Positions 1 through 64,000 of a stretch of 64,000 nt of DNA are shown here, in pieces. The position numbers and the translations under genes are program-made. This stretch comes from Saccharomycodes ludwigii (lineage: Eukaryota > Ascomycota > Saccharomycetes > Saccharomycodales > Saccharomycodaceae), in NCBI RefSeq assembly GCF_020623625.1, contig NC_060205.1:675501-739500 (forward strand), read 5' to 3'. The notes under the pieces are model-generated. The model was not told the origin of the DNA, made no database searches, and saw only the letters and a list, made by a program, of their open reading frames with translations. Every line of letters begins with the position of its first letter. Within the stretch, counting starts at the first letter, position 1.

Positions 1-1727
1 CTTAATATACTGGTAAAAGGTGGCTTATCACTTTCATCACTGCTTTCACTGTAATAGTTGTAAACGTTTAACCCATTAGAACATCTCAATTTCCACTGGG
101 CTTGGTAGCCTACAGTATTAGAACAACTTGTCAAGTAATCATGACATAATTGAAACTCATCTTTGGCTGGCTGAAAATGAGGGTAATGTTTTAGGAAACC
201 GCCAGTTAAGTAAGATGGGTAGCCAACAGTACACAAATCCATAAATCCGTCAGTGGTAATAAATAAATCAATACCAACCGACTTTTTAAGCATCGCCCTG
301 GATACTTTAACATAATATGGATTATCACACTTTAAATTTTTTTTCAAATTGTCATCCTTTTTGAATTTTAAAGTACCTCTAGAATACATTGGCAGTGAGT
401 TTAAAGAACACAAAACCTTCCCACCATTAGCAAACGTTGCCAAAGCCAATGTAGCAGCTTCTAAAGCAGGTCCATAACAAACTTCAACCTCAGTATTGTA
501 GTTTTCAGACTTGGAAGAACAATGCTGTTGAAGCTTTTGTAAGGTGTCTTCAATAACATACATACCATCTGCGGGTGAGACAAATAACCCTTCGTAGAAT
601 GGAAGGAAAACACTACCCTCTTCATTGCCATTGTTTCTGGTGTCTCCATATAGGTCACCAACAATGAATTCTTGCGCTGTGTCTTGATGAGCAGAAAGTT
701 TAAAAAAATGCAAATTCTTGTCAAAAGCCATAATACCCACTTTACAGTGTGGTTGATAGTGTGATATATATTCAATACTAGATCTAACAGCCTCAATCAC
801 ACTTAAACTACTTTTATTTGCATTGGCAAATGTGGAGATATCAATAAGGAAAAAATAGTGCAAAGGTTGATTCTTCCCGCCGTTATTGTCTGTAACATGA
901 TTATAGGCGTCTGGCGCATCAAATTCGTAAAAACCTTGTGTGATTGGAGGTGGTTGAAATTGCAATGGATTGTTTGTTTTAACTTTACAAAAATTACATT
1001 GATATGTGTTTTCGTAATTAAATTTGAAATGCGGATTATTATAAGCCCGGCATCTATTACAACGTAATAACCCGATATTCTGTTCTATGGTAGGAATAGC
1101 ATTGGTATTGCTCGAATTTCCATCGGTACCGTCAAAGGCCTCTTCGTTGTCAAACCCATTACTGTTATTACCATTACTATTATTGCTATCAACAGTGACT
1201 AGTGTGGATATATCAGCAAAAGGTTGCATCACAACACCTAAGGGTAATTTAGTAGCACTTCTCAACTGCTCATCTTTAGGCACATTATACATCGTCAAGC
1301 TCATTAGTCTTGGATCACAAGAACCAGTGTCAAGGCCATAGAATTCAGTAGTTTTCAATGGCAAGACAGAATCACGCGTAGTATCAAAAGTCTTGTACAA
1401 ATATTCTTGTTGATTAACTAATCTTTCTGTGGGTAAATCATAATTTGTGGTATTGGTAGTAGGAGTATTTGATGCAACGGGAGTAATAATCCTTTGACTG
1501 CTGCCATTATTGTTCATAATACCTGACATTGAGTTGATAATAGGCGTAGTGGTACCAGCACTGTTATTAATTGATAAACTACTAACACTAGTATTGTTAC
1601 CATTTAAGTTATAATAGGCTCTAGCAGGTTTCTTCTTTCTTGTATGTGTAGAAGCGGGTCTATCATTACCTGGTTGTTGTGGCGAGTTTAGACTCAAGTT
1701 GGATATGTTTTGAGGTAACTCATTCAT
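1..1727 (-). CDS. SFB3: SFB3/LST1-like COPII cargo adaptor (Sec24 family), 3' end beyond window
   Basis: Sec24-family subunit of the COPII coat, which selects cargo at ER exit sites together with Sec23; in yeast Sfb3/Lst1 favours cargo such as the plasma-membrane ATPase. The reading frame is open from the ATG at 1727 to base 1, about 575 codons, roughly 60% of the usual ~930. Visible parts: a short Ser/Asn-rich N-terminus with a basic RKKKPARAYYNL stretch, a Sec23/24 zinc ribbon (LLRCNRCRAYYNP ... YQCNFCKV), and the start of the vWA-like trunk (HYFFLIDIS, then VCYGPALEAA and GGKVLCSLNSLP). The segment TGSCDPRLMSLTMYNVPK and the following LPLGVVMQPF resemble Sfb3 rather than Sec24 or Sfb2, as I recall those sequences. 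In Sc, SFB3 and TRA1 are divergent neighbours; here YPS7, a retroelement and a tRNA gene lie between them. Assignment to the family is firm, to SFB3 quite sure. Confidence 0.9.
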   Translation of the reverse strand, partial: MNELPQNISNLSLNSPQQPGNDRPASTHTRKKKPARAYYNLNGNNTSVSSLSINNSAGTTTPIINSMSGIMNNNGSSQRIITPVASNTPTTNTTNYDLPTERLVNQQEYLYKTFDTTRDSVLPLKTTEFYGLDTGSCDPRLMSLTMYNVPKDEQLRSATKLPLGVVMQPFADISTLVTVDSNNSNGNNSNGFDNEEAFDGTDGNSSNTNAIPTIEQNIGLLRCNRCRAYNNPHFKFNYENTYQCNFCKVKTNNPLQFQPPPITQGFYEFDAPDAYNHVTDNNGGKNQPLHYFFLIDISTFANANKSSLSVIEAVRSSIEYISHYQPHCKVGIMAFDKNLHFFKLSAHQDTAQEFIVGDLYGDTRNNGNEEGSVFLPFYEGLFVSPADGMYVIEDTLQKLQQHCSSKSENYNTEVEVCYGPALEAATLALATFANGGKVLCSLNSLPMYSRGTLKFKKDDNLKKNLKCDNPYYVKVSRAMLKKSVGIDLFITTDGFMDLCTVGYPSYLTGGFLKHYPHFQPAKDEFQLCHDYLTSCSNTVGYQAQWKLRCSNGLNVYNYYSESSDESDKPPFTSIL

Positions 1728-2518
1728 ATTTATTAGCTTTATTTTTTCTATTTTTATTTTTATTTTTATTTTTATTTTTTTTTAGCTAATTTGGTTGAGG
1801 CAATTGGGCCTTCTTAGATACTAGAATCAGAGTTATCTTTAAAAAAAATTAATAATATTCTATTAAACTGAAAAATAAAATAAAAGTAATATGTAACTAA
1901 AAAAAGAACAAAACAAAACAAACAAACAAATAAATAAAATTTAACAAAGGATTTGTTGGTTTGTATTCGTTTGCTATGATTTCAATTTTATCTTCTTTTC
2001 TTTTCGTCCTTGAATTTTTCTTTGGAAAAAAAAAAAAAAAAAAAAATTTTTTTATAAACGATGCACCATTTTCTTAGCATTGCATATTATATATATATAA
2101 ATCTGAAATAAATCAGCCAACGTGACCAGCAAACTCTCTTTTTTCTTCTTTCTGAATATAAAAATAAAGATAAAAGAAACGAACAATCCATTGGAAATAT
2201 CATCTATTAAAATATATAGAAGAACTGAAATCAGTAACCTTGTTTTCCTTGTTTTTCTTTTTCTTTTTTCTTCAAGTTTTTCATAAATTAAGATCTGATA
2301 CAGCATTGTATACTGTTCATGTTTCATATTTTGCAACAACAAAAATAACATCGTAAAAATAAATAACATTCTCTATAATAATATACAGTTGTAATAAACA
2401 TCAAATAATAAAAAAAATTAACTTTTCTCTTTCCCCTTTTTTTTTCTTTTCCATTTCTTTTTCTATCATACATACCTTCATTATATACTTCCTCTTCCCC
2501 ATCTCCATAGAGCTATTA
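1728..2518. other. Intergenic: SFB3 upstream and YPS7 downstream region
   Basis: No gene recognised in 791 bp. It holds an (ATTTTT)n-like tract directly upstream of the SFB3 start (about 1741-1783), a poly-A run near 2026-2046 and a T/C-rich stretch near 2425-2462. A 105-codon frame at 2052-2369 on the minus strand has low-complexity, lysine- and phenylalanine-rich content and no recognisable domain, so I do not call it a gene. Confidence 0.6.
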
Positions 2519-4702
2519 TCAAACAATACCAATAAGAGCAACAAATACAACCACAAGCACCAACAATAAAATCATTCCACCATTAGATCTAAGCTCCATA
2601 ATATTATCTCCATGTGTATGTTGCAAAAGGGGAACTGCCATTTTATTCCCATAATTGGCATTCACATTCTGTCTGGCACTGGTAGACGTTCCATTCGTTG
2701 TATCAACCATGCTAGACAACGTAGTCAAAATGATTGTAATATAACTTAAGTATGAGGTACCGTCAGTGGTAACCATATAAGACTCAACAGATTGTATCGC
2801 ATCCACAGTAGTTATAAATGTATATGTGTATGTTTTATCAGAGCTGGTTTCGGTAGATAACGATACAATTATAGTCGAAACAAGGCTATTTACACTAGAT
2901 GACACACTGGAAACTGCGGAGTTGCTACTACCCGTGACACCCGTTGTACCTGTGTTTTTTCCGATAGTAGAGGTTATTGTGGTGCCACCAGAGGATACCA
3001 CCACATATGACACACTGCTTGACGTACTACTAGTTGTCGTGGCAAATAAACTTTTCCCCGTCAGCACCTCACCGTCCGAAAAAATAGTCCCCGCCTGTAC
3101 ATTTGCAGGAAATGCGTTAGCCAGACTGTTAGACGATTTGGTTTCTAGAATGGTAAGAGTTAGTCCAGAATATAACGCAGTGATGTTGTTATATGTGGCA
3201 TATGGTATATGTCCTGAGCTGATGAAGGCGACTTCGCCCGTTGACGTAGCAACACCGGTGGAGCTTCCGCTGGCACTGTCTTCTTTCAAAACAATATTTT
3301 TGCCCTCGGGGGTTTCTTGCTCACCGTCAACACTCTCCATTTTCTTAGCCTGTGCCAAGGCAACCGTATTATCTTCAAGGTCAGCTGCAAAATACACGTT
3401 TTTCAAAAAAGAGGTACCCAATACACTATACCCTATGTATGTGTTCGGAACAACTTTTAAAAAACAAGCTTTCGTTCCATCAGCAAAATGTAAATCTTGT
3501 CCGATTTCTGGGTCATAGCTATCGGTAATTATGTCGCCTAGTGGGATGTCAATACTTAAATCTCCAAATTCATAGTTTACAGTCGCATTGATGTTGCCCA
3601 AATCACAACTAACTACCCAAGTTCCCAAAGATTTAATGAAAAATGCATTCGTCTGGATAGCTAGCTCAATAACAACGTCCAATGGCAAAAAACTAAAGGT
3701 ATATCTACTATCAATGAAAACAGGTTCAACAAAACTGTCCGCAGTTAAATTTAAAGAAACGCCTGAATCTGCAGTAACACTGACCTTTGTTAATGGGATA
3801 ATTGGATAACCATTGGTTGTATTCTTCGATGTTTCGTTGTAAAAGGAGATTGTATCAAATTTAATAAAATTACCAGTATACAATGCAGGGTCCACACCAC
3901 CCAATAACAACATTCCGATGCTGTCTAAAGAGTAATCATATGTGGCACTATTATCTACTGCACTATAATTTGTGTTATAATCGGCTCCTAGCCATAAAGA
4001 AAAAGATTTTGATTCTATTGTACCACTAACCACCAAACTATTTAAAAAACTAAAGGATTCATTGAAATTGCTGGAATCTGTGTCTAGTTCACTGTTAACT
4101 ATGTTGCCACTTAATCCTAATGCACCATCTATATAATCCGAAAAATTTGCATTAATGAACCCAAATTCAGTAATCTGAATACTGTTGGAGTTCAAACTGA
4201 CCGATTGTGTGCTATTATCGGTAATATTTTTATTAACGCTAGAAGTAGAACTGGATAAATATTCCACATTTGGGAAATCCAAAGTGTCCATGTATGCAGA
4301 ACCATCAATGTGAATATCATTGATAAAATACATATTCCAAATCTTACCATAATCCAATAATATGGAGGTGGAACTTTGATTGCTATAATATGTAGAAGCT
4401 GCGAAACATTCACACTCCAATATTTCATTTTCAATGTAAAAACCATCCGATACAACCCATACATATGGTTGGCCTAGATCCACTCTTAACACCTGCTGTT
4501 GACCTGGAGTACCAAGTGTCACATTTACATAATATAGACTTGTTATATCTTTACCAACCTGGATATATGGAATTAAAGAGTTGTTGTTGGTGGTTAAACC
4601 TTTTGTGAATATTGGTGATGAAAATGATAGTAGTAGAATAAGTATTTCACATATGGACAACATTATGGTTGGGTTGTTATATGAAGACATATTTTTAGAC
4701 AA
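2519..4702 (-). CDS. YPS7: YPS7-like GPI-anchored aspartyl-protease family protein (yapsin)
   Basis: Cell-surface protein of the yapsin (pepsin-like, A1) family; yapsins act on cell-wall and secreted proteins. The 727 residues begin with a hydrophobic signal segment (about 14-32), followed by two pepsin-like lobes with family landmarks (YYVNVTLGTPGQQQ at 58-70, LLLGGVDPALYTGNF near 266-279, LEDNTVALAQAKK), a long Ser/Thr-rich stalk, and a hydrophobic C-terminal tail suited to a GPI anchor. Both catalytic motifs are unusual: the N-lobe DTG is DLG (D75) and the C-lobe D-T/S-G is DSR (D331). Sc Yps7 is also degenerate at these places as I recall it, and the VGKD...YYVN...GTPGQ and GGVDP...YPI(I/V)PL blocks look orthologous. 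The aspartates are kept, the neighbouring residues are not, so proteolytic activity is doubtful. The start used is the first ATG; Met5 or Met14 are possible. Confidence 0.85.
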   Translation of the reverse strand: MSKNMSSYNNPTIMLSICEILILLLSFSSPIFTKGLTTNNNSLIPYIQVGKDITSLYYVNVTLGTPGQQQVLRVDLGQPYVWVVSDGFYIENEILECECFAASTYYSNQSSTSILLDYGKIWNMYFINDIHIDGSAYMDTLDFPNVEYLSSSTSSVNKNITDNSTQSVSLNSNSIQITEFGFINANFSDYIDGALGLSGNIVNSELDTDSSNFNESFSFLNSLVVSGTIESKSFSLWLGADYNTNYSAVDNSATYDYSLDSIGMLLLGGVDPALYTGNFIKFDTISFYNETSKNTTNGYPIIPLTKVSVTADSGVSLNLTADSFVEPVFIDSRYTFSFLPLDVVIELAIQTNAFFIKSLGTWVVSCDLGNINATVNYEFGDLSIDIPLGDIITDSYDPEIGQDLHFADGTKACFLKVVPNTYIGYSVLGTSFLKNVYFAADLEDNTVALAQAKKMESVDGEQETPEGKNIVLKEDSASGSSTGVATSTGEVAFISSGHIPYATYNNITALYSGLTLTILETKSSNSLANAFPANVQAGTIFSDGEVLTGKSLFATTTSSTSSSVSYVVVSSGGTTITSTIGKNTGTTGVTGSSNSAVSSVSSSVNSLVSTIIVSLSTETSSDKTYTYTFITTVDAIQSVESYMVTTDGTSYLSYITIILTTLSSMVDTTNGTSTSARQNVNANYGNKMAVPLLQHTHGDNIMELRSNGGMILLLVLVVVFVALIGIV

Positions 4703-5051
4703 GCTTGTACTTTGTTAGAGTTGTTTTGTATATTTTTATTTATTGGTATAGCGATTTATTTGATGGTTGAAAATAATAGTTGAATGACGGAAGGTGGCTT
4801 GGTTGATTGTGTTGAATGAAAATAAAAAAATGTGACTAAAAATAGAAATAGAATGAAACGAAAAATAAGAAAAAAAAAAAATAAGAAAATGGAAAAATGA
4901 AAAAAATGAAAAAAATTAAAAAAGTAAAAAAAAAAAAAAAAAAAAAAAAGCTCACGTGCAAACTTTTTTTTTTTGTTTCGTGTAAATGAATTTGTTTTAT
5001 AAGAGCCGTATTAGTGTTATTCATAGCACTAGTATTATTCTTGCCATTGGA
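4703..5051. other. YPS7 upstream region
   Basis: 349 bp between the YPS7 start and the retroelement's target duplication. It is rich in A-runs (poly-A about 4927-4949) and contains a CACGTG E-box at 4953-4958, a candidate site for a Cbf1/Tye7-type bHLH factor. No gene is supported. Confidence 0.5.
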
Positions 5052-5056
5052 GACGC
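5052..5056. repeat. Target-site duplication, left copy (gacgc)
   Basis: The five bases gacgc flank the element on this side and recur exactly at 10336-10340 on the other side. Five-bp duplications are typical of Ty3/gypsy integrases. Confidence 0.9.
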
Positions 5057-5490
5057 TGTTGTAAGGTGAAGTGGGCTAAAGATGTTACTTGGTTAGACTC
5101 GTTCTAAATCGATCTTTTCTCGTTATTATATTTCTTCTATATATAATATCTAATTACATAAGTCTAAACTAACTTATACAAACAAGGACAATATATCTAC
5201 GAAACCCAAAACTCTTTAGTGAGATGTTGGCTTTATATACTCCTGTTTTCGGTTGTCGACACGACAACTTTTACAACAATTATGACAGCGCATAGCCTTA
5301 GCTTTTCGATGCGTTGTTCTCAACTTCGGTACTGCGGTGTTATAGTAGTATTTGCTTTGCTGGCATAATCACTACTAAGCGTAACATCCACGTACAAGTC
5401 TCTTTACGGATAAATCATAATAACATAGTATCTCACTATTTACGGTTATTAACACGTGATTTATCTTGTTATAAGGTTTACCTTATAACA
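5057..5490 (-). repeat. 3' LTR of the Ty3-type element
   Basis: 434 bp. In element sense it begins TGTTATAAGG and ends CCTTACAACA, so the tips form the usual TG...CA short inverted repeat. It is identical by eye to the copy at 9902-10335. The pol reading frame ends 13 bp inside this LTR. It contains CACGTGAT, an E-box. Confidence 0.95.
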
Positions 5491-8400
5491 TCTTCCCCCC
5501 TCTCGTCAGATACGGACTGCTTATACAACTGTTCAAAATTATTTATCAGAGAGCGACGTCTCAGCAGTGGAAGCGACTTAAACATTTTTAACGGAACAGC
5601 GGCAGTCAGACGAGGGTCTACGTGGGCAAATTTACAATAGACTATACCTTCAGACGGTGCAAAACCTATTACACTAGAGATATTTTCGAGCCTATTCCTT
5701 AACTCAGTTTCAGAACGAGGTAGTTCCTTTACATACCTTTCTGAGTCGAACTGATATTTCTTTATCCATCTTACGTTGATCACTCTATGCTTTTTGGAAG
5801 TCTTCGGTAAGTCGACCTCATATGCATTTTCATTTATTACCTTAACAATCTTAAACGGGCCTAAGAATATCGGTTGTAATTTAATGTAACGGCCTCCAGT
5901 GAAATAAGCGTCTCTATGTACCAGAACATAGTCACCTACAGCGAACTTCTCTTCCCTTCTCCCAGGATTAACGGCAACTTCCATGTTGACCTGGTTTTCT
6001 TTGAGGCAATCTTTTGTACGGAGCGTGATAGCTCTAAGCGACTGGATCAAATCTACAGCCGAGAAGTTCCTTGCGGCTGTTAACGAGGTACTATCTAATA
6101 ACGGTTCATTTGGTACATAGCCCAAATCCACTAAAAACGGGGCGGCTTTTACGGCAGAGTGATATGTAGAATTATATACAAATTCTACTTGGGGTAACAA
6201 TACATCCCAACGGCCCTGCTCTAGCCCGGCATATGATCGTAACAGTTGTGTCAATGTTTTAATAGTTCTTTCACTCTGTCCATCGGACTCAGGGTGATTC
6301 GAAGAACTCATACACAGTTTAATACCTAGTCGTTCTGTAAGTTCTCTGTATGCGTTACCAGTAAATCTAACATCTCTATCACTAACAATCCTCTTCGGGA
6401 AACCGTGATAACAAAATACAAATTGAAATAACAAATTAATAGTGTATTCTTGAGATAACTCTTTATTACATGCAACAAAGTGAGCACGTTTACTGAAACG
6501 GTCCACTACAACCAGTATCATGTCTTTACCACTTACTGTCGGTGGTAAACCGGACACAAAATCAATGGATATATCTGTCCATCTTCCTTCAGGGACCTCT
6601 AACGGTTTCAGTAAACCATATTGTCTATTACGGTGAAACTTAAACACTTGACAATTCGGGCAACTTGCGACATACTTTTGAACTTCATGATCTTGACGTG
6701 GCCAATAATACGATTCGGTGACTTTCTGCAACGTGACATTATAACCAAAATGTCCACCAAATAGACCATGATCATGGTAGGTATTCAACACCAACTGTAC
6801 CTTACTACGAGGGACTATGTATCTATCTTTCCAATACAACAAATCCTCCTCTAGACGGATCATTTTTCGAAACGCATTTGACAATCTATAGCGTTTAATG
6901 ATCTTATTAAAATAACTTGTATCCGCTTTGCTAACTCGTATCTTCCCAAGATACTCATCTGGATTCAGAGATACTAACAGAGCAGCACAATACGGATCTT
7001 CCTCATAATCATTCTTCCATTCACACGGATCAATGGATACGAGCTCATCAATAACATTGATTTCATACGGAGCTCTTGATATTGCATCAGCAACGACATT
7101 GTCATGACCTTTAACATACTGTAATTCGAAGTCATATTCGGACAATGTATCTAACCAACGGGCAATTCTTGTGCCTGGTTCTTTTGTTGTTTTCAACGAC
7201 AGTAAACTTATATGATCGGTTCTCAACACGAATCGTTTACCATGCAACAAGTACTTAAAATGTTCTAGTGCCGAAATAATTCCTAATAATTCTAGTTCTC
7301 CGGCGGGGTATCTCTGTTGAGCACCTTGTAGAGATTTAGAGAAATAGGATACGGTACCAACTGGGTTCTTATTTTCGTCCAGTTCTTCTAACACAGCACC
7401 AACACCATATTTACAAGCATCTGTAGTTAATCTGTAACTAGCTGTAACGTCAAATGGTATCAACACGGGCTGTTCCTGTAACGCTCTTTTTAATGACTTC
7501 AGTGCTTTATCTTGTGTTACTCCCCACGTTGCTTCTCCGGAAATAAACGTATTAATCGGGCGTGCAATAATGGAGCAACCTTTTATAAATCTTCTGTAAT
7601 AATTTACCATGCCTAAAAAACGTTGTGCTTCCTTAACGGACCTTGGGGTCGGAAACGCACAAATGGCATCAGTTTTACCTTGTAATGGTTCAATCTTACC
7701 AGCACTAATTTGGTACCCTAGAAACTCAACGGACGATTGAAGGAAATGACACTTCTTCAATTTAGCTATTAAGCCTTCAGACTTCAGGCGATCTAGAACA
7801 ACGTCTAGATGATTTAGATGTTCTTCTTTTGACTTTGAGAACACTAGAATGTCATCTAAATAGACACCAACAAATACTAGATCACGGAACAACTCAGCCA
7901 TATAACGTGCAAATGTGCTCGGAGCGTTCACCAGACCGAATGGCATCACTTTATATTCATATTTTGCAGTGGGTGTCACAAACGCGGTCTTATATTGGTC
8001 TTCGGATCTAACCGGTATTTGATGATAACCTGAGTGCAAGTCTAACGTCGAGAATATGGTAGCTTTACCAATTCTACTCAACAAGCTATCTATACGGGGT
8101 AACGGGAATGGATCTTTGACGGTGATCGCATTCAACTTTCTGTAATCAACACACATCCTGTAGCTATTATCTTTCTTCTTAACCAATACAATTGGCGAGC
8201 TACACGGGGATTTTGACGGTGTGATGAAGTTCTTTTCTAACAAGTCATTAATCAAGTCGTTAACAATACTTTCATTTTTCGGTGTCAACCTATACGGACT
8301 TATTCGAGGAAGTCTACCATCAGGCGCCAGAACAATCTCATGTTCAACCTTCCTATCCTGTATTTTCGAGGGACACAATTCATTGGATACAGTACTCTTG

Positions 8401-8975
8401 TACTTCAATCTCAAGGATTTCGGCAACAGTTCAAACGTGTTACAATCCTTTTTCGGAGATTCACTAACGGAAATAACAAATATTTCATCTTCTTCTTTAA
8501 AATACCTAGACGGATTATCTACGTAATCAATAGGTAATATACTGTCATACGGAACCAATACATTTTCGGGTTCGACAGTTTCTCTCAGATGTAGTAACTT
8601 CGGGTAAGACCTTAAAACAGGGTCACCAATAATAATCTTCTGCGAGACGGCAGCAGTAACGTAAGCATCAAACTTATACTTTATATTTTCAATCGACATA
8701 ACAATACTAGTCGCAACACTTGATGTGGCTGTTTCAGCGGAGACAGCGCCATAAAAAATGAACGGCGGAGCTGAATACGTTTCTAATTTCAACTCTGAGA
8801 CCACTGAACGATTCACAAATGTAGTCGGTGAACCAGTGTCTAACAATACTAGCATTTCTTTATTATTTACTACACCCTTAACTTCTCTTTTACAACCAAC
8901 CAATGGTTTCTTTTCAATTAACGGATAAATTTCGAATTTCGGTAACTTTACAAATTCGCGTTTATCATCACTCAC
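5478..8975 (-). CDS. Ty3/gypsy pol polyprotein (protease-RT-RNase H-integrase)
   Basis: 1,165 codons from the first in-frame ATG. Domains in order: retropepsin-like protease with LLDTGSP (D46); reverse transcriptase with FSTLDLHSGYHQIP and the YLDD catalytic box near residue 370; RNase H with the TDACKYGVGAVLEE start and a downstream TDH; integrase with an HHCC zinc finger (HDHGLFGGHFG near 733, CPNC near 770), a catalytic core opening DISIDFVSGLP near 800 and a later SDRD segment, then a GPF/Y-type module (LGPFKIVKV). This order and the GPF/Y module define Ty3/gypsy. The frame ends just inside the 3' LTR. It acts inside virus-like particles. The reading frame looks whole. Confidence 0.95.
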   Translation of the reverse strand: MSDDKREFVKLPKFEIYPLIEKKPLVGCKREVKGVVNNKEMLVLLDTGSPTTFVNRSVVSELKLETYSAPPFIFYGAVSAETATSSVATSIVMSIENIKYKFDAYVTAAVSQKIIIGDPVLRSYPKLLHLRETVEPENVLVPYDSILPIDYVDNPSRYFKEEDEIFVISVSESPKKDCNTFELLPKSLRLKYKSTVSNELCPSKIQDRKVEHEIVLAPDGRLPRISPYRLTPKNESIVNDLINDLLEKNFITPSKSPCSSPIVLVKKKDNSYRMCVDYRKLNAITVKDPFPLPRIDSLLSRIGKATIFSTLDLHSGYHQIPVRSEDQYKTAFVTPTAKYEYKVMPFGLVNAPSTFARYMAELFRDLVFVGVYLDDILVFSKSKEEHLNHLDVVLDRLKSEGLIAKLKKCHFLQSSVEFLGYQISAGKIEPLQGKTDAICAFPTPRSVKEAQRFLGMVNYYRRFIKGCSIIARPINTFISGEATWGVTQDKALKSLKRALQEQPVLIPFDVTASYRLTTDACKYGVGAVLEELDENKNPVGTVSYFSKSLQGAQQRYPAGELELLGIISALEHFKYLLHGKRFVLRTDHISLLSLKTTKEPGTRIARWLDTLSEYDFELQYVKGHDNVVADAISRAPYEINVIDELVSIDPCEWKNDYEEDPYCAALLVSLNPDEYLGKIRVSKADTSYFNKIIKRYRLSNAFRKMIRLEEDLLYWKDRYIVPRSKVQLVLNTYHDHGLFGGHFGYNVTLQKVTESYYWPRQDHEVQKYVASCPNCQVFKFHRNRQYGLLKPLEVPEGRWTDISIDFVSGLPPTVSGKDMILVVVDRFSKRAHFVACNKELSQEYTINLLFQFVFCYHGFPKRIVSDRDVRFTGNAYRELTERLGIKLCMSSSNHPESDGQSERTIKTLTQLLRSYAGLEQGRWDVLLPQVEFVYNSTYHSAVKAAPFLVDLGYVPNEPLLDSTSLTAARNFSAVDLIQSLRAITLRTKDCLKENQVNMEVAVNPGRREEKFAVGDYVLVHRDAYFTGGRYIKLQPIFLGPFKIVKVINENAYEVDLPKTSKKHRVINVRWIKKYQFDSERYVKELPRSETELRNRLENISSVIGFAPSEGIVYCKFAHVDPRLTAAVPLKMFKSLPLLRRRSLINNFEQLYKQSVSDERGEDVIR
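5491..5504 (-). other. Polypurine tract of the element
   Basis: In element sense GAGAGGGGGGAAGA directly abuts the 3' LTR tip TGTTATAAGG. This is the expected position and composition of the plus-strand primer used in reverse transcription. Confidence 0.85.
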
Positions 8976-9100
8976 AGATACTTCTGGACACTTTTTTTTC
9001 TTTTTTCTGTTTTTTCCTCTTTTTTCTCTTTTTTCTCATTTTTCTCTTTTTTCTATTTTTATGTTTTTTATACTTATATTCACTATAACTATTCATACTC

Positions 9101-9886
9101 TCAGTAGTTCTTCTGGGAACATTCCTTGGAGCTATGTCCGCCTTTCTTGCATCTAAAGCACAAACCCAACCTAAGACAATCTGATCTAGACATGGTTTTA
9201 CGTGCCATCGGCCTAAATCTATTATTGTTAGCGTTATTCGGGGTATAGTTATATTGACGAGATCTCCGGCTATCACTTATAGCGTCGAGTTCCATGGCGT
9301 CTGGGTCCATTATCCGGGAACTATTGAGATCAGGAAACGGTTCCTTATACGACTTCATGTTGATCATCACATGCTTCCAAGCCGTCTCCATCGCTTCCTG
9401 CAACGAGTCGGGTTTGACCACTCGTACATATTGTACGACATTCGGTGGTAAACCATATAAGTACTGATCGATTTTGGCATTTTCGGACCAATACGCATCA
9501 GGTAGCAAATCCACCAATCGAAAGTAACGGTCGCTATACTCTTCAATTGGTACCTGGCGGGTCATGCGTAACTCTCGAATCTTCTGTACGAGGTAGAACG
9601 AGTCAGCTGCGCCTTGAAAATGATTCTTGAAATCCAATACAAAGTTGTCATAGGTAAGGCCTTCAAAGCCATTATTCGTACCATACGAGACAAACCAACG
9701 TGCAGCAGGTCCTGTCAAGGAACGTCCAAGCGTTGCGATCTTTGTAGCTTCATTTTCAATGTTCCTAGTGGCAATCTGGATGTGAACTGTAGCTAGAAAA
9801 TCTGATATTTCATAGATATCTTTCCTTCCATCGAAAGAACGTGGTGTATTCAACTTGATATCGTTATCTAAATTATCTAAATACAT
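9101..9886 (-). CDS. Ty3/gypsy gag (capsid/nucleocapsid)
   Basis: 261 codons. The middle has the retrotransposon-gag (Ty3-like capsid) pattern: AARWFVSYG, FLDFKNHFQ-like helices and RELRMTRQVPIEEYSDRYFRL. The C-terminus carries one zinc knuckle, CFRCKKGGHSSKEC (CX2CX4HX4C, residues 243-256), which binds the element RNA. The ATG at 9886 follows the primer-binding site with no spacer. It builds the virus-like particle. Between this frame and pol lies a purine-rich coding-strand tract (about 8990-9080). The frame looks whole. Confidence 0.93.
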   Translation of the reverse strand: MYLDNLDNDIKLNTPRSFDGRKDIYEISDFLATVHIQIATRNIENEATKIATLGRSLTGPAARWFVSYGTNNGFEGLTYDNFVLDFKNHFQGAADSFYLVQKIRELRMTRQVPIEEYSDRYFRLVDLLPDAYWSENAKIDQYLYGLPPNVVQYVRVVKPDSLQEAMETAWKHVMINMKSYKEPFPDLNSSRIMDPDAMELDAISDSRRSRQYNYTPNNANNNRFRPMARKTMSRSDCLRLGLCFRCKKGGHSSKECSQKNY

Positions 9887-9899
9887 AGCGGCGCTACCA
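9887..9899 (-). other. Primer-binding site for initiator tRNA-Met
   Basis: In element sense TGGTAGCGCCGCT is complementary to the 3' end, including CCA, of yeast initiator tRNA-Met (...AGCGGCGCTACCA) as I recall that tRNA. It lies 2 nt from the 5' LTR. Ty1 and Ty3 both prime with this tRNA. Confidence 0.9.
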
Positions 9900-9901
9900 G
9901 A

Positions 9902-10335
9902 TGTTGTAAGGTGAAGTGGGCTAAAGATGTTACTTGGTTAGACTCGTTCTAAATCGATCTTTTCTCGTTATTATATTTCTTCTATATATAATATCTAATT
10001 ACATAAGTCTAAACTAACTTATACAAACAAGGACAATATATCTACGAAACCCAAAACTCTTTAGTGAGATGTTGGCTTTATATACTCCTGTTTTCGGTTG
10101 TCGACACGACAACTTTTACAACAATTATGACAGCGCATAGCCTTAGCTTTTCGATGCGTTGTTCTCAACTTCGGTACTGCGGTGTTATAGTAGTATTTGC
10201 TTTGCTGGCATAATCACTACTAAGCGTAACATCCACGTACAAGTCTCTTTACGGATAAATCATAATAACATAGTATCTCACTATTTACGGTTATTAACAC
10301 GTGATTTATCTTGTTATAAGGTTTACCTTATAACA
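9902..10335 (-). repeat. 5' LTR of the Ty3-type element
   Basis: 434 bp, identical by eye to 5057-5490. It should hold the element promoter and transcript start. Its outer end abuts the right copy of the target duplication, upstream of the tRNA-Met gene. Confidence 0.95.
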
Positions 10336-10340
10336 GACGC
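10336..10340. repeat. Target-site duplication, right copy (gacgc)
   Basis: Exact match to 5052-5056. It lies 10-14 bp before the mature 5' end of tRNA-Met, about where Pol III would start transcription. Confidence 0.9.
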
Positions 10341-10349
10341 GTGTTGAAA

Positions 10350-10422
10350 GCTTCAGTAGCTCAGTAGGAAGAGCGTCAGTCTCATAATCTGAAGGTCGAG
10401 AGTTCGAACCTCCCTTGGAGCA
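10350..10422 (+). tRNA. Elongator tRNA-Met (anticodon CAT)
   Basis: 73 bases, no intron. The sequence is almost that of Sc elongator tRNA-Met: acceptor GCTTCAG, A-box TAGCTCAGTAGG, anticodon CAT at 10383-10385 in a CTCATAA loop, B-box region GTTCGAACC, and 3' end TTGGAGCA without encoded CCA. It pairs as a cloverleaf, with a G-T wobble at the base of the acceptor stem. It is not the initiator type, which starts AGCGCC. It is probably the landing site of the adjoining Ty3-type element; the internal promoter is intact, so the gene should still be expressed. Confidence 0.95.
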
Positions 10423-10425
10423 TTC

Positions 10426-10437
10426 TTTTTTTTTTTT
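10426..10437 (+). terminator. Pol III terminator of tRNA-Met
   Basis: A run of 12 T residues begins 4 bases after the mature 3' end, the usual Pol III stop signal. Confidence 0.85.
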
Positions 10438-10479
10438 GGATTTTTTTCTAAATGTCTTTTTCCGTATTTGGAAATTGGT

Positions 10480-10487
10480 CATGTGAT
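10480..10487 (-). promoter_or_regulatory. CDEI/Cbf1-type site upstream of TRA1
   Basis: CATGTGAT on the plus strand reads ATCACATG on the minus strand, matching RTCACRTG. It lies about 240 bp before the TRA1 start. No centromere CDEIII-like element follows. Confidence 0.4.
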
Positions 10488-10722
10488 TACTGAAAAAAAT
10501 AGATATCTTTGACATTTCTGAGTATTTTTTTTTTTCTCTTTTTTTTTTTTTTTTGTTTTGTTTCTTCTTATATCGTAATTTATGTTTTTATTAGTTTCTC
10601 ATTTTATTTCATTTATTTGGGTTGTGATGGAGTTGCTTTAATGTGTGATTTATTTTATTTAACAATATTTCATACTTTAATTAAAAAAAAAAAAAATTAC
10701 AAAAAAAAGCAACAAAAAAAAT

Positions 10723-13700
10723 ATGTCTTATGTTGAACAAATTGATACTTTTGTATCCAGATTAATAACCATACAGCAGGAACAAAAATTCGAGTCAGCG
10801 CAGGATACTACTGATAACAAAAACGAAAATTTGTCCAAAGAGTTATTAATTTTAACAGAATTGTGCGATGTGGTTGAAGTATTCAATTCTTCAATTCAAG
10901 ATAATCCTTATTATTTGGAAAAAACCATTCCAATTTTACTTGAAATTTTACAAACAACTCCAATTTCATTCAAATCAAATAGTATAGAACATAAGATAAG
11001 AAACGTTGTTTTAGAAACAATTAGCAGATCTACTTTGAATGACCAATTTGAAAAACATTCATTATTAGTACTGAAAGTACTACTTGAAGTCCTAAAACAA
11101 GACAATGAAGAAAATGCAGTTATTGCTATCAAGATAACTACGGGATTATTCAAGACTTATAGAACCATTTTGGTTAATGAGGTAGACTCTTTTGTTGCTA
11201 TTATTCTACAAATGTATGATAATATATCTGAATTAGTAGAAAGCGCGTTTCCCAACAGTAATGCCAACACCATCGATAACACTAATAATAGTTATATAGG
11301 AAATGAAAGCAACAATAATAACAATGGCAACTTATTGGACCCTGCGACCAACAGTACCACTAGTTCAGACTCGATGAACGAGGATTTAATGCTAAATTCC
11401 TCTGATACTAATATGTCAAATACAACAAACTACCATCAGGCTATGAAGTCCTTCAAAGTTTTAATTGAGTGTCCATTGTGCATGGTCACTTTATTTTCCT
11501 CATACAAACAGTTAGTTCAAACTGCTTTTCCATCATTTATCCCATTAATTATCAAATTGTTAATGCTACAAGCTGAACCGCAAAAATTGGCACGGGAAGA
11601 GGCTTTAAAAAGTGGCAGACGTTGTTGGACCAGTGTGTCCCCTGAAATTAAAAATAGGAGTGAGTATTGCAATTTTACACTAGCTCAAGTTAAAGCGACT
11701 TCTTTTTTGGCATATGTTTTTATCAGGGGGCATGTTGCCGAGTATCTACAAAATTATGTGAAAATAGTTCCCGAGTTAGTGATGAGGCTATTACAGGATT
11801 TACCCTGTGAAATGTCGCATGCAAGAAAGGAGTTATTACATGCAACGAGACATATTCTATCCACAAATTACAAGAAGCTTTTTTTGCCTCAATTAGATTT
11901 ATTATTTGACGAGAAAGTATTGCTAAGTGATGGTTTTACTGTTCATGAAACTTTACGTACTCTAGCTTACAGTATGCTTGCTGATTTTATCCATAATGTT
12001 AGAAACGAATTGACATTGGATTATATAGAAAAAACAATCAGACGTTACTCTAAGCACATGAAGGATGATACTTTGGCTTTAACTGTGCAAGTTATGAGTG
12101 CTAAATTATTATTAAATCTAATGGAAAGAATAATCAAGTTGGGCAAAGACAATCCGAATGATGCTGTCAGGGCTAGGAAATTGTTGATGCTAATAATTGA
12201 AAGCTATACCGAGAGATTGAGGTGGTCTAATAAACAGTACGATCATATAATGCATTACCATGAACAATATGAAAAAAACAAAAATGAACGAGTTAAGGGG
12301 GTTCAAGATAAAATTAATTCAAGAAATAGAGAAACCGAGGAATTTGTTTCTAAAATTTTGAAAACCGACGAGTTTATTACACCTATTGGCAATGATGTGG
12401 ACCAAAATGGAGACACTATCATGAAAAATGACACGTTTACCAAGTATATCGACGACTATGACATTAGTAATTATTCGCCCATATCTATTGCACCTGCTCC
12501 CACCAGCGATCCGTTAAAGGATATTTCTTATTTATATAAAACGATTTTGTCCTTTTTGAAAACGATTATTCATGATATTAAAATTTTCAATCCGCCATCC
12601 AACGACTTTACCAATGCAAACCCGAAAGTATGGTATTCTATGTCAAGGGTATTTTCCTATGAGGAGGTTTTAGTTTTCAAAACATTATTCCATGAAGGTA
12701 TCAGCGGCATGCACTTTTTCTGTAATAGTGTATCTCAACCAGCTGTTGTTGATGGTAAAAAAAAATATTTTGACATAACTTCACCAAATATGCCTGTTTC
12801 AGCAAGCAGAGAAGCGAGGGATATTATGGATTATTTTGCCGTTATATTTATGCAAATTGATACACCAACTTTTAATGAAATTGTTAGGTCTGAAATCGAG
12901 TTCATGTATGATTCTATGGTTAAAGATTCCGCTTTACTTCATATTGCACAGTCATTTTTAACCAGTGAGGTTACTTCCCCGAATTTTACCAGTATCTTGC
13001 TAAATTTTTTAAACAAGAAATTGGAAGGTTTGGGCAATGCTGATGTTAATACTGCCAATATTTTAATTAGACTATACAAGCTTTCTTTTATGTCAGTTAA
13101 CCTATATCCTGTTACCAATGAGGTTGTATTATTACCACATCTAAACAATTTGATTTTAGATTCACTTAAATACAGTACCAAGGTACACGAACCACTGGTT
13201 TATTTTTACTTAATTCGCACACTATTTCGTAGCATTGGTGGCGGGAAATTTGAAAATTTGTACAGATTTATAAAACCGATATTGCAGGTTTTGCTTCAAT
13301 CTTTAAATAGAATGATTTTAATGGCTCGCAGACCACATGAAAGAGACTTGTATGTTGAATTATGCTTAACTGTTCCTGTTAGACTAAGTGTTTTAGCTCC
13401 ATATTTGAATTATCTAATGGTTCCGTTGGTTTATGCATTACAAGGGTTCCCCGACTTAATATCACAAGGGTTGAGGACTTTGGAATTGTGTATAGACAAC
13501 TTGACTGCTGAATATTTTGATCCGATTATCGAACCAGTCTATGAAAAAGTCATCATTGCTTTATTTAAACTATTGAAACCGTACCCTTATAATCATCAAA
13601 TAAGCCATACAACGGTTAGGGTTTTGGGTAAGCTAGGCGGTCGTAATAGAAAGTTTTTAAAACCTCCATCAGATTTAAAGACACAAGAAGCGCTTGATAT

Positions 13701-16700
13701 CGGAGTAAATGCACTGTTTGAAATATACGGCATTAATGGCGAAGTCCCTGTATCAGTTACTCCCGGTGTTAAATTTGCTTTAGACATTTTATATGACTAT
13801 AGAATTGATGTTCACTATAGAGTGCAGTCTTTTAAATATTTGTCTTCTATATTGAAGTTGTTTTTAGCAAAGAATAGCGAAATCAACTTTGATAGTTACG
13901 CAGTGCTGGTACAAAGAGCTGTTGGTTGTTTGTCACAACAAAAGCTTCATTTGGATGTAGAATTTTGTGATAAAGTTATTAAATATCCGTCTAAATTAGC
14001 TAACGAACAATCCCTATTTTTAACTCTTTTAGAAAGTTTGTTTTTCGCCGCTTCAGTAAAAGAATGTAGAGAAGAGTCCACTATCTTGTTGAAGAGCATT
14101 ATCGATCACATTTGCTTAATTCAAGTGAATAATGAACTAAATAACAAAATTTGTCAACCGGATTTATTTAATATTGAAATGAAACAGCCTGATGTTTATA
14201 TTAGCACTGATGTTTTAGTAGAAGCTTTGTCTTCAGCCTTGGGCTCATATCTAGAAGACACAAGAACTTTGGCCGTTGAAATGTTGAAACATGTTAAACT
14301 TGTGAGCAAAAAAATATATGGTGACAGCTTGATGTATAAATACTCTTTTATTCCCAAATTAATGGAGAAGTTTATTCATGATTGTTATGGCGATATATAT
14401 TTCACTAAAAGCAGTGGTGTGCTAGGTATCAAAGTTTTCCTTGAAGAGTTGGATTTTTCTGTTGATTTTTGGAAAAATTATCAACTTCCATTAATTAACG
14501 GATTATTGTTTGTAGTCAAAGATACCCCCGTCGAAGCGCCTTCCAGCATTTGTGAAACGTCAGATTTGTTAATTTGTTCTATTTTGAAGAAGACATGTGC
14601 TGATTTGAAAGTAGATGACTTAATGGGGAAACCAATTCACGATTCTTTAACCGAAATTGTGTGTGAATTGAGTTGTCCTCATGCCAAAGTAAGAGAAACA
14701 AGCAAAAAAGCATTGGAAACCGTATCCAATGTGACAAACATTCCAATTGCCAATTTAATGGAAGTTTCAAAAAATTTTTTGCTATCCCCGATTTTTGCCA
14801 AGCCTCTAAGAGCCCTACCTTTTTCTATGCAGATCGGTAATGTTGATGCTATAACTTTTTGCTTAAGTTTGCCAAATTCCTTTTTAGAGTTCAACGAGGA
14901 GCTTTATAGATTGTTGCATGAAACTATAGCTCTAGTTGATGCTGATGATGAGTCTTTAGCCAGCTTACACCGTGTCCATGAGTATAAGACCTCGCAACAG
15001 TTGGTGGAACTAAGAGTTGTCTGTATCAAATTACTGTCTCTAGCTTTGAAAAATGAGAGTTTTGCAACCTCGCAACAAGGTGCTACCAGATTTCGTATTT
15101 TGGCTGTTTTTTTCAAAGCCATGCTGAAACCATCTAACGAAATCATCGATGCTACCTATGAAGGTTTGAAGTTGGTGCTAAGTGATAATTTTAAATTGCC
15201 CAAGGAATTGTTACAAAATGGTTTAAAACCAATGTTAATGAACTTGTCATATCACGAAAAATTAACAGTTCATGGTATGCGCGCATTATCCCGTGTTTTG
15301 GAGTTGCTAATCGCTCATTTCAAAGTTGAGATAGGCCGCAAACTCTTGGATCATTTGGATTCATGGTGTAGCTTGAATGTTTTGGATAATTTATTTGGAA
15401 AAGATATATATGACCAACCGCAGACAAATGTCATCTATAGTATTGTAGATATATTTTATTTGTTACCAGCGCAAGCTGACATGTTTCTAGGAGATTTGTT
15501 ATTAAAAGTGATGGTGCTAGAAAAGAGATTGAGATTACAACTAGACTCTCCGTTCCGTGTTCCTTTGGCCAAATACTTGAACAGATTCCACAAGAGTGTC
15601 ATTTTGTATTTTTCCAAGAATTTAAACTCTAGGCCGCTAGTTATGCTATTGTGTTCCATAATCAGATTAGAAGAATCCAAAACTTTGCTAGCTGATTTTG
15701 AAGAACAACTTGAAACATTTATTAAATTTTACATTACTGGAATTTCTTCCAACCCGAGCAGATGCGTTAGTTTTTTTTCAAATGTTATTGATATATTTTT
15801 AACTCTAAGTGAAATAAAGGGCGACGAATGGTTTTTACGCCATACAGACCTATTAATTAAAATCAGACAAATCTTTATTTTGGTTGTGAAAACAATCAAC
15901 ACCAACAACATTTATATTGACCATTTGCAATTGAATCAGGCCATTGAAAAGTTTCAAATGTTCTTTTTACGTCACATGGAATTGAACAACGATCATGTTG
16001 ATTTCTTCTTTGAATTTATTGATTTTACTTTTAAAGTTAATATAAAATTGATTCCACCAATAGAGAAATTTATTTACAAGAATATTGTTTCCACCGATGA
16101 CAAGCTTTTGAAAATGAAATATATAACAAAGGCCCTAAATTATGCTACTTACAATATGAAGGGGAAATGCACTTTATTTGTACTAAAAAAAATTGTAAAC
16201 AACGGTTTGATATATGACGGATTTATATATGGTAACTTAGATAATTTGATTCCCGCAACCGACTCCCTAGATGTTAATTGGTTAATGTGCATTACCGATA
16301 GAATCTGGAGAAACACCAATTTGTACTCGAACAACAAAGTACCTGGTGAACTGGATTTTTTACGATTTGAATTATTGCAACTTTCTGCCTGTGTTATAAA
16401 ATGGCATCCAAAGATTACGGTCGAACTAAAAAAGGATATAGTCAAGTTTGGCTGGAGTTATATCAAGCTATCCGATCCATTAACGAAGCAGGCTGCTTAT
16501 ATGCTAATTTCATATTTCATCTCTGGTTTTAATGTCCCAACAAAAATTATTACTCAAATATTTGTTGCCTTGCTAAGAAACCAACAAGTTGAAACTCGGT
16601 ACATGGTTAGAGAATCATTAGATTTGTTAGCTCCAGTAATGTATAATAGAATGTTTGACATGGAGAATTCAAGGATTTGGGTCAAATGGGTTAGACGTGT

Positions 16701-19700
16701 CTTGTCTGAAAACAATCATAATCAAAATACTACCATTTACCACTTTTTAACACGTCATGTTAGCGAATTTTTCCCTGATCGGGACCATTTTGTTCCTAAT
16801 ATCATTAGTTATTTAGGGAAATTGGTTTTTCTGACTAGCCCAACAGTTGAAAGCCAGGTGATGGCTATCGATCAGGCCGAATTAATTTTGAAATGGGAAA
16901 AACTAAGTAAGAAGGAGAACAATAGGACACCTCTTAAAATTTTAGAAAATGAAGAAAATGAAGAAAATAAAGGAAATAAGGGAGAATTTGACCCAAACCA
17001 GTCAACTGAGAAAGTGGAGGAAGGTACGGGGGCCATTGAGGCGCCAGAAACTTTAGACAGAAAAGTTGAAGAAACTCCACTTGGTAGTACGACCCTAACT
17101 ACATATCAAGTTCCATTACCACAACGCGAAGCATGTATTACCTTTTTAATTCGTTATTTATGTGCTAGTTCCCATAGGGTCTCTGAAGTGGAGTTAGGTA
17201 TTCGTGCTTTAAATATTATGTCAGAGCTAATATCTGCGGATTTTTGGCCCGAAGTTAATGTCAAACTGGAATTTTTTGAAAAATTCTTAATTTCAGACGA
17301 TCTATCTTCTCCAAACATTTTATGCTATTGTTTGAACGCTTTGACAGTTTTAGCTGTTGTTTTGGATAAGAAGGCTCCACAATTAGTGGTCGATGATTTG
17401 CCAAGAATTTTGAGCTTATTAGATAAATGCCTCCATTCTGAACACCAGGATATCCAAATTGCCTTGCAGAAAGTTTTGCGAATTATCTTGAGAGCAATCA
17501 AAACTTGTAATGTTCCCATTGATACTGAACAAGATTCACCTGCGAAAAATTTTATTACTGCTTTGACTGCAACAATATCGGATGATCTACGTGGTTCTTC
17601 ATCTGTTGCAGCTGGTATCATGCTATCTTGGAGTTTATTTATGTATTTTGATGCAAAAGTTGATTCTTTGCTACCGTTGTTGATGAAAACGTTTAGCAAA
17701 TTGTGTTCCGATCATTTGGCAACTTCTCAGCCCAAAGATGCCACTACAATTGAAGAGGCAAGGATTACTACGAAATTTTTGGAAAAAGTTTTTTACATAT
17801 TGTCTTCCAAGATAGGACTATTGGCTGATAGTCGACGTCCCTTCTTATCTCTGGTGGCAATGTTGATTGATCGTTCTATGGACCAAAAGTTTTTGAAACA
17901 AGTTATTTATGTTTGTAAAAATTGGACTTTTAGTAATGAGATTTTTCCAACTGTGAAGGAAAAGGCAGCAATTTTAACCAAGATGCTTGCATTTGAAATT
18001 CGTGGGGAACCTATTTTGTGTAAAGATTTTTATTCAATTGTATTGGATTTGTTTCAGAACCCAAATTATGCCAATACTGAGCTTACCGTTAGGATGGAGC
18101 AGCCATTTTTAGTTGGCACACGTATTGCTGATATTGCCATACGTAAAAAATTAATGTCAATATTGAATAGTAGCTTGGAGCCTGACGTTCATGAACGTTT
18201 GTATTATATTGTTAGGGACCAAAATTGGGAGTTTATTAGCGATTATCCTTGGTTAAACCAAGCTTTACAATTATTGTACGGAGCATTCAATTCAGAAAAG
18301 AAATTAAGATTAGAAAGTGAATATTCTTTACCAGAGCTAATGACGATTGAAAAGTCGTTACCAAATAATGTAGCAGGAAACTCAACAACCGAACATACTA
18401 ATACTGAATTGTTCGACTTTATTAAGGAACACGAAAAGTTTATGTCTGGTGCTGCTACTGTTAAAGCATCTGATATTTTAGAGCCGTTGGTTGATATCTT
18501 TTACCAGGCACCAGAGTCAATTTACTCTGCTTGGGTTTCTTTATTTCCTATTGTTTACCGTACTGTTAGGAGGAACGAGAAGTTTGGATTCGTTCGTTCC
18601 TTAGTATCGTTATTGTCCAAGGATTATCATTTGCGGCAAAAAAACTCATCTGTAAATGTTTTGAAAGCTTTACTAGATGGGTTGAGCAAAGTCGAGGCTT
18701 TAGAATTACCTCCGCATTTAGTGAAGTATATCTCGACAAGTCATAAAACGTGGTACGAAGGCTTAAATATTTTAGAGTCGCTACAGGAAAACAACAGTAT
18801 TGACAATAATAAAATTGCTGCAGCGAATGAAGATGCCTTGCTAGAAATGTATATTTCTTTGCAAGAAACTGACATGTTTTATGGGTTATGGAAAAGAAGG
18901 GCTAAATTTGCAGAAACAAGCACTGCGTTATCTTATGAACAAATCGGATTATGGGATAAAGCACAACAAATGTATGAAGCTGCCCAGGTAAAAGCTCGAA
19001 GTGGTGCTTTGCCTTATTCTAAGTCTGAGTATGCTTTGTGGGAAGATGACTGGATTATGTGTGCTGAGGAATTGCAACAGTGGGACATATTAACTGAATT
19101 AGCTAAGCATGAGGGATTTATAGACTTATTGTTGGAATGTGGTTGGAGAGTTGCTGATTGGCATGCTGATAGAGAAGCCTTGGAACAATCAATTAAGAGT
19201 GTTATGGATGTTCCTACGCCCAGGAGACAAGTTTTTGAAACATTTTTAGCTCTGCAAAAATTTGCAGATACTAAGAAGGGGGAACAAGAAGTGAGAAAAT
19301 TATGTGATGAGGGTGTTCAACTAAGCCTACATAAGTGGTGTTCGTTGCCTAATAGATACACTGAAGCGCACAAGGGGTTATTACATGGCTTTCAACAGTA
19401 CGTTGAATTTTTGGAGGCTATTCAAATTTACAACAATTTAGCATCAACAAATGCGCAAAACTTGGATGCCAAAACACCTGAAGTGAAAAGAATATTACAA
19501 TGTTGGCGTGATCGTTTACCGAACATATGGGATGATGTTAATATATGGAATGATTTAATTACTTGGAGACAACATGTTTTTCAAGGTATAAACAATACAT
19601 ACTTGCCATTAATACCAGCTTTGCAACAGAATAGCAATAGAAATGTTACCACTCATGCTTATAAGGGTTATCATGAGATTGCGTGGGTGATTAACAGGTT

Positions 19701-22146
19701 TGCACATGTAGCAAGGAAACACCATATGCCAGATGTCTGTATCAGTCAATTAGCAAGGATTTACACGTTACCTAACATTGAAATTCAAGAAGCTTTTTTG
19801 AAATTAAGAGAACAGGCTAAATGCCATTATCAAAATATGAACGAGTTAACGACTGGGTTAGATGTCATTAGCAACACGAATTTGGTTTATTTTGGAACTG
19901 TGCAAAAAGCAGAGTTTTTCACTTTAAAGGGCATGTTTTTATCTAAATTGCGTGCGTATGACGAGGCAAATCAAGCTTTTGCGACAGCTGTACAAATTGA
20001 TTTGAACTTGGGGAAAGCTTGGGCTCAATGGGGATATTTTAATGATCGTCGCTTATCTGAAAACCCAGAAAATATTAGTTATGCTAACAATGCATTGAGC
20101 TGTTATTTGCAAGCTGCAGGTTTGTACAAAAGCTCTAAAACAAGGAAGCTACTTTGTAGGATTTTGTGGTTAATTGGCATAGATGATAAAACCGGATGTA
20201 TACTGGGTGCATTTAACTCTTTTCGCGGAGAGGTTCCAGTGTGGTATTGGATTACTTTTATCCCTCAATTATTAACATCGTTGTCTCACAGAGAAGCGAA
20301 TATGGTTCGACAAATTTTAATTAGGATTGCTAAAAGCTATCCACAATCATTACATTTCCAATTAAGAACAACAAAGGAAGATTTTGCTGTTATCCAGCGC
20401 CAAACAATGGCTGCAGTTAATAATTCACATACAACTGGCAGTAACAATACTACTGGTAATAGTATGAATCCGAGCAACACTTCTGAAGGTACTGGTAGTG
20501 GCAGCTTAGCCAATAAGCAGCCATGGGAGTACTTGGACGAGTTGAATGGCATTTTGAAAACAGCTTATCCGTTGTTGGCTTTGTCTTTGGAATCTTTAGT
20601 TGATCAGATCAACAATAGAGTAAAATCAAAAAGTGATGAAGAGTTGTTTAGAATGATTAATGTTTTGCTATTGGATGCCACGTTCAACTACAACAGGGTT
20701 CCATATCCACGCAATAATGTCAAGTTACCCGCAAACACCGAGGCCAACTTGGTACGTTTCTCGGAAAATTTATTACCACCTCATATTAGGGTTAAATTTA
20801 ATGAAGATTTTATCGACAATAAGCCTGGATTTGAGGCTTATATTCAAAAGTTGCGTACCTGGCGTAACAGATTAGAAAATAAGTTAGATCGGTTGCCACG
20901 GTTTGAGAATATTGAAAGAATTTATCCTCATTTAAACAATTTTCATCATCAAAAATTTGAAGATATTGAAATACCTGGCCAATATTTATTGAATAAGGAT
21001 AATAATGCACATTTTATTAAGATTGCCAGATTTATGCCACAAGTTGAGTTTGTACGAAGCACTCACAGTATTTACAGAAGATTAACTATTCGTGGGAACG
21101 ACGGTAGTTTACATGTTTTCGCTGTACAACATCCAGCAGTTCGTCATTCTAGAAGAGAGGAAAGGATTTTCCAATTATTTAGATTATTTAATGAAACATT
21201 GTCTAAGAATGTGGAAACCAAAAGAAGAAATATTTTGTTTACTTTACCGATCACTGTTCCCTTATCGCCACAAGTTCGTATTATTAATGATAGTTGTAGC
21301 TATGTTACGTTACATCAAATTTATGATCAATATTGTCTTAAAACCGGACTAGATCGTGATGCCATTCAGGATTTTTTCACTAAACAGATGAACATTGCTT
21401 ATGATAAGGATCTACCACTACCGGACGTTACTGCAGTTAAAGTTGAAATTTTCAGTGCTATTCAGTCTACCTTTTTGCCCAATACAGTGGTTAAAGATTA
21501 TTTTATTACTTTGTTTGATGATTTTGAAAGTTTCTGGTTGTTCCGTAAACAATTTTCTGCACAATATGGTGCTTTCTGCTTTATGTCGTATATGCTATCA
21601 ATCAATGCTCGTTACCCACACAAGATTCATATTGACTCTAGATCAGGTAATTGTTTTACCTTAGAGATGCTACCGGCACGTTATCCATATGAAAGAGTTA
21701 AACAGTATAATAAGAATTTTGAATTTAACATTCCACCGGATGCACCAGTGTTTTATAACAATGAAGCAGTTCCCTTTAGACTAACACCTAATATTCAGAA
21801 ATTGATTGGTGATTCGGCAATGGAAGGTATATTTTCCGTTGCTATATTTATTATAGCACGTGCTTTGATGGAACCTGAAAATGAATTGAACACTTATTTA
21901 TCACTATTTATTCGTGACGAAGTTGTTTCTTGGTATAGTAATTTGCATCGTTCAATTACTGAAGATCCTAAATTATTGGATATTGTTAGTTCTAACATTG
22001 ATTTGATCATAAGGAGAGTGGCTCAATTGGGACATTTAAGTTCTACTCCATCGGTAGCGACTCAATATGTTTTGGATGCAATCAGCGCAGCTGTTACTCC
22101 AAGAAACTTGGCAAATACAGACATTAGTTTTATGCCATATTTATAG
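10723..22146 (+). CDS. TRA1: Tra1, activator-binding pseudokinase scaffold of SAGA and NuA4
   Basis: Nuclear PIKK-family scaffold that receives transcription activators and recruits the SAGA and NuA4 histone acetyltransferase complexes. 3,807 residues against about 3,744 in Sc, with near-identical blocks throughout (ELLHATRHILSTNYKKLFLP, QGLRTLELCIDNLTAEYFDP, LGKLGGRNR, QNMNELTTGLDVISNTNL, KFEDIEIPGQYLLNKDNN). Order: HEAT-repeat solenoid to about residue 2,600, FAT domain, PI3K-like domain, and a C-terminal FATC ending FMPYL. The PI3K-like domain lacks the HxN and DFG catalytic residues, as is known for Tra1/TRRAP. Extra length lies in low-complexity inserts: Asn/Ser-rich near 180-233, Glu/Lys-rich near 2,060-2,126 and Asn/Gly/Ser-rich near 3,230-3,264. 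One uninterrupted exon. Neighbour GEP4 is convergent, as in Sc. Confidence 0.98.
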   Translation: MSYVEQIDTFVSRLITIQQEQKFESAQDTTDNKNENLSKELLILTELCDVVEVFNSSIQDNPYYLEKTIPILLEILQTTPISFKSNSIEHKIRNVVLETISRSTLNDQFEKHSLLVLKVLLEVLKQDNEENAVIAIKITTGLFKTYRTILVNEVDSFVAIILQMYDNISELVESAFPNSNANTIDNTNNSYIGNESNNNNNGNLLDPATNSTTSSDSMNEDLMLNSSDTNMSNTTNYHQAMKSFKVLIECPLCMVTLFSSYKQLVQTAFPSFIPLIIKLLMLQAEPQKLAREEALKSGRRCWTSVSPEIKNRSEYCNFTLAQVKATSFLAYVFIRGHVAEYLQNYVKIVPELVMRLLQDLPCEMSHARKELLHATRHILSTNYKKLFLPQLDLLFDEKVLLSDGFTVHETLRTLAYSMLADFIHNVRNELTLDYIEKTIRRYSKHMKDDTLALTVQVMSAKLLLNLMERIIKLGKDNPNDAVRARKLLMLIIESYTERLRWSNKQYDHIMHYHEQYEKNKNERVKGVQDKINSRNRETEEFVSKILKTDEFITPIGNDVDQNGDTIMKNDTFTKYIDDYDISNYSPISIAPAPTSDPLKDISYLYKTILSFLKTIIHDIKIFNPPSNDFTNANPKVWYSMSRVFSYEEVLVFKTLFHEGISGMHFFCNSVSQPAVVDGKKKYFDITSPNMPVSASREARDIMDYFAVIFMQIDTPTFNEIVRSEIEFMYDSMVKDSALLHIAQSFLTSEVTSPNFTSILLNFLNKKLEGLGNADVNTANILIRLYKLSFMSVNLYPVTNEVVLLPHLNNLILDSLKYSTKVHEPLVYFYLIRTLFRSIGGGKFENLYRFIKPILQVLLQSLNRMILMARRPHERDLYVELCLTVPVRLSVLAPYLNYLMVPLVYALQGFPDLISQGLRTLELCIDNLTAEYFDPIIEPVYEKVIIALFKLLKPYPYNHQISHTTVRVLGKLGGRNRKFLKPPSDLKTQEALDIGVNALFEIYGINGEVPVSVTPGVKFALDILYDYRIDVHYRVQSFKYLSSILKLFLAKNSEINFDSYAVLVQRAVGCLSQQKLHLDVEFCDKVIKYPSKLANEQSLFLTLLESLFFAASVKECREESTILLKSIIDHICLIQVNNELNNKICQPDLFNIEMKQPDVYISTDVLVEALSSALGSYLEDTRTLAVEMLKHVKLVSKKIYGDSLMYKYSFIPKLMEKFIHDCYGDIYFTKSSGVLGIKVFLEELDFSVDFWKNYQLPLINGLLFVVKDTPVEAPSSICETSDLLICSILKKTCADLKVDDLMGKPIHDSLTEIVCELSCPHAKVRETSKKALETVSNVTNIPIANLMEVSKNFLLSPIFAKPLRALPFSMQIGNVDAITFCLSLPNSFLEFNEELYRLLHETIALVDADDESLASLHRVHEYKTSQQLVELRVVCIKLLSLALKNESFATSQQGATRFRILAVFFKAMLKPSNEIIDATYEGLKLVLSDNFKLPKELLQNGLKPMLMNLSYHEKLTVHGMRALSRVLELLIAHFKVEIGRKLLDHLDSWCSLNVLDNLFGKDIYDQPQTNVIYSIVDIFYLLPAQADMFLGDLLLKVMVLEKRLRLQLDSPFRVPLAKYLNRFHKSVILYFSKNLNSRPLVMLLCSIIRLEESKTLLADFEEQLETFIKFYITGISSNPSRCVSFFSNVIDIFLTLSEIKGDEWFLRHTDLLIKIRQIFILVVKTINTNNIYIDHLQLNQAIEKFQMFFLRHMELNNDHVDFFFEFIDFTFKVNIKLIPPIEKFIYKNIVSTDDKLLKMKYITKALNYATYNMKGKCTLFVLKKIVNNGLIYDGFIYGNLDNLIPATDSLDVNWLMCITDRIWRNTNLYSNNKVPGELDFLRFELLQLSACVIKWHPKITVELKKDIVKFGWSYIKLSDPLTKQAAYMLISYFISGFNVPTKIITQIFVALLRNQQVETRYMVRESLDLLAPVMYNRMFDMENSRIWVKWVRRVLSENNHNQNTTIYHFLTRHVSEFFPDRDHFVPNIISYLGKLVFLTSPTVESQVMAIDQAELILKWEKLSKKENNRTPLKILENEENEENKGNKGEFDPNQSTEKVEEGTGAIEAPETLDRKVEETPLGSTTLTTYQVPLPQREACITFLIRYLCASSHRVSEVELGIRALNIMSELISADFWPEVNVKLEFFEKFLISDDLSSPNILCYCLNALTVLAVVLDKKAPQLVVDDLPRILSLLDKCLHSEHQDIQIALQKVLRIILRAIKTCNVPIDTEQDSPAKNFITALTATISDDLRGSSSVAAGIMLSWSLFMYFDAKVDSLLPLLMKTFSKLCSDHLATSQPKDATTIEEARITTKFLEKVFYILSSKIGLLADSRRPFLSLVAMLIDRSMDQKFLKQVIYVCKNWTFSNEIFPTVKEKAAILTKMLAFEIRGEPILCKDFYSIVLDLFQNPNYANTELTVRMEQPFLVGTRIADIAIRKKLMSILNSSLEPDVHERLYYIVRDQNWEFISDYPWLNQALQLLYGAFNSEKKLRLESEYSLPELMTIEKSLPNNVAGNSTTEHTNTELFDFIKEHEKFMSGAATVKASDILEPLVDIFYQAPESIYSAWVSLFPIVYRTVRRNEKFGFVRSLVSLLSKDYHLRQKNSSVNVLKALLDGLSKVEALELPPHLVKYISTSHKTWYEGLNILESLQENNSIDNNKIAAANEDALLEMYISLQETDMFYGLWKRRAKFAETSTALSYEQIGLWDKAQQMYEAAQVKARSGALPYSKSEYALWEDDWIMCAEELQQWDILTELAKHEGFIDLLLECGWRVADWHADREALEQSIKSVMDVPTPRRQVFETFLALQKFADTKKGEQEVRKLCDEGVQLSLHKWCSLPNRYTEAHKGLLHGFQQYVEFLEAIQIYNNLASTNAQNLDAKTPEVKRILQCWRDRLPNIWDDVNIWNDLITWRQHVFQGINNTYLPLIPALQQNSNRNVTTHAYKGYHEIAWVINRFAHVARKHHMPDVCISQLARIYTLPNIEIQEAFLKLREQAKCHYQNMNELTTGLDVISNTNLVYFGTVQKAEFFTLKGMFLSKLRAYDEANQAFATAVQIDLNLGKAWAQWGYFNDRRLSENPENISYANNALSCYLQAAGLYKSSKTRKLLCRILWLIGIDDKTGCILGAFNSFRGEVPVWYWITFIPQLLTSLSHREANMVRQILIRIAKSYPQSLHFQLRTTKEDFAVIQRQTMAAVNNSHTTGSNNTTGNSMNPSNTSEGTGSGSLANKQPWEYLDELNGILKTAYPLLALSLESLVDQINNRVKSKSDEELFRMINVLLLDATFNYNRVPYPRNNVKLPANTEANLVRFSENLLPPHIRVKFNEDFIDNKPGFEAYIQKLRTWRNRLENKLDRLPRFENIERIYPHLNNFHHQKFEDIEIPGQYLLNKDNNAHFIKIARFMPQVEFVRSTHSIYRRLTIRGNDGSLHVFAVQHPAVRHSRREERIFQLFRLFNETLSKNVETKRRNILFTLPITVPLSPQVRIINDSCSYVTLHQIYDQYCLKTGLDRDAIQDFFTKQMNIAYDKDLPLPDVTAVKVEIFSAIQSTFLPNTVVKDYFITLFDDFESFWLFRKQFSAQYGAFCFMSYMLSINARYPHKIHIDSRSGNCFTLEMLPARYPYERVKQYNKNFEFNIPPDAPVFYNNEAVPFRLTPNIQKLIGDSAMEGIFSVAIFIIARALMEPENELNTYLSLFIRDEVVSWYSNLHRSITEDPKLLDIVSSNIDLIIRRVAQLGHLSSTPSVATQYVLDAISAAVTPRNLANTDISFMPYL

Positions 22147-22179
22147 TTTTATTTAATAATGGGGAAAACAAAAACAAAA

Positions 22180-22213
<34 letters not shown>

Positions 22214-22371
22214 CTTTTTTTTTTTTTTTAACTTTGATTATTTCGTTTGTATTTTATACTTTGTGATTCATCACATATGTAACTTTCATATATATATATA
22301 TATGTGTGTATTATAACTATTTACATTTCGTCAAGTAACTTAGTGGAATATAAAATATTAGGAAAGATAAC
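22147..22371. other. TRA1/GEP4 convergent 3' region
   Basis: 225 bp holding a long poly-T tract (about 22181-22229) and a short (TA)n run near 22289-22303. These probably belong to the two 3' untranslated regions. Confidence 0.4.
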
Positions 22372-22974
22372 TTATGGTTTCAGCCAAGTGTATAAAAGCT
22401 TTTCAAATTTGATTATTGGGGATCGTGATTTTATCACTCCATCTCTAATCCAAACGCTTTTACTTTTCATCATATTTGCCATGAATATGTCAGTAAATAA
22501 TCTATCACCGACAATGGCGATTTCACTTGGATTCTGACAAATTTTTTTTTCATTTATAAAATAATTTAAAATATCTTGTTGGCATCCCGGTTTCTTAACA
22601 GAATGTTTTAGAACGGGAACAGAGCCTGTTTCTTTCATCAACAAATCACATTGCTTATAACCATGATCACCATCTGTTCCAGCACTATTGCTTACTATCA
22701 AAAGTGATGTTTCAGGTGGGAATTCCTTTAATAATTTCCCCCACCATAAATCACGATATTCAGGCCATATTTTATTTTCATATGGTTTAGCAAAACAGTT
22801 ATCTTTATCTAAAACCAGAGCCTTGATGCCTAGATTGTTTTTCAAGTGTGCAATAGGTAATTCTCCAAAATTATTTATTGTTATTGTTGGCAAACATAGT
22901 TTTGGATTGAGTACTATTTTATAAATATTTAGTATAGCATTTAAATTAAAGTAATTTAATAGGGAGTTAGTCAT
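22372..22974 (-). CDS. GEP4: Gep4-like mitochondrial phosphatidylglycerophosphatase (HAD family)
   Basis: Dephosphorylates phosphatidylglycerol-phosphate to phosphatidylglycerol in the cardiolipin pathway, at the matrix face of the inner mitochondrial membrane. 200 residues (Sc about 185). HAD-type motifs are clear: LVLDKDNC (nucleophile D56, acid/base D58), LLIVSNSAG (motif II), a lysine in VKKPGCQ, and AIVGDRLFTDIFMAN (motif IV). The start of the protein (LNYFNLNAILNIYKIVLNPKLCLP) resembles the Gep4 N-terminus. Convergent with TRA1, divergent from HEL2; the TRA1-GEP4 pair is conserved with Sc. Confidence 0.92.
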   Translation of the reverse strand: MTNSLLNYFNLNAILNIYKIVLNPKLCLPTITINNFGELPIAHLKNNLGIKALVLDKDNCFAKPYENKIWPEYRDLWWGKLLKEFPPETSLLIVSNSAGTDGDHGYKQCDLLMKETGSVPVLKHSVKKPGCQQDILNYFINEKKICQNPSEIAIVGDRLFTDIFMANMMKSKSVWIRDGVIKSRSPIIKFEKLLYTWLKP

Positions 22975-23704
22975 TAGATTGTTCTAATTTGTATAGTACT
23001 TGCAGACAGTGATTTTATATTTGTTGGTAATTAGGTTTTATATTATAGATGTTTTATCAAAGATAATTAATTATATATATTGAATGTGAATTTTGATTAA
23101 CTTTCAATTTGGCTGTGTAGGCAGAATAGAAAATGGAAATGGAAAGATGTACAAGTGACAGTTAGACAGGCACGTGATTGTTTTAGGCAGCTGCTGTGTT
23201 GATTTCTGCCTAATTTATTTTGTTTCTGTTCTGGCTGTTTATTTTGGTCTTTTTGTTGTAGTCATCGACTAATTTTTTTTTTCTTTTTTTATGAAAAAAA
23301 AATTTTTTTTTTTTTTAGTTTTGTTATTAATTTTATACGCTTTGCATCTTTTAACAATGTCGAATTCTTTTACGAGTAAATGACCAAAAACCAAATCCAT
23401 ACTTTATAATTAGTATTAAAATATTGAATAAAATAAAGGCCAAACTTATACATATATATATATATATATATGTTTATTTAAATCTGAACCAATATTGTAT
23501 TATAAATACTACAAATAATATTATTTGCTGTAACCATTGCAATTCTAATCAAGAATAGAATTAAACACCGGTTCATTTCAATAATTATTGCCTAATTTTG
23601 TTGTATTTTCAAAAAAAAAAAAAAAAAAAAAAAATAAAAAAAAAATAAAAAAGAAAAGAAAGGAAAAGAATATTAATTATCAACCTCACCTTTATTAATT
23701 CATA
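22975..23704. other. GEP4/HEL2 divergent promoter region
   Basis: 730 bp without a gene. It holds a CACGTG E-box (23171-23178, CACGTGAT), T-rich tracts near 23270-23318, a (TA)n repeat about 23452-23471, and a poly-A block at 23611-23660 just before HEL2. No RNA gene seen. Confidence 0.5.
23171..23178 (-). promoter_or_regulatory. CACGTG E-box in the GEP4/HEL2 promoter
   Basis: The minus strand reads ATCACGTG, a full RTCACRTG match for Cbf1-type factors. It is about 200 bp from the GEP4 start and 530 bp from HEL2. Confidence 0.4.
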
Positions 23705-25909
23705 ATGTCCACTCCTGTCAATAACAATCATCCAAAATCATCGTCTTCAACTACTAATAAAAAATTTAGAAGGACCCAAGGTTCAGGTGTTACAGAAAAT
23801 ATTAATAACAGTAACAAAAAAAAAAGTAAGAAACCAACTAATACTGCCGAAATCACGTCTTGGAAAAGAAATGAAGTTCACGATAACGTTTCTTCAAACA
23901 TTAATACCTCGAATTCTAATGATAAAAATGATACCAAAGATGATGATTTTGACACTTGTATTATTTGCACTGATGAGTTGAAATATGCTGCTTTATCACC
24001 ATGCCATCATAAAACGTGTCACAAATGTACCTTTAGACAACGTGCATTATATAACAAGAACCAATGTTTGGTTTGTAGAACTGAAAATGATAATTTAATT
24101 TTCACCGAACAAGTATCTAAAGACTATGAAGATTTTAAGGGCACAACCGATTTTTCTAATCCCGAAACATTTACAAATAACTATAACATTCATTTTACTA
24201 GCAAGGAAGTGGAAACTGCTACATTACAACTATTAAAATATAATTGTCCATTTGGTGATACCGGCGAAAAAGACTTTGGATCATTTAAGAAATATAACGA
24301 GCATTTAAAGGGACAGCACGACAGAACAATTTGCATGATTTGTGCTGAACATAAAAATGCGTTCCCAAGTGAATTACCCATTTTTACGCATAATCAGTTA
24401 AGGAACCATCAAGTTAAGGGGAACTCATCAACTGGATTTAATGGCCATCCTTTATGTGCATTTTGTAATAAACTAAGATTTTATGGTGATGACGAATTGT
24501 ATCGTCATATGAGAGATAAGCATGAGAAATGTCATATTTGTAACCAAATCGATCCCAACAATCCACAATATTTTAAAAATTACGATCAGCTGTTTGAACA
24601 TTTCCAATCTGCACACTATGTGTGTACGGTTAGATCATGTTTGGATGCCAAATTTGTTGTTTTTAAAACGGATTTAGACTTGCAGGCTCATATAGCCAAA
24701 GAACATGGTTCATTATTTGGTGTGGGAAACAATAATGGCAATTCAACTAATACTTTTAAGCTGCCCATAACTAATGGTGGCAGAAGGTTCCAATCTGAAT
24801 TATCTACTTTTCAACCATCATTTTTGAATGACAACGATGTTAACAGGAGTGCCAACAGAGGTTCCAATAGTAATGCAAATAATAACAACAGACATAATGG
24901 TACTATAGGTACTCTTATAAAAACTACAAATAACACTAATAGTGACAATGGGGACAGAACTGTACAAAAATTAAGAATGGAAGAACGTGCCAGACATTAT
25001 TTGCACTATTCGTCCAAAGAGTTGGATAAGTTTGTGAGTATCAATGATAATTATATACAAAATGTGATTGATGTGAATGCATTATATGACGCATACAAGA
25101 AATTGTTTGCTGAAATTAATGAATCAGACATTTCATTATTATTGTATGATTTTTCCCATTTGTTCCCTGAAAATTCCACTAAAAATAAGGAATTATTGAA
25201 AATATATGAAAAAGTTAATAATACAGAAGAATTAAGTTCTAAATTTCCATCATTGAGGGATGCATTAAAAAGCGGTGTTACAAATAGTGACGATAATAGA
25301 AAAACTCACAAAACCACTTCCATTACTGCTATTAATACTAGTAATAGTACACCAAGTTTCAAAAGCAATGGATCATGGAACCGGTTTGGGAATGGTGGTG
25401 GTGGTGGTAGTAGTAGTAGTGGTAGTAGTAGTGCTGCTTCCAGAATGAATTTCCCACCATTACCCACGGTTGTGCCTAAAAAGAAACAGCAATATCCACA
25501 ACCTGTCAAAAAAAATGTTCCTACCGTTAAAAGCGTGTTGAAAACTAATGTGAATACCAGTGCCACTAGTGGTAATAACAGAATTAATGGTAGTTCGGTT
25601 GCTATTAGTAACACCACTAATAATAATAATAATAGTAAAAAAAATGTTAAATTTTCTCAGGAAAAATTCCCACCCTTACCAACAATTACTAAGAAAAGAG
25701 CACCATTAGTTAGTTCAATCCCAGACCCAAAGAGCTGGTCAAATAATAGTAATACTAAAGACTCAAACAATGACTCAAATGCTACTTTAAATTTGAACAA
25801 GGATAGTAATAATAATAATAATAATTTATCTACTGCTTCTGCTTCCATAAAGGGGAAAAAGAATGGTAGAAAACAAAAGCAACAATTATTGTTTCATATC
25901 GGTATTTAA
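23705..25909 (+). CDS. HEL2: Hel2/ZNF598-type RING E3 ubiquitin ligase (ribosome quality control)
   Basis: Senses collided ribosomes and ubiquitinates 40S proteins to start ribosome-associated quality control. 734 residues against about 639 in Sc. A C3HC4 RING lies at residues 85-124 (CIICTDEL...CHHKTCHKCTFRQRALYNKNQCLVC). A run of ZNF598-type C2H2 fingers follows (CAFCNKLRFYGDDELYRHMRDKH; CHIC...FEHFQSAH; CTVRSC...HIAKEH). The C-terminal half is Asn/Ser-rich with two FPPLP motifs in basic contexts, as in other Hel2/ZNF598 proteins. The extra length is in Asn/Ser/Gly homopolymer-like stretches. Its stop is 75 bp from that of the convergent PEX10, as in Sc (YDR266C/YDR265W). Confidence 0.93.
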   Translation: MSTPVNNNHPKSSSSTTNKKFRRTQGSGVTENINNSNKKKSKKPTNTAEITSWKRNEVHDNVSSNINTSNSNDKNDTKDDDFDTCIICTDELKYAALSPCHHKTCHKCTFRQRALYNKNQCLVCRTENDNLIFTEQVSKDYEDFKGTTDFSNPETFTNNYNIHFTSKEVETATLQLLKYNCPFGDTGEKDFGSFKKYNEHLKGQHDRTICMICAEHKNAFPSELPIFTHNQLRNHQVKGNSSTGFNGHPLCAFCNKLRFYGDDELYRHMRDKHEKCHICNQIDPNNPQYFKNYDQLFEHFQSAHYVCTVRSCLDAKFVVFKTDLDLQAHIAKEHGSLFGVGNNNGNSTNTFKLPITNGGRRFQSELSTFQPSFLNDNDVNRSANRGSNSNANNNNRHNGTIGTLIKTTNNTNSDNGDRTVQKLRMEERARHYLHYSSKELDKFVSINDNYIQNVIDVNALYDAYKKLFAEINESDISLLLYDFSHLFPENSTKNKELLKIYEKVNNTEELSSKFPSLRDALKSGVTNSDDNRKTHKTTSITAINTSNSTPSFKSNGSWNRFGNGGGGGSSSSGSSSAASRMNFPPLPTVVPKKKQQYPQPVKKNVPTVKSVLKTNVNTSATSGNNRINGSSVAISNTTNNNNNSKKNVKFSQEKFPPLPTITKKRAPLVSSIPDPKSWSNNSNTKDSNNDSNATLNLNKDSNNNNNNLSTASASIKGKKNGRKQKQQLLFHIGI

Positions 25910-25984
25910 AACTTTATATTTATATGATTTTATTATAAAAAGTTTTTATCTTATTTTCTTTTCTTTTCTTTTCTTTTCTTTTGT

Positions 25985-27061
25985 TTATCTCAATGGCACA
26001 ATTTGCTGAGGCAATAATTCTTGTCTACAAAGGGGACACCCGTTACTATTACCCGAATTGTTAGCATCCGTAGTTGCATTTTTTGCTTCCCTGCACCAGT
26101 CCATTATGCAATTCCAACAGAAAAGATGCCCACATTTCCCACAGCTTGGGTTTTTCATATAACTTAGGCACAAAACACAGGTTCTTGAGGAATCAGGTTG
26201 AATGTAAGGCAATTGCAAAGGGTCCTCCAAATCAATATTTATCTTGGATTCCAACGGTATTCTGGTTAGAATTTTTTTTTTTGCGTTTTTTCCTTCCCCC
26301 CTTTCAGTATTTTCTGATATCTCCTTTTTATTTTTGCCACTGCTAATAGCAGAAATGGTGTTTTTCGTGAAAACAAACACACCTTTGTATAACAATTTTA
26401 ATATAATAACACCACCGACTATTTTATAGGGTAAATTAATCATTTTCCTGAATTGCAAATTATTTTCCTCATTAGCAGAATCATCGTCATGTAAGAAAAA
26501 ATATCTCATTTGGAAAATCCTTCTGATAAATTCATAATACTTTGAATTCAAGTAAAATAAGGCCAAATGTAAGTCACTTAATGTCTCCAACCACAAAGAA
26601 AAATCCAATTTGTTGGTAGTTTGACTAGTGAACTTATTCAACGATTTAATTTTCGAAAGTAAAAACTTTATGCCACCAATGTGGCACATGATAAAGAAAA
26701 ATCTTTTTAAAAAAAGTTTATTCCTACGTTTAAAAGAGGTGGAAAGTGTGTCATTTATTATGATATCTGCATATTCTTCTCCAGGAGTTCTTTTATTTAA
26801 TAATGTAGTTGATCCAAAATAGATAGATTTGTTTAAAAATTTCCAAAAATTTAAGTTGGTTTTCACATATGTTTGTCCAAATAACAATTGTATTAAATTT
26901 TGTAAATGTTCAAACAATTTATCTTGGATTTCAATATCTTTATCATTACTTTGAATTATTGAAGGTACATCTGCATAGGGTAAGTTCCATTGCAATTGAT
27001 GGGATGGTGAGGGATTTGTTTTACTAATTTTTGATGGAAATATAGGTTTTTTATCTGACAT
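25985..27061 (-). CDS. PEX10: Pex10, peroxisomal RING E3 ligase
   Basis: Peroxisomal membrane RING ubiquitin ligase that works with Pex2 and Pex12 on the receptor Pex5 for matrix-protein import. 358 residues (Sc about 337). The N-terminal region has the Pex2/Pex12 fold pattern, with hydrophobic membrane segments near KIVGGVIILKLLYKGVF. The C-terminal RING runs from 295 to 358 (CVLCLSYMKNPSCGKCGHLFCWNCIMDW ... CPLCRQELLPQQIVPLR). The loop before the final CPLC pair is longer than in Sc by a Asn/Ser/Thr-rich insert. A divergent promoter is shared with SHE4. Confidence 0.95.
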   Translation of the reverse strand: MSDKKPIFPSKISKTNPSPSHQLQWNLPYADVPSIIQSNDKDIEIQDKLFEHLQNLIQLLFGQTYVKTNLNFWKFLNKSIYFGSTTLLNKRTPGEEYADIIINDTLSTSFKRRNKLFLKRFFFIMCHIGGIKFLLSKIKSLNKFTSQTTNKLDFSLWLETLSDLHLALFYLNSKYYEFIRRIFQMRYFFLHDDDSANEENNLQFRKMINLPYKIVGGVIILKLLYKGVFVFTKNTISAISSGKNKKEISENTERGEGKNAKKKILTRIPLESKINIDLEDPLQLPYIQPDSSRTCVLCLSYMKNPSCGKCGHLFCWNCIMDWCREAKNATTDANNSGNSNGCPLCRQELLPQQIVPLR

Positions 27062-27765
27062 ATATTTTTTTTTGTTTAAATTGTATGTTTAATCTTATTA
27101 ATGAAATATGTTGCCCTATTGGTATTTCTTTGGATAGTTATTGATAATAACAAAGCTTGATGCAAATTTACTTTTTCCTTTTTAGCCAGTTTACTTTAAT
27201 TAATTTGACAGCCGAATCATTTGAATGGGTTATAGATGGACATTTTACTTAAAGACCGAAAAATGGAAATAAAGGTAAAATGGGCTGATTGTCCGAGTTT
27301 ACCATTTTACATTTTGGATGTTTTTTTTTTTTATTATTTTTTTTTGCAAGTGTGCAACGATTTAAACCTCTGAAAGGAAATGAGATAATAATTACTCCTT
27401 TTTTTGTTTGTTTGTTTGTTTGTTTGTTTAATGGAATTGTTTCTCCTTTTTTTTTTTTTTTTTTTTTGTTAAAAAGGAAAGGAAAATAATAATAAAAAAA
27501 AAAAATGGTCTAGAATCGCGTGATATAACGGATTATTTTATTTTATTTTATTTTATTTTATTTTATTTTATTTTCTCTTGTCTTTTTTTTTTCTTTCATT
27601 CCTTTTGCAAAAACCGTTAGATGTAATTTTAAAATCTATCGTTTTAAGTTGATACTTTTTAAATCTTTAAAGCTTTTAAACAATTTAACAACTTTACTTT
27701 AACACAACAACAAACTCAACTTTACTAATATTATCTATTTATTGTATTATAAGAACAAGAAATAA

Positions 27766-27797
<32 letters not shown>

Positions 27798-27841
27798 GAT
27801 ACTGTTTTTTTGGTAATTATCCAGGTGAAATATAATAAATA
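27062..27841. other. PEX10/SHE4 divergent promoter region with several microsatellites
   Basis: 780 bp. It holds (TTTG)n near 27407-27430, a T-run at 27450-27468, (TTTTA)n about 27534-27574 and (AAT)n about 27767-27798. A 9-bp inverted repeat GTAAAATGG/CCATTTTAC lies at 27275-27283 and 27302-27310. A 66-codon frame here is T-rich filler. No gene is supported. Confidence 0.5.
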
Positions 27842-30424
27842 ATGGCAAGTACACAGATGAAATGCAATAATAATGACAATGACCTGGTAGAGTTAAATGC
27901 CTTTTGCAATAGACTCAATAATAACTTGAAAATAGAAAATGCAAATTCAACCAGAGACTATGAAGAGGCTATTGCTGAATCTTGGGAAATATTTTCGAAA
28001 TTAAACAGTATTACTGATGGTGCTACTATTTCCACTGCCCTAAAAAATACTGAATATATTGAAAAAATGATTAATGAGATCGAAATCGTTTGGGTTAGAA
28101 GTTTCAAAGATCATAATGTATCTAGACAATACCTATTAAACTCTATTTGGGGTCACAATAATAGAGATCTTGCTAGGCATTTTGAATTGATTTTTAAATT
28201 AAATGTTAATTTTATATCTAATAACATGAACTCCAACAAAATACTTCATATTTTAAATATAGCTATTGAAGCATTAGACACTAACCCCAATAGTACTGAA
28301 TTTTTACCCGTTGAACTACACACTCTTTTGAAAAAAAATGGTTCAAACTTGGTTTGTTTAGAGTTTATTACCTTGTTGTTAAAAAACGATAAAATTTTAA
28401 AAAAATTGAAATTTCAAGACGTTGAATTTTTGGTTCCTATTCTGGCTAAAAACTTTGTTGATTTATCAAATATCAGCATCACCACATCAAGCTCCACTCT
28501 ATACTTTCAGGAAATTTACAAAAACAAAGGTAATGCATTTATTATTATGATTTTCAGTGAATTGAAGCGTTTAGATGAACATCGACTTGAACTCAAGTTT
28601 ATTGACTACATTAATTCTTTAATAGTTGAAGTAGAAGAACAGATAGATAATGGCGGTAAGTCGTTTGACATCATATTAACCTGTTTAATTGATTTATATC
28701 CTATTATGACACGTATTTGTTCTTCTATTTTTTTATCCTCGAATTTCCAAAAAATATTGATCGCTTCTGCCACAAATACTGCTAATAACAACAATATAAA
28801 AAATATTTTCAAATTGCTAAGTGTCGCATGCATTGACGAGTCTGTGCGTGTTTTCATTGCGGAAAATTATTTGGATGTTTTAATTAAATGTTTACAAATC
28901 GCTAATTTAAAATTGTTCTGTGCCGCAGTTTTGGTCAAAATATGGAATTTTACAAAATTGGTTAACGAACACAACGTTAACTTAACAGATTTAACCCAAA
29001 TATTCATTGAGGAAATATTATCTTATGATATGGACCATCAGGACGTCGTAATTGTTGGTACCACGTCATTTTATCCTGAATTAAAAAAAACGGAATCTGT
29101 AATTAACCAAAAAGTAACTGCGGAAAAACAGGAACTATCATTAGCCATAGAAAGTTTGAGTTATCTAAGTTTAAAAAAACAAGTTGGTCACATTATCAGA
29201 CAAAACGGTGATTTATGTTTAAAATTTTTTGATATTTTTAGAAATGATGATTATAGCTCTGAAACTTATGGTCTTTTGTCAATAATTTGCAATTCAATTG
29301 AACCACCCACTGATAATGAAAAGGAGCATAAGGATTTGGGAAATTTGGTAGGTACTCTTGCCGCCAAGGGAGAAGAAAGTTCTATGGACACTGAAGAGAC
29401 TAACGAAAACATTCACGATTTTGTGGAAGATTATATTTTAGATTTAGGCGTTATCAACTACATCATTGCACATTTTTCCAAATTTTCTTTAGGAAGTAAG
29501 GAACTGATTGGTAAATTATTCTATTATGTTTGTAAACATGATCGCGAATTCATTTCTGACTTGGATAAAACGGGTGACATTTTGATTTCCATTATCAGAG
29601 AAAAAATAGCAGTAGCTGGGTCTTCCTCTTTACGTTCTGTCATTGCTAATGATCCACCCTCACTCAGAGCATTGAGATTAATTTTGATGTTTAACGATCC
29701 AGCTAAGGTATTTTATAATCATGAAAAGGATATTCTAGAAGCCACAGTGCTTTTTATGGAAAGTCTACCGTCTCCGGATAGTGACAATGATCAAGGGATT
29801 AAGACTTATGAAAACTTGATAGCATTGAGCAATTTGGCATCTACTTCAAATAAAAAGTTGGTTAAAATTATTACATCCAATGGTAACACTACCAAGTATT
29901 GGGATAAGATTGAAAACCTCTTAATTGACTCAAATCATATGATTCAGAGATCTGCATTAGAGTTGGTAGTTAATATAATGGCTACAGATATAGAGAGTAC
30001 GGCCAAATTTTTCAATTACGATAATCCCAAAAGTTTGAAAAATTATAAATTATTGGTTGATTTTTTCCAGCTAAAAGATGTTAAATCTCAAGAGGCTGTT
30101 GCTTCCATTTTTTGCAATGTGGCACATATTCCATTCATATCTTCTTATTTCATTCACGATAAGAAATTAATCAGTAATTTATTGTGTATACTTAAGGAAC
30201 AAAGAAAGGATGAAGAATTAGTGTACAGAGTATTATTTTTAATTAAAACATTGTTAGAGGAGCATTTAGTGAGTGATAATGAGGAAACATTTGTTGGTAT
30301 TACTGATAATTTACAAAATAAATTAGCTTTTAAAAAGCTAGTTGAAAGTTATAAAAAAAAAAGCAATAGTAGTAATGGTGATGCTATTGTACAAGAATGT
30401 AATGATATATTAAAATATATATAA
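27842..30424 (+). CDS. SHE4: She4-type UCS-domain myosin chaperone
   Basis: Cytosolic UCS-domain chaperone that folds and stabilises myosin motor domains (Myo4/Myo5 in yeast), needed for ASH1 mRNA transport and endocytosis. 860 residues against about 789 in Sc. The armadillo-like repeats match well: LLSVACIDESVRVFIAENYLDVL, VLVKIWNFTKL, a SLAIESLSYLSLKKQV block, and in the UCS part YENLIALSNLAS and IQRSALELVVNIMA. The family match is clear by eye. An acidic low-complexity loop (about 500-530) accounts for some extra length. It precedes AKR1 in the same direction, as in Sc chr XV (YOR035C-YOR034C). Confidence 0.92.
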   Translation: MASTQMKCNNNDNDLVELNAFCNRLNNNLKIENANSTRDYEEAIAESWEIFSKLNSITDGATISTALKNTEYIEKMINEIEIVWVRSFKDHNVSRQYLLNSIWGHNNRDLARHFELIFKLNVNFISNNMNSNKILHILNIAIEALDTNPNSTEFLPVELHTLLKKNGSNLVCLEFITLLLKNDKILKKLKFQDVEFLVPILAKNFVDLSNISITTSSSTLYFQEIYKNKGNAFIIMIFSELKRLDEHRLELKFIDYINSLIVEVEEQIDNGGKSFDIILTCLIDLYPIMTRICSSIFLSSNFQKILIASATNTANNNNIKNIFKLLSVACIDESVRVFIAENYLDVLIKCLQIANLKLFCAAVLVKIWNFTKLVNEHNVNLTDLTQIFIEEILSYDMDHQDVVIVGTTSFYPELKKTESVINQKVTAEKQELSLAIESLSYLSLKKQVGHIIRQNGDLCLKFFDIFRNDDYSSETYGLLSIICNSIEPPTDNEKEHKDLGNLVGTLAAKGEESSMDTEETNENIHDFVEDYILDLGVINYIIAHFSKFSLGSKELIGKLFYYVCKHDREFISDLDKTGDILISIIREKIAVAGSSSLRSVIANDPPSLRALRLILMFNDPAKVFYNHEKDILEATVLFMESLPSPDSDNDQGIKTYENLIALSNLASTSNKKLVKIITSNGNTTKYWDKIENLLIDSNHMIQRSALELVVNIMATDIESTAKFFNYDNPKSLKNYKLLVDFFQLKDVKSQEAVASIFCNVAHIPFISSYFIHDKKLISNLLCILKEQRKDEELVYRVLFLIKTLLEEHLVSDNEETFVGITDNLQNKLAFKKLVESYKKKSNSSNGDAIVQECNDILKYI

Positions 30425-30701
30425 TGAACAGAAATATATTTAAATTTTGATGATTATGAAATAGAAAAAGAAAAAGAGAAAAAAAAAGATATAGTAAATT
30501 AATGATTATGAATTTATATGAATTACACTGTCTATTTGTACCTTATTTCCTTTATGTTTCAATGGTTGCTAACTTTCTTCTTGTTAAACAGCTATATTAC
30601 AATTTGTTAAATAAGGCTTAATGTTTTAAACGGCACAGTTGAAGCTCAAATCCGATCGGATTTCGGAGTGTTGTGTACATATAGCTTTTTTTTTTTTTTT
30701 T

Positions 30702-30737
<36 letters not shown>

Positions 30738-30883
30738 CCTTTTTTTTTTCCTTTTTTTTTTTTTTCTTTTTTATAAAAGTATAATATACATTTGTTTCAT
30801 AAATACTATTACGTGTATATGAAAAAGTCATAAAATAAAAACCATACAAACTAGAAGGGGAAAAAAAAAAAAAAAAATACAAT
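30425..30883. other. SHE4-AKR1 intergenic region
   Basis: 459 bp. It contains the 16-bp perfect palindrome AAATCCGATCGGATTT (30648-30663) and then long T-runs (about 30686-30770). The poly-A just before the AKR1 ATG is probably its 5' UTR. No gene is supported. Confidence 0.5.
30648..30663. promoter_or_regulatory. 16-bp palindrome upstream of AKR1
   Basis: AAATCCGATCGGATTT reads the same on both strands. The core CCG-AT-CGG is an everted CGG pair, a layout used by some Zn2Cys6 regulators. The factor is unknown. It lies about 220 bp before the AKR1 start. Confidence 0.35.
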
Positions 30884-33307
30884 ATGAGTAATATCACTCA
30901 AGCTTCAATCCTTAATTCTCAAGATAATGATGTGAATGAGGAACATAATATAGAAGATCAAAATTCTAATTTATCTTATGAGAGCTCATTAATACCAGTG
31001 AAATCAAATAAAAAAAATGATGATACTGATAACAGCAGCACTCATTTTATCGAAACTAATGATGCTTCTCAAGGAAAATATATCGAAAATGTTACCAATG
31101 ATTCCACTCAACAAAACAATGATAATGCAGTGTTATTGAAATACAAGGAGGCGTGTTCAGTAGGGGACCTAAAAACAGTTCAAGAATTGATTGAATCAGG
31201 AATAATTGAAATCAATCATGACTACGATAATATTGATGGTATATCTGGTTTACATTTAGCTAGTGTAAACAATAGATTATCAGTCGTAAAATATTTGGTA
31301 ACTAAAAAAGCAGATGTTAATTATAAGTGTTTGAATACACTATCTACTCCTTTACATTGGGCTGCGAGGTACGGTTATGTTTATATTGTGGATTACTTAT
31401 TAAAAGTTGGAGGTGCCGACTATACTCTTGTTGACAGCCAAGGTTTCAATCTATTACATTTATCTGTACATTCTTCTAATATTATGTTAGTTTACTATGT
31501 TTTGTTCTTTTTAGTGGATCCAGAATATAACCACAACCATGATCTGGGTAAGTTGGACATTAATGCTGTTGATAATAATGGAAGAACAGCTTTGTTATGG
31601 GCAGCATACCAAGGAGATAGACTAAGTGTGGATGCTTTATTGAAATTCAATGCTAGTACTCAAATCGTAGATGATCAAGGCTTTTCACCATTACATTGGG
31701 CAACAGCCAAAGGACAGATAAAGATTATTAATATATTGATCGAATATGGATCAGACGTGGCTTTGCAAACTAATGAAGGAAAAAATATTATGATCATAGC
31801 AGAAGAGATGAATACAACGATACAGTTACAACAAGCTCTTTATGAGTCTGGCTTTGATGGAAATTGTTTGCCCCTAAAAAAGTATTTTTCTAAACCAAAG
31901 GGTGCTAAAATGGTTGTATTTATAACACCTACAATATTGGTGGGATGCGTATTCAAAGCTTTTAGTATGATGAACTTTTTTTTAAGTTTATGTGTATTTG
32001 TTATTCCTTTATTATTAATAACCATGAAGCTTTTAAAAAGCTATGTGCTTCCATCCTTTTACTTGAAGAAGACATTTCGTAAAAAGAAAAATAGTGACCA
32101 AATTATAGGCTATTATTCTTTCCAATCAATGGTTTTAAAAACACCATTTATGCTAGGTGTTGCCGGTGCGATTATTTTTTGGATATTATACTGCCATTTA
32201 TTTAAAATCATTCCATATTTAAATAAAAAGGAAGGATTATTGTCACATTTTTTAACTAGCTTTCAATTTCTACTGTTTACTATTACCAGTACTGTCTTAT
32301 TAGTCAAATTGGTCTATTCTGATCCCGGTATTATTCCATATGATGAAGTTAATCATGAACAATCTAGACAAGCCATTGCAGAATTGATGAAATGTGGGAA
32401 ATACGATTCGAAAAATTTTTCATTGGAAACATGTATTAGAAAGCCATTAAGGTGCAAATATTCTAGCTTCCATAAAAAGTTAATTGCCAGATTTGATCAT
32501 TATTGTCCATGGGTATATAATGATCTTGGATTGTTCAACCATAAATTGTTTATATTTTTCGTTATCAGTGCATTACTTACAGGATTAAGCTTTTATCGTG
32601 TTTGTATGATATATTTTGATAACTTACCGGATGTTGAAGAGGAACTTTGCAGAAAACACAGAATAATTTTATTAGGAGACGATGATGAATTCTGTAATGG
32701 GTTTATACATGATAAATTTACGTTTAATATATTGGTATGGATTTTATTAAATTGTATATGGGTTTCGATTTTGTTGTTTACTCAATTTATGGAACAGCTG
32801 AAAGGTACGACCACTTATGAATTTATTGAATTGAAAAGAGAAATGAAGAGACAAGAAGATAATGCAACAAATAGCTATGTGAACGTGTTTTTTGAAACTG
32901 CACCAGAGGAATTATTTAAGCCTAGCGGGAATGGGGAGGATGAAGAAGATGACACAGGGTTGTTGCCAGATATTGAGCAAAACGGAACGAGTACCAATGT
33001 CCTTACCACAACCATGAATGCTAGTACAAGGAAATTATGTTTTGGACCATGTCTAGCATTAATTGGATTAGATCAGTGTATTGCGTTATTAAAAAGAAGA
33101 AGAAGTCATCTCTTATTGCCTACTAACTATGGATGGAAAACAAATTTGAAAGATTTTTGGTTGACTACTAATTTATCTGCACCAATTTTCCAAAGAATCT
33201 TTAGTTTGCATAGTTCTCCGCCACAAATGGCTTTATTGAATGGACAAATTGTTGATTATTTTGAGTTATATGAACTACCGAGACATTTAGATGAATATGA
33301 AGTGTGA
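30884..33307 (+). CDS. AKR1: Akr1-type ankyrin-repeat palmitoyltransferase
   Basis: Golgi protein S-acyltransferase; Sc Akr1 palmitoylates Yck1/2 casein kinases and also dampens pheromone signalling. 807 residues (Sc about 764). An acidic, Asn-rich N-terminus precedes ankyrin repeats from about 85 to 300 (GISGLHLASVNNRLSVVKYL, TPLHWAARYGYVYIVDYLL, GRTALLWAAYQGDRLSVDALL, GFSPLHWATAKGQIKIINIL). Membrane segments lie near 343-385 and 420-475. The catalytic box is DHYC (538-541, in RFDHYCPWVYNDLG), the Akr variant of DHHC, followed by two more membrane segments. Sc has two copies from the genome duplication, AKR1 and AKR2; this single gene stands at the place of both. Confidence 0.94.
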   Translation: MSNITQASILNSQDNDVNEEHNIEDQNSNLSYESSLIPVKSNKKNDDTDNSSTHFIETNDASQGKYIENVTNDSTQQNNDNAVLLKYKEACSVGDLKTVQELIESGIIEINHDYDNIDGISGLHLASVNNRLSVVKYLVTKKADVNYKCLNTLSTPLHWAARYGYVYIVDYLLKVGGADYTLVDSQGFNLLHLSVHSSNIMLVYYVLFFLVDPEYNHNHDLGKLDINAVDNNGRTALLWAAYQGDRLSVDALLKFNASTQIVDDQGFSPLHWATAKGQIKIINILIEYGSDVALQTNEGKNIMIIAEEMNTTIQLQQALYESGFDGNCLPLKKYFSKPKGAKMVVFITPTILVGCVFKAFSMMNFFLSLCVFVIPLLLITMKLLKSYVLPSFYLKKTFRKKKNSDQIIGYYSFQSMVLKTPFMLGVAGAIIFWILYCHLFKIIPYLNKKEGLLSHFLTSFQFLLFTITSTVLLVKLVYSDPGIIPYDEVNHEQSRQAIAELMKCGKYDSKNFSLETCIRKPLRCKYSSFHKKLIARFDHYCPWVYNDLGLFNHKLFIFFVISALLTGLSFYRVCMIYFDNLPDVEEELCRKHRIILLGDDDEFCNGFIHDKFTFNILVWILLNCIWVSILLFTQFMEQLKGTTTYEFIELKREMKRQEDNATNSYVNVFFETAPEELFKPSGNGEDEEDDTGLLPDIEQNGTSTNVLTTTMNASTRKLCFGPCLALIGLDQCIALLKRRRSHLLLPTNYGWKTNLKDFWLTTNLSAPIFQRIFSLHSSPPQMALLNGQIVDYFELYELPRHLDEYEV

Positions 33308-33712
33308 TGTTATATGCGAGATTGTATTTATTGTGTTTATACGATAGCTAATGACAGTAATTAAATACTAATGATATATGTATAGTCCAATATTATCATT
33401 TAAAATATAACTTTTTTTGTTTTTTTGTGACGTTTTTTTTTTTTTTTTTTTTTTCTTTTTTTTGGCGTTTTTTTTTTTTTTTTTTTTGTCGTTATGCTAT
33501 AATTGACGTGTTAATTTACCATAATAGGAAACAATAAAATTATTTTTCTTTCTTTCTTTTTTTTTTTCTTTCTTTCTTTCTTTCTTTTTTATTATTATTA
33601 TATTATTATTAGTATATAAGATAAAAACATCCTCTTGCACACAAAAACCACAAACTTTATCCAAAAAGGGCATTTTCTAGTTTCAACTTTGTAGACTAAA
33701 CAGGCAACTACA
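33308..33712. other. AKR1-EXO1 intergenic region
   Basis: 405 bp. It consists largely of poly-T blocks interrupted by cgt/ggcg (about 33411-33490) and a (TTTC)n stretch about 33545-33588. No gene or clear factor site seen. Confidence 0.5.
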
Positions 33713-35674
33713 ATGGGTATTCAAGGATTATTACCACAATTGAAAGATATTCAACAACCAACCACATTGGAAAGATATAGAGGATCTACGTTGGCGATTG
33801 ATGGGTATGCATGGTTGCATAGAGCAGCACATGGTTGCTGTTTGGAGCTAACATTGGAACAACCAACCAATAACTATTTACGGTTTTTAATCAAGAGATT
33901 AACAATGTTAAAATATCAATATAATATTAAGCCGTACTTGGTATTTGACGGTGCATCGTTAATAACTAAACAAAAAACAAACTTGAAAAGACAGGAAAGC
34001 AGGGAGAAAAACAAAAGCTTAGCATTGAAGTTTCATAGAGAGGGAAACTCAAAGTGTGCCTTTGAATATTTTGCCAAGAGTGTTGCTATAACGCCTGAAA
34101 TGATGAAATGTTGGATAGATTATTGTAAAAATAACGATGTGTCGTACATTGTAGCTCCATATGAGGCAGATCCACAGCTAGTGTATTTAGAAAAGATGGG
34201 ATTGGTCGATGGAATTATTAGTGAGGATTCAGATTTGTTGGTTTTCGGGTGCAATAGGTTAATCACTAAATTAAACGATAGAGGTGAATGCATTGAGATT
34301 TCAAAAGATGATTTTAAACGCTTGCCTATGAAATTTCCACTTTACGATTTGAATCAAGACGAATTACAAAATTTGGTAGTTTTATCTGGGTGTGATTATA
34401 CCAGTGGTGTCAATGGAATCGGAATAGTCAAGGCGATGAAATTAGTCAGAAAGTACAGAAAATTGGATAAAATAATATTATTGTTACAAAGGGATGACAA
34501 ATTGAGGAATGGTGCTGAATATTTAAAAGAATGTGAGTATGCCAAGACATGTTTCAAATACCAGCGTTGTTTCTCCCCAATTACCAATAAGTTAGTTACA
34601 TTAAATGACATTGAGGATGAAGATGTATTGAAAAATGTTAAAGATGAAAAAATTTTCCAATATATTGGATTAGCAATATCCAAAAAAACTGGTTTACGTG
34701 AAAATTTAATAAAAGACGACGAAATAGATCATGATCTACATAAGTTAATTGCAATAGGAAATAGATATCCAAATGATCATACTAAATGTTTAGTAAATAG
34801 AGAAATCATATTAGCAGCTGGTATGCCAACAACATACAACGATAATAGCATCACTACATCTATCAACGATAAGCCTAGATGTTTGAAAAGATCTTTAACA
34901 ATAGATTCATTTTTCATTCAGAAAAAGAAAAGGGAGACAGATGTGTCAATGGATACTTTTAATGGTACCAATATTGCTAAGAAAAAAAGTGAAAACGAAT
35001 CTGAAGGTATTGATTCAGTAATAGAAAAAAAAGTTAGAAAAAGGAAATTATGCGGTGGAATTAGTCTTGATACTGCGAATGGAGGTAATGTTGGTAGCAA
35101 ATTTTTCACGAAAAGTTTTGCTACAGTTAGTAGTATAAATACTTTATCGGTATGTAATAGTACTAATTCCAATTCTACTGTTGGTAAACAAGAGTATCTT
35201 TCAAATGGAATAGAGATAACTACTGAAAAGAGGCCATTGAAGGAAATTGAATCATCTGATGAATATAATGATGTAAATAGTGATACAGGAGCCAATGAGA
35301 TTATGAAAGACGATTTGTTACAAACAAAAATTAAGAAAAATAAAGAAGATGAAATAAAACTGGATGAAAACGTTATGGATGGAATTATTGAAACTAATAA
35401 CAATAGTGAGAAACAGATTAAGAAGACACCTATTTTGTTGTCTAAATATGCGTATTCTATCAAAGATAAGGATAAGGAAGTAATAAAAATACCATTAAGA
35501 GAGAAAGATGCTAATAGTAACATTAGTATAATTAAATCACATCTGAGACCTAGCATTAGAAGTAAAAGTAGTAGTATAAGTACAGTTGAAAGTAGTAGTG
35601 GTAGTGATGATAGTGGTATCAAAAGAAGAAGAACACCTTCTCTGACATTAAGTAGATTTATTTATAAGGAATAA
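33713..35674 (+). CDS. EXO1: Exo1-type 5'-3' exonuclease / flap nuclease
   Basis: Nuclear XPG/FEN1-family nuclease for mismatch repair, end resection and telomere processing. 653 residues (Sc Exo1 702). The N-terminal nuclease is intact: MGIQGLLPQLK, AIDGYAW (D30), VFDG (D79), APYEADPQL (E151, D153), SEDSDLL (D172, D174) and LSGCDYTSGVNGIG with the helix-hairpin-helix. In the disordered tail, SKFF (462-465) aligns with the Mlh1-binding MIP box of Sc Exo1 (RSKFF), and TIDSFF matches the IESFF stretch there. The last residues LSRFIYKE match the Exo1 C-terminus. This gene stands where Sc has the pair EXO1 (chr XV) and DIN7 (chr IV); the length and tail favour EXO1. Confidence 0.95.
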   Translation: MGIQGLLPQLKDIQQPTTLERYRGSTLAIDGYAWLHRAAHGCCLELTLEQPTNNYLRFLIKRLTMLKYQYNIKPYLVFDGASLITKQKTNLKRQESREKNKSLALKFHREGNSKCAFEYFAKSVAITPEMMKCWIDYCKNNDVSYIVAPYEADPQLVYLEKMGLVDGIISEDSDLLVFGCNRLITKLNDRGECIEISKDDFKRLPMKFPLYDLNQDELQNLVVLSGCDYTSGVNGIGIVKAMKLVRKYRKLDKIILLLQRDDKLRNGAEYLKECEYAKTCFKYQRCFSPITNKLVTLNDIEDEDVLKNVKDEKIFQYIGLAISKKTGLRENLIKDDEIDHDLHKLIAIGNRYPNDHTKCLVNREIILAAGMPTTYNDNSITTSINDKPRCLKRSLTIDSFFIQKKKRETDVSMDTFNGTNIAKKKSENESEGIDSVIEKKVRKRKLCGGISLDTANGGNVGSKFFTKSFATVSSINTLSVCNSTNSNSTVGKQEYLSNGIEITTEKRPLKEIESSDEYNDVNSDTGANEIMKDDLLQTKIKKNKEDEIKLDENVMDGIIETNNNSEKQIKKTPILLSKYAYSIKDKDKEVIKIPLREKDANSNISIIKSHLRPSIRSKSSSISTVESSSGSDDSGIKRRRTPSLTLSRFIYKE

Positions 35675-35727
35675 ACAAGCTCTAAGTTATGAAGATTATG
35701 ATAATATAAATTTTTTTTTTACTGTGT

Positions 35728-35766
35728 TGTGGGTGTGGGTGTGGGTGTGGGTGTGGGTGTGGGTGT
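35728..35766 (+). repeat. (TGTGGG)6 telomere-like tract, G4-capable
   Basis: Six perfect TGTGGG units plus TGT. The complement carries ACACCCACAC, close to yeast telomeric Rap1 sites. Six GGG runs with 3-nt loops satisfy a G-quadruplex pattern. It lies 54 bp after the EXO1 stop. Confidence 0.85.
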
Positions 35767-36041
35767 AGAAAGAGAAAGACAAAGAGAAAGAGAGAAAAAA
35801 AAAAAGAAATGTTAATTAATTATTATATATAAAAAGTACAAGATATAAATAAATAATTAATTTAGATCGTATTTTAGATATTTTATCGGTCAATGTGGAA
35901 ATATGGGAAATACCGAGGAGAAGGCGCGGAGGGATGGTGGAAAAGAAAGGACAACGAGGATTGAAATAGTGCGGAAAACCGAAATTGAAACCGAAATTGA
36001 AACCGAAAAGGGAAAGATTGTATTTGTAATTGTAATTGGGC

Positions 36042-36116
36042 CCCCTCTCTTTCCAAATTCCCTTTCATTCCCCTCTCCTTTCTTTAATTCCCCCCTCTTT
36101 TCTTGCATTGCCCCCT
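36042..36116. promoter_or_regulatory. Cluster of four STRE-like CCCCT elements
   Basis: CCCCT occurs at 36042-36046, 36070-36074, 36092-36096 and 36112-36116. The stress element bound by Msn2/4 is AGGGG/CCCCT. The cluster is 270-340 bp upstream of the HMS1-like start. A C/T-rich strand can produce such words by chance, so binding is inferred. Confidence 0.4.
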
Positions 36117-36384
36117 CCACTTTTTTTTTTTTTATTTTTTTATTTTTATTTCTCTTTCCCGCTGTGGTCAATTCTAAGTTTTTTTTTTTTTTTTTTTTAT
36201 TTCTTTTTTTTTTTTGTAAAGTTTCCTTTTCTACAATGTTCAAAATTGCCATGAAATACTTGCTAATTCCAAATTATTTATCAAATAACTTTAAACTGCC
36301 AACCCTTTTTTATATTTCCTAACTAACATACAAAAAAATATCAAAAACAACAACAACAACAACAACAACAACTTTAATAAAGTT

Positions 36385-39300
36385 ATGAATGGTAACAGTA
36401 GTTATTTTTCAGATGCTGATACTTTCTTAAGTTCACTACAAGAAAGTATAAACAACAATGATAATAGTACCAAAGCTCTTAAAAACAAGAACAACAGTAA
36501 GCTAAATACTAACCCCAATAATGGTGACAGTATAACTTATAATCCAGACACTATAACTAACAACAATAATAATATTCCATACCCTATTAATAAAACCACA
36601 AGATTTGACACTTATACAGATATTGATCAAGTATATAACAACAACAACAACAACAACAACAACAATAATGAATATATGAAACCACAAACTGATTTTTACA
36701 GTGATAACAATAACGCTAATAATATGGATTATGATTATGACGATGATAATTTATCCAATGAAAGTGGCGGATACAACAGTCGTAGCAATACCATATCTTT
36801 TCAATTTAATCATAACATGAATAGCTTAAATCAAACACTACAACCCATTTCTGATACTAGTATCACAATGCCAATTATCGATAATGGGAATACTGGTAAT
36901 GTCACTGTTCCAAATGCAGGTGATTTTTTTGCGCTTAATAATCAGGCTAACGGAAACGGCAACAATAATACTAATATTATTTCTAATATGTCTAGTGAAA
37001 TGCATAGCAGTGCTAGTAGCAGCAGCAGCGGTGGCAATAATCATATCAATTCTGTTCCTATTACAACTTTGACTCAAAAAGATAAAGAATTTATTACGCG
37101 TACTTTATCAAATAATGTAATGAGTAACTCCACTGTGAAAAACAACAAAAACAACAATTACAACAGCAACGTTGGTGTTTCGAATTCATTGAAAAAAAAC
37201 CTATCTAGTGACAACACTCCAACGAATGTGGATTTAAATTCTCAGTTTCATCTAACTCCTGAAATGATGGATGAAATATTATTGACTGGCGATAATCCTA
37301 CAGCCACTAAGATTCCTGGTGCCAATATTACTAAAAGCAAATCTAGAAAGAATATCAAGGGTAACAACAACAAAATTGTAGCTGGTCTAAAAACTGTGAG
37401 CAACAGCAGGAGCAATAGCATTAATAAAATAAACAACAAAAGAAGCAAGTCATTACAGAAATATTCGAATAGTGCTGTTAGTGCTTTGAATAGCAACAGC
37501 GATGAAGATTTCGACGATTTAGATGAAGATTTGGACGAAGATTTAGATGAGATGGACGAATTAGATTTGCAAGACAACAAATTTAACAGTGGTACTACGA
37601 CACTAAATAGGTCCGCCGCTTCGTTAGTATCGCCCATTAACTCCAAGAAAAATGCCAATATTTCTTACGCAACTGAAATGGACAAATACAACTCTGCAGA
37701 CAGCTCAGGAAACAATACAACTGGTGCTCATATTGGTGCTGACGGTTCTATTCGTACAGGGAGAAGGAGGAAAAAGGAAAGGGTGAGTCACAATATAATT
37801 GAGAAAAAATATAGAAATAATATTAATGAAAAGATTTTAAAATTTAGAGAAATTGTACCGACTTTGCATATTGCTCAAAAGAGAGAATGTGGTGATACGA
37901 TAGAGGAAAGTGATTATATTAGTTTAGAGGGCCTAGAACCAGCCAGAAAGATGAATAAAGCATCTATACTATCCAAAACCATTGAATATATTCATCATTT
38001 GGAAAACAAATCGGCCCTCTTAACCAGCGAAAACAACCAATTGAAGAAAATGATTTATGGTGGATCCCCTGGAAACGCTATTAATCCAAATACTGCCAAT
38101 AATAATATGAGTTTGCAAAAACAACAGTTACGATTGTTAAGAAACAATAATAGTAATATTAACACAAGGGCTAATAATAACATGTATATACCTGACAATA
38201 ATACATTAAATACAAACGACAACAATAATACCAATTCTTTTCAAACTGCAAGCAATATAATAAATAATATTCCAATTAATAGTAGTGTTAATAGTATAAC
38301 CAGTGGTGGTGTTGGCGGCGAGGGGGGCAGCAACATTACGTTTAATAACACACATAGCACTCGTTCAGTTGATTACACTGGGGGAGACCTTAAAACTATT
38401 TCAAACAACAATAACCAATTTGATGGACCAGGGATGAATAATAGTAAAAGCGCTAACATAAAGAATACTGGTTCTTCTGGACTATCATCTGCTTCTTCTT
38501 CTATGAATAGTTCACCCAATCCAGCATTTCACTCGCCTGTAACTGGGAGATATGCAAATGCATACCCAGAACAATCACCACAGGCACAAACCGGAAACAA
38601 CGTCAATACTAACAGCACTAATAATAATAATAATAATAATAATAGTACGCTAGGGAGTAAAATTTTAATGGGTGGAATGGCTATTGCTATGGGTACTAAT
38701 ATTTTTGGTGAGAATGGAGATTTCAATAATACAAAGAGTTTATTTGCGTTTCCTATGGTTCAGTATTCTTCAATTGATGGATTTGCCATCAATAGTGGTG
38801 ATATATCAATTGCGTGTTCCTTGTTATCTTTTTTCAGAATTGCTTTGTTTGTATACCTTATTTGCAAATTTATTGAACCTCTTGTGTTACGTGCTTTTGT
38901 TCCACAAACTTTGGGAGATATTACAGATAAAGCCAATAGTAATTTTATTGTGGGGAATAACAGTTCATTAATATCCTATGAAGATTTCATATCTTTCCAG
39001 CATCCATTGAGATCATTACTGAGATTATGGTTCAACAACCAATTCAAATATACCATGAATTCAATTGAATATCTAGAAGCCAACATCGCTAGACTATTTT
39101 TATACAGAATGTCTAATATACCCATTCTAAGTACGAATTTCTGTATTGATAGTAGGTGGGACTTATTAGTTAAGTATGTTAGAGAAAGTAAGGTGTCTAT
39201 TCCAGAATCTTTACAAAATGATTGGTGTAGGATTAAAAATATTTTGGCCATACCCAGGAATTACTCGATTTATTCAACATTTTTATATTCTAAATTGGAA

Positions 39301-40185
39301 ACTAGAGATCATACATCGTTACTATCTTTGGACGAGTTTATCGCTATAGTTAGTGATCATTGTTTTAAAATTAGGGTGTATGCTGTAACATGTAGACATT
39401 TGTCGCAATTATTGGCGTTATCCAAGAAAGCTACAGGCATCATACGCAAAAATAATAAAACAAATGAGGATGAATGTGCCAACCCGGTTGTTAAATATAC
39501 TGATGAGACTGTATCATGTTTATTATTGCCATCAGGTAAGAATATTTATGAATTGCTAAGTCATTTGAAACTAATTGAGCAACAACAAATTAAAGATAGT
39601 GAAAATAAACTTGACACGAACAGTGTATTAGTTTTATATTCTAGTATTATACAATTGGATCATAATTTACAGAAAAACAAGCAAAGGAACCTATATTTTT
39701 TGGAAAAATTGGTTAATATAACAACGCAGAGTGATTTCCACATTGACCCTATTGGTGCAGCTGCGATTTTCAAAGCATTATACTATAAATTTGATGAAAG
39801 TATTACTGAACAAAAAATAATATTTATTACTGAGTATGAAAAAAATATATGGTTGGAATTAACACAGATTTTAAGGGTCTGGTTAAATACCGACATTTCA
39901 TGCGTCTTTTTAAATTGTAGGGAGGCTATTATTGAATATTTAGTCAATTTAACTTTTCGGTTGGGAAAAGGTGATGACAAAAGTTTTATTAGTATAGTTC
40001 ATCAAGAGGTGATGGGAAATGATGATTTCATTACAAATGAGAATGATAGTGATACTGAAGATAGAGAAGGTACAATTATAAACAACAGAAAAGATGATGT
40101 AGCGAATAATGAAACAATCAGTGTATTTTCTAAGGATGATAAAAATTCGATGGAAAGGGTAAGAATCGAAGGAGACAGTAAGTAA
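36385..40185 (+). CDS. HMS1: SREBP-type bHLH transcription factor, HMS1-like, probably membrane-tethered
   Basis: 1,266 residues. An Asn-rich N-terminus precedes an acidic run (DLDEDLDEDLDEMDELD). The bHLH starts about residue 459: RRKKERVSHNIIEKKYRNNINEKI, then a loop carrying GLEPARKMNKASILSKTIEYIHHLE and a short zipper. The tyrosine in EKKYR is the SREBP hallmark in place of arginine, and it permits binding to sterol-type sites as well as E-boxes. After another Asn-rich linker come two hydrophobic segments (about 760-778, ILMGGMAIAMGTNIF, and about 809-835, ACSLLSFFRIALFVYLICKF), then a folded C-terminal region of some 400 residues and an acidic tail. Sc Hms1 is only about 434 residues. 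Position next to EXO1 matches Sc HMS1. Whether it is cleaved from a membrane is inference. Confidence 0.75.
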   Translation: MNGNSSYFSDADTFLSSLQESINNNDNSTKALKNKNNSKLNTNPNNGDSITYNPDTITNNNNNIPYPINKTTRFDTYTDIDQVYNNNNNNNNNNNEYMKPQTDFYSDNNNANNMDYDYDDDNLSNESGGYNSRSNTISFQFNHNMNSLNQTLQPISDTSITMPIIDNGNTGNVTVPNAGDFFALNNQANGNGNNNTNIISNMSSEMHSSASSSSSGGNNHINSVPITTLTQKDKEFITRTLSNNVMSNSTVKNNKNNNYNSNVGVSNSLKKNLSSDNTPTNVDLNSQFHLTPEMMDEILLTGDNPTATKIPGANITKSKSRKNIKGNNNKIVAGLKTVSNSRSNSINKINNKRSKSLQKYSNSAVSALNSNSDEDFDDLDEDLDEDLDEMDELDLQDNKFNSGTTTLNRSAASLVSPINSKKNANISYATEMDKYNSADSSGNNTTGAHIGADGSIRTGRRRKKERVSHNIIEKKYRNNINEKILKFREIVPTLHIAQKRECGDTIEESDYISLEGLEPARKMNKASILSKTIEYIHHLENKSALLTSENNQLKKMIYGGSPGNAINPNTANNNMSLQKQQLRLLRNNNSNINTRANNNMYIPDNNTLNTNDNNNTNSFQTASNIINNIPINSSVNSITSGGVGGEGGSNITFNNTHSTRSVDYTGGDLKTISNNNNQFDGPGMNNSKSANIKNTGSSGLSSASSSMNSSPNPAFHSPVTGRYANAYPEQSPQAQTGNNVNTNSTNNNNNNNNSTLGSKILMGGMAIAMGTNIFGENGDFNNTKSLFAFPMVQYSSIDGFAINSGDISIACSLLSFFRIALFVYLICKFIEPLVLRAFVPQTLGDITDKANSNFIVGNNSSLISYEDFISFQHPLRSLLRLWFNNQFKYTMNSIEYLEANIARLFLYRMSNIPILSTNFCIDSRWDLLVKYVRESKVSIPESLQNDWCRIKNILAIPRNYSIYSTFLYSKLETRDHTSLLSLDEFIAIVSDHCFKIRVYAVTCRHLSQLLALSKKATGIIRKNNKTNEDECANPVVKYTDETVSCLLLPSGKNIYELLSHLKLIEQQQIKDSENKLDTNSVLVLYSSIIQLDHNLQKNKQRNLYFLEKLVNITTQSDFHIDPIGAAAIFKALYYKFDESITEQKIIFITEYEKNIWLELTQILRVWLNTDISCVFLNCREAIIEYLVNLTFRLGKGDDKSFISIVHQEVMGNDDFITNENDSDTEDREGTIINNRKDDVANNETISVFSKDDKNSMERVRIEGDSK

Positions 40186-40477
40186 TATTAGTAAACCGAT
40201 ATGTATTGGCAAGTTGTTATAATAGTAACAGTGGGTTGTAGTAAAAGCAATTGAAAAGAAACGAAGAATATTTTGAACCGAGTATATTTTTTTTTTATTT
40301 TTTTTTTCTTTTTCTTGTCTTTAAGTTTGAACTCGTCATCGGCAAAGCGTCGGATTTTTAGTTTTCACGGACACATTTTATTAATCCGGGTAGTAACAGC
40401 ACTGCAGAATGTTTTAGTAGATGAAAGTCAAGTTGGATTGTACGCATGTTTCTGTGTCTTCAAATATATATAAAATT

Positions 40478-40517
<40 letters not shown>

Positions 40518-40634
40518 TTTTATTACTTGGAAAAATCCTTCAAAAATTAATAATTAAAAACGAAAATATAAAGTAAAAATAAATCGTATTTCTGCCACTT
40601 TTTTTATATTCTTTCCCTTTTAAAAAATTAAAAA

Positions 40635-40668
<34 letters not shown>

Positions 40669-40675
40669 GATAAAG
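40186..40675. other. HMS1-like / MRPL35 intergenic region
   Basis: 490 bp. It holds T-rich runs near 40289-40315, a poly-T of about 36 (40480-40515) and a poly-A of about 29 (40637-40665) before the MRPL35 ATG. ATCCGGGTAG at about 40385 is one mismatch from a Reb1 site (CCGGGTAA). No gene seen. Confidence 0.45.
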
Positions 40676-41830
40676 ATGTTAAGAACAAGTACTACTGCTT
40701 TAAATATTAAACGTATTACTGCTAATACTGTTACTAAGATTATCAAAAATAATAATAGTACACTTGCGGGTGGTTCACTGTCTGCAGCTTCAACCACAGG
40801 TATTGATAAAAATAAGAGTGTTTGGAATGATGAATCACGCCCAGCAGCTTTGAAATTTAAAAAAGGTTCCAAGTTAGAAAAGTATTTTTTTGATACCAAT
40901 GATTCTACCTCACTTCCTCCTAGTTTAAGATCTGCATACTATAAAAAGAAATATACTTCACCATCCAAGTTAGATGAAACTTTTAAATTATGCTACAAGA
41001 TATTGGAATCTAAAGTTACTTCACCTCCTACAACAATGGGTGATATTGCTACTGAAATTAATAATCCAGTTGTTCACTATAATTTTGGTTTTCATGACAA
41101 AATAGAAAACAATCCTAATTATATTGATTATAATTTGCCCATTTATAGATATTTGGGGTTGAAGCATTGGGAAAACGAAAATGGCCAAATGTTGCTAATG
41201 CAAAGGTTAGAAACTTTACATGTTTTACCAGATACTCTACCAACATTAGATCCAGCACCAGTGATTGATTTGAAGTTGAGGTTTCCTTATGTCAATGGTT
41301 CCAATAGATATGTTGAACCTGGTTTAAAATTGTCTTCAAAAGTTACTATGTATCCACCACAATTCAAATTGATAAACTATGATCCAAATGCCAATACTGA
41401 GAAAAAATATACTATTGTGATTATTAATCCAGATGAACCCGATTTGGTTAACGATAGTTATAAGACTGTATTACACTATGCACTCAGTGATATTACATTA
41501 GAAGATTATAATAAGAATGTATTTTCTGAGTTTGAAAATAATGGGAGTTTGAAGAAATTACTTGACTATTTACCACCTACTCCAGAGAAAAATGCTGGTG
41601 ACCAAAGATTTGTAATTTGGCTGTTTGAACAGCAAGATCCAAGTAGAGAGGTTAAATTATCATCCAATTCTAGAGATTTCTTTGATATTAGGACATTTGC
41701 TAAGGATAACAATTTGAAAGCTGCTGGTGCACATGTTTGGAGAAGCGGATTTGATCAAAATGTAAACAAAGTTAGAGAGGCTTATAGCTTACCAAAGGGA
41801 AAAGTTTTCACAAGAGTTCGTGTTTATTAA
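40676..41830 (+). CDS. MRPL35: Mitochondrial large-subunit ribosomal protein mL38 (MRPL35)
   Basis: Component of the large subunit of the mitochondrial ribosome, with a PEBP-like fold. 384 residues (Sc 367). The N-terminus (MLRTSTTALNIKRITANTVTK) is basic and lacks acidic residues, as a matrix-targeting presequence should. Strong block matches: PPSLRSAYYKKKYTSP, AEINNP-type EINNPVVHYNFGFHDKI, HWENENGQMLLMQRLETL, PDTLPTL, YTIVIINPDEPDLVNDSYKT, YLPPTPEKNAGDQRFVIWLF, GAHVWRS and a LPKGKVFTRVR end. Convergent with TIM11, as in Sc (YDR322W/YDR322C-A). Confidence 0.95.
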   Translation: MLRTSTTALNIKRITANTVTKIIKNNNSTLAGGSLSAASTTGIDKNKSVWNDESRPAALKFKKGSKLEKYFFDTNDSTSLPPSLRSAYYKKKYTSPSKLDETFKLCYKILESKVTSPPTTMGDIATEINNPVVHYNFGFHDKIENNPNYIDYNLPIYRYLGLKHWENENGQMLLMQRLETLHVLPDTLPTLDPAPVIDLKLRFPYVNGSNRYVEPGLKLSSKVTMYPPQFKLINYDPNANTEKKYTIVIINPDEPDLVNDSYKTVLHYALSDITLEDYNKNVFSEFENNGSLKKLLDYLPPTPEKNAGDQRFVIWLFEQQDPSREVKLSSNSRDFFDIRTFAKDNNLKAAGAHVWRSGFDQNVNKVREAYSLPKGKVFTRVRVY

Positions 41831-42165
41831 TGTATGTGCATATTTATATGTCTCAGATATCGATGACATGAATGAGTAATTTTCTAATTGTGTGTATTTC
41901 ACATTTATTTTTGTTTTAATTATATTAGTTATTTAGCGTATGTATATAATATCAACCTGTAAATATAATATAATTTATATTGATTAAAAAAAAGATTTTT
42001 TGCTTTTTTTTTTTTTTTCTCTTCTTTGGATTGGAATATATATAAGTGCATAATATAAATTCTATATTTTTTTTTTTTTTTTTTTTTTGTTTCTTTAAAA
42101 AATTAAAAAAAATTTCACGAGTTGTGTAACAGTATTAAATTATATTATATTAAATTCTAATTTAT
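41831..42165. other. MRPL35/TIM11 convergent 3' region
   Basis: 335 bp of AT-rich sequence with T-runs near 42003-42020 and 42067-42088. I see nothing else in it. Confidence 0.45.
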
Positions 42166-42444
42166 TTATTTCAAAGATTCAACAGAGTTCAAAATAACAG
42201 CTGAAAAGTCAATGTTTGGGTCTTCCAATTTATCAAGAGTGAAACCAGAAACAGCATTCTCCTTCTTTTTAGGTAGAGTTTTTTGATAAGCAGCTTTGGC
42301 TTCCTCAATTAAGTCAACCTTAGATTGATATTCCCTTAATTCATTATCCTTCTTTGCTTGACATCTTAATCCAATATCGGTTTTTAAACCTACTAATAAA
42401 CCCAACCCTAGAAAGGAGTATCTTAAAACATTCAAAGTGGACAT
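42166..42444 (-). CDS. TIM11: ATP synthase subunit e (Tim11/Atp21)
   Basis: Small inner-membrane subunit of mitochondrial F1Fo-ATP synthase, needed for dimers and for cristae shape. I start it at the ATG at 42444, giving 92 residues (Sc 96), because MSTLNVLRYSFLGLGLLVG aligns with the Sc start; the longer open frame from 42534 adds 30 residues that look untranslated. The single membrane segment keeps the GxxxG dimer motif (GLLVG). The conserved tail is LEDPNIDFSAVILNSVESLK. It points away from YHB1 across a long upstream region with a minisatellite. Confidence 0.95.
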   Translation of the reverse strand: MSTLNVLRYSFLGLGLLVGLKTDIGLRCQAKKDNELREYQSKVDLIEEAKAAYQKTLPKKKENAVSGFTLDKLEDPNIDFSAVILNSVESLK

Positions 42445-43885
42445 CTTGTTCTTTTTTGTTTTTTTTTCTAAATTGATTGTTGATGAGGATAGCTGGTTAT
42501 ATGTATAGTTTACAAAAGGGAATAAAAAATACAAGTGAGAATTAGCCTAAAACTGTACAAAATAGAAAAGAGGAAAGCATAAAAAAGAATTCAGTCGGCT
42601 ATAAAAAAGTGCAATCGACGATAATAAAAATAAAAATAAAAATGAAAACTTAATTTTGTTTTAAATTTTTACGGAGAAAAGAAAAAGAAAAAGAGAGAAA
42701 AAAAAGATTTGAGTTTGAATTTTCGCCTGAGAATTATTTTTATTTCCATTTTCATTTCCAGACCACCAAAAAAAAACAAAACAAAACAAAAAAAAGTTTG
42801 GTCATTAAACCTTTTTTTTTTTCCTAAAAGATTTGATTCTTTTATTTATCATAAAAACCATCTCTGACATCTGTTTTCTTATTATTTTGTAACAAAATCC
42901 ATTTTAAAATAAGGTTTATCATCAGTGTAAAATAAAATGAAAAAGGAAAAAAGACCAACTTGTTACATTCCACAAATATAACAAACAACGTAAATTCTGA
43001 TTTTTGATTGGCTGGGAATGGTCGCCTGATTTGTGGACGGGGGAAGAAAAAAAGGAAAAAAGACCAACTTGTTACATTCCACAAATATAACAAACAACGT
43101 AAATTCTGATTTTTGATTGGCTGGGAATGGTCGCCTGATTTGTGGACGGGGGAAGAAAAAAAGGAAAAAAGACCAACTTGTTACATTCCACAAATATAAC
43201 AAACAACGTAAATTCTGATTTTTGATTGGCTGGGAATGGTCGCCTGATTTGTGGACGGGGGAAGAAAAAAAGGAAAAAAGACCAACTTGTTACATTCCAC
43301 AAATATAACAAACAACGTAAATTCTGATTTTTGATTGGCTGGGAATGGTCGCCTGATTTGTGGACGGGGGAAGAAAAAAAGGAAAAAAGACCAACTTGTT
43401 ACATTCCACAAATATAACAAACAACGTAAATTCTGATTTTTGATTGGCTGGGAATGGTCGCCTGATTTGTGGACGGGGGAAGAAAAAAAGGAAAAAAGAC
43501 CAACTTGTTACATTCCACAAATATAACAAACAACGTAAATTCTGATTTTTGATTGGCTGGGAATGGTCGCCTGATTTGTGGACGGGGGAAGAAAAAAAGG
43601 CAAAGCTTGAAAAGATTGCCTTTTAAATCACGTAAAAACAAAATTAATTAATAAAAAAAAAAAAAAAAAGATTAATCGGTCCACGTTTTGTTCGTAAATA
43701 AAATAGTTCGTATCTAAAGCTGAAACATTAAATTATCAGTTTAAAAGTATCAATTTTTGATAGAGTATATAGGAAGCATCTCTGTCTAATTTAAAGCTAG
43801 TCTTTTCTTCCAACAAAATTACAACATCTATCAAAAGATAAACAAAAAAAAAAAAAAAACAGAAAAAACAGAAAAAAACAGAAAA
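42445..43885. other. TIM11/YHB1 divergent region
   Basis: 1,441 bp, the longest gene-free stretch between host genes. From TIM11 it holds A/G-rich tracts, the six-copy 109-bp minisatellite (42944-43600), a poly-A near 43653-43669 and an A-rich YHB1 leader (43845-43885). The 79-83-codon frames inside the array are repeat artefacts. Confidence 0.6.
42944..43600. repeat. 109-bp minisatellite, six tandem copies
   Basis: The marker gaccaacttgttacattcc starts at 42953, 43062, 43171, 43280, 43389 and 43498, a strict 109-bp period. The copies look identical by eye apart from the array edges. Each unit carries a GATTGGCTGG block (CCAAT box on the other strand), a GTGGACGGGGGAAG block and an A/G-rich junction. 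Such uniformity points to recent expansion or ongoing gene-conversion-like homogenisation. Confidence 0.95.
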
Positions 43886-45088
43886 ATGCTATCAGCTTCT
43901 ACTCGTTCTATCATCAAGGCCACTATCCCAGTCTTGGAACAACATGGCGTGGAAATCACAAAGAATTTCTACAAAAATATGTTATCTGAAAACCCAAAAT
44001 TGCTCGATATTTTTAACAAAAGAAATCAGATGACTGGTGCGCAACCAACTGCCTTAGCCATGACCGTTTTGGCAGCCGCTAAGCACATAGATGATTTAAC
44101 CGTTTTATTACCTCAAGTGACTCAAATCGGTTATAAACACAGAGCTTTACAGGTTCAACCAGAACATTATCCAATTGTAGGTAAGTATTTAATAAGATCT
44201 ATAAAGGAAATAGTCAACCCACCACAAGAAATCTTAACTGCTTGGAAAGAAGCGTACCAGGTTATTGCTGACATATTCATTGGTGTAGAAAAGGATATGT
44301 ATGCAAAAGAATTGTGGAAGGGCTGGGAAAAATTTACAATAATAAATAAATTATCAACCAATAAAAGTGGTTCTATTGTTGAGTTTGTTGTCAAACCGTT
44401 AAGTTCCAAAGTATTCGGCAATAACGGAAAATCTTCTAAGATTTTTGAACCTGGGCAATATATTACAGTTAGAACTAAGCCACCTACTGGAAATGATGGT
44501 CACTATGCTTTACGTCATTATTCCATTTGTGATATTGAGACACCTGGTGTTTTCAAATTTGCTGTTAAATTAGCTGACAAAGGGCTGGTCTCTCATTATT
44601 TAATTGATGATGTTAATGTTGGTGATGAAATCGAATTGAGTGCACCCTCTGGTGATTTCAGCTTAGATCATTCCCTGTTAAACAAGGATGAATATCCGTT
44701 AATTTTCATGTCTTCTGGTTCTGGAGCAACTCCGTTGATATCAATGTTACAAGAACAGGTGATGAAGGGTAGTCCAACAAGACCAATTGTCTGGATTCAA
44801 ACTAATAAAAGTGAATTAGAACAACCGTTCGCAGAAACAATTGAACGTGAATTGAGCAAACTAAAAAACTCTGAAAATATTCAAATTTACACAAACCAAA
44901 ACATGGGACGTATTGATGCAAAGTTTTTAGAAGAAAAAAATATTGTAAGAAGTAAAGCAGACATATATATTTGTGGATCACTTTCATTCATGAATGATAT
45001 AATTGGTTTGTTGGAAGCTGAAAAGGAAACACATGACTATCATAGATTACACTATGAACCATTTGGTCCTAAAATGAGCATTGCTTAG
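43886..45088 (+). CDS. YHB1: Flavohaemoglobin (nitric oxide dioxygenase)
   Basis: Converts NO and O2 to nitrate using NAD(P)H; cytosolic with some mitochondrial matrix protein in Sc. 400 residues (Sc 399). The globin domain (1-140) has B10 Tyr29, E7 Gln53 (QMTGAQPTALA) and proximal His85 (YKHRALQV). The FAD domain has YALRHYSICDIE (RxYS-type motif) and the NAD domain has MSSGSGATPLISML; the C-terminus LHYEPFGP is typical. One exon. It lies between TIM11 and PTC7, which are otherwise parts of a conserved block, whereas Sc YHB1 is on chr VII (YGR234W); a moved gene is likely. Tandem repeats flank it on both sides. Confidence 0.97.
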   Translation: MLSASTRSIIKATIPVLEQHGVEITKNFYKNMLSENPKLLDIFNKRNQMTGAQPTALAMTVLAAAKHIDDLTVLLPQVTQIGYKHRALQVQPEHYPIVGKYLIRSIKEIVNPPQEILTAWKEAYQVIADIFIGVEKDMYAKELWKGWEKFTIINKLSTNKSGSIVEFVVKPLSSKVFGNNGKSSKIFEPGQYITVRTKPPTGNDGHYALRHYSICDIETPGVFKFAVKLADKGLVSHYLIDDVNVGDEIELSAPSGDFSLDHSLLNKDEYPLIFMSSGSGATPLISMLQEQVMKGSPTRPIVWIQTNKSELEQPFAETIERELSKLKNSENIQIYTNQNMGRIDAKFLEEKNIVRSKADIYICGSLSFMNDIIGLLEAEKETHDYHRLHYEPFGPKMSIA

Positions 45089-45107
45089 ATCTTTTTTATT
45101 TATCTAT

Positions 45108-45206
<99 letters not shown>

Positions 45207-45558
45207 TTTTCTTCTTTCTGTTAATGGTAAATATGTATATGTAGTCGAAAATATTGACATTTAACAAAGCGTAAAATTTTTTTTTTGTTTCCATTCTCTT
45301 TTTTATAAAACCCTATATTAGGGTTTATTCCTATTTATCGGATATCAACAAAAATATTTTTAATTAACCCAATTTTACCGAATGTCCGATTAAGCATTAC
45401 GATATATATATATATATATATATATATGCATTTTTTTTTTCTTGGGAAAATTAAGACATAAAAAAAAACAAGCTCTACCAAATATTAAAAGTCGTTTTAA
45501 ATTATCCCTTCTTTATTGAACCACACATAACATCACAACTGACAATACCCAATCAAAA
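45089..45558. other. YHB1-PTC7 intergenic region
   Basis: 470 bp. It holds the (TTTA)n array, an inverted repeat AAACCCTA-TAT-TAGGGTTT (45308-45326), and (AT)n at about 45401-45426. The inverted repeat includes TTAGGGTT, whose complement AACCCTAA matches the Tbf1 consensus ARCCCTAA. No gene is seen. Confidence 0.5.
45105..45209. repeat. (TTTA)n microsatellite, about 26 units
   Basis: About 105 bp of near-perfect TTTA repeats start 17 bp after the YHB1 stop, so they are probably in its 3' UTR or terminator region. Confidence 0.95.
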
Positions 45559-46755
45559 ATGTTTAGACTAACCATTGGCTTTGGAAGAAAAAGTACGTTT
45601 TTAATTATTCTTATTATAACCATTATTTTCCCAGTTTTAATCTCATTGCTGTTTTCATTATTATACCCCACATCGTCAATTTCATTACTAACAAATAACA
45701 ACATAATTAATAATTTGTCATCATCTTATTCATTGTTTTTAGGAATTACAACTTCTTTCTACAACAAACTTTACAATGCCACAACCCATAGTTCTGCCAA
45801 TAATGCATATTTTAAGAGAACTTTTTTCAATTCCGCATTCAACGCTAGCAGCAATTCAAGTGGATCAAGTAGTTCAAATTTCGCCAATAATACCATATCA
45901 GCATTCAATTATAAAGTTTCAGTTGCATACCAGCCAAAGGATCGTAGTGACCCAATATATGAAAAAGTACTAGTAGCTAAGAATTCACCAACTGGCGAAG
46001 ACAACTATTTTATTAACCAAAGGGAATCTAACGATTTATTTTGTGGTGTCGCCGATGGTGTTGGTGGGTGGATTGAAATGGGAGAAGATTCAAGTGCCAT
46101 ATCCAGAGAACTATGCAGTAAATTAAGCGAATTCTCCAATAAAGACAAATTTTCATCAACCACTAAACAACTATTAATTGAAAGTTTTAATGAGGTAGTT
46201 AAAGAGGGTGTTGTTAAGGCAGGCAGCACTACTTGTATTGCTGCTCATTTGAAACCAAACGGGGAGCTAGAAGTTTCTAATTTGGGCGATTCTTGGTGCG
46301 GTGTTTTCAGAAATGACAGCTTAGTTTACCACACCAACTTCCAAGTACTATCCTTTAATGCACCATATCAACTAAGTATTATTCCCAAGTATATCTTGGA
46401 TTCGGCTAAAACGAAAGGGAGTGGTTTTATTAGAAATACACCTGAAGAAGCAGATGATTATAAATTCCAATTAATGAAAAATGACGTTGTTATCTTGGCT
46501 ACCGACGGTGTTACCGACAACGTCGATACTGGCGATCTAGCCAACTTTCTACGTGATAATGAGATTAGCACCAAGACACAATCCCAAGAAAATCTAGATA
46601 GAATTACCAAGGATTTAGTCGGTAAAACAGTTGCGCTAAGTAAAGACCCACAGTTCCCAAGTATTTTTTCTCAAGAATTATCAAAAATTACTGGTGCCAA
46701 TTATGTTGGTGGCAAAGAAGACGATATTACATTAGTCCTAGTTAAAGTAGAATAG
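45559..46755 (+). CDS. PTC7: Ptc7-type PP2C phosphatase, with a retained/alternatively spliced in-frame intron
   Basis: Mitochondrial PP2C (PPM) phosphatase linked to coenzyme Q biosynthesis. The unspliced frame has 398 codons; removing 45593-45742 gives 348 (Sc spliced form 343). The PPM core shows FCGVADGVGGW, a GSTTCIAAHL-like strand, LGDSWCGVF and VILATDGVTDNVD, with metal-binding aspartates. Unspliced, the N-terminus MFRLTIGFGRKS runs into a strongly hydrophobic segment (about 13-36), predicting a membrane-anchored form. Spliced, it reads MFRLTIGFGRKRITT, basic and without the membrane segment, like a mitochondrial presequence. Sc PTC7 is known to make both forms, with the unspliced one at the nuclear envelope. 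Its stop is 14 bp from that of NMD2. Confidence 0.95.
   Translation: MFRLTIGFGRKSTFLIILIITIIFPVLISLLFSLLYPTSSISLLTNNNIINNLSSSYSLFLGITTSFYNKLYNATTHSSANNAYFKRTFFNSAFNASSNSSGSSSSNFANNTISAFNYKVSVAYQPKDRSDPIYEKVLVAKNSPTGEDNYFINQRESNDLFCGVADGVGGWIEMGEDSSAISRELCSKLSEFSNKDKFSSTTKQLLIESFNEVVKEGVVKAGSTTCIAAHLKPNGELEVSNLGDSWCGVFRNDSLVYHTNFQVLSFNAPYQLSIIPKYILDSAKTKGSGFIRNTPEEADDYKFQLMKNDVVILATDGVTDNVDTGDLANFLRDNEISTKTQSQENLDRITKDLVGKTVALSKDPQFPSIFSQELSKITGANYVGGKEDDITLVLVKVE
45593..45742 (+). other. PTC7: Candidate alternatively retained intron in PTC7 (150 nt)
   Basis: 5' splice site GTACGT at 45593, perfect branch site TACTAAC at 45686-45692, and the first downstream AG in TTTTTAG at 45741-45742. Length 150 is a multiple of three and it contains no in-frame stop, so both spliced and unspliced messages encode protein. 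I saw no other TACTAAC-with-splice-sites set in the window. Confidence 0.85.
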
Positions 46756-46769
46756 TGAACCTATATAAT

Positions 46770-49700
46770 CTAATTGTAATTTTTATTTAACACAAAGTTT
46801 TTGATTCTTTCACGCTCATCTTCTCTTTTCAATTTTTCTTGCAAAACATTAGAAACAAATTTTATATTAGAGGGTAATTCTATCTTTTTGCTATTGACTT
46901 TCTTACCGGATCTAGTCAAAAATTTAAATGGAACTTTGCCAGGAGCATTGGTAGTTTCTGTAGCCCCACTGCTTGTAACATCAATGCCGGCATTATTTTC
47001 GTTGGCATTGTTGTTCACATAAGAAGTAACAGATAAATCGCTAACATCAATAGCTGGCATAAATGATCTTGTAGTTTTTTCGTTTTTTCTACTAACCATA
47101 CTTTCCTGCATCATAAATTGAAATTCTTTATCTAATTCACTTTGTGCCTTTAGCTCTTCTTCGGTTTTCAATATTTCCTCATATTCTTGCTGAATCCTCT
47201 TAATATCCAACTCTCTAGCTGCAGACAATGGGTCGTCGGAGTCGGAGTCAGAATCAGAATCAGAATCAGAATCAGAATCAGAGTCAGAATTGGAGTCAGA
47301 GTCAGAGCCAGAGCCAGAGTCAGATCTAGACCCAGTTGACAAATCAGAAACACTGGAGATAAAAGTAGAAAGAACACCTAACTTATCACCATTATCTTCT
47401 TCGTTGCCACTTGCTCCCTCTTCTGCATCGGAAGAATAGTACTTTTCGTCCTCACTAACATCACTCAATTCGCTAGCTTCAGCATTTATTATATCATCCA
47501 ACTCATCAATTTCATTTTTACCTTCACTTCCCTCGTTCTCTACATCTCCCTCTTCTTCATCGCCTAAATTTTTATATTCGTCCATCTTTTGTAACATACT
47601 AGTTAATTTGGCACCACTTTCTTCCAAACTGCTGGAAACATCTTGTAATGGAAACTTTTCAAATATTTGGGCAATTTTAAACTCAACAGCTTTGGGGAAC
47701 TCAATATTCCCTGTCTCGCTTAAACTCCTTTTCTTGAAAAAAATATAATACTCAAAAAATCTCATATACAACTCTAACTTATGTCTAATAAATTTGCTTC
47801 CAACAACTTTCTTATTTTCAGAAATTCCACACAAGACAATATGAATTAAGGAAATCCGGAAGTAATTATTTGGCATGTCCAACGGGTTGGATTCAAATGA
47901 TAACAAACCTTGAGATGAGTACCCAAACTTAACAAATTTATACAAATGATCTAAAATGATATTAAACTTGATTAAATCTGTGTTGAAAAATTCAGTTAAA
48001 TATTTAACCTGTGCAATTCTGGTCATATTCATCGACATATCATTTAGTTCCAAACCAAGTTGTATCTGTTCCAAAGTTGTATCAATGCATTCAATTGTAA
48101 ATTTTTTATAAAAATTCTGTAATAAAGACACAATCTTGGCTAGTTTCGGGATATAATTATAACTTATTAATTCAGGTTTGCAAAATAAATCCAATAGAAA
48201 TTCATACGTTTGAGGATCTTTCCAATTACATTTCCTAATCAAATTGGTCACAATTTTGGTTTCAAAATAGTCCAATTCTTTCCTAATTAATATCTTCAAA
48301 AAAATCTGTTCTGATGTCAAAGTTTTTTCATTCTCTTTTAATTTTCTCATATCTGGTGGAAATAATATTAATAAAATGCCATCCAATTGTTGCTTATTAT
48401 TTAATGATAAATGAAACTCCTTCCGTTTTTCTTTGATCATAGCCACCATTTTTAACATCTGCTCCCTATGTTCTGGACTATTCAAAAGATATTTCCCCAT
48501 ATTTTCAATTAATATGGTTAAAATTTCAATGTTATTAGGAACATTCAAATTTAAAATTAAAGTTCTAATCTTATGGAAAATCATGAATGAAGGTAGCATT
48601 TTAAACTTTGTCATTTCAGCAAAAAAAATAATATTTTTAACGTTAATTTTGTTTGTGTGTAATTGGCTTCTAAACCCACTATCCAAATAATTGGTTAGCT
48701 CTTCTAAAATCTCAGGCATTAGGTTATTGAAAATTACTAAGAAACGAGAATATAACCTGATCTTGCTCCAATCCTGTGATTCCATAAAAAACTTCAGTAA
48801 TCTTTTCCTGGTGGCTTTATTATCCAAATTCTCTTGAATGTACTCTTTGGCTAATGCGTCAATCGTTTCAGCGGTTTCGCAAGTTTCCAAATGATTGAAA
48901 AATACATTTCTGATATCTTGCTGTCTTTTATCATTAATTTTGGTGGCAGTATTTTCTGGTTGTTCAAAATTTTCCATGTTAGGTAGAACTTCATAAAATT
49001 TTCTAGTTTCTTCATTTTCCCATATTCTTTCAAAGGCTGGTTTTACCTTATTCGTAATCATATCGTTATTGCTGCTAATAGCGGTTATTTCGTTTGTGGT
49101 CTCTTCACTACCGGCTTCATTTGTAACAATATCGTTAGTGAAATCTGAGGACATAGCGGGTAAATTTAACCCTAATTCTGGTGCCAATATCTCACAGGAG
49201 GCATGAAACCTATCATAGATTATTTTCAATTCATCGTACTTTTCAGTATATTCATTTGTTAATTTACCTGTTCTGATTTGTGCTTTTTCATGTTCTTTCA
49301 TTAACTTTCTTAATGTTTTGTTTAAATCAACGGTCTGATTAATCGCTGCCTCTGTTAATAAAGTAAACATTTGCCTAACCATATAAATTGATTTTTCATT
49401 GACGCCGTAATCTTTGACCAATATAGATTCCTCTCCCCCTTCATCATGGAAAAATTCAGGGAAATTTTTGACAAATTTTGTAGCTATTATTTGAGTGGTT
49501 AACCCATTTTTAAATTTATAATTCAAAATTTCTTTCAATACACAGATCAATAGTGGATCTTTTTTTTCAAGTCTTGCTAAGATAAAACTGGGGAATTCAT
49601 TTTTATAATCTAGAAAAAAAGACGCTGAAGAGGAAACTATCCCACACAATAATAATTCCGTAAAAATTCTTAATTGAGAAGAAATAAATTTTAGTTTGGT

Positions 49701-50099
49701 ACAAGTCTCCTTTTCATCAGCAGGTAATGCTGAAATATCAAAATTTTGCAACCATAAAACCATAAATTTTGGGGTAAAATCAGCACCAAATCTTTGGTGT
49801 AACCCACTAATTACCTCTATACAAGCAAAAACGTCATCATTTTTATTAGGTATTTTTTTTAAACCTTCTACCAAAGTTGTAGTAATTTCACTTAAATATT
49901 TTGATAATTGAACATTGCATAAATCAGATTGTAAACTAGATAATGATTCTTTGAAAATACCTTGTCTTAATTTTTTAATAAATCCTGTATTTTTTTTAAT
50001 ACTAGAATCTAGTTTTTTTGATAGGTTTGGATAACATGGCGCATGTATCCAACTTTCATTATTTAAGTTATATAATTCTAATCTTCTTTCTCTATTCAT
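46770..50099 (-). CDS. NMD2: Nmd2/Upf2, nonsense-mediated decay factor
   Basis: Cytoplasmic scaffold of nonsense-mediated mRNA decay that bridges Upf3 and the Upf1 helicase. 1,109 residues (Sc 1,089). Three MIF4G-type helical domains are recognisable from blocks such as KKLDSSIKKNTGFIKKLRQG, VISGLHQRF, KDPLLICVLKEILNYKFK, DNKATRKRLLKFFMESQDWSK and YLDSGFRSQLHTNKINVKNIIFF. A long acidic stretch with (SD)n follows, and the Upf1-binding C-terminus (FKFLTRSGKKV, IKFVSNVLQEK) is conserved. Sc NMD2 has an intron close to its start; here the homologous N-terminus reads straight from the ATG, so that intron seems absent. Flanked by PTC7 and YHR078W-like, as in Sc, with PEP7 interleaved. Confidence 0.96.
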   Translation of the reverse strand: MNRERRLELYNLNNESWIHAPCYPNLSKKLDSSIKKNTGFIKKLRQGIFKESLSSLQSDLCNVQLSKYLSEITTTLVEGLKKIPNKNDDVFACIEVISGLHQRFGADFTPKFMVLWLQNFDISALPADEKETCTKLKFISSQLRIFTELLLCGIVSSSASFFLDYKNEFPSFILARLEKKDPLLICVLKEILNYKFKNGLTTQIIATKFVKNFPEFFHDEGGEESILVKDYGVNEKSIYMVRQMFTLLTEAAINQTVDLNKTLRKLMKEHEKAQIRTGKLTNEYTEKYDELKIIYDRFHASCEILAPELGLNLPAMSSDFTNDIVTNEAGSEETTNEITAISSNNDMITNKVKPAFERIWENEETRKFYEVLPNMENFEQPENTATKINDKRQQDIRNVFFNHLETCETAETIDALAKEYIQENLDNKATRKRLLKFFMESQDWSKIRLYSRFLVIFNNLMPEILEELTNYLDSGFRSQLHTNKINVKNIIFFAEMTKFKMLPSFMIFHKIRTLILNLNVPNNIEILTILIENMGKYLLNSPEHREQMLKMVAMIKEKRKEFHLSLNNKQQLDGILLILFPPDMRKLKENEKTLTSEQIFLKILIRKELDYFETKIVTNLIRKCNWKDPQTYEFLLDLFCKPELISYNYIPKLAKIVSLLQNFYKKFTIECIDTTLEQIQLGLELNDMSMNMTRIAQVKYLTEFFNTDLIKFNIILDHLYKFVKFGYSSQGLLSFESNPLDMPNNYFRISLIHIVLCGISENKKVVGSKFIRHKLELYMRFFEYYIFFKKRSLSETGNIEFPKAVEFKIAQIFEKFPLQDVSSSLEESGAKLTSMLQKMDEYKNLGDEEEGDVENEGSEGKNEIDELDDIINAEASELSDVSEDEKYYSSDAEEGASGNEEDNGDKLGVLSTFISSVSDLSTGSRSDSGSGSDSDSNSDSDSDSDSDSDSDSDSDDPLSAARELDIKRIQQEYEEILKTEEELKAQSELDKEFQFMMQESMVSRKNEKTTRSFMPAIDVSDLSVTSYVNNNANENNAGIDVTSSGATETTNAPGKVPFKFLTRSGKKVNSKKIELPSNIKFVSNVLQEKLKREDERERIKNFVLNKNYN

Positions 50100-50618
50100 T
50101 GAATTTTTATTTCTTTTTTAGTTTATTTTTTTTTAACTTTCTTTATTCAATATAGTGTTAATGTTTTTTAAAAATGGAAGTGATTTATTATTAATTCATT
50201 TGTAAAATATTGTAGAAATTTGTGATTGATAATTCCCTTATTATAGATTTGTAGTTTTAATAATATTTTAGAGTTTGAATAAAAACGGCTTCAGGCATTG
50301 AAGTGGACCAAAAGAAAGAAAGAAAGAAAGAAAGGAAAAAAATTTTCTCTCTTTTTCTTTTTTTTCTCTCTTTTTCATTTTTCAGTCATGTGATTAGAAA
50401 AATTTTGTAAAACAAACAAACAAACAAACAAAATAAAAATAAATAAAAAATCACAAACATTTTGTTGCTAAGCCGAAGTCCGATGTACGTATAAACCCGC
50501 CTTTTCTTTTAAACAGTTAATCTTTAAAATAATAAAAATAAAAAAAAAAAAAAGAATCTATCTAATCGTATATAATGATTTAAAACAAATGCTCTCCCTG
50601 CCAATTTTCTCTTTCACA
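50100..50618. other. NMD2 upstream / PEP7 downstream region
   Basis: 519 bp. It holds (GAAA)n about 50310-50333, T/C-rich runs, CATGTGAT at 50387-50394 (RTCACRTG on the minus strand), (AAAC)n about 50410-50432 and a poly-A near 50540. No gene is seen. Confidence 0.45.
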
Positions 50619-52385
50619 TTACAAACTAACAAAAGCTTCATTGCCTAATTGTGCTTGTGTCTCTTCAATGTATCCGTTAATCTCATCCAAATTTTTCTTT
50701 AAAACTTCCAATTCATCAAATTTTCTATTTCTTTTGGCCGTATCCATCATCTTTTCAACTAGAAATTTCTGTTCTTGTAAAACTACCAGTTCTTCTCTAA
50801 ATTTCTTGATTTTTTTAATATCTTCAATGTTTCTCATCTCATCATTGTTACTTATGCTATTCTGTTCTTTCGCCAATACTTTCTGTAAAATAGCTCCCAA
50901 TTTACTCCGTAAAGGAACAAAGTTTTCAGCAATATAAATTGCTGAATAAGTTTTAATATTGCTTCGCATTAACTTCTCAGAATCCGTACTACAAGTCAAT
51001 TTATCTATATAGTTTGATACCTCTTCGTACCTAAAAAAAAGTTCAAAAATTTTACCCTTCATCTTAATAAATTGTTCTGAATTCTCCAAATCATTGGGAT
51101 TATTGCAACCCTTCAGTGATGACTCTATTATGTTATCGCAAAGTCCTGAAAATGTTGGTATCATTGAATCCAAAACTTTTCTCAAGTTGTACAATTTTTC
51201 ACAATACTCTAAAAGTGGCGATGGTGCCTGCTGTAAATCCATTTGGAATTTTTTTTTCGTAAATGTTAATTGAATACAGTTGCTACATAATCTAATTTGC
51301 AAATCAGGATATCTAGTCGCATTATTTTTAGCTAATCGAGTATCCATCGGCAATTTTGATTTCCCATATTCATTCGCACTTTCAATAATGGCACATATTA
51401 ATAAAAGTGGGAATTCTTTGGAGCAGGTCATTTTATCACAAATTAATGTACCACATAATCTACAGTGATGTTTTTTCACAAACAATAAACTAGCAGTGGA
51501 TAAATCACAGTAGCATATACCACAACTCGTAGCTTCCATGTCCCAAGGGACAATTTGTTGTTGTTCTAATGATCGTATATCTGAGTTAATTTGTATGTTG
51601 GAAAAGAGTGTATATTTATGTTTTTCTAATATCTTGTTTATACCATTAACTAGCTTAACTAATCTTAAATCCAATTGTAAAATTCTTAATTCCTTGTCAT
51701 TGTTTTTTAATGTGCGTTGTTTTTGGAAACTTTCAAATTTGTCGACAACTAATCCAAAGTCGTTATATCCTGGTTTTTCAATAAAACATTTATGACAACA
51801 CCTACACCAAACACCACTGATAGAATGGTCGTATTCTGCATTTTTATTTAATTTTATTGCATTTCGACAATGCTTGAAACATTGAATCTTCCCACATTTT
51901 CTACAATTTATTGAATGTTTAAAGTCAATAATTTTACCGCATGTGGTACAATTATTAGTAGAATGTCGTGGTTGATAATGTGAAATCTTTAGATGAAAAT
52001 TTTTATGAGTATTTATACTGCTGGTTTCACTATCATTACTGATACTTTTTTCTGTTTCTTTATGAATAGAATTGGGCGAAAACCCAATTTGCTTGGTGGC
52101 ACTTTGAGTGGGAGTGATTCTTTTACTATTATGATTCGAATTATGTGATTTTGCCTGTTTCTTATTGGTTTGTGTGTTAGTTGTTGAATGGGAAGGTAGA
52201 GAAATTGTTGAAGAATTAGCAGTTGAAGAAGTTAGTTGAGAGTCATCTGCAAAGCCATGTTGTATATCTAAATGGCTATTTAATTGAACTATACCATACA
52301 ATAACTCGCTACAGACTGGACATTCGTATTGTTGATTTTGATTATTGTTTTCTATATGAGTTGTGTCTGTATTATTATGGTTCAT
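50619..52385 (-). CDS. PEP7: Pep7/Vac1-type FYVE-domain endosomal tethering protein
   Basis: Binds PI3P and Vps21 (Rab5) and works with Vps45/Pep12 in Golgi-to-endosome fusion and vacuolar protein sorting. 588 residues (Sc 515). An N-terminal C2H2 finger (C22, C25, H38, H43: CPVC...HLDIQH) is followed by a Ser/Thr/Asn-rich linker. Then come two FYVE-related zinc modules: CTTCGKIIDFKHSINCRKCGKIQCFKHC (about 145-215) and CGICYCDLS...KKHHCRLCGTLICDKMTC...CSNC (about 285-370). A helical, Lys/Glu-rich C-terminus follows, suited to Rab binding. In Sc the order is MRPL35-TIM11-PEP7-UTP4 and the strand agrees here. Asn-rich insertions explain the extra length. Confidence 0.87.
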   Translation of the reverse strand: MNHNNTDTTHIENNNQNQQYECPVCSELLYGIVQLNSHLDIQHGFADDSQLTSSTANSSTISLPSHSTTNTQTNKKQAKSHNSNHNSKRITPTQSATKQIGFSPNSIHKETEKSISNDSETSSINTHKNFHLKISHYQPRHSTNNCTTCGKIIDFKHSINCRKCGKIQCFKHCRNAIKLNKNAEYDHSISGVWCRCCHKCFIEKPGYNDFGLVVDKFESFQKQRTLKNNDKELRILQLDLRLVKLVNGINKILEKHKYTLFSNIQINSDIRSLEQQQIVPWDMEATSCGICYCDLSTASLLFVKKHHCRLCGTLICDKMTCSKEFPLLLICAIIESANEYGKSKLPMDTRLAKNNATRYPDLQIRLCSNCIQLTFTKKKFQMDLQQAPSPLLEYCEKLYNLRKVLDSMIPTFSGLCDNIIESSLKGCNNPNDLENSEQFIKMKGKIFELFFRYEEVSNYIDKLTCSTDSEKLMRSNIKTYSAIYIAENFVPLRSKLGAILQKVLAKEQNSISNNDEMRNIEDIKKIKKFREELVVLQEQKFLVEKMMDTAKRNRKFDELEVLKKNLDEINGYIEETQAQLGNEAFVSL

Positions 52386-52909
52386 TGTATGTACATATAG
52401 TACGAAGGTATTATTTTTTTTTTTTGTTTTGTTTTTGGCTAAAGTTTGATATAAAAATCAAGTATATAATAAATGTAGTTGTTGCAGCACTTGAATTTGA
52501 TTAATCTATAATAAATAAATAAGGACTGGTGTAGATCACCTATCTCTTTGTTTAATTAGTTGGTGTTATGACTTATTGACTATTATAAATTAAACAAACA
52601 AAAGCAAAAAAAACAAACAAAAAAATTTTAAAAGATTAAAAATGGTTAGGGCTTCTGTTTAAATGATTAAGAAATGAGAAAATAGGGCATTGAGATGAAG
52701 CTTCGGGGAAAAAATACTGTATAATATAAGCCCTAGATTAGGTTATTATTTATTATTCATTATTTCCATTTTCCATTTTCCATTTTTCATGCTGCTGTGT
52801 CCCAAATCATTTCTTTCAACAAACCAAAAACATCAAATGAAAATACTGATTGTTAAAGGAAGGGGACGAAAAAATAAAATAAAATAAAATATAATAAAAT
52901 AAAATAAAC
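52386..52909. other. PEP7 / YHR078W-like divergent promoter region
   Basis: 524 bp. It holds a (TTTTCCA)3 run near 52763-52790 and an (AAAAT)n tract about 52874-52906 directly before the ATG of the next gene. AGCCCTAGATTAGG near 52728 weakly resembles the Tbf1-like repeat upstream of PTC7. No gene is seen. Confidence 0.4.
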
Positions 52910-54523
52910 ATGAGTGATTTCCTCATAATAAACATCCTACTAATAACATCTTTAATAGCTTATGTTTTCTGTTATAAAGTGTTATGGTTCAGAGTCCAAA
53001 CCATCTTTGATATAATCCCCAAATCATTCGCCAGTGCTAATTCAGAAATATTCGAAAGTTTAAAATGTACGGTTGAAGATCATTTTTTGTACAAATTGTA
53101 TTCTACATATTCAATTCCTTCTAAAATATTGATTAAGCTTATTCGGCATTTATTTTCATTTACAATCTCATTAAACGTAGTGGCTATAGAAATTGTGCTA
53201 TGGAAAATTAAAACTGCAAACATATCACAGACTAGTAACTTAATCACTACGGTAATATGGCCCTTTGATTTGTTTTCTCTTTCGATCTCCCTAATCCTGT
53301 TAATTCCCTTTATCCTTTTATTAGCTATTTTTCACAAATTTTTTAGTGCCTCATATTCCTTCAATACAATATTATTTATGGCTAACGGCGCGACTTGGGC
53401 TTGGATTTTATCATTAATTTATATTGATATCGGTCCTTTTTATCTTACCAACAGTTTATTGACCAAATTAGCCTTAATCGGTACCACCACCATGGCCGTT
53501 TTATCGGGAATTGCATCCATATCAACACCGTACAAGGCACTATCAGGTCTACTTCATAATTACAATAATAATACCACCGCCAATTTTGTCAAATATTTGG
53601 GTTTATTGACTAAAGACACCATACAGTATCAAATCAAAGATTGTGAAAAAAACATCCAGGAAAATATGGATATTGTACATAAACTGAACAATGTTAGCAA
53701 AGAAAGCATTAATGAAACACCAATTATTTTAAAACGGAAACTAATGGATAAGATTGGACTTTATTACCTAGAACTAAACAACTTGAAAACTATTTCTCAA
53801 AAATCACTCGTAGCTAGATTATCCTCTCAGTGTTTCAAATTTTGTTTTTTAATTTATTGTATATTTAAGTTGAGCACCGTATTTTTCATTACTATGCCAC
53901 AATTCATCCATCATTGGAGAGACCATCCATTGGACTACGAATTTAAATTTTACGAAAAAGATTTGGATAGAGATCCTTTGGCTGTTTCCTTGGCACATAT
54001 TTTGGATGCTATTTTGTTCAGTTTCAATTATCAGCAGGAATTGGATTCTTTAACAACGCTACTTTCTTTACTAATATCATTATCTTTATTTGTATGTTCA
54101 ATTTCTACTGTACTAAATACAATATCCCAAATATTAAGGTTCTTACCGTCACGGTTCCAAATCCTGGAGTTATCTGTTATAGCCACTAATGGAAAAGGTT
54201 TGCCCGTTTCTAAAAACGAGGGGAAAATTAATACCCTAAATAATAATACCTTATCCGTCATTAAAAACCTAATTTTTGTGGAGTTGACAGGCATTTATAT
54301 CTTGTCCACTCTTTTACTAATCAGATCAAACTTGCCACAACAAATATCACAAACTTTGGACGATTTACTAGGTGAAAAACTAGCAATTTCTAGTATACGA
54401 ATGGAAGTTTGGTTTGATTTGATGTATGCATTAAGTGCATCCTTTACTTCAACAGCCATTTTTTTCAGTATATTACATGCTCATAGAAATAAAAAAAAAC
54501 ATAACAAAAAATATTCACACTAA
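52910..54523 (+). CDS. GPHR-family multi-pass membrane protein, YHR078W-like
   Basis: 537 residues with about eight or nine hydrophobic segments. The block LIGTTTMAVLSGIASISTPYKALSGLL matches the Golgi pH regulator (GPHR / ABA-GPCR) family signature, in which a membrane segment ends in a SG...PY motif and is followed by a charged, helical cytosolic loop (here about 235-300). The C-terminal part keeps the ABA_GPCR-like layout. In Sc the gene between NMD2 and IRE1 is YHR078W, of unknown function and about 552 residues; orientation and position agree. In animals and plants the family is tied to Golgi pH and anion conductance; the yeast role is not known to me. Confidence 0.8.
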   Translation: MSDFLIINILLITSLIAYVFCYKVLWFRVQTIFDIIPKSFASANSEIFESLKCTVEDHFLYKLYSTYSIPSKILIKLIRHLFSFTISLNVVAIEIVLWKIKTANISQTSNLITTVIWPFDLFSLSISLILLIPFILLLAIFHKFFSASYSFNTILFMANGATWAWILSLIYIDIGPFYLTNSLLTKLALIGTTTMAVLSGIASISTPYKALSGLLHNYNNNTTANFVKYLGLLTKDTIQYQIKDCEKNIQENMDIVHKLNNVSKESINETPIILKRKLMDKIGLYYLELNNLKTISQKSLVARLSSQCFKFCFLIYCIFKLSTVFFITMPQFIHHWRDHPLDYEFKFYEKDLDRDPLAVSLAHILDAILFSFNYQQELDSLTTLLSLLISLSLFVCSISTVLNTISQILRFLPSRFQILELSVIATNGKGLPVSKNEGKINTLNNNTLSVIKNLIFVELTGIYILSTLLLIRSNLPQQISQTLDDLLGEKLAISSIRMEVWFDLMYALSASFTSTAIFFSILHAHRNKKKHNKKYSH

Positions 54524-54852
54524 CTTCCTAAATGCTAGTAATAATAGTAATAAAAAATGATATTTTTAATAAACCCTTCCCCCACCCCATCCCCTGTAAC
54601 TTAGCAATTATAATTTTTTTAAAATGTGTCCTAAATATATATATATATATATATATTAAACTTAATTATAAATATATAAATATCGGATAATAGTACATGA
54701 TTTACTACGTTTAATGTTAACTTTTCAATGAGATTTTAGTTTTGAAGCACGGAAAAAGGCCATTTTAATTATTTAAAATATTATCAGATGAGAACGAAAA
54801 AAAAAAAAATATTGGAAAAGTACGAGGAAAAAGGCAAATCTAAATATAGAAA
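54524..54852. other. Convergent 3' region with a C-rich (G4-capable) tract
   Basis: 329 bp. The plus strand carries CCC-TT-CCCCC-A-CCCC-AT-CCCC at 54574-54594, so the minus strand fits a G-quadruplex pattern with 1-2-nt loops. (AT)n lies about 54636-54657. No gene is seen. Confidence 0.6.
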
Positions 54853-57138
54853 CTATTTAAACTTGAGTTTTGGTAAGTTGTAATACCCAGTCTTTGAGGA
54901 TTTTAATGTTGGCATTTCTACAACAATCATTTCATTTTTTTCAGCAGATAGCCTTCCAGCATACAAAATTGGTTTATATTTTTCACACATGTAGAAAATA
55001 TTATTATTATCTGATGAAATATTTAGAAGTGGTCTATCAACTTTAGCAGCTTTGATCATATATAAATCCATGTTGGCATCTTCATCTTCATCAACTTCAT
55101 CCTCATCAACTTCCTGGGAATTCCCACCACCATATATGTAATTATTAGAATTAACAACAGTCAAGCCATCATGTGTTCTTTTAGTAGATACTTTTTTCCT
55201 TCTACTAGTTGGAATATCATAACTAAAATCAAAATTGCACAGCCATGTGTTGCCCCAAAACCATACCCTATTTTCCTTGTCTGGAAAAATACCCAAGCAT
55301 TTGTCCTTTAGTGTGCTAAATTGTACTGGTAAGAAATCCGAATTAGCTTTAGACCATTGTGTTAGAGAGCTTTCTTCAGTATCACCCTCGTCATCATGTA
55401 GCTTCTTATTTTTTGGTACATTAAATTCATAAATTTTATTGCCAGCAGTAGTTAAAATAATTGATTTTCTATTTTCGTTAAAATTAATAGCAGTAATATA
55501 GTTTGTTAAACGGGCTATCGGAAAAACTTCATTTGTAGTCATGTCGATATAATCAACAGCACCACAAATCCTAGTTATTAAAGCAGAATTAAATTTTGAA
55601 CTAACCTCCATTAAATTAATCTTGTCCATATATGAAATCTTTGATTTGTGACTATTTAAATCTGGTAATTTGAACTCAGAAAAACATTTAGTGGCACCCT
55701 CTTCTTCATTTTCTAAGTCAACCATAAATATTTCATCTTCTGGGGTAACTAAAATGACATTAGTGTTATCAATAAACTTGATGTTCTTACATCCATTACT
55801 TGACAAAAATCTATTATCCAATTTAGTGACTTTTAAAACTTCACTGGTTGGATGCAAATAAAAAATCTTAGTGACAGTTAACCTGCCAACAATTAAAATT
55901 TGGCCATCTTTTGATAATGCACATGTATTTATGTTTTCAGTGTCTTTTAAAACTAATTTACAAACCAGCTTATAATTTTTGTTGCTGCCAGTAACTACAT
56001 CTTCCCCAATAAACCATATTTTGACAACTTGGTCCTTCCATGAGCATACTAGTCTTTGTTCTTCGTTTATTATGGTTTGAGGTTTAAACGGAACAACAGA
56101 CAGTTTCCTATAACTGGAATCGGCAAATGATGTTAATGACGAAACAATAATAGATTTTTCTACACCACCAGAAACTAAGAAATCCGCACCCTTTGATTGA
56201 TAGCTAGCCATAGCTCTAACATCACTCGCATGGAATAACCTATTGGTAGATATGGTCCAATTGGAAACATTTTTAAAATTCTGTTGTTCATAAGTAAAAT
56301 TATAAATTTTCCTGTCAATTCCTGCGCTGAAAATCCTGGTATTAGTGGCATCTGTGGCCAAGCACAATACGTCAACATCATGTGGCTTAAAAGATTGCTT
56401 TAAAGTAGCAAATTTAAAATCCCAAATTTTAACCGAGCCAGTAGAATCACCAGTGACTATTTGGTCCCTTAATGGTAAATATAAAACACACCAAATTAAA
56501 GTGGATTCCTTTTTGGATTTGTCCACTTTCATAGTGTGCAATAGTCTGCCATACTCTTCCCTCTTTACGGACCAAATCCTTATTCTTCCATCAGAACACC
56601 CACCAATCACAAAATCATCGGTCTTCCAAGCTACTGTTAATACTCTTGAATCTTGTCTTTGCAAAATATTTTCATGTTCAAAAACGCCTGGACCACCAGA
56701 AATGTTTATTATAACAACATTTCCATTATCACAACCAACTGCTAACTTAGTGTGAGATGAATTGATTGCAATGGACCAAATCACACCTGAATTACAGTCG
56801 TAGTTTCTTAATGGTAACCCAGTAGACAAATCCCATTCTGTCACTACAGTGGTGCCACCAATAGAAAATAATCTTAGTGATTCTCCAGGGATATTGCACC
56901 AAACCAATCCTTCAATAGATCTTTCTGCGGCGTTGGGAATTAATAATTCTTGAAACCAATCATTCCTTGGATTCCAAATTTCAATTTGGCCATCAGATCT
57001 CCCAACTGCGAGTCTTAAATCGTTTGGTGTTATTTTATTTACATTTGAATTATGAGAAAATGCTAATGATGTGATGTTACCCTGTTCAAAATTAACAAAT
57101 CTTGATCTATGAATCAAGACTTCATTAGACGTTGTCAT
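54853..57138 (-). CDS. UTP4: Utp4, WD40 subunit of the t-UTP/UTP-A small-subunit processome
   Basis: Nucleolar WD-repeat protein of the U3-containing SSU processome, needed for early pre-18S rRNA processing. 761 residues (Sc 776). Blocks match closely: IHRSRFVNF...ITSLAFSH, LRLAVGRSDGQIEIWNPRNDWFQE, LRLFSIGGTTVVTEWDLSTGLPLRNYDCNSGVIWS, FVIGGCSDGRIRIWS, GRLLHTMKVDKSKKESTL, SGDSTGS-like TGDSTGSVKIWDF, and YQSKGADFLVSGGVEKS. It forms two beta-propellers, with an acidic insert near 680-700 (VDEDEVDEDED) before a short tail. Divergent from YCG1, as in Sc (YDR324C/YDR325W). Confidence 0.97.
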   Translation of the reverse strand: MTTSNEVLIHRSRFVNFEQGNITSLAFSHNSNVNKITPNDLRLAVGRSDGQIEIWNPRNDWFQELLIPNAAERSIEGLVWCNIPGESLRLFSIGGTTVVTEWDLSTGLPLRNYDCNSGVIWSIAINSSHTKLAVGCDNGNVVIINISGGPGVFEHENILQRQDSRVLTVAWKTDDFVIGGCSDGRIRIWSVKREEYGRLLHTMKVDKSKKESTLIWCVLYLPLRDQIVTGDSTGSVKIWDFKFATLKQSFKPHDVDVLCLATDATNTRIFSAGIDRKIYNFTYEQQNFKNVSNWTISTNRLFHASDVRAMASYQSKGADFLVSGGVEKSIIVSSLTSFADSSYRKLSVVPFKPQTIINEEQRLVCSWKDQVVKIWFIGEDVVTGSNKNYKLVCKLVLKDTENINTCALSKDGQILIVGRLTVTKIFYLHPTSEVLKVTKLDNRFLSSNGCKNIKFIDNTNVILVTPEDEIFMVDLENEEEGATKCFSEFKLPDLNSHKSKISYMDKINLMEVSSKFNSALITRICGAVDYIDMTTNEVFPIARLTNYITAINFNENRKSIILTTAGNKIYEFNVPKNKKLHDDEGDTEESSLTQWSKANSDFLPVQFSTLKDKCLGIFPDKENRVWFWGNTWLCNFDFSYDIPTSRRKKVSTKRTHDGLTVVNSNNYIYGGGNSQEVDEDEVDEDEDANMDLYMIKAAKVDRPLLNISSDNNNIFYMCEKYKPILYAGRLSAEKNEMIVVEMPTLKSSKTGYYNLPKLKFK

Positions 57139-57699
57139 GATGCGATTTCGTTTTTTTTTTTTATTATTCTTAATATTTCTATACTTTGTAATTAAGAAAG
57201 CCTTTTGTGTTTCTCTTTAGTGTTTTCTATTTGGGGAATTTTAAAGTATCTATAAGAGGGGAATTGTAGTTGATGACTTGTTTGAACCAATTGACAAATG
57301 TTGTAATGGAAAAAATAAAAAATATTTTCTTTTCTTTTCTTTTCTTTTCTTTTTTTACTCATTTTTGTTTCGTGAAATAATTTTTTTTTTCAAAAAAAAA
57401 AAAAAAGAAAAGAAAAAAAGAAAAAAAGAAAAAAGAAAAAAAGAAAAAAAGAAAAAAAAAAAAAAAAAAAAAAAAGTAAACCCGAATATCTATTTTGTCC
57501 GTTTATAAATGGTCTCGATTCTTTTAGCAAAAAGTTTACGTAGAGTCGTATTAAAACAGACAACATATTTTCCATCATTTCATTATTTCAATTTTAAATG
57601 ACAAATGTCGATGGTCCTAATAAACAATCCAACTCAAAATCACTTCTTTCTCTATTATTTCAAAGTAACTAGTATTAAAAAAACAGAAAAAAGGGAAAT
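57139..57699. other. UTP4/YCG1 divergent promoter region
   Basis: 561 bp. It holds a T-run just before UTP4, two GGGGAATT words (57234 and 57258 area, the second preceded by A, so STRE-like AGGGG), (TTTTC)n about 57326-57352, and a long A/G tract about 57391-57476. No typical PAC box seen and no gene. Confidence 0.45.
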
Positions 57700-60600
57700 A
57701 TGATGTCTAGTAATGATAATTCGTCTTCTTCCGTAATTAATCAAGACATTCCAAGCAGTTCTCAAGAGGGTTATCTTACAGAAAACACGATAGATCAACA
57801 AATTTTCAGGTCTATTGCAGATGTTTTCCAAAAGGCACAATTAACTTATGCTGGGCATAGAAAACATGTTGCCATTTTAAGAAAAATACAGATGAAAGCT
57901 TACCAACAAAATTATGATGAGATTTTTAATCTGTGGTTTTGTAAAATGATCTCAAAGGTTTTACTTATAAAAAAGACGGATCCTTTGGGTGACAGAATCG
58001 TTAGATTAGTGGCGGGATTTATAGCTAGCTGGGAAAAGCATGTTATAAAAGTAAATGAAGAACTGGGCAACGATACAAATGATGAAGCACTGGGCTTTAG
58101 TAAGTTTTTAAACACATTTATGCGATATATTCTAAGAGCCATAGAATGCAAGAATAAAATTATTCGTTATAGGGTTACACAATTCATTGCCATCATTATG
58201 GATAATATAACTGAAATAGATGAAGAATTATTTGATATTTTATCTTGGTCCATTTCGAAAAGGGTTACCGATAAAGAGCCCAGCGTTAGAATCCAAGCTA
58301 TTTTTTGCATGACCAAGTTTCAAAACGATGAAGAGGTTGATAACAGTGACAATGACAGTGATATTAACGCCATTAAAACTTTAATAAAGATCCTAAGAAA
58401 TGACCCAGCACCTGAAGTACGTAGAGCTTCTATGCTAAATTTGATACAAAATAATGATACAGTTCCATTTATATTAGAAAGGATAAGAGATGTAAATGTT
58501 ATTAACAGAAGATTAATCTTTTCTAGAGTTTTGAAAAATTTTGACGATTTCACCATGATAAATAGAAACATTTTAGAAAAATTGATTACTTGGGGGATGG
58601 AGGATAGAGAAGAAAGTGTTCGTAGAGCCTGTTCTAATTTGATTTCACATCATTGGTTAAATAAAGTGAATGGCGATATTATGAAACTTTTGAAAAAATT
58701 GAATGTGACAAAATCGTCTATCGCTAATAAAGTTTTGATGACTTTATTTAGGAATAGACACGATATTATTGAAAAGATAACATTTCCTAAAGAGGTATGG
58801 CAAAATTTAACGCCCGAAGTCTCATTTTTATTAAAGGTATTTTATCAGTATTGCTTAGAAAATGATTTACAAAGCGTTATTGAAGATAATTTTTTTGAGT
58901 CTGCTGAATTGGCCACCATTATAAAACTATATGCAAATGGCGCTTTTGAAGAAAAGAATGAGGAAGACCTCTTTATCTTCCAACAGTTATTGGATGTAGC
59001 CTCAAAATATGACTATAGCGATGAAATAGGTAGAAGAGATATGCTAAATTTAGTTCGAAATATTTTGTTTACACAGATATTAGATCAACAAACGACAAAA
59101 TTATCTATAAATACTTTAAAGAAGTTAGCTATTAATGAAAAAGATTTTATAGCTATCACCATTGATATCATCCAGGATATTCGAGATGAACAGATTGAAA
59201 ACGGGGAGATTTCTAATACTGATAACTTAAGCGAAGTAGAAGAGCTGGAAGAAAATGGAAAAGATAATAAAACGGATACCAACATTAAAAATAGTTTGAA
59301 TAAAAACGGCATAATTGGTGATGACGTTAAAGAAACTGAAGATGACTCTGTTGCCATTGAATCTTTTGCTTCGGCTGTTGATGGATACGTAAATCAATCT
59401 TTGGCTAATTCTAGTCGTATTTCTGAAAGTAATGTTTCCCAATCTTTAATTGTTGATGATTTAGACGAAACTACATTAGTAAGATGTTTGAATATGTCAA
59501 GGTATATGTTAGAAATTGTCGAAGAACCAGCTGATAGTATTACAATGTCCTCATTGATTGATACTTTGATTACACCTGCGGTTCGCAATACTGATCCAGA
59601 TATTAGAAACTTGGGAATAAGGAACTTAGGTTTATGCTGTTTATTGGATATTGAATTGGCTACAGAGAATATGTATATTCTAGGTATGTGTGTTTCTAAG
59701 GGTAATCCTACTCTAAAGAAAATAGCACTGGAGGTCATTGTGGATATCTTTTCCTTGTATGGTACAAAGATAGTCGATGGTGAGGGAAAAGTTGATTCTT
59801 TATCTATTCATAAAATATTTTATCGAGTGTTAAAAAATGCTGATCACCCTGAATGTCAATCAGTAGCGGCAGAAGGATTATGCAAGTTATTTTTGTGTGA
59901 TACCTTTGTTGATGACGATCTATTTGAAACATTAATTTTATCTTATTTTTCTCCAGCAAACCAGGACAACGAGCTTTTGATTCAAGCCTTTGCATTTTGT
60001 TTACCAGTATATTGTTATTCCCATATTCAGCATCAAGAGAAAATGGCTAAGATTGCGGCTGACGTGTTGTTTAGATTGTCCATGTTATGGTCAGATATAC
60101 AGTCTGGAGAAGATAGTTCTTATAGCAACGATTCGATGTTGAAACCAAGTAAAATTTTACAGCAGTTGGTTGATTGGGTAGACCCATTTCGTGTTGTAAA
60201 GTTATCTGAAGAGGATGCTTTGAGATCAAATACTCAATTGGAATTTTTACATGTGTTATTGCAAATATTTGAAAGGTTTGAAAACAAAAACGTAAAAAAA
60301 ATGATTTTAACTAGTTTGAATAGATTTAAGGTTTGTAAAGAAAAAGACTTAAAGTTAATGATGAATATACGAGAATCTTTAGAAGATATTTTGGAAAACG
60401 ATCCCATAGATAAAGTTTGTATTAATTCCATGAATAAATTTTTGACTGATTTATCTAAATGTATTGAAGAAAACGATCAATCAGTAGAGAACTCGTCCCA
60501 TACTAATGAGGAGGAGGAGGAGGACGAGGAGGAGCATGAGCAGGAGAAGAAAGAAGAATATAGTAATTTGCAAGAGGAACAAACTACGGCGACTAATAAG

Positions 60601-61086
60601 GAGTTTAATAACAACATTAAAGACAATGCTAATATATCTTTTATTATGAACTCAAAAATTTCCGACCTTGGGGGAGTTGGAGAAGAAAAAGAAAAAGAAA
60701 AAGAAAAAGAAAAAGAAAAAGAAAAAGAAAAAGAAAAAGAAAAAGAAAAAGGCAAATTTGATGATGATTTGATCAGCACAAAAGGTATTAAAAGAAGAAG
60801 GGAAAGTAATTCTGATAGTGAGGGGGAAGAACATTTTGATGATGCTATTGATAAGAAGGAGGATAACTCTGAAAATAAGGGACTAGTTAACCAAAAATTG
60901 GAAGTTTCTGATAGTGTTGATTTCCGAATTAATGATAGTGCATTATCCACAACTGATTATAATGCTACAACTCCTTCTGGTTCAAACTTGAACCATCAAA
61001 AAAAAAATGTCAGTTTTGCTTTTCCAGATGTGAGCTCAGATGAGTTATCTTCCGTTAGCTACGTAGATAACAATGACGAAAATTAG
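57700..61086 (+). CDS. YCG1: Ycg1/Cap-G HEAT-repeat subunit of condensin
   Basis: HAWK-family HEAT-repeat subunit of condensin, which with the kleisin Brn1 grips DNA during chromosome condensation. 1,128 residues (Sc 1,035). Helical repeats run from about 30 to 920: FQKAQLTYAGHRKHV, RVTDKEPSVRIQAIFCMTKFQ, ILRNDPAPEVRRASMLNLI, WGMEDREESVRRACSNLI, and PAVRNTDPDIRNLGIRNLGLCCLL are typical Cap-G blocks. An acidic linker (about 480-530) and a charged C-terminal tail follow, including an uninterrupted (EK)n of about 11 units encoded by GAAAAA repeats (about 60685-60750). The first codons are ATGATG; either could start. The stop is 250 bp from that of IRE1. Confidence 0.95.
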   Translation: MMSSNDNSSSSVINQDIPSSSQEGYLTENTIDQQIFRSIADVFQKAQLTYAGHRKHVAILRKIQMKAYQQNYDEIFNLWFCKMISKVLLIKKTDPLGDRIVRLVAGFIASWEKHVIKVNEELGNDTNDEALGFSKFLNTFMRYILRAIECKNKIIRYRVTQFIAIIMDNITEIDEELFDILSWSISKRVTDKEPSVRIQAIFCMTKFQNDEEVDNSDNDSDINAIKTLIKILRNDPAPEVRRASMLNLIQNNDTVPFILERIRDVNVINRRLIFSRVLKNFDDFTMINRNILEKLITWGMEDREESVRRACSNLISHHWLNKVNGDIMKLLKKLNVTKSSIANKVLMTLFRNRHDIIEKITFPKEVWQNLTPEVSFLLKVFYQYCLENDLQSVIEDNFFESAELATIIKLYANGAFEEKNEEDLFIFQQLLDVASKYDYSDEIGRRDMLNLVRNILFTQILDQQTTKLSINTLKKLAINEKDFIAITIDIIQDIRDEQIENGEISNTDNLSEVEELEENGKDNKTDTNIKNSLNKNGIIGDDVKETEDDSVAIESFASAVDGYVNQSLANSSRISESNVSQSLIVDDLDETTLVRCLNMSRYMLEIVEEPADSITMSSLIDTLITPAVRNTDPDIRNLGIRNLGLCCLLDIELATENMYILGMCVSKGNPTLKKIALEVIVDIFSLYGTKIVDGEGKVDSLSIHKIFYRVLKNADHPECQSVAAEGLCKLFLCDTFVDDDLFETLILSYFSPANQDNELLIQAFAFCLPVYCYSHIQHQEKMAKIAADVLFRLSMLWSDIQSGEDSSYSNDSMLKPSKILQQLVDWVDPFRVVKLSEEDALRSNTQLEFLHVLLQIFERFENKNVKKMILTSLNRFKVCKEKDLKLMMNIRESLEDILENDPIDKVCINSMNKFLTDLSKCIEENDQSVENSSHTNEEEEEDEEEHEQEKKEEYSNLQEEQTTATNKEFNNNIKDNANISFIMNSKISDLGGVGEEKEKEKEKEKEKEKEKEKEKEKGKFDDDLISTKGIKRRRESNSDSEGEEHFDDAIDKKEDNSENKGLVNQKLEVSDSVDFRINDSALSTTDYNATTPSGSNLNHQKKNVSFAFPDVSSDELSSVSYVDNNDEN
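60685..60750 (+). repeat. In-frame GAAAAA microsatellite in YCG1, encoding (EK)n
   Basis: About 11 units of 6 bp inside the disordered C-terminal tail. Gain or loss of units keeps the reading frame. Confidence 0.9.
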
Positions 61087-61336
61087 AGTTTTTTGTTGTT
61101 TTTTTTTAGCTATATTATAATAGTTATTTATAAAGAAAATTTATTAAAAGGAAGGAAAGAAATAAGTTATAAAAGATGTGTAAACCTCATAAAAATTAGT
61201 TACAAACAAAAAGGGGAGAAATGATGTTATGTATGGAGTGAAATGAAATATAAAACGATAATGAAATAAAAATAAAAATAAAAAGAAAAATAAAAATAAA
61301 AATAAAACCTCAGACGATAAATAATAACAATAATAC
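61087..61336. other. YCG1/IRE1 convergent 3' region
   Basis: 250 bp with an (AAAAT)n-like run near 61266-61306. I see nothing else. Confidence 0.4.
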
Positions 61337-64000
61337 CTAAAAAAATTCTTTCAATATTTGATCATCTTTCAAGTTTTCTCCAACAAAATAATAAATTTCT
61401 AACAAAAGATTGGGGAATCTTCTAGCATAATAATAATAATAACCCTCTGGAATAGGCCCCATGATTGATGCCAAATCCTCTGGTAAATCCATGAAATGAT
61501 GATATTTATTTCTAAATGCTCTCAATAAATCCATAATTCTTGCTCCACTATATTTTCTATACTTTCCTAGATTATCTAAAAAGACTTGGTCAAATTTCTT
61601 GGTCCAATCGTGATTAGGTATGATTTTATTCGCTATTTTTTCAAATTTTAAAAGTAATTCGCTGGGTGGATCTCTTCTTTCGACTTCAAATCGGTCACTG
61701 ACCTTTAATAAAAACTCTAATTTACGAGAAACACTCCAAAATAAAGGATGCCTCAAAATCATAGAGGCACTTGGTCTATTACATGGGTTATTGGAAATCA
61801 TTTTCTCTATTAAGTCCATAGCTTCTAAACTCTGACATTTCTCTGGCAAAACCTTGATATATTTTATATCATAAGCACCTTTAATAATGTTGCTTTCTCT
61901 GATGAATTTGTCGCCAAACGGATGAGAACCCTTGGACAAAACGTAGTAGAAAACACATCCCATTGAAAAAATATCGACAGCTCGGGTCAGTCTTCGCCTA
62001 GAAATTGGATCGTAAACCAAAGGTTCAATAGATTTGCCGCTACTCACACTATACTGCGAATTTTCGTCTTCACTGGTAATTGCATCCAATAATGCTGTGG
62101 ATTTGGTGAGTGATGTATATTGTTTAGGTTTCAAAAGCTCAGGCGCTCTCCAGCCAGTAGTTCCAGCAGCAGTGGCATGGTTAGTTTTAAAAGAGGATTC
62201 CTCAGCTTCCAACTTTTTACATAAACCAAAATCAGATATTAACACTCTTATCTTTTTCAAAGTGTTTGAATGACTGTCAGCCGAAGTGGACTTCCAAGTA
62301 TCATCAACAATTGATTGTTTGGTAGAAGGATATAAAATATTTTTGGATAAGGATAATAAAATATTTTGAGGTTTTATGTCTCTGTGCACAATTTTTAAAC
62401 TGTGCAAGTATTGCAATCCCAAACATAGTTGATACAGAATATCTAAATAATCTATGCTGGAAATTAGATGCTCGAATTTAAAAGATGTGAGATGATATCC
62501 CTTTTCTTCAACTACAGCATCCAAGGAGGTTGTACATAACTCTAAAGCAATGTACAAAAATTTATCAGTCATTTCGGAACAATAATACCTAACAACATTA
62601 GGATGGTCATCGCTCATACTTAATAATTGAATTTCTTGTGACGCAATATCGTAAAAATCTAACAACATCCTTTTTACAGCAACCGGTCTATTTTGAAAAG
62701 TACCTTTATAAACAACAGTACCTGAAGAACCGTATCCTAAGATCTTATCCGATATTTGTAAATTTTTCAAATTGTTGATGTTATCACCAGATTCTGCTAA
62801 AGCTTTTGAATTATGGTCACTATTATTAGTTGTGGTATCAACAGCCGTCGGAAAAGTATTGATATTTTTATTTTTATTTCTTGTGGTTGTTTTTTTTTCC
62901 TCCTCCTCCTCCTCCCCTCTCTCTTGTTCGGCCCTCTTCATCGTCATGCTTACTTGTTCTTGTTCTTCATTTTCATCCTCATCAACATTTACTTTATTTT
63001 TATTGTTCCTTTTACCACCACGTTTTCCCCTCTTGCGTTTCCTTTTTGGTATATTAGCAGCAGTAGTAGTAGCAGTAGTAGTAGTAGCATCAGCAGCAGC
63101 AGCAGGTTTGATACTATCTTGACTAGCATTGTCTAGCTCCGTATTATTGTCGGTGGTGGTGTTAGAAGTGTTCGGTTCAGTAATTTCAACGTGAGTAGGG
63201 GTATTCAACTTGCTTCTGGGTAAAAGACCAATTTTTTCAAAAATTACAGGAAAAGGCGGTATAATTTTAAATTTACTCAACATAGCAAAAGTAAATACAG
63301 ATATGGATAAAATGATACCACTTTCAACACATTTATATATGAAATAAGCAATCCAATAGGAAATAGACCTTTTATTTTGGGATGTTAATAAAAATTCACG
63401 AGCCAATTCCTCTTGTACTTTTAATTTATATTCCAATAATTCTTGTTCTGAGATATATTTTCTAACTGCTTTGGAATTAACATTGTTGTTCTCAACTGCA
63501 TTATGACTACCTGAATTATACCCATAAGCGTCGTCATAATAATCTCCCCCGTTGGAAGTGTCAGCATAATCGTCATAAGTTGCTGGAATGGAATTATATC
63601 CAGACAAACTGTTATAATTTGGTACATCATTCTCATTATTATTCTTAATATTGTTACTATTTGTATCTGATTTTTTAATTGTTGTGATATCATAATTGTA
63701 ATTGTTTGTTCTATCATTTGAAGACTGGCTTTCATAAAAATTTGACTTTAAAGTATGAACACCCATTACTGCAATATCAAACAACCCATCATCTTTCAAC
63801 AATCCAGGATTTCTCCATTTAGAATCCAGCTCATAATTGGATACTGGTGCAGAATCCACTAAGGATGGATAGTTTTCGCTTGACATGGCGAACCATGAAT
63901 TACGCTCTGTTTTGTCCAAATAGACGCACATATTATCGTTATTCTCCCCTTGTTTGTTAATATTTTTATCCTTGCCGTTGGTGTCGTAGAGATATGGTTT
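61337..64000 (-). CDS. IRE1: Ire1, ER-stress kinase/endoribonuclease, 5' end beyond window
   Basis: ER-membrane sensor of unfolded protein that splices HAC1-type mRNA. 887 residues are visible; the frame stays open to base 64000, above the ATG at 63931, so that ATG is internal and most of the lumenal domain lies outside. Visible in order: the end of the lumenal domain; a membrane segment (YWIAYFIYKCVESGIILSIS); an acidic/basic linker with a KRKRKRGKRGGKRNNK-like nuclear-localisation motif as in Sc; the kinase (LGYGSSGTVVYKG, AVKRM, IVHRDIKPQNIL, ISDFGLCKK, GTTGWRAPELL, DIFSMGCVFYYVLSKGSHPFGDK); and the KEN RNase domain (LMDLLRAFRNKYHHFMDLP, YARRFPNLLLE). Catalytic residues of both enzymes look intact. 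In Sc IRE1 follows YHR078W; here UTP4-YCG1 is interleaved. Confidence 0.97.
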   Translation of the reverse strand, partial: KPYLYDTNGKDKNINKQGENNDNMCVYLDKTERNSWFAMSSENYPSLVDSAPVSNYELDSKWRNPGLLKDDGLFDIAVMGVHTLKSNFYESQSSNDRTNNYNYDITTIKKSDTNSNNIKNNNENDVPNYNSLSGYNSIPATYDDYADTSNGGDYYDDAYGYNSGSHNAVENNNVNSKAVRKYISEQELLEYKLKVQEELAREFLLTSQNKRSISYWIAYFIYKCVESGIILSISVFTFAMLSKFKIIPPFPVIFEKIGLLPRSKLNTPTHVEITEPNTSNTTTDNNTELDNASQDSIKPAAAADATTTTATTTAANIPKRKRKRGKRGGKRNNKNKVNVDEDENEEQEQVSMTMKRAEQERGEEEEEEKKTTTRNKNKNINTFPTAVDTTTNNSDHNSKALAESGDNINNLKNLQISDKILGYGSSGTVVYKGTFQNRPVAVKRMLLDFYDIASQEIQLLSMSDDHPNVVRYYCSEMTDKFLYIALELCTTSLDAVVEEKGYHLTSFKFEHLISSIDYLDILYQLCLGLQYLHSLKIVHRDIKPQNILLSLSKNILYPSTKQSIVDDTWKSTSADSHSNTLKKIRVLISDFGLCKKLEAEESSFKTNHATAAGTTGWRAPELLKPKQYTSLTKSTALLDAITSEDENSQYSVSSGKSIEPLVYDPISRRRLTRAVDIFSMGCVFYYVLSKGSHPFGDKFIRESNIIKGAYDIKYIKVLPEKCQSLEAMDLIEKMISNNPCNRPSASMILRHPLFWSVSRKLEFLLKVSDRFEVERRDPPSELLLKFEKIANKIIPNHDWTKKFDQVFLDNLGKYRKYSGARIMDLLRAFRNKYHHFMDLPEDLASIMGPIPEGYYYYYARRFPNLLLEIYYFVGENLKDDQILKEFF

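What the first reader, a model, noticed from the sequence alone, without database searches (positions are those of the whole stretch)
45593..45742. PTC7 carries a stop-free, in-frame 150-nt intron that switches a membrane anchor for a mitochondrial leader
Directly seen: GTACGT, perfect TACTAAC and TTTTTAG, length divisible by three, no in-frame stop. Unspliced adds a hydrophobic segment right after MFRLTIGFGRK; spliced removes it and leaves a basic leader. Sc PTC7 is known to have such a regulated retained intron (93 nt as I recall). Here the intron is longer with the same phase logic, so two-product splicing appears conserved in a non-duplicated lineage. The intron encodes the whole membrane segment, making splicing the localisation switch.
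Basis: partly seen in the sequence, partly recalled or inferred. Interest (0 to 1): 0.78.

Follow-up and report, generated by a model that had tools for sequence, protein, structure and literature searches.

The report
PTC7 intron encoding a membrane anchor
In the wine yeast Saccharomycodes ludwigii the phosphatase gene PTC7 has an intron that can also be read as protein, so one gene can encode a mitochondrial form or a membrane-anchored form; the trick is known from baker's yeast and its family, and here it is seen in a neighbouring family, with signs that the membrane anchor is older than the intron.

Summary
PTC7 (45559-46755, +) is open as 398 codons, and as 348 codons once a 150-nt phase-1 intron (45593-45742; GTACGT, TACTAAC, TAG) is removed. 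The intron encodes the whole hydrophobic segment; the spliced leader is basic, with no acidic residue before position 78. The species is Saccharomycodes ludwigii; its deposited protein is the spliced form. The device is published for Saccharomycetaceae, pre-duplication species included, so the two-product idea is not new. New here: (1) it lies in Saccharomycodaceae, outside the family to which a 2013 paper dates the gain; (2) the 5' splice site departs from this genome's GTATGT preference, a plausible cause of partial retention; (3) protein comparison suggests that the anchor predates the intron. Phaffomycetales (13 of 15) and many CUG-Ser1 proteins have an N-terminal hydrophobic segment but rarely the peptide trace of a branch point (1 of 13, 3 of 42; 55 of 58 in the intron clade; pattern chosen after inspection). 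In CUG-Ser1 yeasts a Met at the anchor's end is conserved (36 of 42 long forms), and 24 of 42 short annotated forms begin there, which suggests the same two products by alternative starts. No RNA data and no DNA of relatives were available.

The parts
45559..45592 (+). PTC7 exon 1 (MFRLTIGFGRK plus one base; net positive)
   Evidence: start as in P0001
45593..45742 (+). retained-type intron, 150 nt, phase 1, stop-free in the PTC7 frame
   Evidence: absent from deposited protein P0001
45593..45598 (+). 5' splice site GTACGT (off-consensus at +4 for this genome)
45598..45654 (+). codons of the best 19-residue hydrophobic window, residues 14-32 of the unspliced form
   Evidence: KD 3.16
45686..45692 (+). 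branch point TACTAAC, read through as part of L-L-T in the unspliced protein; branch A to 3' end of intron 51 nt
45740..45742 (+). 3' splice site TAG, first AG after the branch point
45743..46755 (+). PTC7 exon 2: basic leader, Ser/Asn-rich linker, PP2C domain, stop
45814..45828 (+). KRTFF, the conserved K/R-R-x-F motif after the anchor; possible presequence cleavage region (inferred)

Best explanation
PTC7 of S. ludwigii makes two Ptc7 phosphatases by splicing or retaining one in-frame intron. Spliced mRNA gives a 348-aa protein whose basic, acid-free N-terminus (MFRLTIGFGRKRITTSFYNK...) acts as a mitochondrial leader. Retained-intron mRNA gives a 398-aa protein with a strongly hydrophobic helix right after the start; it is captured at the ER/nuclear envelope instead. 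The off-consensus 5' splice site (GTACGT) with a perfect branch point keeps splicing inefficient enough to be tunable. Shown: the sequence anatomy, the deposited spliced gene model, single copy, the off-consensus site, homologous position. Inferred: that both RNAs exist, their regulation, and both locations (by analogy with S. cerevisiae).
For: Anatomy and open frames. S. ludwigii protein P0001 equals the spliced form with one substitution. Hydrophobicity beyond the stop-free shuffles, 5 of 3049. Single PTC7 match in the 12.5-Mb assembly. Control: of 26 candidate GTATGT introns in 40 chosen regions, 11 met my gene-like criteria and 0 of 26 were 3n and stop-free, so an in-frame intron is unusual here. 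GTATGT...TACTAAC 68 against 20 control (11 of the 68 are copies of one repeat), GTACGT 5 against 15, GTAAGT 20 against 60. Hanseniaspora osmophila and H. vineae carry a hydrophobic segment at the same place, 25 of 27 residues identical between them. In S. cerevisiae the spliced form is mitochondrial and the unspliced form nuclear-envelope, with Ptc7u more prominent in fermentable media (review PMC6506691, passages; Marshall PMC3597508).
Against: No RNA or protein data. A T-rich stop-free intron tends to read as hydrophobic: 1864 of 3049 stop-free shuffles pass 1.6. Stop-free reading by chance is about 15% (3049 of 20000). The P0001 gene model may have been fitted to homologues (annotation method in PMC6256542, whole text) and is no transcript evidence. 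The RNA fold of 45559-45800 is not special (z +1.20), so no structural switch was found. The amphipathic moment of the spliced leader is modest (0.389).
Confidence: 0.75

Rival explanations
1. The intron is spliced almost fully in S. ludwigii; only the mitochondrial form matters and the open frame is a relic.
For: Perfect TACTAAC and first-AG acceptor; only the spliced protein is deposited among the listed hits.
Against: Off-consensus 5' site; hydrophobicity in the top 5 of 3049 stop-free shuffles; anchor conserved in Hanseniaspora, 25 of 27.
Confidence: 0.12
2. The intron is hardly ever removed (weak 5' site); the protein is always membrane-anchored.
For: GTACGT...TACTAAC pairs are not enriched in this genome, 5 against 15.
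Against: Branch point and acceptor are intact; homologous introns are spliced in S. cerevisiae (PMC6506691). The count is confounded by CpG scarcity, as the reversed control has no CpG.
Confidence: 0.06
3. Two forms are made, but the unspliced one is sorted to the mitochondrial inner membrane: short basic leader plus hydrophobic stop-transfer segment.
For: Three basic residues before the segment and the KRTFF motif after it.
Against: Very hydrophobic N-terminal segment favours the ER route (general knowledge); nuclear envelope/ER reported for the S. cerevisiae form (PMC6506691, PMC11239977, passages).
Confidence: 0.07

Closest known systems
Retained-intron PTC7 of Saccharomyces cerevisiae (Juneau 2009; not held, known here through citing papers)
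   Same: Same gene; intron near the 5' end, 3n, stop-free, encodes the membrane segment; spliced form mitochondrial. Residues at the splice point fit phase 1 in both.
   Different: 150 nt here against 93 nt (31-aa difference between 374- and 343-aa Saccharomyces proteins). Perfect TACTAAC here, whereas a review says the S. cerevisiae intron lacks a consensus branch point (PMC6506691). GTACGT here; most relatives read M at that codon, fitting GTATGT (47 of 58).
PTC7 of other Saccharomycetaceae, incl. Zygosaccharomyces parabailii (69 bp, PMC5433688, passages)
   Same: In-frame intron with the anchor
   Different: S. ludwigii belongs to Saccharomycodaceae (PMC6256542)
PTC7a/PTC7b of Tetrapisispora blattae (Marshall 2013)
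   Same: Same two protein forms
   Different: There split over two genes; here one gene. My scan agrees with the paper: P0070 has the segment without splice traces, P0068 has no segment.

Membership tests
Ptc7-type PP2C phosphatase | PP2C/SpoIIE-type domain and Ptc7 homology | tested here: met
   PF07228 above cut-off (37.5 bits against 25); PF13672 and PF00481 just under their cut-offs. 1060 homologues, many named PTC7 among the 120 listed. Neighbouring NMD2/UPF2 by Pfam; that S. cerevisiae has the same neighbour is recalled.
PTC7 retained-intron switch | intron of 3n nucleotides without in-frame stop | tested here: met
PTC7 retained-intron switch | intron encodes the membrane segment; none in the spliced form | tested here: met
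   KD 3.16 against -0.15; no dedicated predictor such as TMHMM was available
PTC7 retained-intron switch | spliced form has a mitochondrial targeting signal | tested here: inconclusive
   5 basic and 0 acidic residues in the first 20, first acidic at 78, moment 0.389; no targeting predictor available
PTC7 retained-intron switch | homologous position and phase | tested here: met
   protein alignment places R-S-[T/M] at the 5' site in one column; phase-1 5' splice-site trace in 51 of 59 hydrophobic-segment proteins of the clade; DNA of relatives not available
PTC7 retained-intron switch | both mRNAs and both proteins made, regulated by carbon source | not testable with these tools
   no RNA or protein data
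PTC7 retained-intron switch, as dated in Marshall 2013 | confined to Saccharomycetaceae | tested here: not met
   S. ludwigii is Saccharomycodaceae (PMC6256542); species from P0001

The most novel reading that the evidence does not exclude
The membrane anchor of Ptc7 is older than the intron. An anchor-coding stretch was an ordinary exon in the ancestor of Saccharomycetales, Phaffomycetales and CUG-Ser1 yeasts, and became an intron by gaining splice signals (intronization) before Saccharomycodaceae and Saccharomycetaceae parted. So splicing added a way to make the mitochondrial form, rather than intron gain adding the anchored form as published. CUG-Ser1 yeasts make the same pair by two start codons flanking the anchor.
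Probability: 0.45. Interest if true: 0.65.

Novelty: new member of a known kind. Interest (0 to 1): 0.43.

Why it matters
PTC7 is a textbook case of one budding-yeast gene making two functional proteins by intron retention. A member in Saccharomycodaceae pushes the device back before the split from Saccharomycetaceae, against the published dating. If the anchor is older than the intron, the case becomes a traceable example of an exon turning into a regulated intron, and of three ways to the same protein pair: splicing, gene duplication (T. blattae) and, possibly, alternative start codons (CUG-Ser1). That would imply a still unknown job of the anchored phosphatase worth conserving.

Tried and rejected
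Chance: the open frame alone (3049 of 20000 shuffles) or motifs alone (GTACGT pairs 5 against 15) would not convince; rejected as the whole explanation because of homologous position, the deposited spliced protein and the extreme hydrophobicity.

RNA structure as the switch: the fold of 45559-45800 is weaker than most shuffles (184 of 200 fold at least as well); dropped.

GTACGT as a conserved special 5' site: dropped. Of 58 relatives with the segment, the codon there reads M in 47, K in 3, T in 2, no trace in 6.

Hence no codon-level test in Hanseniaspora, Phaffomycetales or CUG-Ser1.

Hanseniaspora: P0002 and P0003 carry the residues S-K-F and L-L-T that would fit GTAAGT and TACTAAC, but I found no clear 3' site trace by eye (K-A would need AAG), so splicing there stays open. 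No fast-evolving Hanseniaspora was named among the 120 listed of 400 hits; whether they lack the gene was not tested.

Rows dropped: 3 of 183 sequences (P0048, P0065, P0121) had no usable domain start, and 16 fell outside my three tree groups; 4 of those 16 were added to the CUG-Ser1 set. Group support was 0.636 (Saccharomycetales), 0.987 (Phaffomycetales) and only 0.044 (CUG-Ser1). An earlier grouping dropped 37 of 182 by a too narrow pattern and was replaced.

Full report
What is there. PTC7 lies at 45559-46755 (+) and is open from ATG to stop as 398 codons. Within it, 45593-45742 has GTACGT, TACTAAC at 45686 and TAG at 45740-45742, 150 nt, phase 1. Removing it leaves 348 codons. The S. ludwigii protein P0001 is this spliced form with one substitution at residue 143. 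The listing names only the species; that it is strain UTAD17 is my inference. The window's assembly has 12,500,424 bases in 8 contigs and one PTC7 match. That fits the 7 chromosomes, 30.9% GC and 3.3% intron frequency given for S. ludwigii (PMC8567612, passages; window GC 32%). Neighbours are a flavohaemoglobin-like gene and an NMD2/UPF2 homologue by Pfam.

The two products. The intron encodes residues 13-61, with part of codons 12 and 62. Its best window FLIILIITIIFPVLISLLF scores 3.16; the spliced N-terminus -0.15. The spliced leader has 5 basic and no acidic residues in 20, and the first acidic residue is at 78. The charge bias before the segment predicts a type II anchor with the phosphatase domain on the lumenal side (positive-inside rule, general knowledge). 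Five N-glycosylation sequons lie between the segment and the domain, so EndoH would test this.

Controls. Shuffles: 3049 of 20000 stop-free, 1864 of those at 1.6 or more, 5 at 3.16 or more. Thus T-richness explains much of a hydrophobic reading but not its extent. Genome: GTATGT-to-TACTAAC pairs 68 against 20 in the reversed control, of which 11 are copies of one repeat near contig ends; GTACGT 5 against 15, PTC7 included; GTAAGT 20 against 60. GTATGT is therefore the preferred 5' site and PTC7 departs from it at +4; part of the GTACGT deficit may be CpG scarcity. In 40 regions that I picked from the 68 places, 26 candidate introns had an upstream ATG frame, 11 met gene-like criteria, 6 of the 11 were 3n, and 0 of 26 were 3n and stop-free. 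All of these are GTATGT introns with a limited donor-to-branch distance.

Prior work. Marshall 2013 (PMC3597508; abstract, passages, sections 11 and 16) states that a 3n stop-free PTC7 intron is conserved in twelve Saccharomycetaceae, pre- and post-WGD, that homologues outside the family lack an intron at this position, that it was gained in an ancestor of that family, and that the gain provided the nuclear-envelope form. Z. parabailii has a 69-bp version (PMC5433688, passages). Carbon-source control in S. cerevisiae is described in a review (PMC6506691, passages). The protointron paper (PMC6726248, passages) proposes that in-frame introns such as that of PTC7 may evolve from protointrons inside coding sequence, which resembles the intronization reading given here. 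Searches for PTC7 with Saccharomycodes (0 papers) and with Hanseniaspora (1 paper, a fermentation transcriptome, listing only) showed no report of the intron in Saccharomycodaceae in this library; subscription papers are mostly not held.

Beyond the family. A FastTree of 180 phosphatase domains groups S. ludwigii with H. osmophila and H. vineae (support 0.945). Both Hanseniaspora proteins carry a hydrophobic segment at the same place, 25 of 27 residues identical. The intron, or at least the segment it encodes, thus predates the split of Saccharomycodaceae and Saccharomycetaceae, unless gained twice.

Anchor before intron? Hydrophobic N-terminal segments (KD17 of 1.6 or more) occur in 59 of 69 Saccharomycetales proteins, 13 of 15 Phaffomycetales and 42 of 80 CUG-Ser1 proteins. 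They are absent from the five sampled Pichiales/Alaninales/Ascoidea proteins (P0107, P0139, P0142, P0146, P0152). Splice signals read through as protein leave traces. A phase-1 5' splice-site trace occurs in 51 of 59, 7 of 13 and 4 of 42. The TACTAAC trace in the broad scan occurs in 26 of 59, 2 of 13 and 8 of 42. The stricter [ILV]LT scan downstream of the segment gives 23 of 58, 1 of 13 and 2 of 42. Allowing TACTAAT as well ([ILV]L[TI], chosen after looking at the sequences) gives 55 of 58, 1 of 13 and 3 of 42. T. blattae serves as a check: the copy reported without an intron (P0070) has the segment and no traces. So in Phaffomycetales the anchor seems to be read as plain exon. Against this: 7 of 13 Phaffomycetales do show a 5'-site-like trace, annotated starts may be wrong, hydrophobic segments align easily, and no DNA could be checked.

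Alternative starts in CUG-Ser1. Of 84 proteins (80 in the tree group plus 4 added), 42 are long with the segment. In their alignment one column at the end of the segment is Met in 36 of 42, the commonest single residue of any column printed there, followed by L/F, L/V, S and, a few residues on, K-R. Of the 42 short forms, 24 start with a Met 7 residues before that K-R. A Met near the segment's end occurs in 40 of 42 CUG-Ser1 against 13 of 59 Saccharomycetales and 1 of 13 Phaffomycetales proteins (a Fisher test ignores relatedness). Two nested starts would give an anchored and an unanchored form. This is inference from protein records.

Verdict. The finding is real and its reading is sound at sequence level, but it is a new member of a known kind. 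The interest lies in its place outside the family and in the hint about what came first.

Noticed in passing
related proteins P0077, P0085, P0087, P0102, P0136 and others: CUG-Ser1 Ptc7: Met conserved at the end of the N-terminal hydrophobic segment (36 of 42 long forms) and used as annotated start in 24 of 42 short forms; suggests two start codons giving anchored and unanchored forms.
   Followed up: partly
5' splice-site codon in relatives: In 47 of 58 Saccharomycetales proteins the 5' site reads as [G/S/R/C]-M, fitting GT-ATG-T: an in-frame AUG sits inside the splice site, and a few annotated proteins (for example P0007, P0035, P0064) appear to start there. S. ludwigii has none (GTACGT).
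   Followed up: partly
45105-45208: Tandem ATTT repeat of about 100 bases between the flavohaemoglobin gene and PTC7.
   Followed up: no
46770-50099 (-): NMD2/UPF2 homologue open without an intron; no TACTAAC on the minus strand near its start. S. cerevisiae NMD2 has a 5' intron (recalled).
   Followed up: no
G000, 11 places near contig ends, e.g. C1:13004-13069, C2:22006-22071: A repeated element GTATGTGTGTTGTCAGTTCTAGATCTAG...TACTAAC, apparently subtelomeric, looks like an intron donor and branch point.
   Followed up: no
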